Of a DNA stretch of 64,000 nt, positions 1-64,000 are shown one piece after another; the first letter of the stretch is position 1, and every line of letters begins with the position of its first letter. Where the stretch lies: assembly GCA_035578175.1 (NCBI GenBank), contig JAQMRL010000010.1:31364784-31428783 (forward strand). The letters run 5' to 3'. Made by a program: the position numbers and the translations under genes. Under the pieces are notes generated by a model. It saw only the letters and a program-made list of their open reading frames with translations, had not been told where the DNA came from and ran no database searches. Source of the DNA: Catonia carolina (Eukaryota; Arthropoda; Insecta; Hemiptera; Achilidae).

Positions 1-149
1 GAAAATTGAAACAATATCAGTCAACTCTCAGAAGTTGTTGTTAATGCGTTTTGGTTTTCAAACCACCTTATAAATGGATATGTTACCATAAAAATCTTTA
101 ACATTATTCGAATTTCTCAGTTAAAGGATCTTGGAGGTATTTCAGATTA

Positions 150-207
150 TTATTGTTGTTGTTTAGGTCATCAGCTGAAAAGCTGGTTTGAACCTTTAGA
201 GGCTTTA
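150..207 (-). repeat. Rep-A SINE-like repeat, 3' tail piece (copy A1, first part)
   Basis: This is the reverse complement of the 3' end of Rep-A, the commonest repeat in the window: a GTT-rich run (AAC tail on the minus strand), then TTTAGGTCATCAGC and GGTTTGAACC. The copy stops in the middle of the family consensus and resumes at about 944, so it was split by the LINE fragment that lies between. Confidence 0.75.
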
Positions 208-943
208 TTTATTTATTTTTTATTCTTTATTTTGAATCTTTAACTGTACTATACAGAACAACCAAAAGATGAGAAAACATGGATATTAAATTACAGACAA
301 GACCAGACAGGAAATAAAATTCAACATTCAGCAATGTTAAATTTGGAATAACAATAAACATAAATAATATACAAAAGTATGAAACGAAAAAAAACAAAAA
401 AGTTCATTTTGTCACGGAAAAGTTTTTAAAAGCAAAAGTTTTTAAAACCATTTTGCTTTATTAAGTTTTTTTTTGCATCCAGGAGACTCCAAAGGGAGTA
501 TAGGACATTTCAAGGTAAAACTGATAAACAAAAAGTTTTTCACAATGATAAATTCGTCACTTACCACCGAAAATTTGTTTCAGCTACTGCTTGCTTCAGT
601 AGGCTTGCCATGAACCCCATTGTATCAAATATCACACAAAATAAAAAATTCAAACACAATAAGAAATTCATCACTTACCAATAATTTGTCCCTGCTACTG
701 TTTAACTCAGTAGGCTTCTCATAAACCCCTTTGTATTAAATAGTACACAATATTTGTTTAATTAGAAGTTAAATACTTTTCAACCAAAAACTATTTAGAA
801 AGGAATTCGTGCACACTGTAAAATGTTTCATCAATCAAATATTGTTTTAGCTTTTTTTTAAAATGACTTAAATTGTCACAACTTTTTAAACCTTGTGGCA
901 ATTTATTGATGTATCTTCTACCTGCATAAGTTGGTTTTTGTTG
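208..943 (-). mobile_element. 5'-truncated LINE (non-LTR retrotransposon) tail inserted in Rep-A
   Basis: On the minus strand, 943-791 encodes the last ~50 residues of a LINE-type ORF2. It has the recurrent pattern of such C-termini: INKLP, then FKKKLKQYL, then YSVHEFL before the stop. Downstream (790-208) is a 3' untranslated region that includes two tandem copies of a ~105-bp unit and finishes in an A/T-rich tail. The fragment sits exactly between the two halves of Rep-A copy A1. A longer frame running to 1069 is a chance fusion of Rep-A sequence to this LINE tail. No RT domain remains. Clade not determined. Confidence 0.6.
541..745. repeat. Two-unit tandem repeat (~105 bp) in a LINE 3' UTR
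   Basis: Two diverged units, near 541-645 and 650-745, share the order ATAAATTCGTCACTTACCA / CTACTG / CAGTAGGCTT / AACCCC followed by a TGTAT/TAAAT block. It is part of the LINE 3' untranslated region around it. Confidence 0.6.
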
Positions 944-1277
944 TTTTAAGTAAAACGAGGAGTGAGGTGGTTCATCATTGTCTTCCTCACTGAGTGGAAA
1001 AGTATGCTTATCAGCATGCCAGGCCCTCTGAAAAGCATCTACTTTCCACACTTTTACTTCATTCACCACAGGGTCTGGCTGTATAATAAAGAAAATTAAT
1101 TAATCTCAAAGGAGATAACTGTGACTAGTGTTTTTTACACCTCTACCTCTTCTGTTCTTAAATACTTCAGCCGTGTAATTGGGTGACCACGTGATATGAA
1201 ACAGAATTGTTTTTTGTAGCCATAGAACTAGCAGATCGAGTGCTAATAATTTAACACTTCACCTGTTATGTCTGTTA
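944..1277 (-). repeat. Rep-A, copy A1, second part
   Basis: Continuation of the minus-strand Rep-A copy interrupted by the LINE tail. It carries the family landmarks in order: GGAGTGAGGTGG, CTCACTGAGTGGAAAAG, CAGGGTCTGGCTGTATAAT, GGAGATAACTGTGACTAG, ACCTCTACCTCTTCTG, and CAGATCGAGTGC near its 5' end. It is head-to-head with copy A2 across a 74-bp spacer. Confidence 0.8.
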
Positions 1278-1351
1278 TGAGTAAAGATTATTATATCAAC
1301 ACCAAACTATTGGTAATAATTAACGGAAGACATGAGTTGTATGTGCCCTCA

Positions 1352-1731
1352 ACAGGCAGGTGGAGTGTTAAATTATTTTCACTCGATCTGCTAGTTCCAG
1401 GGCTACAAAAAATAGTTCACGTGGTCAGCCAATTATATGGCTGAACTATTTAAGAACAGAATAGGTAGAGGTAGAGGTGTAAAATGCACATCTACCTATT
1501 ACTCCTATGAGAGTAATGAATTTCATCATTATACGGCCAGACCTTGTGGTGAATGAAATGAAAGTGTTTTTTACAGGGTGGAAAGTAGATGTTTTTTAGA
1601 AGGTCTGGAATGGTGATTAGCATACTTTTCCATTCAGTGAGGAAGGTAAGGTAAACCACCATACTTCTCATTTTACTTAGTAAAGCCTCTAGAGATTCAA
1701 ACAACTCTTTCAGCTGATGACCTAAAGAACA
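1352..1731 (+). repeat. Rep-A, copy A2
   Basis: Plus-strand copy beginning at AACAGGCAGGTGGAGTG and ending at CTGATGACCTAAAGAACAA. It forms an inverted pair with A1. The unique-looking spacer 1278-1351 recurs, inverted, between copies A4 and A5, so the pair is a conserved arrangement and not two chance insertions. Confidence 0.8.
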
Positions 1732-3304
1732 ATGAATTTAACAATGTATTTAAAGGTTACGTCTAGATCGATATTAATAAATTAAGAAAAGTACTTTCAC
1801 GAATACCCAAACATTTTCTCCTAAATAATTGTAAACAAACGGAAACTGAATCGTGTTGGTTTAGTTTTAGTTCTAAATATTCCCGATTATTCGCTGAGAG
1901 TTGGCAATCGTCGATTCTGAGATGATGTAACCGCTTCTTGAACCGGTCACAAAATCGGATTTTGCTTCATAGCATTGCAATATTGTCGTTATAGTTTTAA
2001 TTTCATCTACAGACAGCGTTGCTGTTTTGTACAATAGTTTTGAAATGTATGAAGTAAATTTTTACGTATAATACAGTAGTTTCAGTTGCTTATTCTCCTT
2101 GTATTTCTCTGTTGAAACCACGCTGTCCAAGAGCTAAATTTGGTAATTTTTTGGTTAACATGATGTGTTTTTGCATATATTTTATTTATATAAAAGTAAC
2201 GATTCGTATATAATGAATTTTGAAAATAGAGCATAAGAAAGTTTTAAACAATTTAAAACAAAATTGTCTAAAAATTATTTTTAAATAAATTGTTTCAGTA
2301 TCCGTTACTGTGAGATTAAAATTTCAGTAATGTATTTATTCTATTCGTTTTCTTGTTATTTTGATGTCACGTGACAACGTTTGTGATTTATAGCAAATTT
2401 TTAATGATTTCTTTACGGTTCGGTGATTATAAATTCTCTGACGGTCTAGAAAAATGTCATTGCCGACTGTAGGGTTAAGAGTGATTCGATTTTCGGTCAT
2501 GTCTGGCATTTTTATCCGTCAACATCGTTGTTCTTCATCGTCTATGACAAGGATTACTTTGCAAAACATTCGGACATAACATGATAGATAAAATGTTTTT
2601 TACAGTTTTTGTATCAGGTCAATATGAATATTTCAAATAAAATACTAACAACTTAGTTGTATTCATAAAAATGTAGTGTTATACTTGAATTTAAATATGT
2701 ATATTTATGTATTCTTTTTTTTACAGGTATGTGTGGACATAAATAATAACTACATCTATTGTTCCGTATCATAATAAAGAATAAGGTCAGTAATATAGTT
2801 TCTTATTTTGTATTTTATGTAGAAATGGATACAGCCAACGCTGGTGGCCGTCTGGCTATCTGTGTATAATAAACTACAAATATATAAAAAGACCGATTTG
2901 CTTTATTACCTTATACCACGAAACGCTGAATATTTAATAACATTAACTAACTAGAGTTTGCTTGTAGCTGAATATAGGGCAATATCTTTTAAATTGTTTT
3001 ATATGGAAAAACCTTTATAAAAGTGTTATACATTTTATCAACTCAAATGAAGTGAACTATATTGTTATTGGTTTGAATTTTATAATGACCGTTCTTCATG
3101 CGGTAACACCATATTCGCTTATGTATATATTTATTTTAATTTTTTTTATTCCACTTCCTGAATTTTTTAAATTAAAGTTTCTTCAGTTTGGATTGAATCT
3201 TAAGGAACACCAGTTTTGAATTATAAATTGAGAGGGTAAAATATGTATTTGTAATTTAAAAAATTCGTATTAATAGCTTTTGCAAAAAAAAGTGTTTGTA
3301 TATA
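1732..3304. other. AT-rich interval, nothing recognised
   Basis: No reading frame of note, no tRNA-like box, no repeat shared with the rest of the window. Roughly even AT-rich sequence with A/T homopolymers. Confidence 0.5.
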
Positions 3305-3306
3305 TA

Positions 3307-3872
3307 CGAGGTATGGCTATTAAATAACGAGACTGATTGTAAAAAAATTAATTTTAATTTTATACATAATCACTTATTGTCACCTTCAATATACACACCT
3401 TCTCTATCCTTATAACGCTCCATGCGAATTTTCTATTGTTGAAAACAGTACTGGAAGTCATCTTCTGTCAGCTCCTTCAGGACAAGTGCCGCTTTCTCTT
3501 TTACAGCTTCCACAGACTCAAATCTTGTCCCTTTTAATGCAGATTTCACCTTAGGGAACAGGTAGAAGATAATAACACGTGATGGAACGTGGGTTTTTAC
3601 TTATGATCCGGAAACGAAGCGCCAATCCATGGACTGGAAGAGCCGAACTTCACCGAGAGCCAAAAAAAGCTCGAATGAGCAAGTCAAAATTTAAGGCAAT
3701 GATGATTGTTTTTTTTTTTGATATCCATGGGATTGTGTACCTTCACTGGGTTCCTGAAGGTCAAAAAATTAATCAATATTACTACCTTGAGGTTTTTCTA
3801 AACGACGTCAAAGAGTAAGGAAAAAACGCCCCGAATGTGGAAGGGCAAATCATGGGTTCTCCACCAAGACAG
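3307..3872 (+). mobile_element. Rearranged mariner element M1, 3' truncated
   Basis: It starts after a TA (3305-3306) with a mariner TIR related to that of M2 (CGAGGTATGGCTATTAAATAA). The first ~250 bp are the reverse complement of a mariner 3' end (transposase C-terminus plus TIR). At about 3,566 this joins directly to forward transposase sequence starting at the first catalytic block (DGTWVFTYDPE-like; the usual DET is changed). The forward part has a run-on T tract and frameshifts. It stops in the second catalytic block (LHQD), after which unrelated sequence begins. The same inverted-to-forward junction is present in M2. Confidence 0.8.
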
Positions 3873-5235
3873 TAAATGTTTTTTATAAATTTCTAACTAT
3901 TTTTCAATTTTTATAAAAGAAAATTTGCTGAATTAAAGTTATATAAGTGAACGGGAAATTAGAAAATTATTAATAAGCGAGTGTATAGAGATTAAAGTTG
4001 ATAAAATCCGAAATTTAAGTTCATTTAAAATATTGGAGATCAAATAGAAAAAATTTAATCAGAAAATGTTTGTGCTGTTTTCAAATTTTAATCATAAAAT
4101 TTTGCTAAGTTAACTGAAAATCCTTTTGGGCAGTTTTTGTCAATGATATTGTTTGTATGTGTGTATTTTTACATTCGTAATGTTATTGCTTTTGAGTAGG
4201 CTTATTATCAGAAAACCTGTACAGTTATTTTATTTAAAATAATATTTTCTTTCTGTATTAGAATGTATTTTTTATTTATACAGTCTGTATTTTTAATAAT
4301 TGAATATATTTTGATTGAATTTTTTTAATTTACTTAAAACAAGGTTTGTCTTTTTTTGTAAAAAATATTAAATATTTGATAAAACGTGAAAGAAAAAGTG
4401 AATAAGAGTGGTCCAGTCCCCAGTCTTCGTAGTGAAGCCGCAAAATACATAACAGAATAGAGACAGTTTTGGTTCATTCAGGTTATGGTGCAACCAATAA
4501 GGGCTCAGGTAATTACTTCCCTTTGAACATTACAGACCGTCCCTTCGTCCGACCTATCCAATCCCAGCACTTCGTCCTTCAGTTCGTTTGATCCAGTGTT
4601 GTGGTTTCAGTAAAAGACCGCATACAAACAGCGAAACCGAGCGTAGTCGTACTCCGCCGTGTATTATACACATCTATTCAATTTCGTCCCTTCCAGCTAT
4701 CATATTTGAATATATTTAATGCAAGAACAGCTTGGGTTTCATCTCTCATAAAAGCTGTTTGGCTGGTGTATAGCAAAGCAAAAAAGGAAACCAATTATCT
4801 TTTCTGTTTTAATAAATTTTGAATGGTGGTGCCTATTTATTTATGCTCTTTCGTTTGTTTTTGTAATGTGAGAGCTTTAATCAGTTGAGGAGAAATTCAA
4901 TTTCACTGTGAAAAACAATGAAGTAGTGTAAAAAAATTCTATTTTACAACTAAAGAATACTTCAGTTTAAATAAATGTACCATAATCGAAAGTTGCTTAG
5001 CATAAATGTACCAGATTAATCACTAAAATGTGTTTGCTTTTCGAACGAGCTTATTGTTAGTCCCACAGTGATGAGTTAAATAAACTGAGTTTTCCCGACT
5101 CCCGTTTTCACTAATATTTTATTTACCAGATACCACTTTCAGACCACCACGCAAGCCGATTTTCAAAATTACAGTTCTTTGGAAAGTTTGAGAAATTATA
5201 TTTATTGATTTGATTGTATTGGGAGGATGATGCCT
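3873..5235. other. Interval with no recognised gene; slightly higher GC at ~4,400-4,680
   Basis: No repeat landmark and no credible protein. The 4,406-4,680 stretch is less AT-rich than its surroundings, but its longest frame has no recognisable domain. Confidence 0.4.
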
Positions 5236-5250
5236 ATAACTTGGTTTACG

Positions 5251-5455
5251 CCGGCCGCATTGGTATAGTTGGTAACGTGCTCGCCTCTCATCATGCGGTC
5301 TTGGGTTCGAATCCCATTCAGGCACGGCAAATTTTCATACGTTACAAAAATCATTTCATCCTTCACCGTCTGTATTAGCAGTAATTGCAGAAAAGTCGGA
5401 CATTAAACCAAAAAAAAAATAAATAAATAAAATAAAATAAATAAATATAAAAAAA
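5251..5455 (+). repeat. tRNA-derived SINE (SINE1), full length, with target duplication
   Basis: The head has a Pol III box A-like TGGTATAGTTGG and a perfect box B GGTTCGAATCC. Next come the body motifs GTGCCTGA-type/GGCACGGCA and GTAACG/TACGTTAC, then an A-rich tail. It is flanked by ATAACTTGGTTT(A/G)CG at 5236-5250 and 5456-5470, a 15-bp target duplication with one mismatch. Related copies lie at 24,387-24,583 and 32,935-33,126. The head contains an intact-looking anticodon arm, but the SINE body and tail show it is not a functional tRNA gene. Confidence 0.85.
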
Positions 5456-5470
5456 ATAACTTGGTTTGCG

Positions 5471-6008
5471 TATAAGTCTGATAACTTTCGGCGATTTTCA
5501 CGATTGTATCGTAGTTCTTTGGGAAGTTACACCAGTTGCGGCAAAAGTCTGGAAACCCATTCATAAATTAACAGCTGTTTTAAATGGTGACATGAAACTT
5601 TTGGAATGTGTTATGGGTTGTGTTATGGGTTGATACATTTAACTTTTGGTGATAGTAATGAAAATTAACCCCTTTTGTAGGGGGGCTGGGAGTAGCACTC
5701 AAAATTTTAAAATGGCAACCCTTATCATGTGACGCATAGTTTGAAAGCCCTCATTAAGACGAGAAACATTACGTAAAATAAATCTCTCTACGATGTCCCA
5801 GTCCAAAATATCGGTTGTATGGGAAAATATCGATTGTATAAAAATAATAATAATTTATTTCCAAAAAGTGTAATTTTAAATCTTAACATTTTATATAAAT
5901 TTTGTACACACATCCATTCCTAGTACCACATTCATTCCAATAATCGAGGCGGTGGAAATTGACATATCAAACTATGGTTAAAAAACCATGTGCCAAAATA
6001 TGTAAAAC
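5471..6008. other. Interval with no recognised gene
   Basis: It contains a short tandem TGTTATGGGTTG doublet near 5,610-5,632 and otherwise no landmark shared with other parts of the window. Confidence 0.4.
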
Positions 6009-6090
6009 AATTAATTAACTAATTTTCTAAACTATTACCACAATAAACAATATTTGTTGTGGTAATAGTTTAGAAAATTAGTGAATTAAT
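6009..6090. repeat. Inverted repeat, ~34-bp arms
   Basis: The left arm (AACTAATTTTCTAAACTATT, then ACCACAA) is matched by its reverse complement after an ~11-nt loop. One or two mismatches lie near the outer end. It is followed at 6,091-6,140 by further self-complementary sequence (ACCAATTAATTGGT, GAGTCTCAC). It may be the remnant of a fold-back MITE. Confidence 0.65.
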
Positions 6091-6209
6091 TGGTGGTGAG
6101 TGAGTCTCACATACCAATTAATTGGTAACTGAGCTCACCGTTAACTTTGTGTTTTACCTAGCTTCACTTCCATGTTGTCACTTCCGATATTAATTATCCA
6201 TTTCTGCAT

Positions 6210-6500
6210 TTAATTTTTAAATTTAATTTCATTCTGTTCAGTTATGTGTTTAGGTAGCAGGTTATAAAATTTGGGAGCAAAGTAAGAGTAATGTTGCTCA
6301 TACAACGCACTTCTTGCTTTATCTGGAAGAAGTAGGTGTTTGTTCTTTGTGACGTACTTATGAGATCTAATTTGAATCTCCGATTTACTCTTATGCAGCT
6401 TTCTCAAGATCTTTCTTACACACAGTTGCATGATAGTCATTACTTTAAAGTCCGCAAAAAGTTTGTCTGATGGATAATGACGAGGTTTCCTACTTGTAAC
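6210..6500 (-). pseudogene. LINE ORF2 C-terminal fragment
   Basis: On the minus strand a ~95-residue open stretch has the layout seen downstream of LINE reverse transcriptases: SRKPRHYPSDKL, then IMQLCVRKIL, RSHKY, and YFAPKFYNLLP. The frame ends at 6,210 just after the LP block, so the last ~40 residues usual in such proteins (the part seen in the LINE tail at 791-943) are missing or diverged. There is no RT catalytic motif. It is probably related to the LINE at 208-943. Confidence 0.6.
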
Positions 6501-6881
6501 TTTTAAAGTTATATTTAAATTTAATCATTTCTTATCCTGTATCGAAATTGGTTAAACAGGAAAACGGATTGATAACTACAAGATAAATGTTACCTGAATC
6601 ATTTAAACGTTTCTACGTTTAGTCTTTAGACATAAAAATTTACAGACTCATTAGTTGTTTTTTTACCTTGTGTGTTTTTTTATGTTGGATCCATTTATAT
6701 TACTTTAGAGAAAAGCTTTCTGTTACTTGGTCACGTTTGTAATGGAAAACTGCACTTACTTTTTCATTAGTAATACGTGTGGAACGTGAAATATATTATA
6801 GTTAATCTTACTTAACATTTACGTCGTTTTAAGTGTACATTTAATAATTTTTCATTGCTGTACTTTTTTCATATATACATA

Positions 6882-7808
6882 CGAGGTGTGACAATTAAAT
6901 AACGAGACTGACGTTGTAAGAAATTTTATTTTAATTTTATACATAATCACGTATTGTCACCTTCAATATACACTCCTTCTCTATCCCTACAACGCTCCAT
7001 GCGAATTTTCCATTGTTGGAAACAATGCTGGAAGTCATCTTCTGTCAGCTCCTTCAGGAAATGTGCCGCTTTCTCTTTTACAGTTTCCTTAGACTCAAAT
7101 GTTCCCTTTTAATGCAAATTTCACCTTAGGGAACAGTTAGAAGATAATAACATGTGATGAAACGTGGATTTTTACTTATGATCCGGAAATGAAGCGCCAA
7201 TCCATGTACAGGAAGAGCCGAACTTCACCGAGAGCCAAAAAAGCTCGAATGAGTAAGTCAAAATTTAAAGCAATGATGATTGTTTTTTTTTATATCCATA
7301 GGATTGTGTACCTTCACTGGGTTCCTGAAGGTCAAACAATTAATCAATATTACTACCTTGAGGTACTTTCTAAACTACGTCAAAGAGTAAGGAAAAAACG
7401 CCCCGAAATATGGAAGGACAAATCATGGGTTCTCCACCAAGGAAATGCACCAGCTCATTCCGCGTTATCTGTCAAGAGGTTCCTAGCCAAGTACAGCATC
7501 TCAGTGTTAGAACATCCACCTTATTCACCAGATCTTGCACCATGTGACTTCTACCTGTTCCCTAAGGTGAAATCTGCGTTAAAAGGGACAAGATTTGAGT
7601 CCGTGGAAGCTGTTAAAGAGGAAGCGGCACGTGTTTTGAAGGAGCTGACAGAAGATGAATGCCAGCACTGTTTCAAGCAATGGAAAATTCGCATGGAGCG
7701 TTGTAGAGATATTGAAGGAGCGTATATTGAAGATGACGATAAGTGAATATGTATAAAATAAAAATGAATTTTTTTACGTCAGTCTCGTTATTTAATAGCC
7801 ACACCTCG
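6882..7808 (+). mobile_element. Rearranged mariner element M2, complete with both ends and TA duplication
   Basis: Bounded by TA at 6880-6881 and 7809-7810. The outer TIR reads CGAGGTGTGACAATTAAATA on the left and is complementary at the right. The inverted ends are unusually long. 6,882-~7,135 is the reverse complement of ~7,560-7,808, so the left end is a second copy of the 3' third of a mariner, including its transposase C-terminus. Forward transposase sequence starts at 7,141, just before the first catalytic block. Total length ~927 bp, with ~250-bp arms and a ~420-bp loop. The 5' half of a normal mariner is absent. Confidence 0.85.
7141..7746 (+). pseudogene. Partial mariner transposase (catalytic region only)
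   Basis: The frame is open from 7,141 through 7,746. It begins with the first catalytic block (CDETWIFTYDPE) and continues through WVPEGQ to HQGNAPAH and YSPDLAPCDFYLFP. The conventional ATG lies at 7,189, after the first catalytic Asp. Mariner enzymes use a D,D34D triad. Here the first and third Asp are present and correctly spaced, but the second is Gly (HQGN for HQDN). The N-terminal DNA-binding helix-turn-helix region is missing. It therefore cannot encode an active transposase. A non-autonomous element moved by a relative is the likely status. Confidence 0.85.
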
Positions 7809-7810
7809 TA

Positions 7811-8488
7811 CATACGTATTCAGTGCCCGTTCCAACTATCGCCGAGTCTTCGTGTTCACTAAGCCTCTTCATCTTTTTCTGTCCATCCACAATTTCTTTG
7901 ATTTTAAATCTTTACATTAGCGTATTATTCAAAATAACAATCTGTTCTTCTAAGAACTTCGCTTTACGAAAATATAAGAATACGTACAAAATATAAATCA
8001 AAGTTATTCTCAATTTTGTTATTTTATTCGGTTTTGTACTATATTAAAATAGTTACTTTAAACTTTGCTTTTATTTTTTTTAAAATCATTTGTGAACAAA
8101 TTATTCTTAATTTTGTTAAGTCTGTTATTCACAGCGTTTTTTTTGGATTATTTTATTTTTGCACTTGTAGTTAAGGGCACGGGAACTTCTAGTATTAACT
8201 GAAGTAATCTTTTAACATATTTTATCTTTGATGTTCGGTGAAGCAAATAGCTTAGTTGCAAAATACAGATTTGGATTCCTATAGTTTTGAGATAGTTATC
8301 TGATAATATGTAGACTACATTCTGATTTCTTCAAATTTTCTGTGTCAAGTTTTCGCTTACTTTGTCAAGTGTTATCTGACAACATTGACTCTTCTAAACA
8401 GAATTTCTAGGACGAAAATTTTATCAATGTTTTTATTTAAATATAAAGCTACTGTGAAAGTTTTCTCCTTGGAATATTTTTATTATAG
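7811..8488. other. AT-rich interval, nothing recognised
   Basis: No frame, repeat landmark or RNA-like structure that I can support. Confidence 0.4.
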
Positions 8489-8490
8489 TA

Positions 8491-8960
8491 TGAGGGTTGT
8501 TCAATAAGTCCATAGGAAAAGATAGAGAAACAAATTGTTTTGGGTAAATTCTTTGTAATTGTTTAACATAATCTTCTTTCAGCCCGATACATTTTTCTCA
8601 GCGGTTCTACAGTTTTTTAAGTCGTCCTTGAAGTAAAATTTTGGAAGATCCTCAAAATAGTCATATTTTTCGGCGATGACCTCCTTGCTTGACGTAAATC
8701 GTTTTTCCGGGAGCCATTTTTTCAAGTTTGATAATAAGAAAAGGTCACTGAGGGGCCAAATTTAGTGATTCATGTAATAATTCGAACTTAAACTCTGTAA
8801 TTTTTGCCATTGAACTGCGCAGATGTCTACCCGTGCATTGCCTTTACGAAAGAACATTTTCTTTTTGCCAAATAAGATAGTTTTTTTCTTGATCTTTTCG
8901 CTCAACTGGTGCAATAACATGGCATAAAACTCTCCTTTTATTATTTGACCTTTTTCCAAG
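8491..8960 (-). pseudogene. Mariner transposase remnant M3 (different subfamily)
   Basis: The left edge is a typical mariner-like terminus, TGAGGGTTGTTCAATAAGTC, next to TA at 8489-8490. On the minus strand a decayed transposase can be followed: EKGQIIKGEFYAMLLHQL, then a block where HQDNA is changed to RKGNA, then LAPSDLFLLSNLKKWL and ...EVIAE. Frameshifts separate these blocks, and the 5' half with the first catalytic Asp is missing. The sequence differs clearly from M1 and M2. Inactive. Confidence 0.75.
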
Positions 8961-8999
8961 TAATCTTTTGAATTACACAGTTTTAACTTGTGAAAACTT

Positions 9000-9056
9000 C
9001 TAGACCCGAGCCGGGAATCGAACTAGGACCTTCGCGTTGTAAACTAGCCACTACGC
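9000..9056 (-). repeat. tRNA-like SINE head fragment
   Basis: Read on the minus strand, GCGTAGTGGCTAG resembles box A and AGTTCGATTCCCGG matches box B with ~30 bp between them. No intact acceptor stem pairing is evident, and it abuts the mariner remnant, so I read it as a SINE fragment and not a tRNA gene. Confidence 0.5.
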
Positions 9057-9177
9057 GATAATACAAAATTGTAAATATGTGGTGCGTCCACATACAAAAT
9101 TCTTGTGACGACATTTCTGTTTCATACTTATTATTAATATTATCTTCTACCCTTTCTTAATGTTGTCATATTCTGCC

Positions 9178-9330
9178 CATAACAGGTAGGTGGAGTGTTA
9201 AATTATTGCACTCGATCTGCTAGTTCCAGGGCTTCAAAAAATTAGTTCTGTTTCTTATCACTTGGTCAGCCAATTATACGACTGAAGCAGAAGAGATTGA
9301 AACAGAAGAGGTGGAGGTGTAAAAAACTTC
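9178..9330 (+). repeat. Rep-A, copy A3 (5' part)
   Basis: Starts at GCCCATAACAGGTAGGTGG and runs to GAGGTGTAAAAAAC, where it joins the inverted copy A4. 3' truncated. Confidence 0.7.
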
Positions 9331-9632
9331 ATTACTGAATAGTAAATTATGCTTATCACCATGCCAGACCCTTTGAAAAGCATCTACTTTCCACCCTGTA
9401 AAAGACACTTTCACTTCATTCACTACAAGGTTTGGCTGTATAATGATGAAATTCATTACTCTCATAGGAGATAACTGTGACTAGTATCTTTTACACCTCT
9501 ACCTTTTCTCTTCTGAAATAGTTCAGTCATATAATTAGCTGATAAGAAACGTGATAAGAAACATAACTATTTTTTGTAGGCCTGGAACTAGCAGATCGAG
9601 TATAAATAATTTAACACTTTACCTGCCTGTTG
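9331..9632 (-). repeat. Rep-A, copy A4
   Basis: Minus-strand copy lacking the 3' tail. It contains CATGCCAGACCCTTTGAAAAG, CACTACAAGGTTTGGCTG, GGAGATAACTGTGACTAG and CAGATCGAG. It is head-to-head with A5 across a spacer homologous to the A1/A2 spacer. Confidence 0.75.
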
Positions 9633-9710
9633 AGGGCAAATGCAATTCATGCCTTCCTTTAATTATTGGTGATTTACCTTTAGTTTATTGGTGATATAAT
9701 AATCTTTGCC

Positions 9711-10112
9711 TTTAACAGGCATAACAGGTGGAGTGTTAAATTATTTACACTCGATCTGTTAGTTCTACGGCTACAAAAAACAGTTCTGTTTCTTATCACG
9801 TGGTCACCTAATTATATGACTGAAGTATTTAAGAACAGAAGAGGTAGAGGTGTAAAAAACACTAGTCACAGTTATCTCCTTTGAGAGTACATAATGAATT
9901 TCATCATTATACAGCCAGACCCTGAAGTGAAGGTGTCATTTACAGGGTGGAAAGTAGATGCTTTTCAGAGGGCACGGCATGCTGATAAGCATCCTTTTTA
10001 CTCAGTGAGGAAAGCAATGGTAAACCACCTCACTCTTTGTCTTACTTAGTAAAGCCTCTTAAAGTTCAAACCAGCATTTCAACTGATGATCTAAACAACA
10101 ACACATTGTCGC
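9711..10112 (+). repeat. Rep-A, copy A5
   Basis: Plus-strand copy from AACAGGCATAACAGGTGG to GATCTAAACAACAAC, nearly full length. Contains the family landmarks in order. Confidence 0.75.
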
Positions 10113-10444
10113 GTTACTCGACTCATGTGACTGTTGCTAGCTTAACGGAAAACATTTTTGTTACGTAGGCAAGACATGACCATGAATTAATTAATATTAT
10201 ACTCTAAATTAAAATAATTCCTAAGTTATGGTTCTAGAAGCGATCGTGCATTACTGGATTCAGTAAATTGGTATACGTATCCTTGATGGCTTAGGAGTTA
10301 GTGCATTAGGCTATAAAGCTAAAGGTTCCGGTTTGATTATTTGCTATCGTTTGCAATTTCAACACGTTGAAACCCACAACAAATGCTAATGCGCATGCTT
10401 GTGAAATTTAAACTTGAACAAGAAAATTTGAAACTTAAGAGTTA

Positions 10445-11127
10445 TACAAGTGATTCTAAATTATGGTAAAATTATTCAGTACATGATTTTAGAGCTAAAA
10501 ATAAGAAAAAAAGTTCATGTAAACATATGTCCGCAAACGCTTCATTAGCGAGTTACAGCTAAGGAAAAGTTACTCCCCGATTTTAGTTCCCCTGGTGAAA
10601 TACAGTAATACTGAATTTTTTGGGGGGCTACTTTTTGCGACAATGGTGGGTTTATATGGAAAATCACCTAAAAAATCTAATAAAACCAGTCTGGAACCTG
10701 TAGTGTTAGCAATTTTTAGGAAAAAGGATGAAATATGCAAAAATTCTTAGTAGAAAAACATAGCTTCTATGGTTGATGCCCAATAACTTTGTTAAATAAC
10801 CAGTAAAAAGATTATTTTTCCCAATGAGAATTTAATTCTGAAAGAAATCATGCAGCCTAAGCAATGTAAACTAAACGTAAATAAAAGTTTAATAAAATGG
10901 ACTTTTATGTAGTACACTACACAACAATACTTTAACGTTTTATGAGAAGGGAACGAATAACTCATTAAAAAATAGATAATATTTTTGTATGAAAAGTTTT
11001 TTTTTTATAAGAAATAAAAGCTAACTGTAACTCGCTAAAGAAGCGTTTGCGGATGTATGTTTATATGATTTTTTTTTCTATTTTTACTCTAAAATCATGT
11101 GCTACCATAAGTTAGAATCACTCTGTA
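10445..11127. mobile_element. Rep-D1, fold-back element with long inverted arms
   Basis: The left end TACAAGTGATTCTAAATTAT is complemented at the right end (GTTAGAATCACTCTGTA). The inner arm sequences also pair: GTCCGCAAACGCTTCATTAG on the left and TAAAGAAGCGTTTGCGGATG on the right. The total arm is ~120-130 bp and no transposase frame lies between. The same inner arm, with diverged outer ends, is found in Rep-D2 and Rep-D3. Non-autonomous DNA transposon; superfamily not determined. Confidence 0.75.
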
Positions 11128-11461
11128 TACTTAAGTGAAATTTTTTCACATAATATTTTTAGCTTCAAATTTTTTTTTTAAATATCTCCTTTTTTTAGTT
11201 AGAGTTAAGATTTCATCAACGGTCTTTAGATATGCAGTAAAACAGTACACAAGAAAAATGATAATACATGTAGTTAAATTTAGTATCAGTATTTCTTTCT
11301 AGTGGATGGTGGAATAGTTGTAGCTTCACCTACAATGAAAGTCAGTTAAATTATTTACGCATCTTCACTACGCTAAGACACTCATATAAATAAAGGTCAC
11401 AGTGTAATTTTTGTGAAACACATTTGTACTGTACGATTATTATTATTCCTATTGTATTTTT

Positions 11462-12386
11462 ACTTTCTCTTGCCTATATGAATATACAGGAAGGAAAGTA
11501 GGTATTTTTTTCAAGTCGATTTTTCGAAATCGAGTTCTTACCGGATCTACACGTTTTCAGACCCCCTGAACCCAAAAAAACATGTTTTTAGCGATAGGTC
11601 TCTCTCTCTCTCTCTCTGTGCGTGCGTGCGTGTGAACAAAATATCTCAAGAACGGAACATCGTACGAACTTGAAACTTAAAACTTAAGTTAGATACTACT
11701 ACCGGACCCGACACAAACATTTTCATCAAAATCGATCAACCAGAAGTAGTGTTTTATTCGTGTAATTTTCACTTTTTGCGATTTTATGAAAAACGGCTCA
11801 TGTACTAAATTGTTTATGCTTTACAAGGTAGGGTAGGCGCCATGTCTGCTGGAATTCTTAGAGAGGCTGTCTTCACGAAAAAATTGTTTTTTAAAATTGC
11901 GGCTTTAATACGCATTTTAACACAAAAATGTATATAATAAAAGTTGTAGAGAATTTAAAAACCTACAACTTTTATTTCAAACATTCTTATGTGTAACGCT
12001 TAGTTTAGCGGTAATTAGCGGTTTTTATATTTTTTTTTCTCACGAAAACATGTAAAAAAATCGTTTTCTTAAGATTTCAGCCTTAGCATGCATTTTGCGA
12101 TAAAAGTGTATGTAATCAAATTTATAAGAAATTAAAAGATCTACAACTTTTATTTAGAAAACCTTTCTCTGCAGAGCCTAGTTTAGCGTGAAAGAGTGTT
12201 TTATCGTATTTTTAAGCCTGACTGAGGTTCATTTTCATTTTGCGTCTTTCACTCATGATTAAGATTAGGTTATGTTTTTTGAGGTTAGTTTTTTTGTTTA
12301 TTTCTAGTGTTTTATTACTAATGTTGGATTATATTGTTAATTATTTGCATTGCCAAGAGAAAGTTTAGTGAGTGTTTCACACCAGA
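11462..12386 (+). mobile_element. Rep-B1, Helentron/HINE-like element
   Basis: Begins ACTTTCTCTTGCC next to a T run and ends CACCAGA followed by TTTTT. The 13-bp start recurs inverted (GGCAAGAGAAAGT) 25-30 bp before the other end. Between that and the terminus lies a small hairpin (in better copies GTGTGA / TCACAC). A TG/TCTC microsatellite lies ~140 bp in. Family landmarks are CATCAAAATCG, GTAGGCGCCATGT and the ACAACTTTTAT/ATAAAAGTTGT inverted motifs. No protein is encoded. Confidence 0.7.
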
Positions 12387-13423
12387 TTTTTGAATAAGTA
12401 TTCTTAAGGATACTCACCTTAAAATTGGAAACAAAATTTATTTCATTTAGTCCTGTACGACAAAAACTATTAACCCGTAGATAATTGAATTGATATTTTT
12501 ATGTTCTAATGTCTGATGTGGTTTAGTGATTATAAACTGAACACATTGTTAGATCTTAATACTGCTGTTAAATACTTCGTTTATTTTAGTAGTTATTCCT
12601 TTCTGGAACTGAGAAACCCCAATTAAAATAATATAGAAAACAATAACAATTACAATGTGCAAAATATAAAGTAATATGTAATAAATATTAGTCTATGGAA
12701 TATTAACTCAAAAATAAAACAAAAGATAAAAGAGACAACTCGTGGGCTATCTAACCTTAGAAATATAAAACTGGATTCGTGAAGAAATAAATTATTTTCT
12801 TCAATAATATCTAATGAAGCGTTCATTTTGAACAGCACAGTTAAAAATTAATAATCCGAACAAAGAACATTAGTATCATTTCGATTCTATTCCGAGAATA
12901 AATAAATTCTTTAGCGAATAAATAAATAAATAAAAGACATGGTTAAATTTTATTTCGTCATAAACAATGTACGAAACAGAACCAGTAAGGTATTAACTTG
13001 AAAAATATTAAGCAATAATATAACTTCTCTATTTTATATGTCTTAAATAAATAACGGGAAAATAAATGTTACAATACATAAAGTGATGTTTTAAAGCAAC
13101 GTTGTTTCTAATAATAAATATCATATGAGAATACTATAATATCGTGCCCTAACTTGTTACTTAAAAATAACTCAGTGGATTATAGAAGAAGATCAAATTG
13201 TTCTATGACTACAGAAAATTGAATAGAAAACATATGACACAAGAACTTTAATACATTTTTTCTTATAAAATTAATATATTATCGGCATATTATCAAGCAT
13301 TAGACAAATTTTTAAATATCTTGACTAAAAACTAATTCACACAAATATTACAAATTTAAATTCAAAAAAGAACCTATACTATTAACATTTTAGGTAAATT
13401 TGCTGCAAACTAATTTTAAAAAA
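12387..13423. other. AT-rich interval between Rep-B copies; right end is a duplicated segment
   Basis: 12,387-13,274 shows nothing recognisable. 13,275-13,423 is homologous, in inverted orientation, to the sequence flanking Rep-B5 (26,512-26,568 plus 27,545-27,630), but without the Rep-B5 insertion. It thus preserves a paralogous empty site. Confidence 0.6.
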
Positions 13424-13585
13424 TCTGGTGTGAATCACTCACGACTTTCTCTTGCCAATGCAAATAATGAACAATATAACCTAACATTAGCAATAAAACA
13501 ATAGAAATAAACAAAAAACTAACCTCAAAAAACATAACGTTATTTGCAGTGGCAAGAGAAAGTCGTGTGAGTGTTTCAAACCAGA
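13424..13585. mobile_element. Miniature Rep-B derivative with ~40-bp inverted ends
   Basis: Left end TCTGGTGTGAATCACTCACG then ACTTTCTCTTGCCA; right end TGGCAAGAGAAAGTCGTGTG then AGTGTTTCAAACCAGA. Both termini are therefore the hairpin-bearing end of Rep-B in opposite orientation, joined through ~85 bp of Rep-B body. It is flanked by A and T runs. Confidence 0.75.
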
Positions 13586-13971
13586 TTTTTCTTATTAAAT
13601 ATATTATTAATTTTTCTGTTTAACTAGATTCATGAATTGATGTTTGAGTGAATTTTTAGAATAATAATAAGTTTCTAATATCCACAGTTCCATTAATGTC
13701 TTTCTGTAGTTAATTCATTATCAGTGTCGATCAATAGTTGAAATCGATTAGAGAAAGTTGTGATTGTGTTATTCTGTCGGAAACACCAGTGGACGTCTAC
13801 TGGGAATTTCTATCACCCCTACTCTAATGTTTTGTTAACTTGTTAATTTAGTTAATGGAATTAAAATTGATTGGTACAGAAATCTTTTTTGAAAATTCTA
13901 AGGTGACATAGCTTGTCATCTTGTGAATTTAGATTTCATTAGTTGTTTATTACTAAAACCATTCATAAAGA
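13586..13971. other. AT-rich interval, nothing recognised
   Basis: No repeat landmark or reading frame of note. Confidence 0.4.
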
Positions 13972-14122
13972 ATAATGAAATTCATTACACTCTGAGGAGA
14001 TAACTCTGACTAGTGCCTTTTATATCTCTACCTCTATTGTTCTTAAATGTTTCAGTCACATAATTGGCTGACTATGTGATAAGAAACAGAACTATTTTTA
14101 TAGCCCTGGAACTGAATTAGTT
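13972..14122 (-). repeat. Rep-A, copy A6 (5' half)
   Basis: Minus-strand fragment from AATGAAATTCATTACACTC to TAGCCCTGGAACT, ending about 10 bp from the inverted start of copy A7, with most of the spacer seen in the A1/A2 pair deleted. Confidence 0.7.
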
Positions 14123-14130
14123 GCTCGTAA

Positions 14131-14455
14131 CAGGAGTGTTAAATTATTTTCACTCGATCTGCTAGTTCCAAGGCTACAAAAATAGTTCTGTTTCTTATCA
14201 CATGGTGAGCCAATTATGTGATTGAAGCATTTAAAAACAAAAGAGGTAGAGATGTAAAAGACGCTAGTCAAAGTAATCTCCTCTGAGTGTAATAAATTTC
14301 ATTATACAGCTAGTCCATATGGTGAATGTAGTGAAGGTGTCATTTGCAGGGTGGAAAGTAAATGCTTTTCAGAGGGTCTGACATGCTGTTAAACATACTT
14401 TCTCACTCAGTTAGGAAGGGAGTGGTAAACCACCTCACTCCTTGTTTTACTTAGT
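14131..14455 (+). repeat. Rep-A, copy A7
   Basis: Plus-strand copy from AACAGGAGTGTTAAATTATT to TTTTACTTAGTA. It is cut before the 3' tail and followed directly by copy A8 in the same orientation. Confidence 0.75.
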
Positions 14456-14833
14456 AAGTGGAGTGTTAAATTATTTATACTCAATCTGCTAGTTCAGGGG
14501 CTACAGTAATAGTACTGTTTCTTATCATATGGTCGGCCAATTATAATATGAAGCTTTTAGGAACAGAAGAGTTAGAGGTGTAAAAGATAGTATTTAGAGT
14601 TATCTGCTCTGAGTGTAATGAATTTCATTAAACAGACAGACCTTGTGGTGAATGTAGTGAAGGTATCATTTGGAGGGTGGAAAGTAAATTCTTTTTAGAG
14701 GGCCTGACATGCTGATAAGCGTATTTTTACACTAAGTGAGGGAGGCTAATGTAAACCACCTTTCTCCTTGTTTTACTTAGTAAACCCTCTACAGGTTCAA
14801 ACCAGCCTTTTGGCTGATGACCTAAACAATTAA
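14456..14833 (+). repeat. Rep-A, copy A8, with AAC-repeat tail
   Basis: Tandem to A7, starting AGTGGAGTGTTAAATTATT. It ends GGTTCAAACCAGCC, GCTGATGACCTAAAC and a run of AAC units, which shows that the 3' end of the family carries a simple-repeat tail. Confidence 0.8.
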
Positions 14834-15417
14834 CAACAACAACAACAAAGAGTTACTAAAATGTTAAGATATTCTTTTTGTTGTACTAGTATCATGAATA
14901 AGAAGGTATTGATTTCGAATGACATTGTATAATCGGAGTTAAAATGCAATTACCAAACTATTTATGAATTTCATTCTGAGAATAAACCAATTCTTAAGCA
15001 AGTACCTAATTAACGTGATTACAATTCCATTTTATGTTAAATACCTTAAGATTTTTTAATAAATTTTTCACATGTAAGTTATTGTGAATTTTATGAAATA
15101 TGGCATTTGTAATCTTATCTTAGCCGGAGACGGAAATTGCATTAAAGATTATTTAATCTTAATAAAAAACTGTTAAGATTTGTGGTGTGCACAACTACAT
15201 TATAGTTTTGTTCAATACATGTAGCATAGTCGTGTTGAGTAAATTAATAATAACGACTTTCAAGTATTATTAGAGTTCAAATTGTGTGCTTAAATTTCGA
15301 GTTCTAAAAGTTCAACTTTGGATCAACTTAGGAAAAAAACATTAAACTAAGGCACCGTAGCCGTTTGATCGAATTGTGTTCAAGAAAATAACGTTGGTAA
15401 ACTTTTAGGTGAATTTA
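14834..15417. other. AT-rich interval, nothing recognised
   Basis: No repeat landmark or reading frame of note. Confidence 0.4.
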
Positions 15418-15595
15418 GCTGGCGTGTGTTGTAGTGGTCAGAGCTACTTATTTCTACGCTACTGGCTCTGGGTTCGATTTTCATTCAGATCTGGAATCTT
15501 TTCATCACTCATTTTCTTTTATCACTCTTCATCGTCTCCATTAGCATTTATATACAAAACCGTCAGACGTTAAAATGAAAAAAAAAGTTTGCTCA
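15418..15595 (+). repeat. tRNA-derived SINE (SINE4)
   Basis: TGTAGTGGTCAGAGC resembles box A and GGGTTCGATTTTC resembles box B, with ~32 bp between. A body with CATCGTCTCCATTAGCA and CAGACGTTAAAATG follows, then an A-rich tail. The CAGACGTTAAA motif just before the tail is usual for insect tRNA-SINE bodies. Confidence 0.65.
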
Positions 15596-15785
15596 AATAT
15601 TAACATTTTTGGGAAAGATAGCGTAGCATCTAACTAGAACACATTATATACTGAACAAATAGGTGATTCAATCAAAATGTTATTTAGGTTGGTGTTTATT
15701 AGTTACAAATTAATTAAAAACTCGATCTTACGATAAAATTTGATTAAGCGAATCACAGATTTCTGGAGTGGACGTTTACAGACTT

Positions 15786-16178
15786 GTTTTGTTGTCGTTA
15801 AGGTCATCAGCCGGTAGGCTGGTTTGAACCTCTAGAGGTTTTACTAAGTAAAAAGAGAAGTGAGGTAGTTCACCATTGCTTATTAGCATGAAAATTATGC
15901 TTATTAGCATGGTAGGCTCTCTGAAAAGCACACATTATTCACTCTGCAAATGGCTTCTTCACTTCATTCACCACAGTGTCTCGCTGTATAATGAAATTCA
16001 TTATTTTCAGAGAAGATACCTCAGTTTAGTGTCTTGTACACCTCTACCTTTTATATTCTTAAATGATTCATTATTTAATTGGCTGGACATGTGTTAAGAA
16101 ACAGAACTATTTTTTTTAGCCCCGGAACAAACAGATTAAGTACAAATAATTTAACCCTCCGCCTTGTCTGTTATGGTC
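15786..16178 (-). repeat. Rep-A, copy A9
   Basis: Minus-strand copy from TTGTCGTTAAGGTCATCAGC to CCGCCTTGTCTGTTATGG. It includes CTCTAGAGGTTTTACTAAG and the CACCACAGTGTCTCGCTG block. Confidence 0.75.
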
Positions 16179-17037
16179 ATCTCCATTACTTAATCTAAAA
16201 AAAATATTGTTTAGTGATGTAAAGGGATAATATAATTAAATCCATTTTATGAAATAAGATTTTATTAAATAAAGAATTAAATTTTTGTTGGGCGAAAAGT
16301 TAGAAATAATTAAAATAAAAATTTAAGAAATTCACATTTCTCTGTATTTTCCAAGTATTTTCCATAATCCTACGGTACAAATAATATATTTTCATCAGTT
16401 CCACCATTTAAAGTTTATTATTATAAATTATTACTTTCATTTTATAAATGCTGTTCATTATATATTAACATGCAACTAATGCATTAGCCGAATAATATTT
16501 TTTAAATCATATTCTGTTGTTACCATAATTTCCTTCTGTAACAAAATACCTTAGTGAAGATTAATTTGCTTTCTTAATGTTTCTTATTAATTTATTTTCG
16601 AGGTATGATCTCAGTAGTTATTATTAAACAGTACATTGTACTACCGAGTTTGAATCATAATGCAAATTCATTTTATATTTATAAATTTTGTATTAAAACG
16701 GGTTTATTGTTTATACTTTTTTTATGTTTTTACATTCAATTCAAATAGGCTTTAATATGTTTTTCTGTAGAAGTGAATCATTTACAAAAATATAGTATGA
16801 TATCAGAATCTCATTGTGAATTGGTAGTGTAGCCGAAGTCTTGTGGAGAGACGTGCATTTAACTGACCTTCTCATGTCCTTAGATTTAATGTTATTTTGC
16901 TGGGTACTATGCTATTATATAGTACTAATAACCTTTGCGGTTTCATAGTGTTAGATTATTATGTCACGATATAAAGAGTAATGTGTGATGCCTATCTGAG
17001 ATACGGAAGGCATTAATCAGTTGAAATTTTTTTTTGT
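16179..17037. other. AT-rich interval, nothing recognised
   Basis: No repeat landmark or credible frame; 16,180-16,800 is very AT-rich. Confidence 0.4.
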
Positions 17038-17357
17038 TTATTCCTAATTTGTGTACGTTGCAATCTGTTTAATTTAGAACAATAAGCAACCCCATGACCC
17101 AATGAGATGAGGATGATGTGCATGACGTGTAAATGAGGTGTAGTCTTGTACAGACCCAGGCCGACCATTCCTGAGAGAGTATGGTTAATTAAACCCCAAC
17201 CATCAAAGTACACCGGTAACCACTGTCTAGTATTCAAATCCGTATAAAAGTAACTACCTTTACTAGGATTTGAACCAGGAACCTTCGTCTCCGAAAATCA
17301 ACTGTTAAACAGCTGATTTTGGCGACGACTTTACCCCTAGACCAAACCGGTGGGTCT
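17038..17357 (-). repeat. tRNA-derived SINE (SINE3), copy a
   Basis: On the minus strand the head has TGGTCTAGGGGTAAAGTCG (box A-like) and GGTTCAAATCC (box B). The body includes GGTCGGCCTGGGTCTGTAC and TTTACACGTCATGCACATC, and the 3' end is AGATTGCAACGTACACAAAT. A frame of 74 codons across it (17,237-17,013) is not conserved in the other copies. Confidence 0.75.
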
Positions 17358-17499
17358 AGTTGAAAATTTGAATTTCTTGTTTTTCGCCTGTCTTGCCCCA
17401 TTAAGAGGACCTGTAACCAGAAGTTGAAAAAATCAATTTTTTGGCTTTAACCTTAAATATTTTACACTTTCTTCAGCGTAAAATGGTATACTCGGTTAC

Positions 17500-17785
17500 G
17501 CATCGGATTGGTCTAGAGGTAAAGTCGTCGCCGCGAGTCAGCTGTTCAGCAGCTGATTTTCGGAGACGAAGGTTCATGGTTCAAGTCCTAGTAAAGGTAG
17601 TTACTTTCATATGGATTTAAATACTAGATAGTGGTTAACGGTGTATTTTTATGGTTACAGTTTAATTAACCATACTCTTTCAGGAATGGTCGGCCTGGGT
17701 CTGTACAAGACTACACCTCATTTACACGTCATATACATCATCCTCATCTCATTAGGTCATGGGATTGCTTATTGTTCTGAATTAA
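17500..17785 (+). repeat. tRNA-derived SINE (SINE3), copy b, interrupted
   Basis: Head TGGTCTAGAGGTAAAGTCG and GGTTCAAGTCC, then the same body as copy a. It stops at TCTGAATTAA and resumes at 18,550 (TTAAACAGATTGCAACG, to ~18,577), interrupted by a TTAA-flanked MITE. Inverted relative to copy a, with ~140 bp between them. Confidence 0.75.
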
Positions 17786-18549
17786 GGGGAGCAGACTGAT
17801 TTTAACAATAAAATATTGATTTTTCAATTTTACCATATATTGATAGATCGTTTTCCCCTTTTTCAATTGATATATAATACGACATTCGTTGCTTTTTCTG
17901 TTGAGAAAAATTATGTTTTTACGTTGATGGGATACGTAGTGTTTATTTCGATATTTATTCACGTTTTTCATTCTTATAAATTGAGATAGCCTAATTATAA
18001 TCATGTTACAGCTCTAACATTATGGAGATCGCGTTACATAAAAAAAATAATTTCTTGAACGCATAGGAATCAACTGTAAAGCAAGATAAATATTGGTGTT
18101 TTTGTTTGGAAGTTAATTCCAATTGGCAATAGGTGTTTCTGTTACGGTATTATGCTTTTACTATATCCGCATTTTCCGCATATTGTATTTTTTGACTTTA
18201 GGTACACTTATTTCAGGAACCATCCCACCTAGGAGTGTGAAATTTCACACACTACATTTTAGTACTAAGGTGTGTATTTACTCCAGAAGTATTTAAAAAA
18301 ATGTGGAGTTTTTATTTTTTGGGTGTCTTTTTCATTAAAAAAATGTGGTCTACATTTGAACATTTTTTGAGAATAAAAATCATTTTTAGATTGGATAAAG
18401 ATAAATGATAAAGCTCTGGTACAAATTTGTAAAACGGTACAGTAGATAGGTGTGCCAAAGCTCAGCTTTGTAGCTTTAACGGTTCCTACAAAAAAATCTA
18501 CCCAAGTTAGTATTGCAGGTATAGGGATAATGAAAATGGTCTGCTCCCC
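17786..18549. mobile_element. piggyBac-like MITE (TTAA target duplication)
   Basis: It starts GGGGAGCAGACTGATTTT and ends in the complement, GGTCTGCTCCCC, giving an 11-bp perfect TIR (GGGGAGCAGAC). It is flanked by TTAA at 17,782-17,785 and 18,550-18,553. Length 764 bp. The interruption of SINE3 copy b defines the borders exactly. TTAA duplication is the hallmark of the piggyBac superfamily; no transposase is encoded. Assignment to piggyBac rests on the target site and general TIR form only. Confidence 0.75.
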
Positions 18550-18577
18550 TTAAACAGATTGCAACGTACACAAATTA
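18550..18577 (+). repeat. SINE3 copy b, remaining 3' end
   Basis: TTAAACAGATTGCAACGTAC and following bases are the 3' end of SINE3, continuing from 17,785 across the inserted MITE. Confidence 0.7.
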
Positions 18578-18700
18578 GAAGTTAAGAAAAAAAATGGTAT
18601 ACTCGGTTCATCGTAGGAAAGATATATTGAGTAAACAAACAGCGGTTACCGAATCAGATGCTAAAACGGTGACTCAGAAAAATGCAACACTTTTAATGAT

Positions 18701-18762
18701 AATATCACAATGATAACTGATACGCACTTTTAAAAGTGCGTATCAGTTATCATTGTGATATT
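18701..18762. repeat. Perfect 62-bp palindrome without spacer
   Basis: The left 31 bases starting AATATCACAATGATAACTGA are exactly complemented by the following 31 bases, with the axis at TTTT|AAAA. It overlaps a second palindrome. Confidence 0.95.
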
Positions 18763-18789
18763 CTATATATGGTTAACCATATATAGAAT
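18760..18789. repeat. Perfect 30-bp palindrome adjacent to the 62-bp one
   Basis: ATTCTATATATGGTT is followed directly by its reverse complement. With the preceding palindrome it could form two neighbouring cruciform or hairpin structures. Confidence 0.95.
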
Positions 18790-18917
18790 TAAACGATAAA
18801 TATAGGTAAATGAAAAAAAACAAAATATACTATAACACTAAATTCCTTATTGAAAATCAATTATAATGCACGTAAGAACGATGCGAGATAATATGATGTC
18901 AAAAACAAACTGTTATA

Positions 18918-19419
18918 CTGTGGACAATTCGAACTGGCACAACTCTTGCTGTACGTGTACATACAGTTCCGCAGAAAGTATATCCATAACCTATTCTTTC
19001 AACAAGGTCTCCAAATTTTAATGTACGCAAATGCCTACAACCTGATGTCAATGTACGAACATACAAATAATTATTTTATTTAAAATATGTATTTAATTTG
19101 TCCCAGTAAAAATTTAAATTGTAAATTACAAGAACTAAATTGCAAAATTGATAATCTACAGACCAACGCAACTAACTAAACAAATTGGTCTGAATATATA
19201 ATGAACAGTAAATCATATATGAAAACAAATATGTAACATCATTATATCTGACAGATTATTAATTACAACAATGAAAATAAAGCTTAGTGACTGTAAGTGA
19301 GTTGCACATAACAGTAGCGATTATATACTTTTGTGGTTGTACCGTCGTTTCATGGCGATGGGTAAAGAGTGGAGTAGATAAACACTGAAGCTGCTTGTGC
19401 CAATTCGAATTGTCCAAGG
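18918..19419. mobile_element. TIR MITE, ~500 bp
   Basis: Left end CTGTGGACAATTCGAACTGG CACAA; right end is its near complement (TTGTGCCAATTCGAATTGTCC AAGG). Flanked by TATA at 18,914-18,917 and 19,420-19,423. No coding frame inside. Superfamily undetermined (a TA or TATA duplication fits several). Confidence 0.7.
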
Positions 19420-19523
19420 TATAGCATATAACGATGACATGTTCTTGTCAAAAATGTGTAGAAATTTAGGGGTTTGTATAAGTGACTAAACTGATATTAG
19501 ATGACTAATCATTAAAATAAAAA

Positions 19524-20462
19524 TCTGGTGTGAAACACTCACACAACTTTCTCTTGCCAATGCAAATAATTAATAATAAACCTAACAATATTAATAAAAT
19601 ATTAGAAATAAACAAAAACTAACCTCAAAAACATAACCTTATTTTAATCATGAGTGAATGACGCAAAATGACAATCGAACTCAGTTTGGCTTAAAAATAC
19701 GGAAAATCACGCTTTCACGCTAAACTAGGCTCTGTAGAGAAAAATGCTCTAAACAAAAGTTGTAGATCTTTTAATTTTCTATAAATTTAATTATATACAC
19801 TTTTGTCGTAAAATGCATACTAAGACCGAAATGTTAAAAAAATCGATTTTTCTCACGTTTTCGTGAGAAAAAAAAACAGAAAAACGCAAATTACCGCTAA
19901 ACTAAGCGTTATACAAAAAAATGTTTGAAATAAAAGTTTTAGAATTTTAAATTCTCTACAACTTTTATTATATAACGTTTTGCGCTAAAATGCATATTAA
20001 AGCCGCAATCTTAAAAAGAAAATGTTTTTACGTAAAAACAGCCTCACGCAGAATTTCAGCAAACATGGCGCCTACCCTATCTTGTAGAGCATAAAAAATG
20101 TAGTAAACCAGGCGATTTTAAAAAAATCGTAGGACCAGTTTTTGAGAAAATCGCAAAAAAGTGAAAAATTATACGAATAAACTACTACTTCCGGTTGACC
20201 GATTTTGATGAAAATGTTCGTGTCGGGTCCGGTAGTGGTATGTAACTTAAGTTTCAAGTTCGTACGATGTTCCGTTCTTGAGATATTCTGTTCACACACA
20301 GACACACACACACACAGACACACACACAGACCAATCGCTAAAAACATGTTTTTTGGGTTCAGGGGGTCTGAAAACGTATAGATCCGGTGAAAACTCGATT
20401 TCGAAAAATCGACATGAAAACAATACTTTCCTTCCTATATATTCATATAGGCAAGAGAAAGT
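19524..20462 (-). mobile_element. Rep-B2, Helentron/HINE-like element
   Basis: Minus-strand copy: AAAAA|TCTGGTGTGAAACACTCACA at the left, GGCAAGAGAAAGT|AAAAAA at the right. The CACACAGACACAC microsatellite is at 20,294-20,330. The internal landmarks CATGGCGCCTACC and GATTTTGATGAAAATGTTCG are present. Frames on either strand (20,072-20,347 and 20,278-20,481) are repeat read-through without conserved coding. Confidence 0.75.
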
Positions 20463-20854
20463 AAAAAACGTTTACTTTTAAAGTTCTCTTGTTTCTCATA
20501 CAGATAAGAGGTAATACATATAACTGGTAACCACGTTTATGTATGAAAAAGAATGGAAATAAAGTACAGGCCTAACGTTTTTATAAATTTATTGATCAGT
20601 ACTTAAACAATCAGTCTTGATTTTGTGTGGTAGGCCTAACAGTTCATTTATAAAAATACTTTCAAAAGTATTTTGTATTTAATTACTTTTGAAAGTAATT
20701 TGTTGTTACTTTTTAATCAGCGTGTACTCATTTTTAAATATTGCGCATGATCAGTGACGTCATTATTTGTTTACTCGACTTATGTCTCTTTCGATGAATA
20801 GAGTAGGCCTATAGTATATTTCCGTTATTTTACGGTTGTTATTAATGTTTTATT
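20463..20854. other. AT-rich interval, nothing recognised
   Basis: A short self-complementary stretch (TTTTGAAAGTAATTTG and TACTTTCAAAAGTA) lies near 20,655-20,705; no gene. Confidence 0.4.
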
Positions 20855-21241
20855 GCCTATAACAAGCCAGGAGTGTTTAATTATTTGCCCTCGATCTCCT
20901 AGTTCCAGGCTAAACAAATAGTTCTGTTTCTTATTATTTGTTAAGATAATTATATGACTGAAGCATTTAAGAACAGAAGAGGTAGAGGTGTAAAATACAC
21001 TAGTCAAAGTTATTTCCTCTGAGAGTAATAAATGTCATTATACAGGCAGAACTGTGGTGAATTAAATGAAGGTGTCATTTGCAGGGTGGAAAGTAGATGC
21101 TTTACACAGGGCCTGGTATGGTAATAAGCATACTTTTCCACTCAGTAAGGAAGGCAATTGTAAACCACCTCACTCCTCGTTTTACTTTGTAAAGTCTCTA
21201 GAGGTTCAAACTAGCCTTTCGGCTCATAACCTAAACAACAT
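20855..21241 (+). repeat. Rep-A, copy A10
   Basis: GCCTATAACAAGCCAGGAG to CCTAAACAAC. It is flanked by imperfectly matching ATTAATgTTTT and ATTAATTTTTG, a possible target duplication. Confidence 0.75.
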
Positions 21242-21304
21242 TAATTTTTGTCGGTTTTAATTAACTTTTTTTACATTCTATTGCTTTATAAGAATATATA
21301 ACAA

Positions 21305-21660
21305 AGGTTGTAGTGATGAGCGTAACCTGCTTCTATGCCAAGGGCCCTTGTTCGATGTCCGTCAAATACTATGTAGATCTTAAGGCTAACCCAGTCAGTC
21401 AGCTATAAGACGTTAAGTAACAACAGTTGGGAAGCGACATCGAAATGTGATCAACTGACAGCCAACCTATGAACACATTTGAATGGGGATCTGTGGTCGA
21501 ATTAGAGCGAAGGTGACAAGCCCGTACTGTAGTGGTCTGCGCAACTGGCATTTATGCTTTGGTTACGGGTTCGATTCCCGGACTGGTCTGGCATTGTTCA
21601 TCTGTATACCATTTCTTATCATTAAACAAGCACTAGTTAAGGCTTATGTAGGCATCACTA
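21305..21660 (+). repeat. tRNA-derived SINE region (SINE5), possibly two heads
   Basis: A first, diverged head lies at ~21,310-21,362 (GTAGTGATGAGCGTAAC ... TGTTCGATGTCC). A body with CTATAAGACGTTAAGTAAC follows. A second, better head sits at 21,525-21,585 (TGTAGTGGTCTGCGCAACTG and GGGTTCGATTCCC). It could be a dimeric SINE or two adjacent insertions. The second head lacks a clear paired acceptor stem, so I do not call a tRNA gene. Confidence 0.55.
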
Positions 21661-21676
21661 ATCAATAAATTAAAAA

Positions 21677-22629
21677 TCTGGTGTGAAACACTCACACAAC
21701 TTTCTCTTGCCAATGCAAATAATTTACAATATAATTTAACATTAGTAATAAAATATTAGAAATAAACAAAAAACTAACCTCAATAAACATAACCTTATTT
21801 TAATCATGAGTGAAACACTCAAAATGAAAATCAACCTCAGTCTGGCTTAAAAATACGGAAAATCACTATTTCACGCTAAACTAGGCTCTGTAGAGAAAAA
21901 TACGTTAAATAAAAGTTGTAGATCTTTAAATTTCCTATAAATTTGGTTATATACACTTTTGTCGTAAAATGCATACTAAGGCCAAAATCTTAAAAAAATC
22001 GATTTTTCACACGTTTTCGTGAGAAAAAAATCAGAAAATCGCTAATTACTGCTAAACTAAGCGTCATACAAAAAAATGTTTGAAACAGAAGTTGTAGGTT
22101 TTTAAATTCTCTACAACTTTTATTATATAAGTTTTTGCGCTAAAATTTATATTAAAGCCGTAATCTTAAAAAAACAACGTTTTTACGTGAAAACAGCCTC
22201 ACCGAGAATTTCAGCAAACATGGCGCCTACCCTATCTTGTAGAGAATAAAAAATTGAGTAAAATAGGCGATTTTAAAAAAAATCGTAGGACCAGGTTTTG
22301 AGAAAATTGCAAAAAACTGAAAAATTATACGAATAAACTACTACTTCCGGTTGACCGATTTTGATGAAAATGTTCGTGTCGCGTCCGGTAGTGGTATGTA
22401 ACTTAAGTTTCAAGTTTCAAGTTCATACGATGTTCCGTTCTTGAGATATTCTGTTCACACACAGATACACACACACACACACAGACACACACACAGACCA
22501 ATCGCTAAAAACATGTTTTTTGGGTTCAGGGGGTCTGAAAACGTATAGATCCGGTGAAAACTCGATTTCGAAAAATCGACATGAAAACAATACTTTCCTT
22601 CCTATATATTCATATAGGCAAGAGAAAGT
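21677..22629 (-). mobile_element. Rep-B3, Helentron/HINE-like element
   Basis: Minus-strand copy from TCTGGTGTGAAACACTCACA (after A5) to GGCAAGAGAAAGT. ACACAC microsatellite at 22,456-22,497. Very similar to Rep-B2 in its inner half. Confidence 0.75.
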
Positions 22630-23490
22630 AAAGAACGTAACGATGAAAACAAAAAATAGCCATCAAATCGGGAGGTAGTCAATAATGTACAGTTACCGAT
22701 AATTTACGGAAGAAATATTAATGATAAAAAAACAAATATTAAGTAATAAAACACTTTAATTATACTTACCAAGTATTAATACAGAATTTTAAAACTGGTA
22801 TGTTATCAAAAATTAAAAAGAAATTCTATTGTTTGGTGGAGAATTCATATTCTAGGAGATTACAATATTGTTGAAAAGTATTGCACATTTAAAAACCAGA
22901 TATTTTTTAAAGAAAGTTGGATGTAAAAGAGAACTTTTACTTTTTTTAAGGCTATAGCTTTAAACCCACTGAGAATACTAGGGTTCGTGTAGCAGACAAT
23001 GATTATATTCGTACATTTATTAGCTGTAGGTTTTTATGTAAACGTCACTCAGATAGGAGATTAGGTTGGAATTAAAGGAAAAAGAAATTGCGTTAGTAAA
23101 TATTTACCGCGACGAAATTTGGAAGAGTAATACAAATTTATATTATAAATTCGATTGTAATATTCTTCGAATTATTTTGTATATTTAATAAATTTTTTTT
23201 AAATATTTACTTTAATGAAAGTTGTAATGCATAAATGGTGTTACAAGGAAACGATATGCAGTTGGTTCATTTCTTAGAGACACCTCTTACCGCAGCGAGG
23301 GAAACCAATTAAAATGCTGTCTTCCAGTGAAAACGTTAATAGTAAAATTCAACTGTACCCCCTATTATGTATTGTTACAACAACGCAATTTTCATTATTT
23401 CAAGTAAAATGGAGACAGAATTATAGGAACTAAAATTACTGTAGCATAAAACAGACTACCAACGTCCTCCTGTCTCTCTTATATTATATA
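22630..23490. other. AT-rich interval, nothing recognised
   Basis: No repeat landmark shared with other regions and no credible frame. Confidence 0.4.
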
Positions 23491-23578
23491 TACAGGGTGT
23501 TTCAGGAGGAATGTACCATACTTCACAGGCGTATTCCTCTCATTAAAATAATTAAAAAAGTTCATTTAAACATAGGTT

Positions 23579-23889
23579 CGACCCATCGGGTTGGTCTAGA
23601 GGTAAAGTCGTCGCCGCGAGTCAGCTGTTTAACAGCTGATTTTCGGAGGCGAAGGTTCCTGGTTCAAATCCTAGTAAAGGTAGTTACTTTCATATGGATT
23701 TAAATACTAGATAGTGGTTAACGGTGTATTTTGATGGTTACAGTTCAATTAACCATACTCTCTCAGGAATGACCGGCCTGGATCTGTAGAAGACTAAATC
23801 TCATTTACACGTCATACACATCATCCTCATCTAATTGGGTCATGGGGTTGCTTATTGTTCTGAATTGAACAGATTGCAACGTACACACA
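23579..23889 (+). repeat. SINE3, copy c, inserted in Rep-D2
   Basis: Head GGTTGGTCTAGAGGTAAAGT and GGTTCAAATCC; 3' end AGATTGCAACGTACACAC. Flanked by AAACATAGGTTCG and AAAACAGGTCCG, an imperfect ~12-bp target duplication of Rep-D arm sequence. Confidence 0.8.
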
Positions 23890-24386
23890 AAACAGGTCCG
23901 AAAACGCTTCATTAGTGAGTTACAGCTAGTGAAAGATTTCGCCTCGATTTCAGTTCCCCTTGTGAAATTCGGTCATACTGAATTTTTTAGGGTTCACTTT
24001 TTGTGAAAAAATTTGTGGATTTATATGATATTTGATCTTAAAAATGTAATTAAACAGATCCCAGGATTGTATCTTCAGTAATTTTAAAGACATGTGACAT
24101 AAAACACAAAATATTGGCATAAAAAACACGTTTTCCACGTTTAAACTGCAATAACTTTGAAAAATTTACTATAATCAAATTTTTCTAATAAAATTGGTAC
24201 AGAATTTAATTCTGAACAATTTGATGTAAATAAAGTCAATAACAACTGAATAACTTTTTTAAATTCATTTTTATTAAAAATCAAAGATAACTGAAAATTC
24301 TAAAAATCAAGCTTTGCAAATCCTCCAAAATAGTGTTATTACAAAAGCAAATATTTATTTAAATAATCTAAAATATATTTCTCATT

Positions 24387-24583
24387 CTAACTTTTTTTTA
24401 TTTATTTAACTTCGCATCAACTAAAATGGTAATTAGCGACGACGTTGGGTTGTAACTTACTGTGTATAATGAAGGATGAATGATTTTTTTGTAACGTTAG
24501 AAAATATGCCGTGCCTGAGCGGGATTCGAACCAACGACCGCGTGATGAGAGGCGACGCCAATGCGGCCGGCTCTAATTATTTA
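24387..24583 (-). repeat. SINE1, copy b, inserted in Rep-D2
   Basis: Minus-strand copy with T-rich tail at the left, TATGCCGTGCCTGAGCGG, box B GGATTCGAACC (inverted) and GCGGCCGGC at the head. A small deletion removes part of box A. Confidence 0.75.
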
Positions 24584-25162
24584 ATGTGACATTGAATCAA
24601 CTTACTTTTAATATTACATTAGCTGCTCAAAATGTTCACCTGCATTGTTAATACAAAATTCTACTTAAAACGAAACAAAATTTACTCTTGCAAAGCTTGA
24701 TTTTCAGAATTGTTTTTAGTTGTGTTTGATCTTTAATAAAAATGAATTAAAAACAGTTATCAGGTGTTATTGACTTAATTTAGATCTAATTGTTCAGAAT
24801 TAAATTCTCTTCAAATTTAATTTTTTATTATAAATATTGCACAGTTATTGTAGTTTAAACGTAAAAAATATGTTTTTTGTTTTAATATTTTATGTTTCAT
24901 GTCAGATATCAGTAAAACTACTGAAGATACTGTTCTAGGACCTGTTTTGTTAAATTTTTCAGACCAAATATTACATAAATTCACCAAATTTGTCACAATA
25001 AGTGAACCCAAAAAATTCAGTATGATCGAATTTCACCAGGGAAACTGAAATCGGGGAAAAATGCTGTAACTCGCTAATGAAGTGTTTTCGGATATGAACT
25101 TTTTTATTTTGATGAAAGGATATGCCTGTGAAGTATGGCGGATCCTACTGAAACACTCTGTA

Positions 25163-25708
25163 TATAATATAGGAACCTTGTTATTGAACCTCGTCTTCTC
25201 TCTCGTTTCACTTACCCATTCCAAATTGATACTTCCACTCCCGTCTGTGTCTTTCGTTTTACGCGTCAATTTTCTGTTTATTATATAAAACTTTTCTGTT
25301 TAAGATTATTTGATGTACGCCATGTGTGTGATATGTGCCAACTTATTTAAATTTTCTTGGTAATTTTAAAAGTATTAAAAACTGTAATAAAATGTTTTAT
25401 TGTTTGTAATAAAATTGGGCTTTCTCGCTGGTATTATTATTTTTTAAAATCGTTTCTGTTACTTCATTCTATACGAGTATATTCTATGGTGTGTTTTAAA
25501 CAGCGTAATAAATGATTTTATTAGTTTTTACAATGATAAATTAAATTTATACCAGAGTAAGGATTATTTTGAAGCAGTATTTTCAAAGGTTTTTTCAGAT
25601 TTGTGCTTGTACTTCGTTTCAATTATAAGTAAACTCTGATGGTAACGATGCCACAAATAACATGAAGTCGTGAAAAAGATCTCTCATTGATAGAGCTTTT
25701 ATATTTTT
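25163..25708. other. AT-rich interval, nothing recognised
   Basis: No repeat landmark or credible frame. Confidence 0.4.
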
Positions 25709-26511
25709 ACTTTCTCTTGCCTATATGAATATATGTAGGAAGGAAAGTAACTTATTGTTTTCATGTCGATTTTTGAAATCGAGTTTTCACCGGATATATA
25801 CGTTTCAGACTCCCCTGAACCCAAAAACATGTTTTTAGCGATTGGTCTGTGTGTGTGCGCGCGCGTGCGCGTGTGTAAACAGAATATCTGAAGAACGGAA
25901 GATCGTACGAACTTGAAACTTGAAACTTAAGTTAGACACCACTATCGGACCCGACACGAACATTTTCATCAAAATCGGTCAACCGGTAGTAGTTATTCGT
26001 GTAATTTTTCACTTTTTTGCGATTTTCTCAAAAACGGGTCCTAAATTTTTTTAAAAATCGCCTGGTTTTCTAAATTTTTTATGCTGTACAAGATGGGGTA
26101 GGCGCCATGTTTGCTGAAATTCTTGGTGAGGCTGTTTTCACGTAAAAAAATTATTGTTTTAAGATTGCGGCTTTAATATGCATTTTAGCGCAAAAATTTA
26201 ATTACTAAAAGTTGTAGAGAATTTAAAATCCTGTAACTTTTAATTCGAATTTCTTTTGTATACCGGTTAGTTTAGCAGTAATTAGCGATTTTCTGTTTTT
26301 TCTCACAAAAAGTGTAAAAAATCGATTTATTAACGATTTGAGCCTTAGCATGCATTTTACGACAAAAGTCTATAAACCAAATTTATTATTTTTAAGTGTT
26401 TAAACCAGATTTATTTTTTTGTTTGTTTCTAATGTTTTATTACTAATGTTAGTTTATATTGTTCATTATTTTCATTAGCAAGAGAAAGTTGTGTGAGTGT
26501 TTCACACCAGA
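25709..26511 (+). mobile_element. Rep-B4, internally deleted Helentron/HINE-like element
   Basis: Starts ACTTTCTCTTGCC after ATTTTT and ends CACACCAGA before TTTTTT. The TG/CG-rich microsatellite at 25,846-25,877 replaces the usual TG run. The last third is shortened: sequence jumps near 26,390 from the ATTAAAAGATCT region to the GTTTATTTCTAATG region. Confidence 0.7.
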
Positions 26512-26568
26512 TTTTTTAAATTAGTTTGCAGGAAATTTATCTAAAGTATTATTAATATAGGTCTTTTT

Positions 26569-27544
26569 ACTTTCTTTTGCCTATATGAATATATAGGAAG
26601 GAAAGTATTGTTTTCATGTCGATTTTTCGAAATCGAGTTTTCACCGGATCTATACGTTTTCAGACCCCCTGAACCCAAAAAACATGTTTTTAGCGATTGG
26701 TCTGTGTGTGTGTATGTGTGTGTGTGTGTGTGTCTGTGAACAGAATATCTCAAGAACGGAACATCGTACAAACTTGAAACTTGAAACTTGAAACTTAAGT
26801 TACATACCACTACCGGACCCGACACGAACATTTTCATCAAAATCGGTCTACCGGAAGTAGTAGTTTATTCGAATAATTTTTCACTTTTTTGTGATTTTCT
26901 CAGAAACTGGTTCTACAATTTTTTTAAAAATCGCCTGGTTTACTCAATTTTTTATTCTCTACAAGATAGGGTAGGCGCCATGTTTGCTGAAATTCTGGGT
27001 GAGGCTGTTTTTACGTAAAAACAAAGTTTTTTTAAGATTACGGCTTTAATATGCAATTTAGCGCAAAAATGTATATATAAAAAGTTGTAGAGAATTTAAA
27101 ATCCTACAACTTTTATTTGAAACATTTTTTTGTATAACGCTTAGTTTAGCAGTAATTAGCGATTTTCTGTTTTTTCTCACGAAAACGTGAGAAAAATCGA
27201 TTTTTTTAACATTTCGGCCTTAGTATGCATTTTATGACAAAAGTGTATCTAATAAATTTTATAGAAAATTAAAAGATCTACAACTTTTATATAGAGCATT
27301 TTTCACTACAGAGACGTAATAATTTTACGTCCTAGTTTCCTAGTTTAGCGTGAAAGAGTGATTTTCCGAATTTTTAAGCCAAACTGAGTTCGATTTTCAT
27401 TTAGCGTGTTTCACTCATGATTAAAATAAGGTTATGTTTTTGAGGTTAGTTTTTGTTTATTTCTAATGTTTTATTACTAATGTTAGGTTTATTGTTAATT
27501 ATTTGCACTGGCAAGAGAAAGTTGTGTGAGTGTTTTACACCAGA
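26569..27544 (+). mobile_element. Rep-B5, Helentron/HINE-like element with paralogous empty site
   Basis: Full copy with ACTTTCTTTTGCC start, TG microsatellite at 26,700-26,735, GGCAAGAGAAAGT and GTGTGAGTGTTTTACACCAGA end. Its flanks (26,512-26,568 and 27,545-27,630) are contiguous, inverted, at 13,275-13,423, where the site is a run of six T and the element is absent. Confidence 0.8.
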
Positions 27545-28410
27545 TTTTTGAATTTAAATTTATAATTTTTCTGTGAATCAGTTTTTAGTCGAGATTTTCA
27601 AAAATTTGTCTAATGCTTGATAATATCTAAAAAATATTTGAAGTAAAATTATTACGTAATTTGAATATAAGAAACTTGAAGTCTGGAGCTTTTTAACAGC
27701 ATTTTGTAGAATTATGAAAGGAAGTGGTGTGAGCTTAAGGAAAGGAATTGTACGAAATACATAAGTTACGTCTACCAATTTTTCATTTTCTGTACTTTCA
27801 TCTTATTTTGTAGAAAAAGTTTACAATTCTGTTTTTAAAAAGGGGATTCATAGAAAACAATAAAAATATATAAATTTACAGAGCACGGCTGGTTCATAAA
27901 ATATTCATTTTATTATTCATTCCTTTCGTAGAGAACGGATTAAATTTAAGAAAAGTGAAATATAAGTAATTAAAATCTTATTTAAATATTCTTTTTAAAA
28001 GAAACGCACAATGATAATGATGAGAAGAATGATGAAGAGGTTGATGATAATTATGATGAAGTGTAAAAATGTCATTTATTTCGTCTGACAGGTGTCGCTT
28101 CTGGTTTATAAAAAGTAGATAAAGAAAAATCTCATTTCCAGCTTCCTTGTATAATTAAAAGTTCTACGCGTTTTAATTACATTAAAACAGATTACAACAG
28201 CTTTGGTTAAAATATAAATTTTCCATTATGTAAAATTGTTTCACTATTTTTAAATGTAATTATGAAAAGTGTTGTTAATTGTTAATAAAATTATGTGCTA
28301 ATAGTTTCTTAATAACTCTTATTTGAATGTATTATCTTAAATTAATAAAGAAATGCTACAAAAGTATGTGCTTGACTTATTGGTTTCGTAGAACATACGA
28401 GTATATTTTT
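27545..28410. other. AT-rich interval; first ~85 bp is duplicated flank
   Basis: 27,545-27,630 matches 13,275-13,370 in inverted orientation. The remainder has no recognised feature; a GAT-rich stretch lies at 28,010-28,065. Confidence 0.5.
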
Positions 28411-29396
28411 ACTTTCTCTTGCCTATACTTTCTTTTGAATATATAGGATGGAAAGTAATTATTGTTAACATGTCGATTTTCGAAATCGAGTTTTCACCGG
28501 ATCTACACGTTTTTCAGATCCCTGAACTAAAAAAACATGTTTTTAGCGATTAGTCTGTGTGTGTTTGTGCGGGTGTGTGTGTGTGAGTGTGTGTGTGTGT
28601 GTGTGTGTATGTATGTGTGAACAGAATATCTCAAGAACGGAACATCGTGAGAACTTGAAGCTTAAGTTAGACACCACTACCGGACCCGACACGAACATTT
28701 TCATCAAAATCAGTCAATCGAAAGTAGTAGTTTACTCGTGTCATTTTTCACTTTTTTGCGATTTTCTCAAAAAGGGCTCTTACGATATTTTTTGAAAATC
28801 GCCTCAACTACTACATTTTTTATGCTCTACAAGATAGGGTATGCGCTATGTCTGCTTAAATTCTTGGGGAGACTCTCTCGTAGAAAAAAAATTGTTTTTT
28901 AAGATTGCAAGCTTAATATGCATTTTAGTGCATAAATGTATATAATAGAAGTTGTAGAAAATTTTAAAATGTACAACTTTTATTTCAAACAGTTTTTTGT
29001 ACAACGCTTAGTTTACCGATAATTAGTGATTTTCTGATGTTTTTTTTCATGAAAATCTGTAAAAACAATTGATTTTTTTAAAGATTTCGGCTGTAGTATC
29101 CATTTTACGACAAAAGTTTGTATATATATAAATTTATAGGAAATTGAAGAATGTACAAATTTTATTTGATGCATTTTTCTCTAAAGAGCCTAATTTAGCG
29201 TCTAAAAGTGATTTTACGTATTATTAAGCCAAATGAAGGTTGGTTTTCATTTTGCATCATTCATTCATGATTAAAATTAGGTTATGTTTTTTGAGGTTAT
29301 TTTTTTGTTTATTTCTAATGTTTTATTACTTATGTTAGGTTATATTTTCATTATTCATATTGGCAAGATAAATCCATGTGAGTGTTTCACACCAGA
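28411..29396 (+). mobile_element. Rep-B6, diverged Helentron/HINE-like element
   Basis: ACTTTCTCTTGCC start (with a short internal repeat of ACTTTCTTTTGAATATATAG), long TG microsatellite at 28,552-28,618, CACACCAGA end. The subterminal inverted motif is mutated (GGCAAGATAAAT). More diverged than B2, B3 and B5, so older. Confidence 0.7.
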
Positions 29397-29910
29397 TTTT
29401 TAATTAACTATTGTTGATACATGATTTCTTCTTTAGGTTATTTAAAAGCCTATCAACTATGTGGTTATTACAACAGTAGGTAACTGGAAAGCGTCGGTTG
29501 GTTTTATTTTGTTTAAGTTCTTCAAACGACGGATCTTCCATTTTGTTTTAGTGTAGCTATATTTTGCCGTGTATCTGAAATGAATTTCTAATGCCGCATT
29601 GAGATACGTTATGGGAAAGTTTTATGTATGTAGGAATATTTATTTATTTATTTTTCGTTTATGTCTACTGTATCGGGGATATTTGTGGGTAAAAACAATT
29701 AAACAGAGTTTTAAAACTTTAGAGTTACTTAAAATAAAGTTTAAGTTTTTGTAATGTGATTTTGGTTTAAAGGAAAATTGTTCAGAAATGAAGTTGGTGA
29801 CGTATTTCTGAAGAATCAGTGAGTCATCTTTAATACTTTATTCATGAAAGATTGGCCTTAAGAACACTGATGAGAATCAAATCACGATGCGATCTCCTTT
29901 TTGTAGTTGT
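29397..29910. other. AT-rich interval, nothing recognised
   Basis: No repeat landmark or credible frame. Confidence 0.4.
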
Positions 29911-30051
29911 GTTGTTTAGGTTATCAGCCGAAAGGCTGGTTTGTACCTCTAGAGGCTTTGCTAAGTAGAACGAGTAGTGAGGTGGTTTACCATACCTTCC
30001 TCACTGAGTGAGAAAGTATGCTTATCAGAATGTCAGGCCCTCTGAAAAGCA
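29911..30051 (-). repeat. Rep-A, copy A11, 3' part
   Basis: From GTTGTTTAGGTTATCAGCC to CTGAAAAGCATCT. It is interrupted here and resumes at 30,598. Confidence 0.8.
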
Positions 30052-30174
30052 TCTAAAATACTTTGCATCCTGCTAATGATACTTGTACTTTTTAAAGTAT
30101 TTTTAAGTACTTGTACTTGTACTTTTAATGATACTTGTACTTTTTTTGTACGTAAAATCACTTTTATACGTAAA

Positions 30175-30294
30175 ATCAACAGCTTGTTTATTAGTGACTA
30201 CGTTGGATTATGTGGTTCGGCCAGGGTCTGGAAATTTTCATGAATTAAATTAGTCACATAATCCAACGTAGTCACTAATAAACAAGCTGTTGAT
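30175..30294. repeat. Perfect inverted repeat, 40-bp arms, 40-nt loop
   Basis: Left arm 30,175-30,214 begins ATCAACAGCTTGTTTATTAG; right arm 30,255-30,294 is its exact complement and belongs to the SINE2 body. The loop contains the end of the SINE2 box B region (GGTTCGGCCAGGGTCTGG). Confidence 0.9.
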
Positions 30295-30421
30295 GCGACT
30301 TTAAATAAATTTAAAAAAATTATAATATTCTGTTGGTTACTAAAAATTGTCTCTTGTCAACTTTTTGAGTATTATGTAATACGTGTAATGTATTGTACGT
30401 GTATGTATGTGTAATGTAGTG

Positions 30422-30540
30422 TAATTGTTTAATGCAATTGTTTTGTGATTATTTTCATATCTCTTGTAAAAGAAATATCTCTTATAAAAGGAAATATACC
30501 ATGTTTTATTTAACAATCAGGTTTCAAGGTTATTCTTTGA
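30422..30540 (+). repeat. Direct repeat, unit 1 (~119 bp)
   Basis: TAATTGTTTAATGCAATTG to AAGGTTATTCTTTGA; recurs at 30,865-30,983 with only a few differences. Confidence 0.85.
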
Positions 30541-30597
30541 TATGAAGGTTATTCTTTGTGATGATGATGAGATTAAATGATTAAAATTAATGATTAT

Positions 30598-30850
30598 ACT
30601 TTCCACCCTGCAAATGACACCTTTACTTCATTCACCCCAGGGTCTGGCTGTATAATGATGAAATTCATTACTATCAGAGGAGATAACTCTGACCAGTATC
30701 TCTTACACCTCCACTTCTTCTGTTATTAAATGCTTCAGTCATATAATTGGCTGAAAATGTGATAAGAAACAGAAATATTCTTTGTTGCCCTGGAAATAAG
30801 AGATTAGTGCTAATAATTTAATACTCTAGCTGCTGCCTGTTATGGACATA
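30598..30850 (-). repeat. Rep-A, copy A11, 5' part
   Basis: Resumes at ACTTTCCACCCTGCAAATG and ends at GCTGCCTGTTATGGAC. Confidence 0.8.
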
Positions 30851-30864
30851 ATTAGATTAAAGTA

Positions 30865-30983
30865 TAATTGTTTAATGCAGTTGTTTTGTCATTATTTTCA
30901 TATCTCTTGTAAAAGAAATATCTCTTATAAAAGGAAATATACCATGTTTTATTTAACAATCAGGTTTCAAGGTTATTCTTTGA
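30865..30983 (+). repeat. Direct repeat, unit 2 (~119 bp)
   Basis: Second copy of the unit at 30,422-30,540. It lies outside Rep-A copy A11. Confidence 0.85.
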
Positions 30984-32431
30984 ACTAAAAGTGTTAACTG
31001 AAACAATAGTAAGAAATTTATAAACAGGATTAATTCCTTGATATGTACATTTATATTCAACGAAATCTGAAAATTAAAAAAAATAATAGTATTCTTTGAA
31101 CAAACAAATAAGAGAGAAAATGTTTTGTGTCAATCAACGACTTAATCTCATCGAGATAGAATTTTAAAATTCAGATTTTTTAATGTAAATTTCTTATATT
31201 ACAGTTTCAAAATTTGTTTGAAACACATAAAAGACCGTGCAAAGAAATTATTTTATATTACTGGCTAAGAATATAATTAAGATTATTTTTTGAAGATTTA
31301 ATTTAATTAAGAATTGAATTAATAATTCAATTACCTAAAGGTACGTAAGCTGGTATTGCGGTTTCTTTATGTAATATAATAAACTGAAACCATTTTTCTT
31401 GACAGTGTATCAAAATAATCACTGACATATCGCATTTCACCCCTGTCTTTAGCTCAATCTAAACTACTCAGGATTATCACCAACTCCCCTTTGTATGTGC
31501 GTTACAAAGCCTTTCACAATGACTTACGAATCTCTTACACTATTAGTATTATTAAAGAGTACTACAGACGATTTCACAGAAAAACTGACAAACAAAAAAC
31601 GATTTAATTAAAAGAATGCATACACCGAACTTTCCTGACGTTTCCCAGATGTGGTTAAAGAGAAAATGGAGCAGAGATATAATACAGGATTAAAATATAG
31701 TTTTAAAAAATATGAAAATAACAATCATATAATTTTGATATAAACATTAGTAATATATACATAAAAATATGAAATGTTACGTGGGTGATCATGTCTTCAT
31801 GTCACATTTAATCATGTCATATGTAGTTTTTATTAAGTCATAGGAACTAATAAAACATCATTGTGTGTGTGCTTATGACGACACGATAGAAGTGAAAACT
31901 TATATAATTTTCTAATTTTAAAATTACTATACATTACATTACTGTAAAATTTTCAATATTGCTGTACATTTTTAAATTACGCCGTGTGTATTTAATACCT
32001 TAATGTTTAATCTTTTAAAGATTTTTAAGATAATGTGATAAATTCTTTTAATCTTTTTGTCCCTATGATTTTCCATGTATTTGCTTTGCTTGTTTTAATC
32101 ATTTTAAGCGATACAATATTCGGTTAGATTAAATTTGTTGATAAATTGTCATAAGAGGAAAAATCGACGGGATTAAATTTTGTGAGATTTATTTAAATCA
32201 TGATAAGCCTATATCGAGGATGTTTTGTTTTAATTGGCAATTTATCTTTCAGAGTATTGCATGTTAATTCTGCCTTTTTGATTTTGAGTATTACGGATAT
32301 ATATTTACTTGCAACTACCCCACTCGCTTCGCTTCGCATTGATAAACATATTATTTACCAACCGTAGTGCTCGTAATGCAGTACGTAAGTGAGTATGAAA
32401 TATTTCCTTGTTTTAATAAAATAAACTTGTT
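30984..32431. other. AT-rich interval, nothing recognised
   Basis: No credible frame or shared repeat. A short CACTCGCTTCGCTTCGCAT run near 32,320 is reminiscent of dispersed insect repeats but cannot be assigned. Confidence 0.4.
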
Positions 32432-32664
32432 GCCGCCTCCGTAGCGTAGTGGATTAGCGTACCACGCCGAGGTCCCGGGTTCGATTCCCGGCCAGGGTCT
32501 GGAAATTTTCATGAATTAAATCAGTCACATAATCCAACGTAGTCATTAATAAACAAGCTGTTGATGCGACTTTAAATAAATTTAAAAAAATTATAATATT
32601 CTGTTGGTTACTAAAAATTGTCTCTTGTCAACTTTTTGAGTATTATGTAATACATGTAATGTTA
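32432..32664 (+). repeat. tRNA-derived SINE (SINE2)
   Basis: Head GTAGCGTAGTGGATTAGCG (box A-like) and GGGTTCGATTCCC (box B). The body has GGTCTGGAAATTTTCATG and CACATAATCCAACGTAGTC, running to GTAATACATGTAATG. A second, headless copy of the body lies at ~30,218-30,400. Confidence 0.75.
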
Positions 32665-32872
32665 TTTTTTTGTCATCAGTCTCTCGAATGCTTTGTTGTA
32701 TTAATTAATTAATGCCCCAAGCTATTCTATCTTGTGCAAATCGTTTCATATCTACATACCTGCAACACTCGACATCTTTTATAATTTACTTTAAATATTC
32801 TAACCTTTGCCTCCCCCTACAATTCACTTCCTCTCTCAATATTACTCTTCATTATTATAATGGAGGGTAATG
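32665..32872. repeat. Degenerate copy of a widespread arthropod repeat (GTCATCAGTCT type)
   Basis: The order TTTTTTTGTCATCAGTCT, CAAATCGTTTCATATCTAC, TACCTGCAACACTCGACATC, TTTGCCTCCCCCTACAAT, CACTTCCTCTCTCAATATTA matches, from memory of the general pattern, a dispersed repeat seen in many insect genomes. Orientation and superfamily are not assigned. Confidence 0.45.
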
Positions 32873-32934
32873 TTATATCAGTCCAATGAATGAACCGATT
32901 TTGAAACAGTTTTAAACAATAAAGTTTTTTTTTC

Positions 32935-33126
32935 TTTTTTTTTTTAATTTTATTTAACGTCGCATCAACATCAAGGTCATTAGCGACGACGTTGGGGTGT
33001 AACTATGTGTAATGAGGATGAAATGATTTTTTGTAACGTATGAAAATATGCCGTGCCTGAGTGGGATTCGAACCCAGGACCGCATGATGAGAGGCGAGCA
33101 CGTTACCAACTGCGCCAACTGCGGCT
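32935..33126 (-). repeat. SINE1, copy c
   Basis: T-rich tail at left, CATTAGCGACGACGTTGG, TATGCCGTGCCTGAGTGG, inverted box B GGATTCGAACCC and ACGTTACCAACTGCGCCAAC (inverted box A region). Confidence 0.8.
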
Positions 33127-34233
33127 TTAACAATAAAGTTTTGTTAACATCGTTAATCTGACAGAAAAATGTTGAAACAAAAATCTTACCACTTTTACTT
33201 TCTTTACTTAAGAATTTATGTATTTTTCACGGTAAATACTATTTAAGACTAATATTTATAAAAATCATCTTACCGCTTTTTTTTTCTGAATTTTGTAAAT
33301 TTCAAGTGAAGTCTGATTTGAAAAATGAAAATAAAATCGATTTTAAGATTATTTTTAATTCTCATATACAGTGTGAAATAAGCTCTTTCGGACGGTGTAA
33401 AAATCATGTTTCTTTACAACTGGATAATACATTCTGTATTTTGTAAAAAATATGATGTCATGTTGTAGTTCTGCTGTTTTTGTGATCAAGTCAAATTAAT
33501 TTCTTGATAATTACACTTTTTGAGGATTTTCTGCCAGATTTCTCAGAATCGATAAATGGTTTATGACCAAAATTACTGGATTATTTAACATTTTTAATTA
33601 TAGTTCGTTACACGGCGAACTAAGAATATTTTCATTACGTTTTGAGATAAAAAAAATAATCTTATGCGTTGTTTCTTTGTATCGTATTTTTTTGTATTTA
33701 TATACTTGAGGTAATTTTGTTTTAAAAACCTGGCTTCATTCTAATCGATGCATTTTTATGTAAGAAACTATTTAAAGAGTCAGATCTACCAAAAAAAAAA
33801 AAAAAAAAAATCAATTTTTATCATCTAAAGGTCTTGTGAAATATTGCAAAATGTTACCATTGATTTCGTCGGAAGTTAGACTTCCGTTAAGTAAGTGTTG
33901 GACGAAAAAGCATTATATTCAAGAGTTGAAATTTTTTTAATATATTTAACTTTTTTTATTGGAATTATTGGCCTGTAAAACAATTTGAACTTGTATAACT
34001 TTGAAACGACCAATTTTTACAGTTTTTCTATTTTCTTTCTTTAGGAACAGAATTTCTCAAATTCATATCTTAGTAAAATGTCTACACCCAACGAAACGTT
34101 TAAAATGTACTTTTTTTTAATTATCTGGACCTTGTAGTTGTGGAAGTTTCGTGATAATTGTCTGATTGGATTTCAGAATTATAAGTAGCGAGAGATTATA
34201 TAAAAAGTTTTTTTAAAATAATAATAAAATTAT
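33127..34233. other. AT-rich interval with a 19-bp poly(A)
   Basis: A run of A lies at ~33,791-33,809 followed by TCAATTTTT; no gene or repeat recognised. Confidence 0.4.
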
Positions 34234-34602
34234 ATGCCCATAACAGGCAGGTGGAGTGTTAAATAAATTGCACTCGATCTACTAGTTCCAGGGCTACAAA
34301 AAATAGTTCTGTTTCTTATCACTTGGTCAGCCAAGACTGAACTATTTAAGAACAGAAGAGTTAGAGGTGTAAAAGACACTAGTCCGAGTTATCTCCTCTG
34401 TGAGTAATGAATTTCACTATACAGTCAGACCCTGTGGTGAATGAAGTGAAGGTGTCATTTTCAGAGTGCAAAGTAGATGCTTTCCCGAGGGCCTGGCATG
34501 CTAATAAGCATAGGGTACACTTGTAATCACTGAGGAAGGCAATTGTAAACCACCTCACTCCTAGTTTTACTTAGTAAAACCTCTAGAGGTTCAAACCAGC
34601 CT
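34234..34602 (+). repeat. Rep-A, copy A12
   Basis: GCCCATAACAGGCAGGTGG to GGTTCAAACCAGCCTT; lacks the terminal GCTGATGACCTAAACAAC. Confidence 0.8.
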
Positions 34603-34677
34603 TATACAATTACGTACTATACTTATATACTTACGTAATACGTACTATAATTATATACTATACAACATTAATATATC

Positions 34678-34772
34678 TGCCCATAACAGGCAAGTGTAGT
34701 GTTAAATTATTTGCACTCGATCTGATAGTTCCAGGGCTACACAATATAGTTCTGTTTCTTTTCACTTGGTCA
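34678..34772 (+). repeat. Rep-A, copy A13 (5' fragment)
   Basis: GCCCATAACAGGCAAGTG to TTTCACTTGGTCA; the 3' three-quarters are absent. A 3'-truncated copy is unusual for target-primed retroposition and suggests later deletion. Confidence 0.7.
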
Positions 34773-34830
34773 TGAGAAACGATTCCAACATCCAACACAA
34801 CCAATATTATATCTTTAATAAGATATAAAT

Positions 34831-35226
34831 AACGGACTCCATAACAGACAGGTGGAGTGTCAAATTATTTACACTCAATCTGTTCGTTGCAGGGCTAAAA
34901 TAAATAGTTCTGTTTCTTATCACATGGTCAGCCAATTAAATAACTGAATCATTTAAGAACAGAAGAGGTAGAGGTGTAAAAGACACTAATCAGAGTTGTC
35001 TCCTCTGAAAGTAATGAATTTCATTATACAGCCAGACCCTGTGGTGAAGGAAGTGAAAGTGTCATTTGCAGAGTGGAAAATATGTGCTTTTCAGAGGGCC
35101 CGGCATGCTGATAAGCGTACTTTTCCACTCAGTGAGGAAGGCAATGGTAAACCACCTCACTCCTCGTTTTACTTAGTAAAACCTCTACAGGTTCAAACCA
35201 GCCTTTTGGCTGATGACCTAAACAAC
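34831..35226 (+). repeat. Rep-A, copy A14: full length with 11-bp target duplication
   Basis: Flanked by AAGATATAAAT at 34,820-34,830 and 35,227-35,237. This defines a ~396-bp unit starting (AAC)GGACTCCATAACAGAC and ending GCTGATGACCTAAACAAC. Weak Pol III-like boxes may exist near the 5' end (AACAGACAGGTGG; GTTGCAGGGC) but no convincing tRNA head. Nearly identical to A16, so this is a young subfamily. It contains a 79-codon frame that is discussed, and doubted, elsewhere. Confidence 0.9.
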
Positions 35227-35269
35227 AAGATATAAATCTTTTAATATTTTATTTTACATTAGCTCCACT

Positions 35270-35815
35270 TTTGAACATGTTAATACAGATTTGTTGGATC
35301 TCGATTGTTGTAGTTTTCGATTTTCCCAGTATTTTTTAAATTTTTTTGGGCTGTTCTTTCATTTCTTCTTCTGCTATAATTCTTGGCCCGCGTCGTCTTG
35401 ATTCTCGCACGTGGAAATTACTAAGTTATTTATTTATTGCTAAATGTTTGCCAGTCTTGTGCTTCTCCTGTTTTTATTTTTATTTATTTTAGATCTTTTG
35501 CTGTTTCTTTAAAGCACTTCGGTTTGGTATTCTTGTTTAGAAATTGATTCATTAGGAGTTTTGATATTGTTGTGTTTTCCGTTTTGCAGATATGTTCAAA
35601 AGATTTTGCTGTTTTTCTGATTATGTCTGGACATTCTTTCTTGATTTTCGTATATTTGTTAATTTGATTTCAAGCAGTATCTATGTTTTCGTTTTAATTA
35701 GGTTGCTACTTATATTTTTCTTGGAATTTTTCTTTCTATTTTTCTCTATTGCTTCTATTTCCCGTTTATTCGTAATTATCAAGCATTCTGACGCATAAAG
35801 TACTTCTTTGATGTT
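35270..35815 (-). pseudogene. Decayed LINE ORF2 3' region
   Basis: On the minus strand, from 35,815 leftward, the translation gives EVLYASECL, then NKREIEAIEK. This recalls the 'ILYGSETW ... ERK' segment that follows the RT domain in several LINE clades. Further lysine/arginine-rich blocks follow (RGPRIIAEEEMKE near 35,390), broken by many stops. The A/T bias makes this assignment moderate. Confidence 0.4.
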
Positions 35816-35963
35816 ATAATATTATAAGAATTTTTTAAAAAAATTTTATAATATTGAATTTTAATATAATTTATTATATTGTATTAATATAATTTGTTAT
35901 ATTATATTAACATATATTAATAATTTATTAATATTGAAGATTTTTGGCGTATAAGTACCTTGT

Positions 35964-36340
35964 TGTCGTTTAGGTCAACAGACAAAAGGCTGGTTTGAAC
36001 CTCTAGAGGTTTTAGGAAGTAAAAGCGAGGAGTGAGGTGGTTTACAGTTGCCTTCCTCACTCAGCATGCCAGGCTCTCTGAAAAGCACCTACTTTTGACC
36101 CTGGAAATGTCACCTTCACTTAATTCACCACAGGGTCTGGCTGTATATAGTGAAATTCATTACTCTCAGAGGAGATAACTCTTATTAGTGTATTTTACGC
36201 CTTTTTCTCTTCTGTTCTTAAATAGTTCAGTCACATAATTGGCGGACCGTATGATAAGAAACATAACTATTTTTTGTAGCCCTGGAACTAGTAGATCGAG
36301 TGCAATTTATTTAAAACTCCACCTGCCTGTTATGGGAATC
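35964..36340 (-). repeat. Rep-A, copy A15
   Basis: TTGTTGTCGTTTAGGTCAAC to CACCTGCCTGTTATGGG; lacks part of the CACTCAGTGGAAAAG segment. Confidence 0.8.
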
Positions 36341-36382
36341 AAATAGCTCTATATTTAGTTAAAAACATTTTACGTAGCTTAA

Positions 36383-36386
36383 CTTA
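36383..36386. other. Target-site duplication, left (CTTA), of the Ty3/gypsy element
   Basis: CTTA precedes TGTAATATGAG; the same four bases follow the right LTR at 41,902-41,905. Confidence 0.85.
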
Positions 36387-37272
36387 TGTAATATGAGACA
36401 CTTATACATACAAACAACAGACCGTACGTAAATTCATACAAAAATTAACCCCACTCACACATAAACATAAACACACAAATTTACACAATCAACATAAATA
36501 CCAGATGATTTACCACCTACAGATGATGAGTAATGAGAATAATAAAAAAAAAATTAAAAGAAAATTTTCTTAAAATAATAAAATGGATTGTTAGTTCATT
36601 CCATTTTAAATCTTTTAAGAAACAAGACATACTCTACAATTTTTAAGATAAAAGGGATTTTTGAATATTCATTAATTTTATTTTATTAAGAATCAATTCA
36701 ATAATTTTAGAAGATTTAAGTTTAGAAGATTTAACTATAAAGAAATTCAACAATTTTAACAAATTTTAAAGGATTTTAAGATTTTAATCATTTTAAATTA
36801 TTCACACTCAATCTGTTCGTTGCAGGGCTAAAATAAATTGTTCTGTTTCTTATCACATGGTCAGCCAATTAAATGACTGAATCATTTAAGAACAGAAGAG
36901 GTAGAGGTGCAAAAGACACTAATCAGAGTTATCTCCTCTGAAAGTAATGAATTTCATTGTACAGCCAGACCCTGTGGTGAATGAAGTGAAGGTGTCATTT
37001 GCAGAGTGGAAAATATGTGCTTTTCAGAGGGCCCGGCATGCTGATAAGCGTACTTTTCCACTCAGTGAGGAAGGCAACGGTAAACCACCTCACTCCTCGT
37101 TTTACTTAGTAAAACCTCTACAGGTTCAAACCAGCCTTTTGGCTGATGACCTAAACAACACACAATCATTTTAAATATTTTAAAATATTTATTAAGAATT
37201 TTCAAATAAAGAAACGTTGAATTTCGAGATCTTAAAACTTTTTTGGATTTTTATTTACGAACCTCTGGGACA
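36387..37272 (+). repeat. 5' LTR of the Ty3/gypsy element, interrupted by Rep-A
   Basis: Starts TGTAATATGAGACAC and ends CCTCTGGGACA. The LTR sequence breaks at 36,798 and resumes at 37,164 because Rep-A copy A16 inserted with a 13-bp duplication. An AATAAA-like motif (AAATAAAGAAACG) lies near 37,187. Confidence 0.93.
36799..37163 (+). repeat. Rep-A, copy A16, inserted in the 5' LTR with 13-bp target duplication
   Basis: Flanked by AATCATTTTAAAT (36,786-36,798 and 37,164-37,176). The undamaged 3' LTR gives the empty site. The copy is 5' truncated (begins TATTCACACTCAATCTG) and ends GCTGATGACCTAAACAACACAC. 5' truncation plus a variable-length target duplication is the signature of LINE-mediated target-primed retroposition, so Rep-A is a SINE or short LINE derivative. 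Confidence 0.93.
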
Positions 37273-37276
37273 AAAA

Positions 37277-37289
37277 TGGTGCCGTGACC
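37277..37289 (+). promoter_or_regulatory. Primer-binding site of the Ty3/gypsy element
   Basis: TGGTGCCGTGACC lies four bases after the 5' LTR and would pair with a tRNA ending GGTCACGGCACCA. I do not assign the tRNA. Confidence 0.75.
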
Positions 37290-37595
37290 AGGATAATTTC
37301 AATAGAAAAATTTCAATAGAAGATTTCAATAAATAAATTCAACAATAAAATTGGGAAGGATATCAAAACAATAAAAAGGACTAACCAGCGAAAATTCATC
37401 AAACAAAAATCATCAAACAACATCCAATAAAATACGTCAAGAGAGAGAAATCCAAAATAAAATATAAATCTTCTAAAATTTACAAAAAACAAATTATAAA
37501 GAACTCACATCTGACAGGTATACCGACGTCGACTGGTAAGTCATCTATTACATACACATAAATAATCATCATCAACAAACAAAACAAATAGAAAC

Positions 37596-40500
37596 ATGAA
37601 CAGACAGGTAGCACCGATTCTTGATTCCACTAAACTAGACGAAACAAACCTTAACTTCCAACTTAGAATACGGAAAAGCACAACAACAGGAAACATAAGA
37701 CAAAAAAGGCAAAGATTACAAAAACTCTTAGATAACGGGCGACAAATCGATTTAACTACATTACATAGATTTGACATGGATAAACAACTGACAGAGTGTC
37801 AAAACTATTTAGTAAGGTTAAGAAACATAGAGAATTTAAATGAATTAGAAAAGTATAATGCCGAAATTTTTGATGATCGGCTTAACAAAATATTAACATT
37901 CATATTACCCAACAAACCAGATAAAGTCGTAGGCTTTCAAAATTTACGAGAGGGATTTGATATTTGGAAGGCTAATGGGTTGCATAATTTCGAAGTTGGA
38001 TCTAATTTCGAGCAAAACTTAAATCCTGAAGAGGCACATTTAGGGAATAATTTCTTACCTGACCAACAACAAGGAATTCTTAATTATGATCAAATTAATC
38101 TTATGCATCACCCAGAAATGCAAAATCCTGTTCTTAGAAACGAAACCCCTGACATATTAATACCAAATGCCCTTATTGATTCTGGTTCCACACACAACAT
38201 TATTAACCAACAAATGTATAAACTTTTAAAGGCCGAGAAGGCGATTATAAAAGAGGAAAATATTAAAGCCATTTGTCTTACAGCTGATAGGTTTCCTCTA
38301 GAAATTAATAAGCAGGTCTGGATTAAAATTACTCTACAAAATATATCATGGAAAATAAATTTTAAAGTATTAACAAAAATACAGCACAAAATAATACTTG
38401 GAATGCACTTCCTACAAAAAACACGTGCAATATTTAACGCCACAAGGTCTGTGATAACTTTTGACTGGTTGAAAAACCAAAAATTTTATTTAATAGATTT
38501 ATACCCAGATCAGATTAATAATGTGGAACAAAGTGAGTATATTAAAAATAAAATTAATAATTTATGTAAGGAATTTCCTGACGTACTCACTACTAAATTA
38601 GGCTGTACCCACGTATTAAAATATGATATTAAACTTAAAAATAGTGAAATTATAAAATCTAGACCCTATCCATTAAATCCAATAAAAACACTTCAAATGA
38701 AACAACAAATTGATAAATTATTAAAAGATAAAGTAATTAGAGAAAGTGTTTCGCCTTATTCATCTCCAGCGTTTTTGATTCCAAAACCGAATGGCACGAG
38801 TCGTTTAGTCGTAGACTATCGCTCAGTCAACTTAATAATTGACTCAGAGGCCCAACCTTTACCGAATATAAATCATGCTTTTCAATGGTTTTCCAATGCA
38901 CGATGGTTCAGTACATTAGATTTAGCGCAAGCGTACCATCAAATACCATTGACAGAAAAATCTCGTCAAATCACCGCGTTCTGTACCCCGGATGGCTTAT
39001 ATGAATATGAGAGATTACCTTTTGGTTTGTCGACTGGCGCACAAGTTTTAACACGTCTTATGAATACAATATTCAAAAACATTAAATATAAATTTGTATT
39101 TAATTACATGGATGATATATTAATATATTCCAAAAGTTTTTCAGAACATTTGAAACACATTAAAATAGTATTGTCAATTCTGCGGAAAGCTGGCATTACA
39201 GTTAATTCTGATAAGGTAACATTTGCCGTAAATGAAATACCGTTTCTTGGACACACATTATCGTACAAAGGGGTCTCTATAGACTCAACTAGGACACAAA
39301 AAATATTGGAGTACCCGCAACCTACGTCAGTGAAACAAGTACATCGATACTGTGGTATGATTAATTATTTTTCTAAATTTATCAAAAATTATGCTGATAG
39401 AATCGAACCCCTGAATAAATTGCGTCGTAAAAATACTCAATTTTTCTGGGGAGAATCACAGAAAATAGCGTTTGAAGATCTTAAACAGGCAATTGCCAAT
39501 CCTCCAGTACTGGCAATACCAGACTTCTCTAAAACTTTTATCTTACAAACAGATGCGTCGGATACAGGTCTAGGAGCTGTCCTGCTTCAGGAACAAGAAG
39601 GGTCTAGACGACCTATAGCGTACGCTTCTAAGACGTTAACGACAGCCGAAAGGAAGTTTTCTGCGTATGAAAGGGAGTGTCTTGCGGTCGTTTTTGCAAC
39701 AGATCATTTCAGGACCTATTTAGCACATCGTGAATTTCTTTTAGAAACCGATAATCAAGCCTTAGCCTGGCTTCTTTCCAGACCAAAACAGTTGGGTAGA
39801 CTGGCTAGATGGTTACTTCGGTTATCTGTTTTTAAATTTAAAATTAATCACATCCGTGGTTCGGATAATAATGTGGCGGACGCATTATCGAGGATGTACG
39901 ATTTAAATAATGAAGATATCTCAAAAGATATTTCTTATATTAATACTTTATTATCACAGTTCCCCCTATCTTTTACAGATATAAGACAACATCAGGAACA
40001 GGATACCTTTATTCTTCAACAAAAACAACAAATGGATAATAAATTCTGTTTATCCAAAGGAGTCCTATGTCTAAAAGATAAAAACAATAATCCGACCAAA
40101 ATCGTTCTCCCCAATTCCTTAAAAGATTTAGTATTTAAATATTTTCATCATTCGGAAATCGGTGGACATTTAGGTGTCGCTAAAACTATACACAAAATTA
40201 CACGGTATTTTTATTGGCCGGCTGTATATCAAGAAATTCCTTTAAAAGTGAATGCTTGTACAACCTGCCAACGCAGCAAACCTGGAATGAATTATAAATG
40301 GGGAAATCTCAGTTCCAGAGTTCCAACAACACCGTTTGATACACTGTTTATTGATACAGTGGGTAGTCTACCAAAAACCAACCAAGGGTACAAATATATT
40401 CTAGTGGTGGTAGACAGTTTTTCAAAATTTACATGGTTAGCTCCATTAAAAAACACTAATACATCTTCCATTATAGAGGAATTAAAACGTATTTTTCAAA

Positions 40501-40700
40501 ATTACTCCATCCCGAGGTTAATCGTCACAGATAATGCCAAAAATTTTAATTCAATAATTTTTAAAAACTTTTGTTTCAATCTAGGCATAAAACGAACCAC
40601 TCTCTCCCCCTACCATCCACAACCATCTCACGCCGAACGATTAAACCGAAATCTTAGGTCTATTCTTATTGCATACCATGCAACTACTCACACAACCTGA
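37596..40700 (+). pseudogene. pol: Ty3/gypsy Pol polyprotein: protease, RT, RNase H, integrase (C-terminus cut by a stop)
   Basis: 1,034 codons from ATG to TGA. Residues 1-~180 are Gag-like or linker sequence without a CCHC knuckle. The aspartic protease active site DSGSTHN is at ~195. The RT has LPFGLSTGAQ at ~473 and the catalytic YMDD at 504-507. RNase H carboxylates are near D653, E692 and D719. The integrase zinc finger shows HH...H with C888 and C891. The integrase core is D920, D979 and E1014, a proper D,D35E. RT, RNase H, integrase order is typical of Ty3/gypsy. Translation stops at TGA TAA shortly after the catalytic Glu, and the integrase C-terminus continues downstream in the same frame. 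Two small compensating length changes around the stops would explain this. The whole gag coding capacity expected before the protease is missing. Confidence 0.93.
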
Positions 40701-41147
40701 TAAATCTCTATTTTGGTTTCAATTACCTTCAATATGGCTCAACATAACGCGCATGGGGAATGTCCATTTGATATATTGCATACTTTTCCAGCTCAAACAC
40801 CGTTGGATAGGGCATGGAATATCCAAGATATCCTTCATAGAAATCCTGTACGTTCAAGTAACATGATGTGTGACATTAGAAGAAAACTAATTAAATCTCA
40901 TCATGATATGGCACGCCGATATAATGCTATGCGCCACCCCAATCCGTTTTTGGTGGGAGATAAAGTTTTGCTTAAAACTCACCCCGTAAGTTCGAAACGG
41001 AAAAATATTTGTGCAAAAATGGCATACCGATGGTCTGACCCATTTTATATCATCGGCTTCTCCACTCCAGTTACAGCCTTACTCCGTAAGACCGTTGGGG
41101 GAGAAATAACTAAAGAACACATTTCTAACCTTAAAAAGGTTACATAA
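40701..41147 (+). pseudogene. Integrase C-terminal remainder of the Ty3/gypsy pol
   Basis: After the double stop the same frame is open again from ~40,704. Its amino end matches the region following the catalytic Glu in gypsy integrases (NMAQHNAHGECPFDIL). Near the end is LVGDKVLLKTHP, then a block around WSDPFYII that corresponds to the GPF/GPY module. It ends at TAA 41,145-41,147, ~245 bp before the 3' LTR. It has no start codon of its own in a good context. Confidence 0.85.
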
Positions 41148-41376
41148 TTTGCTAAAAATAATACTTTTTAGGTGATGTCTGTCGCGATACTCGAGCTTGC
41201 GATGATTGTAACAAAACAAAAAAAATGCTGTTTGCATGCTGTATGAATGTATTATTGAAAGGGGCCCCGAATGAACGGATTTTACCGTCTCAAGCCGACA
41301 ACTGCTACGTACTCACCTTCTTTTTTTTAACATTTAAGCACCCACCCCTTATCCTTTTTGCTTATGCATACTCCCC

Positions 41377-41393
41377 GGGGGGGGGGGGAAGAT
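41377..41393 (+). promoter_or_regulatory. Polypurine tract of the Ty3/gypsy element
   Basis: A run of 12 G followed by AAGAT, immediately before the 3' LTR TGTAATATG; it serves as primer for plus-strand synthesis. The preceding CCCC could pair with it. Confidence 0.8.
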
Positions 41394-41901
41394 TGTAATA
41401 TGAGACACTTATACATACAAACAACAGACCGTACGTAAATTCATACAAAAATTAACCCCACTCACACATAAACATAAACACACAAATTTACACAATCAAC
41501 ATGAATACCAGATGATTTACCACCTACAGATGATGAGTAATGAGAATAATAAAAAAAAAATAAAAAGAAAATTTTCTTAAAATAATAAAATGGATTGTTA
41601 GTTCATTCCATTTTAAATCTTTTAAGAAACAAGACATACTCTACAATTTTTAAGATAAAAGGGATTTTTGAATATTCATTAATTTTATTTTATTAAGAAT
41701 CAATTCAATAATTTTAGAAGATTTAAGTTTAGAAGATTTAACTATAAAGAAATTCAACAATTTTAACAAATTTTAAAGGATTTTAAGATTTTAATCATTT
41801 TAAATATTTTAAAATATTTATTAAGAATTTTCAAATAAAGAAACGTTGAATTTCGAGATCTTAAAACTTTTTTGGATTTTTATTTACGAACCTCTGGGAC
41901 A
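41394..41901 (+). repeat. 3' LTR of the Ty3/gypsy element (intact, 508 bp)
   Basis: TGTAATATGAG to CTCTGGGACA, followed by the CTTA duplication at 41,902-41,905. It matches the 5' LTR apart from two single-base differences seen by eye and the Rep-A insertion. Confidence 0.93.
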
Positions 41902-41905
41902 CTTA

Positions 41906-42538
41906 GTTGTAAATTGAAATGTATATTTAACTGAATAAAGTAAATAAATTAATAGATTGATAAATTTTTCCGTAGATTGTTCAGAAACCATCTCGGTTTA
42001 TTTTATGGTAAAATATATCGTTAATTTCTGAACTCCGTTTAATTTTTTCTTATTACTCGCTGACCCTTATTTTCAATTCTCTTCCTTAACGCTTATCACT
42101 ACCCTCACGTCACCACTACAATTTTTATTCTATCTTGTTAAATAGGTAATGGTATAGTGTATAACAAAAGGGTGAGTTATAAACGGGGTAGTAGAGTTTC
42201 CGTTTTGTTTGCACACTGTCATCAAATACTGCAATGCATATTTATGAACATAGGTTTAACTAACTCTTCTCTACATTCTGTTCCCATTTTCTACTCTTTG
42301 CGTACGCCTGGTATTATAAATAGTAGGAGCTATATAGAATAAAATGTAAACAGTAACTCTACAGTTTGTAAAGGGGTGAGATATTTGATAAATGTTTGTA
42401 TAGTGCAACATTTTACCGTTTCATAGTTTTTTCTTGACAAATTGTTGGACTATTGTTCATTAATTTAAAAGTGCTGTGATTTACCACCAGTAGTCCGTGT
42501 CACTTTTTCAATAGTCTACCAATATTCTGAAACGAAAA
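41906..42538. other. Interval with no recognised gene
   Basis: No shared repeat; an uninterrupted frame of 61 codons at 42,157 has no recognisable domain. Confidence 0.4.
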
Positions 42539-42650
42539 AATCTGTTGTGGACATTCACACGACTTTCTTTTGCTAATGTAAATAATGAAACATATAACCC
42601 ATGTTTCATCATTAGTAAACAATGCAAAATCAAAAACGTAACCTAATTTT
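42539..42650 (-). repeat. Rep-B end fragment
   Basis: AAAAATCTGTTGTGGACATT, CACACGACTTTCTTTTGC and AACCTAATTTT correspond to the hairpin-bearing end of Rep-B with several changes. Confidence 0.6.
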
Positions 42651-42654
42651 TTTA

Positions 42655-42960
42655 CCCGTTACAGGCAGGTGGAGTGTTAAATTATTTGCACTCGATCTGC
42701 TGGTTCCAGGGCTACAAAAAATAGTTCTGTTTTTTATCCCATGGTCAACCAATTTATATGACTGAAGAATTTAAGAACAGAAGAGGTAGAGTTGTAAAAG
42801 ATACTAGTCAGAGTAATCTTCTTTGAGAGTAAAATTTCATTATCCATCCAGACCCTGTGGTGAATGAAGTGAAGGTGTCATTTTCAGGGTGGGAAGTAGA
42901 TGCTTTTTAGGGAGCGTGGCATGCTGATAAGCATACTTTTTCATTTACTGAGGAAGGCTA
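42655..42960 (+). repeat. Rep-A, copy A17
   Basis: CCCGTTACAGGCAGGTGG to TTTACTGAGGAAGGCTA; the 3' end is missing. Confidence 0.75.
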
Positions 42961-43354
42961 AAGATTATATATCATCTGATACGGGGTGTCCCACGGAATT
43001 TGAACCACAGAAAAATAGCTTTGATTTTCATTAGTTAATCATTAGTTTTTCTTCCCACGAATAAATAAAGACTTGTTATAATCAGGAATCATTAGAAAAT
43101 GTTTGGACCTTTAAAATAATATCAATTTTTATACATTTTAAGTTATATTTTAGCTTAAAAAATACATAAATATGTAACCGTTTACTATTTAAGTATTGTA
43201 AATTTTATAAGTACATCTCGTGGTATGTTTGGAGTAATGGTAATTTTTTTTACCTAAAATTTGTTTTTTTCTAAGCAAATTCGGTAGTTTTTTAAATACC
43301 TAATATATTTTCTTCAGTAACATTTAATTTTGCCAATTTTTCATCTAAGTAGAC

Positions 43355-43475
43355 ACTGGGCTATAAGCCGGAGGGGAGAAGAGAACGAGGACGCCCGAGA
43401 AAGAGATGCGCCGATTTGAGAGGTTCGGATCAAGCAGAGATGCCTAATCCGTGAAAGGCAGAAGAAGAAGATTTA
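43355..43475 (+). repeat. LINE 3' terminal fragment (arginine-rich C-terminus type)
   Basis: GGGAGAAGAGAACGAGGACG, CCCGAGAAAGAGATGCGCC and a GAAGAAGAAGA tail correspond to the 'RRRGRPRKRW' C-terminus found at the end of several LINE ORF2 proteins, here with frameshifts. Confidence 0.5.
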
Positions 43476-43583
43476 ATTTTCAGAGACAGCTAATTGTTAC
43501 AATTATTTTAGATGATGAAACAATTGTCAAAATCAAAACATAAATAAATAATACATTTTCTTTAATATTTCCAATATTTTTTT

Positions 43584-43719
43584 ACTTTCTCTTGCCTATA
43601 TGAATATATAGGAAGGAAAGTATTGTTTTCATGTCGATTTTTCGAAATCGAGTTTTCACCGGATCTATACGTTTTCAGACCCCCTGAACCCAAAAAACAT
43701 GTTTTTAGCGATTGGTCTG
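43584..43719 (+). mobile_element. Rep-B7, left piece
   Basis: ACTTTCTCTTGCC to GCGATTGGTCTG, where the sequence breaks into the LTR element. The rest of the copy is at 56,605-57,449. Confidence 0.9.
43715..43719. other. Target-site duplication (GTCTG), left, of the env-carrying LTR element
   Basis: GTCTG precedes TGTCAGG; GTCTG recurs at 56,605-56,609 after TTTACA. Confidence 0.85.
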
Positions 43720-44947
43720 TGTCAGGTATCCTATAAAAATATTGGAAATTGTTGTTGATTTTAAAATACATGTCATATGTAATAATTTGAAACTTGTATT
43801 GTGCCTGTAATAAAAGTAGGGAAGATTATTATTAAAATGTACCGTGTTTAAGAAGCACGAGAATTAGTGTTTCCTTTGAACAGGATTTAATTTTTAAAAA
43901 AAAATTCTTTAATTTAAGGTATGATTTTGTTGTTCGTGAGGTAGTGTGAGTGATTAAAACGTATTCCAAGTAGATGTCTCCATTCTTCTTCTCCATTCAG
44001 CGGTAATAACCTGTAAATTTCACTCCACCACTTACCTGTTTTAAAATAATCTATATTAAAGGTTGCCTCCACCAGGACGTCGTAGAACGGCCCAACGTCC
44101 AAGACCCTGAAATTTCCTATGAAGGAATTTAAAAAAAAGGAAAGTTTGGGGGAAGTTTTGATAGAAGAATCAAAACCATGTTTCCAGTTGTTACTGTGAA
44201 ATATCAGCTCAGATTTCTCTAGAGAGCCACTGTTCTCGCTTTGTGGTTTGCGAGAAAGTACGGCTGTTTTCAGATTACGGAATCCTTTCAGACAGTGAAC
44301 ATAAATTTTGTAACCAAAACATATTGCAACTTAATAAAAATCACCATACAAGGCCATTGGTGAATAAATCTTGGAGAAACAAGAAATTTCAGTAAATTCG
44401 CCAAGACATATACTTTTTTTTTTTTCTTCAAAATAAATAAGCAAACACGGTGCAGTGTTTAATATGGAGATTCAAAAAAAAATATTTTTGTAGGTACAGT
44501 ATCTTTATAACAGTACTCAGAACCTTATAACTGTACTGAATAACGTTCATTCAAGTATCACCCATTATGAATACAATTCAATGTTGGAGTACATCCATCT
44601 GAAAAACTTATTTCTAGAACTAATCTAACAAAATGGGAAGATATATTTTTAAAAATAAATACAAGAGACGAATTTCAGTTTAACATTTTAGATTTATTTT
44701 TATAAATTTATATTTTTTTAAACGTTTCTTTTTGGTATTTAATTTAAAGTTTTTAACATTTTATAATTAAAATTTTAAATAATATTTCTTCTTTTTTTAA
44801 ATTTGAACAGAATTAAATTATTTTTGTTAATTATTTTTATTTTTTATATATTTTTAACGTATTTAAAGTAGGTATTTAATTTAAAGTTTTTAACATTTTA
44901 TAATTAAAATTGTGTTTTTATTATTAGCCCATTATTATTATTTTTAA

Positions 44948-44981
<34 letters not shown>

Positions 44982-45788
44982 TAATCAAAAAAACTAAATG
45001 ATTTCACTAATTCTACATGAAATTTTTTTTTATTTACTATTATTTAACTATATTTTTGTTTTATATTTTCCATTTAAAATGGTTCTAAAAAAAAAGGTTA
45101 TTTTTTTCTTTTCTTCATTTTTTTTAAATTTAGTTGTACAAAAGAAAATTAAAAGAAAATTACCTTTTTTAGTGAGTATCCAATCACAGCACCTTCGAAC
45201 TTTACGCGTACACAATAGAAGAAAAACTCTGACGATCTTCTACACACACACGGCTGACCGGGGCGCTAATTACCGGCGTACGGAGGGGGGAAAACCAATC
45301 AAACTAGCCGTTACGAAAGACGTTGACAAACCGGCGTAAAACAAACGCGCCAATTGGCCGCAAAAAGTGCTGAAGTAACAGTAGGCCCCTCTACAAAAAG
45401 TACGTAGAGATGAAACTGAAAAACTGTTCCCAGGCTCTGGAATTGCAAAGTAAGGGCTTTAAACAGTGAGAAACGAAAATAGGCCTTTAGGCCTCCTTAT
45501 TTCCCACGAGAAAATGCTATGTAAAAACATGTGTAATAAAACCAACTAGAATGAACTAATAAAACGTGATTTCTTTATGAAATAATAAAAATTATTGAAA
45601 AGAAATACGTTATGTAAAATTACAAACTTTTATTCATAATAAAATAATATTTTTCTTCCTTAACGAATAAAGAAAAAAAACACCATTTTAATTATTTTAG
45701 AAAGACAAAAATTTGATCAACTCCAAGGGTCTAGGGAGATTTCCAACAAAAGTCGAAAATTTGGAATAGTAAAGTCAAAAACTTTACA
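43720..45788 (-). repeat. 3' LTR (in element orientation) of the env-carrying element
   Basis: 2,069 bp. In plus-strand reading it runs from TGTCAGGTATCC to AAAACTTTACA. It contains a (TTA)n microsatellite at 44,949-44,982 and a GC-richer block at 45,170-45,500. A 113-codon plus-strand frame (44,998-45,339), duplicated in the other LTR, is low-complexity at its start and has no recognisable domain. Confidence 0.93.
45170..45500 (-). promoter_or_regulatory. GC-rich block in the LTR, possible U3 or promoter region (unproven)
   Basis: Against very AT-rich surroundings this segment has CG-rich strings (CGGGGCGCTAATTACCGGCG, ACCGGCG, AACGCGCCAATTGGCCGC). In element orientation it falls in the first ~15-30% of the LTR, where U3 regulatory sequence is expected. 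No TATA or initiator can be fixed by eye. The same block is at ~55,986-56,316 in the other LTR. Confidence 0.3.
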
Positions 45789-45800
45789 TTCCCCCACTCC
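45789..45800 (-). promoter_or_regulatory. Polypurine tract of the env-carrying element
   Basis: On the minus strand GGAGTGGGGGAA abuts the 3' LTR start TGTAAAG, exactly where a plus-strand primer is expected. Confidence 0.85.
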
Positions 45801-46475
45801 GGTATATGGAAAACCCAAAGATGGGCTGAAAGGGGGAAAACTAGAAAAAAAAAATTTACGGGAATTCGGGAACACTAATTGGATTGTGTAGAAACAAAGA
45901 TTTCTATGCAATCATCTCCCTTGGAGCGGGGTGTGTAAAAAAAACTGAAAGATAAACGAATCGTTTGCCAGTGTGTGTGCTGAGAAGTTGCCTAACATTA
46001 GTAAACTTTAAATTGCTGGAACCTGCAATGTCCATCGAGACAAACAGACCGCTATTGAAAGACAAATAGGTCCAACTACTATCCTTGACTCTTAAGTTAA
46101 TAAGACAAAAAAAAGTAAGACAAAAATAATAAAGCGCAATTCCCATTTTTAGGGTTAAACGACTGAGAAAAAAAAAATTACTGTTAGCTAATTCAAAGGT
46201 CTGTTTATTGTAGATTTGCATTGCAGATTGTACATTGTATTGTGCTGTATGTTTTTTTTTTGAATTAAGTAATTAATTAATAAATTCGGAATTTAAAACA
46301 ACTAGCTTTCCGAGACGTAAAAGTATGATGAATGAACGAAAATATGTTTTCCTTATTATTATTGTTTATTACTATTCTTATTAATATTTACTATTTCCCA
46401 ATTACTATTTAAATCTCTTATGCCCATTTCTCTGAATTTAGATGATAAAGGTAGAAATTTAGTAGTTTCTTAAAC
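45801..46475. other. Non-coding stretch between env stop and polypurine tract
   Basis: ~675 bp in element 3' region. A 105-codon minus-strand frame (46,221-45,904) and a 64-codon one have no recognisable domain. I treat this as 3' untranslated sequence. Confidence 0.5.
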
Positions 46476-48395
46476 TCAATCTAACCTACGCAATTCAATA
46501 TGAGTTGGCTTGTTTACCTTTGTGGCTAGTATTTTAATTTTGATATATAAGTATAATTGTATGATGAAAATGATAATTAAGGCTGTGTATACTATAAATT
46601 TAGATACATGATCGGCAAGAATAATGTCTTTCCATGACTTAGGTAGGCTGCTCTCTTGGAAAACATAATCAGGGGTTTCATCATGAATGGAAATTTGAGG
46701 GAATGATAAGTTCCACTTGTGGTTCACAAGGTCAGGGAGTGACGAGATGGAAGGATGGAAATCTGTGTGAAAGGAAAACTTATAATGGTCGAAGGTTGAC
46801 CAGGAAACGGGTAGCAAATGAGTTACCCCCGGCGACTTCGGAGTCCTGGAATCACACGGCACAACCCTGTTGATGATCGGTAACTCTCCTTCCATGACTT
46901 CACATTCGCAGGGCACTTGAATGTCCAAAGCACCGGCAACATTGACTGGAAGTTCGACTGTTGTTGTAGGACAAACTAGACGAGTATTGTGTTGTGGATT
47001 GGTGATGTAGTACCTTGATATTTGCACTTCCGTTATGTAAACTTCTGTCGTTCGCTTATGGCAGACGAAATGGCATTTATGCATTAATTGTTGCAGTGAA
47101 CTGTCTGTTAACATTTGCTTGATGCAATCTGTGTTAATGCTAGAATGCTGTTGGAACCTTGGAATGAAACATAAGCCATTATTGTTCAAGTCGCAAGAAG
47201 ATGATGGTGATAGAGTTCGCACTCGTGGTCCACTCCTGATTACGTAAATATGTGGTGTTTCCAGTGAACAGATCTGGTTTTCCCATAGTAGTGGTATTGG
47301 AGCAACTTGAAACAGTGTATGATATACCGATGTGGTGATGATGGGTACTTGTAGTTTTAATAGAATTTTCGTTTTTGAAAAAACGCAAGTTGTTATTGGC
47401 TTTTCATAATAGAGGTGAGCTTCTTGTATAGGCAATACTAATTGTTGATTGCCTTTGTGAAGTTGTAAAGACAAATTTCGTAGATCAGCCTGTAGCATAT
47501 CAGGTGTTACTAGTTCCCTAGGTAGCGTCTTCTGTTTGCAAGACATTTGCATTGAAGTCATGTGCGAATAATACGTGTTTAGGAACGATTGCCAATGTAC
47601 ACTATGCAAAATAGTCAGTAGATGATATAATTGTATTAGTTTGGTGTTTTCAGTGTCTTGAATCATTTTAGCGTATAGATTTAATTCTTCTTCCGTTTCT
47701 TGAAGGATGGATTGAACTCGGTGTGTTACCATGTCTATGTTTTGTGTAGATTTTACTAAATTTTGGTGGTCGGAGTGTACAGTTTGGGTGAGGTGGTTAT
47801 AATGTTGCATTAGATATTTTTCGTTATGGAACGTTTCTTGTAGTTGATTTTGTGTCGCAGTTCCACAGCAAAAGTTTAAAAATTCGCCCACAAAGTCTAG
47901 GGCTCTGCGTGTGCGTGAAGGATTCAAATTTGAAATTGGCAGTCCTGTCGTGAGGAGAATATTGAAGGTTTCCTTTGATAGTGTAGTTATACGTTGGAAA
48001 AGTTGACATGCTGGAGACGAGTTGTTGTTGCCCTTAATTGCAGTAGCGAAGTGTTGTTTGAAATCCAGCGGGGTATTTAAGGTTTTACTAGGAAAGGAAT
48101 TTAGTTTAGAGTAGTCGGTGTTTTGGGATTGTGAGCTGTTAATGAATAGTGTTAAATCTGGAAATGGACAGGATAAATTTTGGAATAGATTTGAGGTTTT
48201 CGGTAAATCAGGCTGTGAGTTAAATGGGATAAGGTAGGTTATCAGAATAGAAGAGTCGTAAAGGTACACATCGGAAATATTTCTGATATGGAAACCAGAG
48301 AACAGTTTAATAACGTTATTTGCGCAAGCTACATTTTTCTCGAAGAGAAATAGAAACGCGGACAAGATCAACAATTGCTTTAGTACGGGGGACAT
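46476..48395 (-). CDS. env: Envelope fusion glycoprotein, errantivirus/baculovirus-F type (intact frame)
   Basis: 639 residues without interruption. Residues ~1-24 form a signal peptide (hydrophobic LLILSAFLFLF, cleavage probable after ACA). About six N-glycosylation sequons are visible (for example NIS, NLS, NSS). A furin-type site RTRR at 161-164 separates a small N-terminal subunit from a large membrane-anchored one. Immediately after it the hydrophobic ALDFVGEFLNFCCGTA (165-180) has the form of the fusion peptide of baculovirus F and gypsy-type Env. A heptad-rich region (~186-245) is likely coiled coil. A cysteine-rich ectodomain follows. A single transmembrane helix (~600-618) precedes a ~20-residue cytoplasmic tail. 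Such proteins mediate low-pH fusion of enveloped particles with cell membranes; function here is inferred. The start at 48,395 is preferred because the signal peptide begins directly after it. It is the only credible gene of the element, and its intactness beside a missing gag-pol is the oddity. Confidence 0.93.
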   Translation of the reverse strand: MSPVLKQLLILSAFLFLFEKNVACANNVIKLFSGFHIRNISDVYLYDSSILITYLIPFNSQPDLPKTSNLFQNLSCPFPDLTLFINSSQSQNTDYSKLNSFPSKTLNTPLDFKQHFATAIKGNNNSSPACQLFQRITTLSKETFNILLTTGLPISNLNPSRTRRALDFVGEFLNFCCGTATQNQLQETFHNEKYLMQHYNHLTQTVHSDHQNLVKSTQNIDMVTHRVQSILQETEEELNLYAKMIQDTENTKLIQLYHLLTILHSVHWQSFLNTYYSHMTSMQMSCKQKTLPRELVTPDMLQADLRNLSLQLHKGNQQLVLPIQEAHLYYEKPITTCVFSKTKILLKLQVPIITTSVYHTLFQVAPIPLLWENQICSLETPHIYVIRSGPRVRTLSPSSSCDLNNNGLCFIPRFQQHSSINTDCIKQMLTDSSLQQLMHKCHFVCHKRTTEVYITEVQISRYYITNPQHNTRLVCPTTTVELPVNVAGALDIQVPCECEVMEGELPIINRVVPCDSRTPKSPGVTHLLPVSWSTFDHYKFSFHTDFHPSISSLPDLVNHKWNLSFPQISIHDETPDYVFQESSLPKSWKDIILADHVSKFIVYTALIIIFIIQLYLYIKIKILATKVNKPTHIELRRLD

Positions 48396-48463
48396 TATTC
48401 TTGGATCTCACACAGTGAAAGAATTTACTTTGGTAGTTGTTATAGATTGATATAATTTTAAAA

Positions 48464-48466
48464 CTG
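48464..48466 (-). promoter_or_regulatory. Candidate splice acceptor upstream of env
   Basis: On the minus strand TTGTATTCTCTTCCACGACC AG ends at about 48,464, 68 nt before the env ATG. Errantivirus env is expressed from a spliced RNA; this is a plausible but unproven acceptor. Confidence 0.35.
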
Positions 48467-49979
48467 GTCGTGGAAGAGAATACAATTTAAATTACTTAAA
48501 GCGTGTTCAAGATACAATTACTATGTAATAAAATTAATTAGCTTATTTGTATATTATATTATCTTGTTTATTACTGAGACTTCGTTGATCTTATCTTCAT
48601 ACGGTTAACTTAGATGTTAAGTGGATGAAGCCTTATCTTGTCTTAAACGAAGTGCTGATTTGATTCTCTATCTCACTGGTTTATCAATCGCTTAGCCACC
48701 GAGATATGGACAATATTATATGATGCGTACATAAACAAAGTTTTATTTAAATCTATAAACAGAGGAAATGAACAATAGTGAGTTTTACTCTTAAACTAAA
48801 GTAATTTTAAATAGGGGTGTTGAAAAACAGAATCGTCCTTCATGCCGTTTATGCGAAGAACGGGAGTAAAACAGAATGTGCCGAATAGTATTATACTGAA
48901 ATTATAATTCTAAGTTTAAATGAGTTGTCATAGTACTATTATATACCAACATTCGGATACAACTCTGAATTGTTGTTTGTCTGTCCGTTGAAATTATTAA
49001 CAAAAAAAATCATCAATTCATATTTCAATTAAACCTTTGGTTGCATTGTGGTACTGTCAAAATACGAGAAAAAAAGTTGAATAACCGAAACTAGAAAACT
49101 ACCACCACTCGAAAAGGCAAGTCACCAACCATAACGGGGTAGCCTAGCCTACTTTTCATTAGCAATAACTACCAAACTTACTGTTGTACGGTATATGACT
49201 CAAATATAAGCCTACTGTTCATGCAATACTGTAAATATTAAAACGGTCAAATTCCTACCGCTACAAAACTTCAATATCCTTAGTAGATTAAGAAAAATAT
49301 ATTACAGTGTAGCAAATTTTTAAATATGAAATTACGAAATACCAGATGATCTGAGTAAGAAACACAAACAAATTTACTCAGCAAAACGCTGTACATCTCT
49401 ACTAAATTGTTCACAACGAAATATCAGTAGTGATTAATAAAGCAATACTTCAACGTAATATTAAAGTATGAAACCAAAATAGTCTTAAAACGTATGCTCA
49501 AGATAATTTTATAATTGAACAAAATGTAACCTTTTGCCGAAACCTATCGATGCGAAACCATCTAAAATTTAACATACTGTCCAGTTCAAAACCTGCTGAA
49601 GAAAACCCAATCTAAAAACTTGCTGCAAAACTAAAACTCCTGTACTTGAAATCCAACACAAACAAATTTACAACATACAAAAACCAGCTCCTTAAAAACA
49701 AAATCCTTCACAATCCAAAAATCCATTTCCATTGTAGGGTTAAATAAAGTAAACAAAAAAAATCAAATGGGATGTCTTAGCAAGGAATCAGTGATAACAC
49801 AAAATATCAAAACTTGACAAAGGGTTAGAGCGGAAAGAACCCTTTGTGTGATAACCAAAAAACGAATTGGGGGGGGGGTCGTCCTAGTAGTAAGTGAAAC
49901 AATGAAAGAAAAAAAAGTGTAGTTAATGAATAAAACAAAAACACAGGGCCACAAACAAAAATATTCCACTATCCAGCCG

Positions 49980-50460
49980 TCGACCTAACGGGAGATTTTC
50001 TGTCGAACTTTTCCTGGAAAGCGACCATGCATACCGGCCAGGTACTATCCGACTAAAACAGTGACTGCCTGCTAGCTGTACGCAACAAACCGCAGATCAG
50101 CCCCGTACGAAAATCAAGAGGGAAAAGAATTTTGAGGTTCCGAGATGGATGAGACCCACAGGTAGAAACCACTAACTCGTCTTGAAAAGCAGATTTTCCC
50201 ACATTCAAACAACATTCAGAGGACCCCTTTCATACAACTCATTCACTCGTCAGATTCGGGTCCATTCGTACATGAAAATCTGGTCTTGGAAACAGTATGA
50301 GTTCCCTATGCATCTGAACCAAATCAAAACCGCGACTGAGTCACCGGAACTGTACGCAGGGTACCGTCATACCCTATGCAAGATTCTGTAACCAATCAAA
50401 GTGACGGCAATAACCATGGGCCGGTTAAGCTAACAACCAGTAGTGAAATTTAGTAACTGA
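49980..50460. other. GC-richer island inside the env-carrying element
   Basis: Base composition shifts to roughly balanced over ~480 bp. A plus-strand frame of 69 codons (50,182-50,391) and several minus-strand stretches are open but match nothing I know. It could be a captured sequence or a structured RNA region. Confidence 0.35.
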
Positions 50461-50499
50461 AAGACGGATTGGGCGGACGAAATGTAACTATCTCTCATA

Positions 50500-50720
50500 A
50501 AATCCTCATAAACTCCAAAAATCAACATCAAAAACTCATCATAAACTCCAATAATCATCAAATAATCTCCATCAACTTCAAAACTCAATAACATCATTAA
50601 TCATCATATAACTCCATTAAACATCAATAACTCTTCATCAACTTCAATAATCATCAATAAAACTCCATTCACTTCAATATCATCGCAAAAAAATCCTCAT
50701 TATAATAATTATATAATCTT
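50500..50720. repeat. Degenerate short tandem tract (CATCA / AACTCCA units)
   Basis: Repeated variants of CTCCATAAAC, AATCATCAA and CAACTTCAATAA fill ~220 bp. Confidence 0.65.
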
Positions 50721-53404
50721 CAGAACCTCACAATAAAGTTTGCAAACAAAAAAAGAGAAAAAAAAATCGTATTCCATAAAGTTCAGAAAGCAGCACGTTA
50801 TCTATAGCGCTACTCAAAGAAACTAACTAACCAAACTCCTTAACTCCAAAGTGTAGGGCAGCACGTTATATCTAGCGCGACCCTAAAATTAATCCTGTAT
50901 TAACTCCAAAATAAAAAAAAACTTCTCACACGTGAGTAATTGGTGTAAAAGAACTTTATTGTGAGTCACACTGTATTGCACTGACCGGCTAAGACACTCC
51001 TATAATAAAACTGACAATAAAAAAAAATACCCTATATCCTAACTCTAGCAATCACGAAAACACTCCAAAACTTAAACCTCTGTAAAACAACAACTTAAAA
51101 CATTCCAAAACATCGATTTTCATTAGTTATTAATTGGCAAGGCTATATAAATATAAAAAAAAATGTAGAAAAACATACTGACGGCTAAGAGAAAATAAAA
51201 TGTGAACAACTTGTAGCTAACTGAAAGCAAACTTACCCCAAAAAAAAACCAATAATGTATTCGACAGTCCACAATACAACATGCAGTAGGCCTGCGTTAA
51301 GATACGAGGCAAAAAAAAAATAGTGAATAAATATACCATCCTTGTACATAATACGGGCCTTGAAACATTTATATAATTGTTATGAGACGTAAAGAAAATA
51401 AAAATATTGACTATAAAAAGATCTAAGCAATGACTTTCGTGATTCTGACAGTCCAAACGCAAAATACAACCAAATGTTTCTAGTACAATATATTTAAACC
51501 AAAATCCATCCATCAAATCACGTAATGTGATCCAATACACGGACATTATCCCTATTGAAGACGTTAATTCCTTTATATAAAAAAAAAAAATTGTTATAAG
51601 TCCCAAAATAAACAAATTTAAAATATCGAGGACGGGAACCAAATATCGTTCTATGGCGTTAGTTTAAAATATTTAAAATTTAAAAATAAAACCAATACTA
51701 TAGTTAAAAACAACGTTTTGTTAACAAACTCAGCAGAGGACCTGCAATTTGACATGGATATGTCCACAAAAAAAAACTTGATACACAAAATGCTATTATA
51801 AATTAAAAAAAAAATAATTGCAGAGACAAAGCTGTAAAAAAAAATCAACGAGAATGCGACTAAAATTGGCCAATAGTCAAATGTTACAAGCATTAGAAAA
51901 GCTTCTTAAAAACAGCGCAGGTAGGAAGAAAGACTGTTAGCAAAACTGGAATCCAAAATTGGTCAAAAAAGGTAAGTAAACAGAAATATGATTAAGAGTG
52001 GTAACAAAATTTTGTTAAAAAAAAAGGAATTTAACAGGAAATATAGCAGATAAAGAAACGAAAAACACAATTCAAACAAACACTAGGACTAAAATGGAAA
52101 AAAGAAAAATTGCCCTGAAGTAATAGAAAATAAAAAAAACAAAAAGTTTGGCTGTTAAAAAAAAAGACACGCCTAAAAAACATCTAAAGTATCACCGAAA
52201 TACAAAGAGACTGTAAACAGATGTGCAGAATTTGATTGGAAAAATAGCTTGAATAGATGAAACACAGTTAAGAAAAACTACGGAGAAAGAAAAAAAAATT
52301 TAAAAACAACAATTACAGAATTAAGGATATCGCTTTTAGTTAAATAGAACAAAATAGAACCCTGTCATTGTGAAAAGTCGTGTTAATACCAAATGAAATA
52401 TTAAGCAGAAAGAGACTTATTAGAATAAGAGCAGAAAGAGACTTGAGTGTGTTGTCCCTAACATGAAAATAAATTACTGTTAGTCGATGATGAAAAAAAA
52501 AACAGAATCCAACGGCGTAAACACTATAAAATAAAAAAAATTTGGTGGTAAAAAACCACCATCGGCACCTGTTTAGAAAGATAAACTGAATACTTACGCT
52601 ATCAATACAGATTGTAAATGATAAAGTTGTAAAGCCAAAATGTAGTACCACACAACACCCAAAATAAAATATTCAGAAAACGGAAAAGATATTTGTGACA
52701 GTAAACACACAAAAAAAAATTGAAAGTGTAAGTGTACAAAAATGAAAAACAAAGATTAAATTAAAAATACATTTCAAGGGACTGAATCGAAAAAACTATA
52801 ACTAAACAGAAGCGTAAATAAAACTGCGAATAACTTGCCGCCGATATCAAAGTTGCTAAGGGTCTGGAAAATTTGACGCATTGTGACGAACGAGAATTAA
52901 AAATTAATTGCTTTGGATCTTAGGAAACTAGAACCTAAATCAAACGAAACCCCTACTATAGATTGGACGTTATTTGGCCAGAAACTGGGATGACCTAGTT
53001 GAAAATCTCATTGTTGTTGATTTGATTAAGCCATAACATGAAAATTCCAACGAAAGTTTTATCGAAAACATTACGGGGTAAAACTGTTAATGGAAAAAAA
53101 ACGAAGCACAAAATGTAACAAAACATTATAGAAATATAAGATAAAATAAATAGAAGTAGCTACAAACTGAAACAAAAAGACTACGAAAAATTTCTACTTG
53201 AACTATTGGGTGAGTGACTATGACGACGAGTGCAATTTTACTATACAATAAAAATTGAAGAAAGAAAAAAATTTTTTGATCTCTGTTGACCTTTACTGAA
53301 GACGAATCCTTGAAGGTGCTTGAGCTCCAAAATTGAGATTGAGGACGGCAGTGCACCGTAGTCGAGGGCTACGACTTATGCTAAGGATTAAATATATCTT
53401 TACA

Positions 53405-53407
53405 TAC
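53405..53407 (-). promoter_or_regulatory. Candidate splice donor in the 5' leader of the env-carrying element
   Basis: On the minus strand CGATCTTCCTG|GTATGTAAAG is a strong donor match about 1.1 kb downstream of the 5' LTR. Joined in RNA to the acceptor near 48,464 it would place env on a short leader. Inference only. Confidence 0.3.
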
Positions 53408-54516
53408 CAGGAAGATCGAAAAAGCAGAATCCTTATGGCAGGAAATGCTGGATTTTCCAGAGATGTTAAAGTATGCTGATTACAGGTGTAGCTGCGTGTT
53501 AAGCTCATCTGATATGCGAACTTTAGTAAGACTTCATTAGATTCTCGGCCATTAAATTAAAATGATCATTCTCGAACTTATATAATACTAAAAAAACCAC
53601 ACAAAAAAAAACAACTATTAGTATAACTTCGAATTATTGCTATTTCATTATTAAGTATAAAATAACGTACAATTTTAAAACATAAAATTTCAAATTTTTT
53701 CATTTTTTAAGTTAAATGCTTGTAAAAATAGCGTATAATTTGCATTCTGTGTATAATTGATAAAAATAGTTCACTTCGAACCTCGAACTGCATAACATGA
53801 CTATTATATCAAAACATTAGTCATTGCCATGTCTATACTCATTTTACTCACAAGAAACACGCAAAAATTATGGAAACTTTATTTTGCCCAAAAATCCATG
53901 TCCCAATAAACAAAATGCAATCAAAAATATTGCATAAATCATTCCTATAAAATACGTCAGAATAACAGCTGATTTTAAATTCAACGTGATGGTGCATTAT
54001 GTCACGTAGTTCGATAAAGCATATTATCTTTCACAGTTGTATACGCAATGTTGTGATATACCATGTATTTAATACTACCTATGTATTGTTAAACACATAC
54101 AATAAAAAAAATTATGAATTCACACATGCATCTCTGATATTGTACGTTAGCCTACATCAGAAATAAAACTCCACTGGCTGGCAATTCCACAATGTTGTCA
54201 TGTGTAAAAAAAAAATTAACAAGATAAAACTTATTTACATTGAATAATTATAAATGTAATGTAACTGCTGAAAGAAAACAGAATTATTCACTAAGATCTT
54301 ATAACGGTAATATGAATCCACAGTGTTTTCATCTCGTAAAGAAGTTAAACTAAAAAAAAATACAACTATCCACATTCCAATGCTGCATATCTTGTACATA
54401 ACCCTGAATAAAATGTCCAAGACCTTGAAAAAAAACTACATTAACATAAAATATAACTCAAAAATTTCTGGAAAATAAATTTATTTAAAAAGAAAAAAAG
54501 ATCACTGTCTAAAATC

Positions 54517-54534
54517 AACCTAGGCGCTTCACCA
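54517..54534 (-). promoter_or_regulatory. Primer-binding site of the env-carrying element
   Basis: On the minus strand TGGTGAAGCGCCTAGGTT follows the 5' LTR terminal CA directly; TGG pairs with the tRNA CCA end. It differs from the primer-binding site of the neighbouring Ty3/gypsy element (TGGTGCCGTGACC), so the two belong to different lineages. tRNA not assigned. Confidence 0.85.
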
Positions 54535-55763
54535 TGTCAGGTATCCTATAAAAATATTGGAAATTGTTGTTGATTTTAAAATACATGTCATATGTAATAA
54601 TTTGAAACTTGTATTGTGCCTGTAATAAAAGTAGGGAAGATTATTATTAAAATGTACCGTGTTTAAGAAGCACGAGAATTAGTGTTTCCTTTGAACAGGA
54701 TTTAATTTTTAAAAAAAAATTCTTTAATTTAAGGTATGATTTTGTTGTTCGTGAGGTAGTGTGAGTGATTAAAACGTATTCCAAGTAGATGTCTCCATTC
54801 TTCTTCTCCATTCAGCGGTAATAACCTGTAAATTTCACTCCACCACTTACCTGTTTTAAAATAATCTATATTAAAGGTTGCCTCCACCAGGACGTCGTAG
54901 AACGGCCCAACGTCCAAGACCCTGAAATTTCCTATGAAGGAATTTAAAAAAAAAGGAAAGTTTGGGGGAAGTTTTGATAGGAGAATCAAAACCATGTTTC
55001 CAGTTGTTACTGTGAAATATCAGCTCAGATTTCTCTAGAGAGCCACTGTTCTCGCTTTGTGGTTTGCGAGAAAGTACGGCTGTTTTCAGATTACGGAATC
55101 CTTTCAGACAGTGAACATAAATTTTGTAACCAAAACATATTGCAACTTAATAAAAATCACCATACAAGGCCATTGGTGAATAAATCTTGGAGAAACAAGA
55201 AATTTCAGTAAATTCGCCAAGACATATACTTTTTTTTTTTTCTTCAAAATAAATAAGCAAACACGGTGCAGTGTTTAATATGGAGATTCAAAAAAAAATA
55301 TTTTTGTAGGTACAGTATCTTTATAACAGTACTCAGAACCTTATAACTGTACTGAATAACGTTCATTCAAGTATCACCCATTATGAATACAATTCAATGT
55401 TGGAGTACATCCATCTGAAAAACTTATTTCTAGAACTAATCTAACAAAATGGGAAGATATATTTTTAAAAATAAATACAAGAGACGAATTTCAGTTTAAC
55501 ATTTTAGATTTATTTTTATAAATTTATATTTTTTTAAACGTTTCTTTTTGGTATTTAATTTAAAGTTTTTAACATTTTATAATTAAAATTTTAAATAATA
55601 TTTCTTCTTTTTTTAAATTTGAACAGAATTAAATTATTTTTGTTAATTATTTTTATTTTTTATATATTTTTAACGTATTTAAAGTAGGTATTTAATTTAA
55701 AGTTTTTAACATTTTATAATTAAAATTGTGTTTTTATTATTAGCCCATTATTATTATTTTTAA

Positions 55764-55797
<34 letters not shown>

Positions 55798-56604
55798 TAA
55801 TCAAAAAAACTAAATGATTTCACTAATTCTACATGAAATTTTTTTTTATTTACTATTATTTAACTATATTTTTGTTTTATATTTTCCATTTAAAATGGTT
55901 CTAAAAAAAAAGGTTATTTTTTTCTTTTCTTCATTTTTTTTAAATTTAGTTGTACAAAAGAAAATTAAAAGAAAATTACCTTTTTTAGTGAGTATCCAAT
56001 CACAGCACCTTCGAACTTTACGCGTACACAATAGAAGAAAAACTCTGACGATCTTCTACACACACACGGCTGACCGGGGCGCTAATTACCGGCGTACGGA
56101 GGGGGGAAAACCAATCAAACTAGCCGTTACGAAAGACGTTGACAAACCGGCGTAAAACAAACGCGCCAATTGGCCGCAAAAAGTGCTGAAGTAACAGTAG
56201 GCCCCTCTACAAAAAGTACGTAGAGATGAAACTGAAAAACTGTTCCCAGGCTCTGGAATTGCAAAGTAAGGGCTTTAAACAGTGAGAAACGAAAATAGGC
56301 CTTTAGGCCTCCTTATTTCCCACGAGAAAATGCTATGTAAAAACATGTGTAATAAAACCAACTAGAATGAACTAATAAAACGTGATTTCTTTATGAAATA
56401 ATAAAAATTATTGAAAAGAAATACGTTATGTAAAATTACAAACTTTTATTCATAATAAAATAATATTTTTCTTCCTTAACGAATAAAGAAAAAAAACACC
56501 ATTTTAATTATTTTAGAAAGACAAAAATTTGATCAACTCCAAGGGTCTAGGGAGATTTCCAACAAAAGTCGAAAATTTGGAATAGTAAAGTCAAAAACTT
56601 TACA
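54535..56604 (-). repeat. 5' LTR (in element orientation) of the env-carrying element
   Basis: 2,070 bp, matching the left LTR except for one base in an A run and one A/G difference (GATAGAAGAATC versus GATAGGAGAATC) among the positions compared by eye. (TTA)n at ~55,764-55,797. It is followed by the GTCTG duplication. Confidence 0.93.
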
Positions 56605-56614
56605 GTCTGTGTGT

Positions 56615-56651
<37 letters not shown>

Positions 56652-57449
56652 TGTGTGTGCGTGTGTGTGTGAACAGAATATCTCAAGAACGGAACATCGT
56701 ACGAACTTGAAACTTGAAACTTAAGTTACATACCACTACCGGACGCGACACGAACATTTTCATCAAAATCGGTCAACCGGAAGTAGTAGTTTATTCGTAT
56801 AATTTTTCAGTTTTTTGCGATTTTCTCAAAAACTGGTCTTACGATTTTTTTTAAAATCGTCTATTTTACTCAATTTTTTATTCTCTACAAGATAGGGTAG
56901 GCGCCATGTTTGCTGAAATTCTCGGTGAGGCTGTTTTCACGTAAAAACGTTGTTTATTTTAAGATTACGGCTTTAATATAAATTTCAGCGCAAAAACTTA
57001 TATAATGAAAGTTGTAGAGAATTTAAAAACCTACAACTTCTGTTTCAAACATTTTTTTGTATAACGCTTAGTTTAGCGGTAATTTGCGATTTTCTGTTTT
57101 TTTTTCTCACGAAAACGTGAGAAAAATCGATTTTTTTAACATTTCGGTCTTAGTATGCATTTTACGACAAAAGTGTATATAATAAAAGTTATAGAAAATT
57201 AAAAGATCTACAACTTTTGTTTAGAGCATTTTTCTCTACAGAGCCTAGTTTAGCGTGAAAGCGTGATTTTCCGTATTATTAAGCCAAACTGAGTTCGATT
57301 GTCATTTTGCGTCATTCACTCATGATTAAAATAAGGTTATGTTTTTGAGGATAGTTTTTGTTTATTTCTAATATTTTATTAATAATGTTAGGTTTATTAT
57401 TAATCATTTGCATTGGCAAGAGAAAGTTGTGTGAGTGTTTCACACCAGA
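56605..57449 (+). mobile_element. Rep-B7, right piece
   Basis: Continues from the TG microsatellite (56,605-56,671) through CATCAAAATCGGTCAACCGG, GTAGGCGCCATGT and GGCAAGAGAAAGT to CACACCAGA. Together with 43,584-43,719 it forms one complete Rep-B copy. Confidence 0.9.
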
Positions 57450-57767
57450 TTTTTAACAATAAAAAAATTCTGCAGATGGATTCGACCCACCTATCTCTAC
57501 ATCTCCGCACACTAACGTTACAATTTCTCCAAACACACAATATGACGTACTTATAAAATTTACAATATGTAAATACAAACAAATTTATGTATTTTAAGCG
57601 AAAATACAGGTTAAAATGTATCAAAGTTGATATTGTTTTTAAGATCTAAATGTTTTCTAATGATTCCTAATTATAACAAGTCTTAATTTATTCGTGGGAA
57701 AAAATAATTAAAAACTACTGAAAATCAATGTTATTTCCCTATGGTTCGAATACCGTGGGACACCCGG

Positions 57768-58427
57768 TTTATGAATGATGAAAATCTTTTATCTTAAATA
57801 ACTTTCTTGTTGTATTATTTTTCCGCGAATAAAGCTGTCACATTTCAACAAGTGATTCTGAATAACAAACCCAATTCATTACGGTTTATAGTATCTTTAT
57901 AATACAGTTTGTGAAATAAGCGATCTACTTGTTTCCTGGCAGTAAACTGATGCTTAAGAACTTTATCGTTTCAAAGGCCAAATTGGAAGTACGCCATTTT
58001 ACTGAAACTGAATTTATTTTGAATTGCTAATAATTATTATTATTTGACTGAATGAATGAATTTAGTGTGACTTAATTTTACACACTAACTGTTGCTATTG
58101 AATTATTGATATACATTTGCATATTTCTGTGTAAATATTTGTCTGAATTTAAGTTTACGTCAGATTAAACATTTGCATACAAATTTCAATATTCATTTAA
58201 GTTTATTTCTTCTACATTAGATAGCGTATAATACTGTTGATTCCTGTTTAGAAAATCTACCATTTATATTAAAAATAATTAGGTTAAATCCTTTGTTCTG
58301 TACATAAATGTTAATCAGTTTTTATTATATTTTATAAATATTAAGTATAATAATTTCTGCAATTAAATTGCATTCAATTTATCCTTTTACTTTTTCTTTC
58401 CTCATATGAATATATTTTACCCATAAA
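57768..58427. other. AT-rich interval, nothing recognised
   Basis: No credible frame or repeat landmark. Confidence 0.4.
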
Positions 58428-58469
58428 AGGGTGATGGAGTGTTAAATTTTCACTCAATTTGTTAGTTTG
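58428..58469 (+). repeat. Rep-A, copy A18, 5' piece
   Basis: CCCATAAAAGGGTGATGGAG to CAATTTGTTAGTT; it is split here by a LINE tail. Confidence 0.7.
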
Positions 58470-58879
58470 CAATTTTATTTGTTTTAATTTGTTCAACATT
58501 ATTACAACCTTCCTGATGTAATGGACGAAGTCAGGCGTTTTAATAGAAAATATCAGGCAAGACTTGAAAGTCACGAAAATGAATTAGCCATAAATCTTCT
58601 AAACAATGCAGAAGAAGTTACGCGTCTGAAACGTTACCATGTTTTGGACTTGTCTGGAAGAGTTCAAATGTACAAAAAATTATAGTGAAAAGTATTCCAT
58701 ATTGTAAAATGTAAAATATCTTTGTACTTTGTAATTTTTTCTTTTAACACATGAGTAATTGATATAATGAAAGGTACTCAAAGTAATGAGGCCTTAACTT
58801 GTGATTTGTAAATTTAAAAGATTTGTTTTTAGTTTATTTTTTAAAAACTGATTGCAAATGTTACCTATTTAAACAAAAA
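58470..58879 (+). mobile_element. 5'-truncated jockey-type LINE inserted in Rep-A
   Basis: A plus-strand frame (58,506-58,685) ends a LINE ORF2: NLPDVMDEVRRFNRKYQARL, then HENELAINLLNNAEE, RLKRYHVLDL and a stop 10 codons later. The LKRxHVLDL ending is usual for jockey-clade polymerases. ~190 bp of 3' untranslated sequence and a TAAACAAAAA tail follow. It is flanked by TTGTTAGTT on both sides (58,461-58,469 and ~58,880-58,888), a 9-bp target duplication. No RT domain remains. Confidence 0.75.
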
Positions 58880-59226
58880 GTTGTTAGTTCCAGGGCTACA
58901 AAAAATAGTTCTGTTTCTTATCATAAGGTCAGCCAATTATATGATTGAACCATTTAAGAAAAGAAGAGGTAGAGGTGTAAAAGACCCCAGTCAGAGTTAT
59001 CTCCTCTGAAAGTAATAAATTTCATTATACAGCCAGATCCTGTGGTGAATTACGTGAAGTTGTCATTTTCAGGGTGGAAATTATATGCTTTTCAGTGGGC
59101 CCGGCATGCTGATAAGCATACTTTTAACACATTGAGGAAGGCAAGGTAAACCACTTCACTCCTCGTTGTACTTAGTAAAACCTGTACTGGTTCAAACCAG
59201 TCTTTCGGCTGATGACCTAAACAGCA
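58880..59226 (+). repeat. Rep-A, copy A18, remainder
   Basis: GTTAGTTCCAGGGCTAC to GCTGATGACCTAAACAGC; continues the 58,428-58,469 piece. Confidence 0.8.
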
Positions 59227-59236
59227 TGAATATGTA

Positions 59237-59660
59237 GTGAAGGAAAGGATTGTTTATGTCAATTTTTCGAAATCGAGTTTTCACCGGATATACACGTTTT
59301 CAAGCTCCCTGAACCCAAAAACACGTGTTTAGCGATTAGTCGGTCTGTGAACAATTATCTCAAGATCGGAATAACTTTCAAAGTTGAAACTTAAGTTAGT
59401 ACCATTAGGGAAACCGACACGAAAATTTTCATAATCGGTCAACTGGAAAAAGTAGTTTATTCTTGCAAGTTTCCACTTTTTGTGATTTTTTTTCTAAAAT
59501 TGGTTCTATGATTTTTTTTAAATCGCCTGATTTACTACATATTCTGTAGATAGGGTGAGCGGCGCGTTTGTTGAAATTCTTGAGGTAGCTGTGCATTCGT
59601 GGCAATTTTTTTTAAAGATAATAAGAGATGCCTTAATAAGCATTTTAAGGGAAAAGTATG
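59237..59660 (+). mobile_element. Rep-B8, decayed, interrupted by Rep-D3
   Basis: GAAGGAAAGGATTGTTTATG, TCGAAATCGAGTTTTCACCG, AACCGACACG and ATAGGGTGAGCGGCGCG are altered family landmarks. The TG microsatellite is lost. The copy continues at 60,477 (AATCACAGTTGTAGAAAATT) for ~50 bp. Confidence 0.65.
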
Positions 59661-60476
59661 TACCGGGTGATTATAAATTACACGGCAATATCTAGGGAAA
59701 TGATTCTATAGCTAAAATAAGAAAAATACTTCACATAAACGTAGGTTCGGAAATGCGCTGTTAGCGAGTTACGCCTGTCGAAAGATTTCGCCATGATTTC
59801 TGAGCAAACAGTGAAAAAAGTCACACTGAAGTTCTGAAAAGGTAAATCAAGGATAAATTTTTGTGATTTTCTATGGTTTTTAACCTGGGAAACTTTAAAA
59901 AATGATCCCCAGAACTTGTATTGCTTTTAGTTTTTAAGAAAAATACGTGAAAACGTTACAAAGTAGGGTTAGAAAATATCCTTTTTTTAAGTAAAATAAC
60001 GTTAAGTTGTAAATAAACAACAAAACGTTATTGAAAATTGTAGAGAATTTTATTCTAAAAAATTGTTATAAATAATATCTGAAAATTCAATTTATTAAAA
60101 AGTTTTGTTGGTTTCTTCGCAATTTAACAACGTTATTTTATGCTAAACTTAAAAAAGTGTAATTTATAATCCTACATTTCATGTTTTCTCGTAGTTTTCT
60201 TAAAAACTAAAAGTGATACAGTTCTGGGACTTATTTTTATTAATTTTTCCAGATTAAATACCATAAAAACAACTTAACTTTCTCCTTAATTTTACTTCTC
60301 AGAATTTCAGTATGTCTTTACATCACTCTTTGCCCAGGAATCATGGAAAAATCTTTCGCCAGGCATAATTTGCTAACGAAGCATTTCCGGGCCTGTGTTT
60401 ATATAAACGTTTTTCCTTATTTTTAGCTATAGAATGATCTCCCTAGAGATTGCCGTGCAATTTAGAATCACCCGGA
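59661..60476. mobile_element. Rep-D3, fold-back element inserted in Rep-B8
   Basis: Left end TACCGGGTGATTATAAATTA and right end complement (TTTAGAATCACCCGGAA). Arms pair for well over 100 bp: CACGGCAATATCTAGGGAAA with CCCTAGAGATTGCCGTG, and AAATGCGCTGTTAGCG with GCTAACGAAGCATTTCC. The centre also has inverted AACGTTATTTTA segments. No transposase. Confidence 0.75.
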
Positions 60477-60553
60477 ATAATCACAGTTGTAGAAAATTAA
60501 AATATTCATTGGTGAAAAAAGAAATTTTTCTTTTGTTTTTATGTTGTATAGTT

Positions 60554-60902
60554 TGTTTTTTAGGTCATCAGCCAAAAGGGTGGTTTGAACCTGTAGAGGT
60601 TTTACTTGGTAGAACTCTACCTCTCTATGAGGAGTGAGGTGGTATACCATGGGCCTTCCTCACTGAGTGGAAAAGCACGCTTATCAGCATGCCAGGCCCT
60701 CTAAAAAGCTCATATTTTCCACTCTGCAAATGACACCTTCACTTCATTCACCTCAGGGTCTGGCTGTATAATAAAATTTATTACTTTCTGAGGAGATAAC
60801 TTTGATAAGTGTATTTTACACTTCTACCTCTTCTGTTCTGAAATGATTCAGTCATTTAATTCGCTGACCATGTGATAAGAAACAGAACTATTTATTTTAG
60901 CT
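60554..60902 (-). repeat. Rep-A, copy A19
   Basis: TTTTTTAGGTCATCAGCC to AACAGAACTATTTATTTTAG; 5' truncated. It belongs to the same subfamily as A14 and A16 (ACCTGTAGAGGTTTTAC, CCACTCTGCAAATG). Confidence 0.8.
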
Positions 60903-61486
60903 CTGTTGTATAGTTTATAAAATTGTATTACAGGCCTTGGATTTATTGTAAGGTCGTGTCGTGACTTATTCGTGATAAGACCTAATTGTTTTTGTAATTT
61001 TCAGCTAGTCGATGTATTTAAATACTTATGAACGTTCATTTTAAGTTTTTCTTTTAATTTTCAATTAAAAGTACAAAGAACGGTTTCCCTTTTTTAAAAT
61101 TCCTTGTACTTTTTACTTTTTTAATATGAATGAAAAGTTAACTTTTTCAAAAATTATTTAACTCATTTTGTGTAATTTAAGTAATTGTTCGTTGTATTAC
61201 GATATTGTACTTTTCCAATGGTTTGTTAACATGAAAAGTTTTTAAAGTTCATTGTAATACCGGGGCGGAAAACTCTTTTAATTATTCAGTTTGTAAGGTA
61301 CTTAAACTCCTTCATTGATCGGCCTTTGTGATAAAAACTTATTTAATTGTTGAAAAACTTCTCTGATGATGTTTTGCAGGACTGTAAGTCTATTAATATT
61401 TTGCCTGTATTAATATCAATCCATTATCACTTTCTTGTTCAGTAATTGTTGTTGCTAAGAATATCTCTTGTGTATTTTATATTTTT
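60903..61486. other. AT-rich interval, nothing recognised
   Basis: No credible frame or repeat landmark. Confidence 0.4.
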
Positions 61487-61660
61487 ACTTTGTCTTGCTC
61501 TATATAAATACATAGGGAAGGAAAGTATTGTTTTCATGGTGATTTTTCACAGTAGAATTTTAAAATATCTCAAAAACGGAATATCGTACAACGTTGAAAC
61601 TTGGAACTTATATGTCCACAGCTCCGAGGAACCTAAATCGTAAACCGACCCTTACACTCG
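61487..61660 (+). repeat. Rep-B-related fragment
   Basis: ACTTTGTCTTGCTCTATATA, GGGAAGGAAAGTATTG and CTCAAAAACGGAATATCG match the start of Rep-B with the microsatellite region deleted. Its last ~45 bp (TATGTCCACAGCTCCG to CCTTACAC) recur inverted at 62,664-62,712. Confidence 0.6.
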
Positions 61661-61984
61661 CAAAAACACTGTTTGCTCAGGCAGGTTCGCAGGAACCTGC
61701 CTTACCTGCATTCTACATTTTCCAGTAGTGAGTCACCTACTTGGGGCTTGACTGCACTACTACCATTTTATTTTTAATTATTTTAAACAAAATTGTATGA
61801 TAGTTATCAAAGCCTACGTATTCCTTGAATGAGTCCAAACACGGTGTTATTGCGACAACTCTAAGCATTTCCTGTGTTATTTAATTTTATAAAAACGACA
61901 GTGTTAATCAAATATTATGTTTTGATAAGATTAACTGAATAAAATGTAATAATTGTTACATGTATATAAAAATTGGTTAAATTT
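61661..61984. other. Interval with no recognised gene
   Basis: It includes a short GGCAGGTTC / GAACCTGCC hairpin near 61,680-61,702. Confidence 0.4.
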
Positions 61985-62391
61985 GTTGTTGTTTAGGTCA
62001 ACAGCCGAAAGGCTGGTTTGAACCTGTAGAGGTTTTACTAAGTATAAACCAGGAGTGAGGTGGTTTACCTTGCCTTCCTCACTGAGTTGAAAGAGTATGC
62101 TTATCAACATGCCAGGCCCTCCGAAAAGCACTCATTCTCCATCCTGCAAACGACATCTTCACTTCATTCACCGCAGGGTCTGACTGTATAGTCAAATTCA
62201 TGACCCTCAGAGGAGATAACTCTGACTAGAGTCTTTTAAACCTCTACCTCTTCTGTTCTTAAATAGTTTAGTCGCATAATTATAAATTATAATTAACTGA
62301 CCATGTGATAAGAAACAGAACTATGTTTTTAGCCCTTGAACCAACAGATCGAGTGCAAATAATTTAACACTCCATCTGCCCGTTATGGGAA
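61985..62391 (-). repeat. Rep-A, copy A20, near full length
   Basis: GTTGTTGTTTAGGTCAACAG to CTGCCCGTTATGGG. Flanked by TTAAATTT on both sides (near 61,975 and 62,395), a probable ~8-bp target duplication. Confidence 0.8.
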
Positions 62392-62639
62392 TTTTTTAAA
62401 TTTATTAATATTATTGAACAACGGCAGTCAGAATGAAATCCAAAACCGGAAATGCCTAGAGTTATCACTATGACACCTTATTTGGATTCATTTTTCAAGG
62501 AATAATAAGTTGGTTTTGAATATTATTATACGATTTTAATAACTATAATTGTAACCAAAGTGGTAGTATTGCAGTCAAGTGCCCAATAGGTGACCAGTAC
62601 TGAGAATATAGAACACCGCTAAGGCAGGTATAGGGGTGC

Positions 62640-62664
62640 TGCGCGTGCGTGCGTGCGTGCGTGT
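62640..62664. repeat. (GCGT)n microsatellite
   Basis: GCGTGCGTGCGTGCGTGCGT following TGCGC, next to the inverted Rep-B-related sequence. Confidence 0.85.
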
Positions 62665-62712
62665 AAGAGTCGGTTTATGACGTAGGTCCACGGAGCTGTA
62701 GACATATTATAG
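62664..62712 (-). repeat. Inverted partner of 61,612-61,660
   Basis: GTAAGAGTCGGTTTATGACG, then TAGGTCCACGGAGCTGTAGACATA, is the near complement of the earlier segment. The two bracket ~1 kb including Rep-A copy A20. Confidence 0.7.
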
Positions 62713-63439
62713 TTACAACTAGGGGACCCGACTAACAAAGAGACTTATGTGCAAGTCGTACAATTGGTGGCAAGTAAAATATTTTTTTTTCATTCAGACT
62801 GTTTTCTCTGCTATAAGTGGCTATCCACTTCACCGTAAAATATTAGGTCGAAAAAACAATATTTTTGGGCATCTTCTGACCCAGATTCTGGGTTACGGCT
62901 TTGTTCTCCTTGAAACTGATATAAACCTTATTCCTATACCTTTCGTAAACGCCGTAAGTAGAGTTTAAAGTTAACTCCTTGTCACTTGTTTCTCTACGGA
63001 GGATTTTATCGGTAAATCTCATCTCATTCTGGACCTGTCTCCTTCTCTTTCTGCCGTATTCGCTCTAGACGTTCGTTGCCATGATGGCGCCTACTATCAT
63101 GTTAAAAGTATTTTGTAATCTATAGTATGTAAACCTAACTCCATGCTGAATTCGTCATGATTAATTAAAAATGTATATATTTAATTTAATTTTGCAATGT
63201 GCAAAGACAAAATAGTAAACACAATAAAAATGTGTACTAAATGAAAACAAAATGGCTGGTGTTAAAAAAGTGTTACTTGAGTTGAGGTGGACACCAGCCT
63301 GTGACGGTGCTCCAGAAAGTTAAAATTCTGTTAAATTACAATTTTTAATTAAATTTATGTACTAGTATTATATTTATGTATCATGTCTTAACTCCATCGG
63401 CGTTTCAATCGCCTTCGTGCGATTCCTGGTACATCAACC
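62713..63439. other. Interval with no recognised gene; possible remote Rep-B similarity
   Basis: GATGGCGCCTACTATCATG at ~63,083 resembles the Rep-B GCGCC landmark. A GGCTGGTGT/ACACCAGCC hairpin lies at 63,253-63,299. No gene. Confidence 0.4.
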
Positions 63440-63600
63440 GAATTAATTTTGCGAATAAACTACTACTTCCGGTTGACCGATTTTGATGAATCGTAGCTAA
63501 GAACACTCTCGATCAAATCACCTTTCAAATAAAAAAACTAAATCAAAATCGGTTCATCCGTTTGGCAGCTACGATGCCACAGCCCCCCCTCGTTTTTCGG
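63440..63600. repeat. Composite repeat fragment (Rep-B piece plus unknown repeat)
   Basis: GCGAATAAACTACTACTTCC GGTTGACCGATTTTGATGA is the minus-strand Rep-B segment. It joins directly to a sequence containing AAAATCGGTTCATCCGTTTG and GCTACGATGCCACAG, a type of string dispersed in insect genomes. GATTTTGATGAATCGTAGCT and its rough inversion at 63,545-63,585 suggest a fold-back. Confidence 0.5.
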
Positions 63601-63616
63601 TGGGGTACTAAAAATA

Positions 63617-63785
63617 GTGTCATTCGATTCCTCTTAAAGAGTAGATATAGAAGTTTTTGGGTTTGAAGTTCTAGTTTTGACCGCAAGTGGCTCAAAACCG
63701 GAAGTCAAGAAGTAAAATTCGGAATTTGGAAACAAAGATATCATTCAATTCCTCTTAAAAGAAGATACAGAAATCCGTAATGGTT
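63617..63785. repeat. Two-unit imperfect repeat
   Basis: TCATTCGATTCCTCTTAAAG at ~63,621 and TCATTCAATTCCTCTTAAAA at ~63,743 each lead into GATA(T/C)AGAA; spacing ~122 bp. Origin unknown. Confidence 0.55.
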
Positions 63786-64000
63786 TTTGCCATAAGTCAA
63801 AGGTAAGCCTTTTCAAAAATTGCCACCAGCTATGAGACTCGTTGTCAGCCACAGAATTTTTATACATACATCTACATCCATTGCTTCTTAGGTCTGCCAA
63901 CGTCTCTCTTCCATTTCAGAGCATACAATCGGGCTTTCGGAAATAACCGCTGTCTCTAACCTTCACGATTTTGTTCTACCTTTTCGTTCAAATTGTACGT
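63786..64000. other. Window end, nothing assigned
   Basis: TGTCAGCCACAGAATTTTTA, ACATCTACATCC and GGTCTGCCAACGTCTCTCTTCC vaguely resemble the arthropod repeat at 32,665, too weakly to call. Confidence 0.25.

What the first reader, a model, noticed from the sequence alone, without database searches (positions are those of the whole stretch)
43720..56604. A young LTR-bounded element that kept an intact env but has no gag-pol
Seen: 5-bp target duplication, ~2.07-kb near-identical LTRs, primer-binding site, polypurine tract, and one uninterrupted 639-codon Env with signal peptide, RTRR site, fusion-peptide-like stretch and membrane anchor. Also seen: no gag, protease, RT or integrase motif in the remaining 6.1 kb of internal sequence on either strand. 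Known: non-autonomous LTR elements (LARDs, TRIMs) normally lose all genes, and errantiviruses lose env first, not gag-pol. Inference: an env-only passenger mobilised by another element's Gag-Pol, which could pseudotype or bud with helper particles or provide host-usable Env. The near identity of the LTRs argues that it moved after gag-pol was lost, if other copies share the structure.
Basis: partly seen in the sequence, partly recalled or inferred. Interest (0 to 1): 0.88.

Follow-up and report, generated by a model that had tools for sequence, protein, structure and literature searches.

The report
Env-only retroelement with full-length helpers
This stretch is one young insertion of a family of retrovirus-like elements that mostly keep an intact envelope gene but carry no gag or pol genes, and it is likely copied by the enzymes of full-length relatives in the same genome, with which it has likely been swapping sequence.

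Summary
A 12,885-bp LTR element (43720-56604, minus strand) has 2,068/2,070 matching LTR positions, a GTCTG duplication, a 639-codon env and no gag-pol; paralogous repeats in the window show the empty site. Of 16 LTR pairs found, 15 were examined. Ten (window included) are env-only: all ten have clean, mutually distinct 5-bp duplications and nine keep env intact. Four are full-length relatives with gag, pol and the same LTRs and env. One is a deletion derivative. Of 20 further env copies, 12 are env-only, 7 have pol, 1 is unclear. Gag-pol was not simply deleted: about 7.5 kb is replaced by about 2.5 kb of noncoding DNA shared by the env-only copies. Env is conserved (env-only omega 0.19, while adjoining noncoding DNA differs by about 5%). 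Env-only and full-length copies show no fixed env difference and many shared polymorphisms, as expected if their RNAs are co-packaged and recombine. So an env-keeping, likely helper-dependent satellite is established as a multi-copy, recently moving family. What its Env does for it is not shown. Closest known: SFFV, KoRV-D/E, recKoRV, LARDs.

The parts
43715..43719 (.). Target-site duplication GTCTG, left copy
43720..45788 (-). 3' LTR (2,069 bp)
45789..45800 (-). Polypurine tract GGAGTGGGGGAA
   Evidence: sequence; beside the 3' LTR in 14 of 15 elements
46476..48395 (-). env, 639 codons, likely F-like class I fusion glycoprotein
48396..48815 (-). Conserved stretch upstream of env, with predicted splice acceptor (first exon base 48752)
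   Evidence: 32 of 427 alignment columns vary in 14 copies; acceptor kept in 14 of 14
48396..51418 (-). Noncoding interior that is also present in full-length relatives
51418..53961 (-). Noncoding filler found in env-only copies, in the place of gag-pol
53961..54522 (-). Leader, shared with but diverged from full-length relatives
   Evidence: 14 fixed differences in 558 columns
54523..54534 (-). PBS-like TGGTGAAGCGCC; tRNA not identified
54535..56604 (-). 5' LTR (2,070 bp)
54845..54853 (-). Predicted splice donor CAG|GTAAGT in the LTR (G of GT at 54850)
   Evidence: best donor of the element; 9-mer in 14 of 14 other elements
56605..56609 (.). Target-site duplication GTCTG, right copy

Best explanation
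This is one young copy of a multi-copy LTR retroelement family that carries an intact env but no gag-pol, and it is likely copied and inserted in trans by the Gag and Pol of full-length relatives that share its LTRs and env in the same genome. Shown: the family, its target duplications, the intact env frames, the full-length relatives, and the mixing of env and 3' sequence between the two kinds. Inferred: the LTR makes an unspliced RNA that is packaged by the relatives' Gag together with their RNA; reverse transcriptase switches between the two templates; the relatives' integrase inserts the product. Predicted: env is translated from a spliced RNA that uses the conserved donor in the LTR and the conserved acceptor about 360 nt upstream of env. 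Inferred: Env is kept because env-only copies add to the glycoprotein that the shared particles use to pass between cells.
For: Ten env-only copies with ten distinct 5-bp duplications and 0-5 LTR mismatches in about 2 kb. Four full-length copies with gag, pol (protease, RT, RNase H, integrase) and env between the same LTRs. 0 fixed env differences and 38 shared polymorphisms between kinds, but 14 fixed differences in the leader; env and LTR trees interleave. Env omega 0.194 over 36 env-only pairs; env intact in 9 of 10 env-only copies of the LTR sample, against 11% expected stop-free by neutral substitution alone. 67 of the 69 best-scoring env matches have no stop. Donor and acceptor kept in 14 of 14.
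Against: No RNA, particle or protein data. Constraint on env could be imported by exchange with full-length copies; only three or four full-length copies were compared. Env-only singletons are 27 synonymous to 28 nonsynonymous, weaker constraint. C91 has LTRs without mismatch but a broken env. C101 27M lacks the PBS side yet has a duplication, so copies also change after insertion or by other routes. At least one ATG kept in all 14 copies lies between the acceptor and env. The tRNA for the PBS is unknown. Gene conversion in the genome could also mix env.
Confidence: 0.65

Rival explanations
1. Env is only a hitchhiker. Env-only copies are mobilised in trans because of their LTRs and leader, and their env stays intact because template switching with full-length RNAs keeps replacing it with selected sequence.
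For: 0 fixed env differences, shared polymorphisms and interleaved trees. Singletons in env-only copies are 27 to 28. C91 has matching LTRs but a broken env.
Against: Alleles seen in two or more env-only copies and in no full-length or C46 copy are still 8 synonymous to 4 nonsynonymous; env is intact in 9 of 10. Both are small samples.
Confidence: 0.28
2. The host uses the Env, as with syncytins, and env-only copies persist for that reason.
For: Intact env under constraint without gag-pol.
Against: Many dispersed young copies, each with its own LTRs and duplication, and no single fixed locus; full-length copies carry the same env.
Confidence: 0.05
3. A private artefact of this copy: a full-length element whose interior was replaced after insertion, or a misassembly.
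For: None found.
Against: The same filler, wholly or in part, in ten insertions with different duplications on six contigs; near-identical LTRs.
Confidence: 0.01

Closest known systems
Spleen focus-forming virus (SFFV) with helper F-MuLV (PMC2585586, passages read)
   Same: A defective retrovirus with an env product, replicated by a helper that supplies the missing functions
   Different: SFFV is an exogenous murine gammaretrovirus whose gp55 is an altered, pathogenic env product; here there are many germline copies of a Ty3/gypsy-type family and the env matches that of the likely helper
KoRV-D and KoRV-E defective proviruses and recKoRV of koala (PMC5696478, passages read)
   Same: KoRV-D/E keep LTRs, packaging region and env with identical internal deletions at several loci; recKoRV has its centre replaced by a foreign retroelement (PhER) and is multi-copy in the germline though not autonomous
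   Different: KoRV-D/E keep integrase and were seen only as somatic insertions; recKoRV has truncated gag and env. Here no gag-pol at all, intact env, and a replaced centre, in the germline
LARDs, large retrotransposon derivatives (recalled)
   Same: LTRs, PBS, PPT and a long noncoding interior, moved in trans
   Different: LARDs have no genes; here env is intact and constrained
Errantiviruses / insect endogenous retroviruses (F-type Env described in PMC12992720, passages read)
   Same: The full-length relatives have Ty3/gypsy pol order plus a third env frame
   Different: 5-bp duplications and TG...CA LTRs here; no Pfam F-protein match; host unidentified; and the env-only state

Membership tests
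LTR retroelement | Paired near-identical TG...CA LTRs with target-site duplication | tested here: met
LTR retroelement | PBS complementary to a host tRNA | tested here: inconclusive
   A PBS-like 12- or 13-mer adjoins the LTR in 12 of 15 elements; the tRNA was not identified; no tRNA gene in the window
Metaviridae (Ty3/gypsy type), for the full-length relatives | Pol order protease, RT, RNase H, integrase | tested here: met
   Pfam order in the pol pieces of one copy, L019 and L020
Errantivirus | F-type Env | tested here: inconclusive
   No Pfam match for Env; low-confidence model ranks F-like glycoproteins among the top Foldseek hits; VIA-align listed helical bundles
Errantivirus | 4-bp target duplication (recalled) | tested here: not met
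   5 bp in 14 of 15 elements, none found in C46
LARD | Long noncoding interior without any gene (recalled) | tested here: not met
   Intact env in 9 of 10 env-only copies
Helper-dependent (trans-mobilised) LTR satellite | No gag-pol of its own, several independent insertions, and a likely helper with the same LTRs in the genome | tested here: met
Helper-dependent (trans-mobilised) LTR satellite | Packaging in the helper's particles shown directly | not testable with these tools
   Only indirect: sequence mixing between the two kinds

The most novel reading that the evidence does not exclude
A split endogenous retrovirus: the genes of one virus are divided between two co-circulating genomic forms, a full-length form that makes the particle and a commoner env-only form that makes much of the envelope, held together by co-packaging and recombination.
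Probability: 0.35. Interest if true: 0.87.

Novelty: new variant of a known kind. Interest (0 to 1): 0.74.

Why it matters
Here a multi-copy, recently moving family lacks gag-pol and keeps env under constraint, beside its likely helpers. It offers a natural system to ask when Env must act in cis or can be shared, whether donors of Env persist, and how often different endogenous RNAs are packaged together, which here leaves a trace in the genome sequence itself.

Tried and rejected
Rejected: decayed gag-pol in the 6.1 kb; a private replacement or nested insertion in this copy; host domestication as the main reading. The neighbouring gypsy element (36387-41901) as helper: its LTR and PBS differ.

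Led nowhere: Env by whole-length protein search, PDB sequences, viral contigs, genome contigs, Pfam for Env and its two relatives, Pfam for LTR frames, Rfam and tRNA scans of the window, structure from one or three sequences (pLDDT 35.5 and 37.4), VIA-align (mostly helical bundles; no viral fusion protein among the 50 rows apart from designed HIV and SARS-CoV-2 mimics). The acceptor at 48463 was dropped because only 1 of 14 copies has it. Eight paper searches for an env-only family listed none that I recognised as a mobile env-only LTR family with intact env; I saw listings and abstract starts only, apart from the passages named in Closest known systems and passages of PMC13172572. Two more searches sought the comparison cases. 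The genome search with the filler and with gag did not complete, so total copy numbers of the two kinds are unknown. Not examined: one 28-kb LTR pair (C1 320.58 Mb) and 9 unpaired LTR hits; one search scored 40 of 462 candidates.
Full report
WHAT IS THERE. The window lies at C2:31364784-31428783 of an unnamed 1.47-Gb genome of 142 contigs. The element reads on the minus strand. LTRs are 2,069 and 2,070 bp and differ by one substitution and one 1-nt indel. The 5-bp GTCTG duplication is real: when the two host flanks are placed side by side they align without a break across the junction to six other copies of a ~1-kb dispersed repeat in the window (81 to 93% identity), five of them aligned base by base. 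The whole 12,885 bp therefore sits as one block inside that repeat.

ENV. The frame runs from ATG 48395 to stop 46476, 639 codons, with a signal-peptide-like start, RTRR|ALDFVGEFLNFCCGTATQ, 17 Cys and a membrane anchor near residues 600-618 (whose numbering starts one residue late). In 5.77 billion predicted proteins three searches found two relatives: P0001 (682 aa, 32% identity over 97% of the 371-residue core searched) and P0002 (632 aa, 42% over the 509-aa query); the first, whole-length search found none. Their alignment keeps the cleavage arginines and the core ALDF-G-FL-CCG-ATQ. No Pfam family matched Env at E<=10, and the matches of the two relatives lie below the curated cut-offs. A three-sequence model is poor (pLDDT 37.4). 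Its Foldseek ranking is nonetheless suggestive: a chu-related virus glycoprotein (E 6e-8) and a baculovirus fusion protein (1.1e-4) are among the four viral models below 0.001 (the other two are uncharacterised or unnamed), and post-fusion RSV F (1.9e-4) leads the solved structures, all with TM-scores of only 0.13-0.15 by the query. VIA-align listed mostly helical bundles. I take Env as a likely class I, F-like fusion glycoprotein, not as proven.

NO GAG-POL. In 48408-54534 the longest stop-free piece is 148 aa (2% of 200 Markov controls reach it). All 25 stop-free pieces of 50 aa or more, both strands, were scanned apart: 0 of 25 matched a retroelement profile. As a positive control, the same scan found protease, RT, RNase H and integrase in the neighbouring gypsy element and a transposase in a mariner fragment.

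THE FAMILY. An LTR probe gave 41 matches, with 40 of 462 candidates scored, so a lower bound. By spacing they form 16 pairs and 9 unpaired hits; I examined 15 pairs. Ten pairs (window included) are env-only. Four, with ~15.8-kb spacing, are full-length, with stop-free gag frames of 495-500 aa in 4 of 4, pol in 3 of 4 and env in 3 of 4 (C1 209M is interrupted in pol and env). One (C46) is a deletion derivative that keeps integrase and env. Pol was profiled in one full-length copy: protease, RT, RNase H and integrase in Ty3/gypsy order; its gag match is weak (Retrotrans_gag E 0.12). Among env-only copies the env frame is intact in 9 of 10 (broken in C91). Clean 5-bp duplications were found in 10 of 10 env-only and 4 of 4 full-length copies, and not in C46. 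The ten env-only duplications all differ from one another. LTR pairs differ by 0 to 5 mismatches in about 2 kb. An Env protein search scored the best 69 of 519 candidates; 67 of 69 have no stop inside. I had planned to fetch 40 of these with their upstream DNA and could fetch short upstream stretches for 20: 12 have the env-only filler, 7 have pol, 1 has neither. Two of the 12 lie 10.8 kb apart on C1 and may be one tandem. That sample was chosen by env similarity and so is biased to intact env; the LTR sample is not.

HOW THE ENV-ONLY FORM IS BUILT. It is not a plain deletion. Leader positions 1-574 and everything from position 3117 on are shared with full-length copies. Between them, about 7.5 kb (705 nt of upstream leader, gag, pol and 263 nt after pol) is replaced by about 2.5 kb of noncoding DNA. 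Eight of the nine other env-only copies hold nearly all of this filler at 92-96% identity; C101 27M holds 792 of 2,544 nt. Where the filler came from is unknown. The noncoding interior is T-rich on the coding strand: skew 0.228 against at most 0.111 in 78 background windows.

MIXING OF THE TWO FORMS. If they were separate lineages, all segments should separate them. Only the leader does: 14 fixed differences, mean difference 0.118 between kinds against 0.046 and 0.057 within. The shared interior has 2 fixed and 169 shared polymorphisms (0.058 against 0.052 and 0.059). Env has 0 fixed and 38 shared. The post-env stretch has 0 fixed and 25 shared (four full-length copies; 10 env-only copies for the shared interior and 9 for the other segments, copies lacking a segment dropped). 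Trees of env and LTR interleave the kinds. Template switching between co-packaged RNAs is the known route to such mixing in retroelements (general knowledge); gene conversion in the genome is an alternative that I did not exclude.

SELECTION ON ENV. Nei-Gojobori omega is 0.194 (36 env-only pairs), 0.105 (3 full-length pairs) and 0.150 (27 mixed pairs) (pairs are not independent; C91 and C1 209M left out because their frames are broken). Among env-only copies, changes seen in two or more copies are 21 synonymous to 10 nonsynonymous, and singletons 27 to 28. Alleles present in two or more env-only copies and in no full-length or C46 copy are 8 to 4; such alleles in one copy only are 21 to 26. 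For comparison, full-length gag gives omega 0.28 (3 pairs) and pol 0.0045/0.0190 (1 pair). If env drifted like the adjoining noncoding DNA (2.6% per lineage), 11% of frames would be stop-free even without indels. So env is constrained in the joint population. Whether constraint acts inside env-only copies or arrives by exchange is open.

EXPRESSION, PREDICTED. The best donor of the element, CAG|GTAAGT, lies in the LTR (with a recalled matrix); its 9-mer is present in the LTR of 14 of 14 other elements. The best acceptor within 500 nt of env (48752) keeps its AG and pyrimidine tract in 14 of 14 copies (10 env-only, 4 full-length); its one variable base is polymorphic in both kinds. The 420 nt before env vary at 32 of 427 columns. 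At least one ATG kept in all 14 lies between this acceptor and env, a difficulty for the model.

COMPARISON. It works like the helper-dependent retroviruses SFFV (PMC2585586) and recKoRV or KoRV-D/E (PMC5696478) (passages read). It is not a LARD, because env is intact, and I do not file it as an errantivirus, because duplications are 5 bp and the F-type test is inconclusive.

VERDICT. An env-keeping, gag-pol-less LTR family that moved recently, with its likely helpers in the same genome: structure and mobility about 0.9; Env retained for a function in spread, more likely than not (about 0.65).

Noticed in passing
window 43690-43719 and L056 (C81:803800-804100): The window copy and the C81 copy are inserted at the same place of the same dispersed repeat (GCGATTGGTCT...), with duplications GTCTG and GTCTC: perhaps a target preference.
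   Followed up: partly
window 36387-41901: A separate gypsy-type element (+) with a 1,044-aa pol frame, a PBS that by recall fits tRNA-His, and a ~360-bp repeat inserted in its 5' LTR.
   Followed up: partly
L016 (C91:228476-238033): Env-only copy with no LTR mismatch whose env 3' part and post-env region are replaced by about 2.7 kb of unrelated DNA.
   Followed up: partly
L018 (C46:13780022-13787520): Deletion derivative that keeps integrase and env and lacks a clear target duplication: perhaps a recombinant.
   Followed up: partly
window 54850-55980, 5' LTR: The LTR holds an exon-like stretch of about 70 nt between an acceptor-like TTTCAG and the perfect donor, and a second donor-like site at 55979: an intron inside the LTR is possible.
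   Followed up: no
window 50495-50684: Tandem repeat of about 30 bp in the noncoding interior.
   Followed up: no
P0001: The more distant Env relative has a much longer, cysteine-bearing C-terminal tail.
   Followed up: no
window 947-62384, many places: About 300-bp repeats (77-85% alike) in both orientations all through the window.
   Followed up: no
window 7141-7743: Mariner-type transposase fragment of 201 aa (Transposase_1, DDE_3).
   Followed up: no
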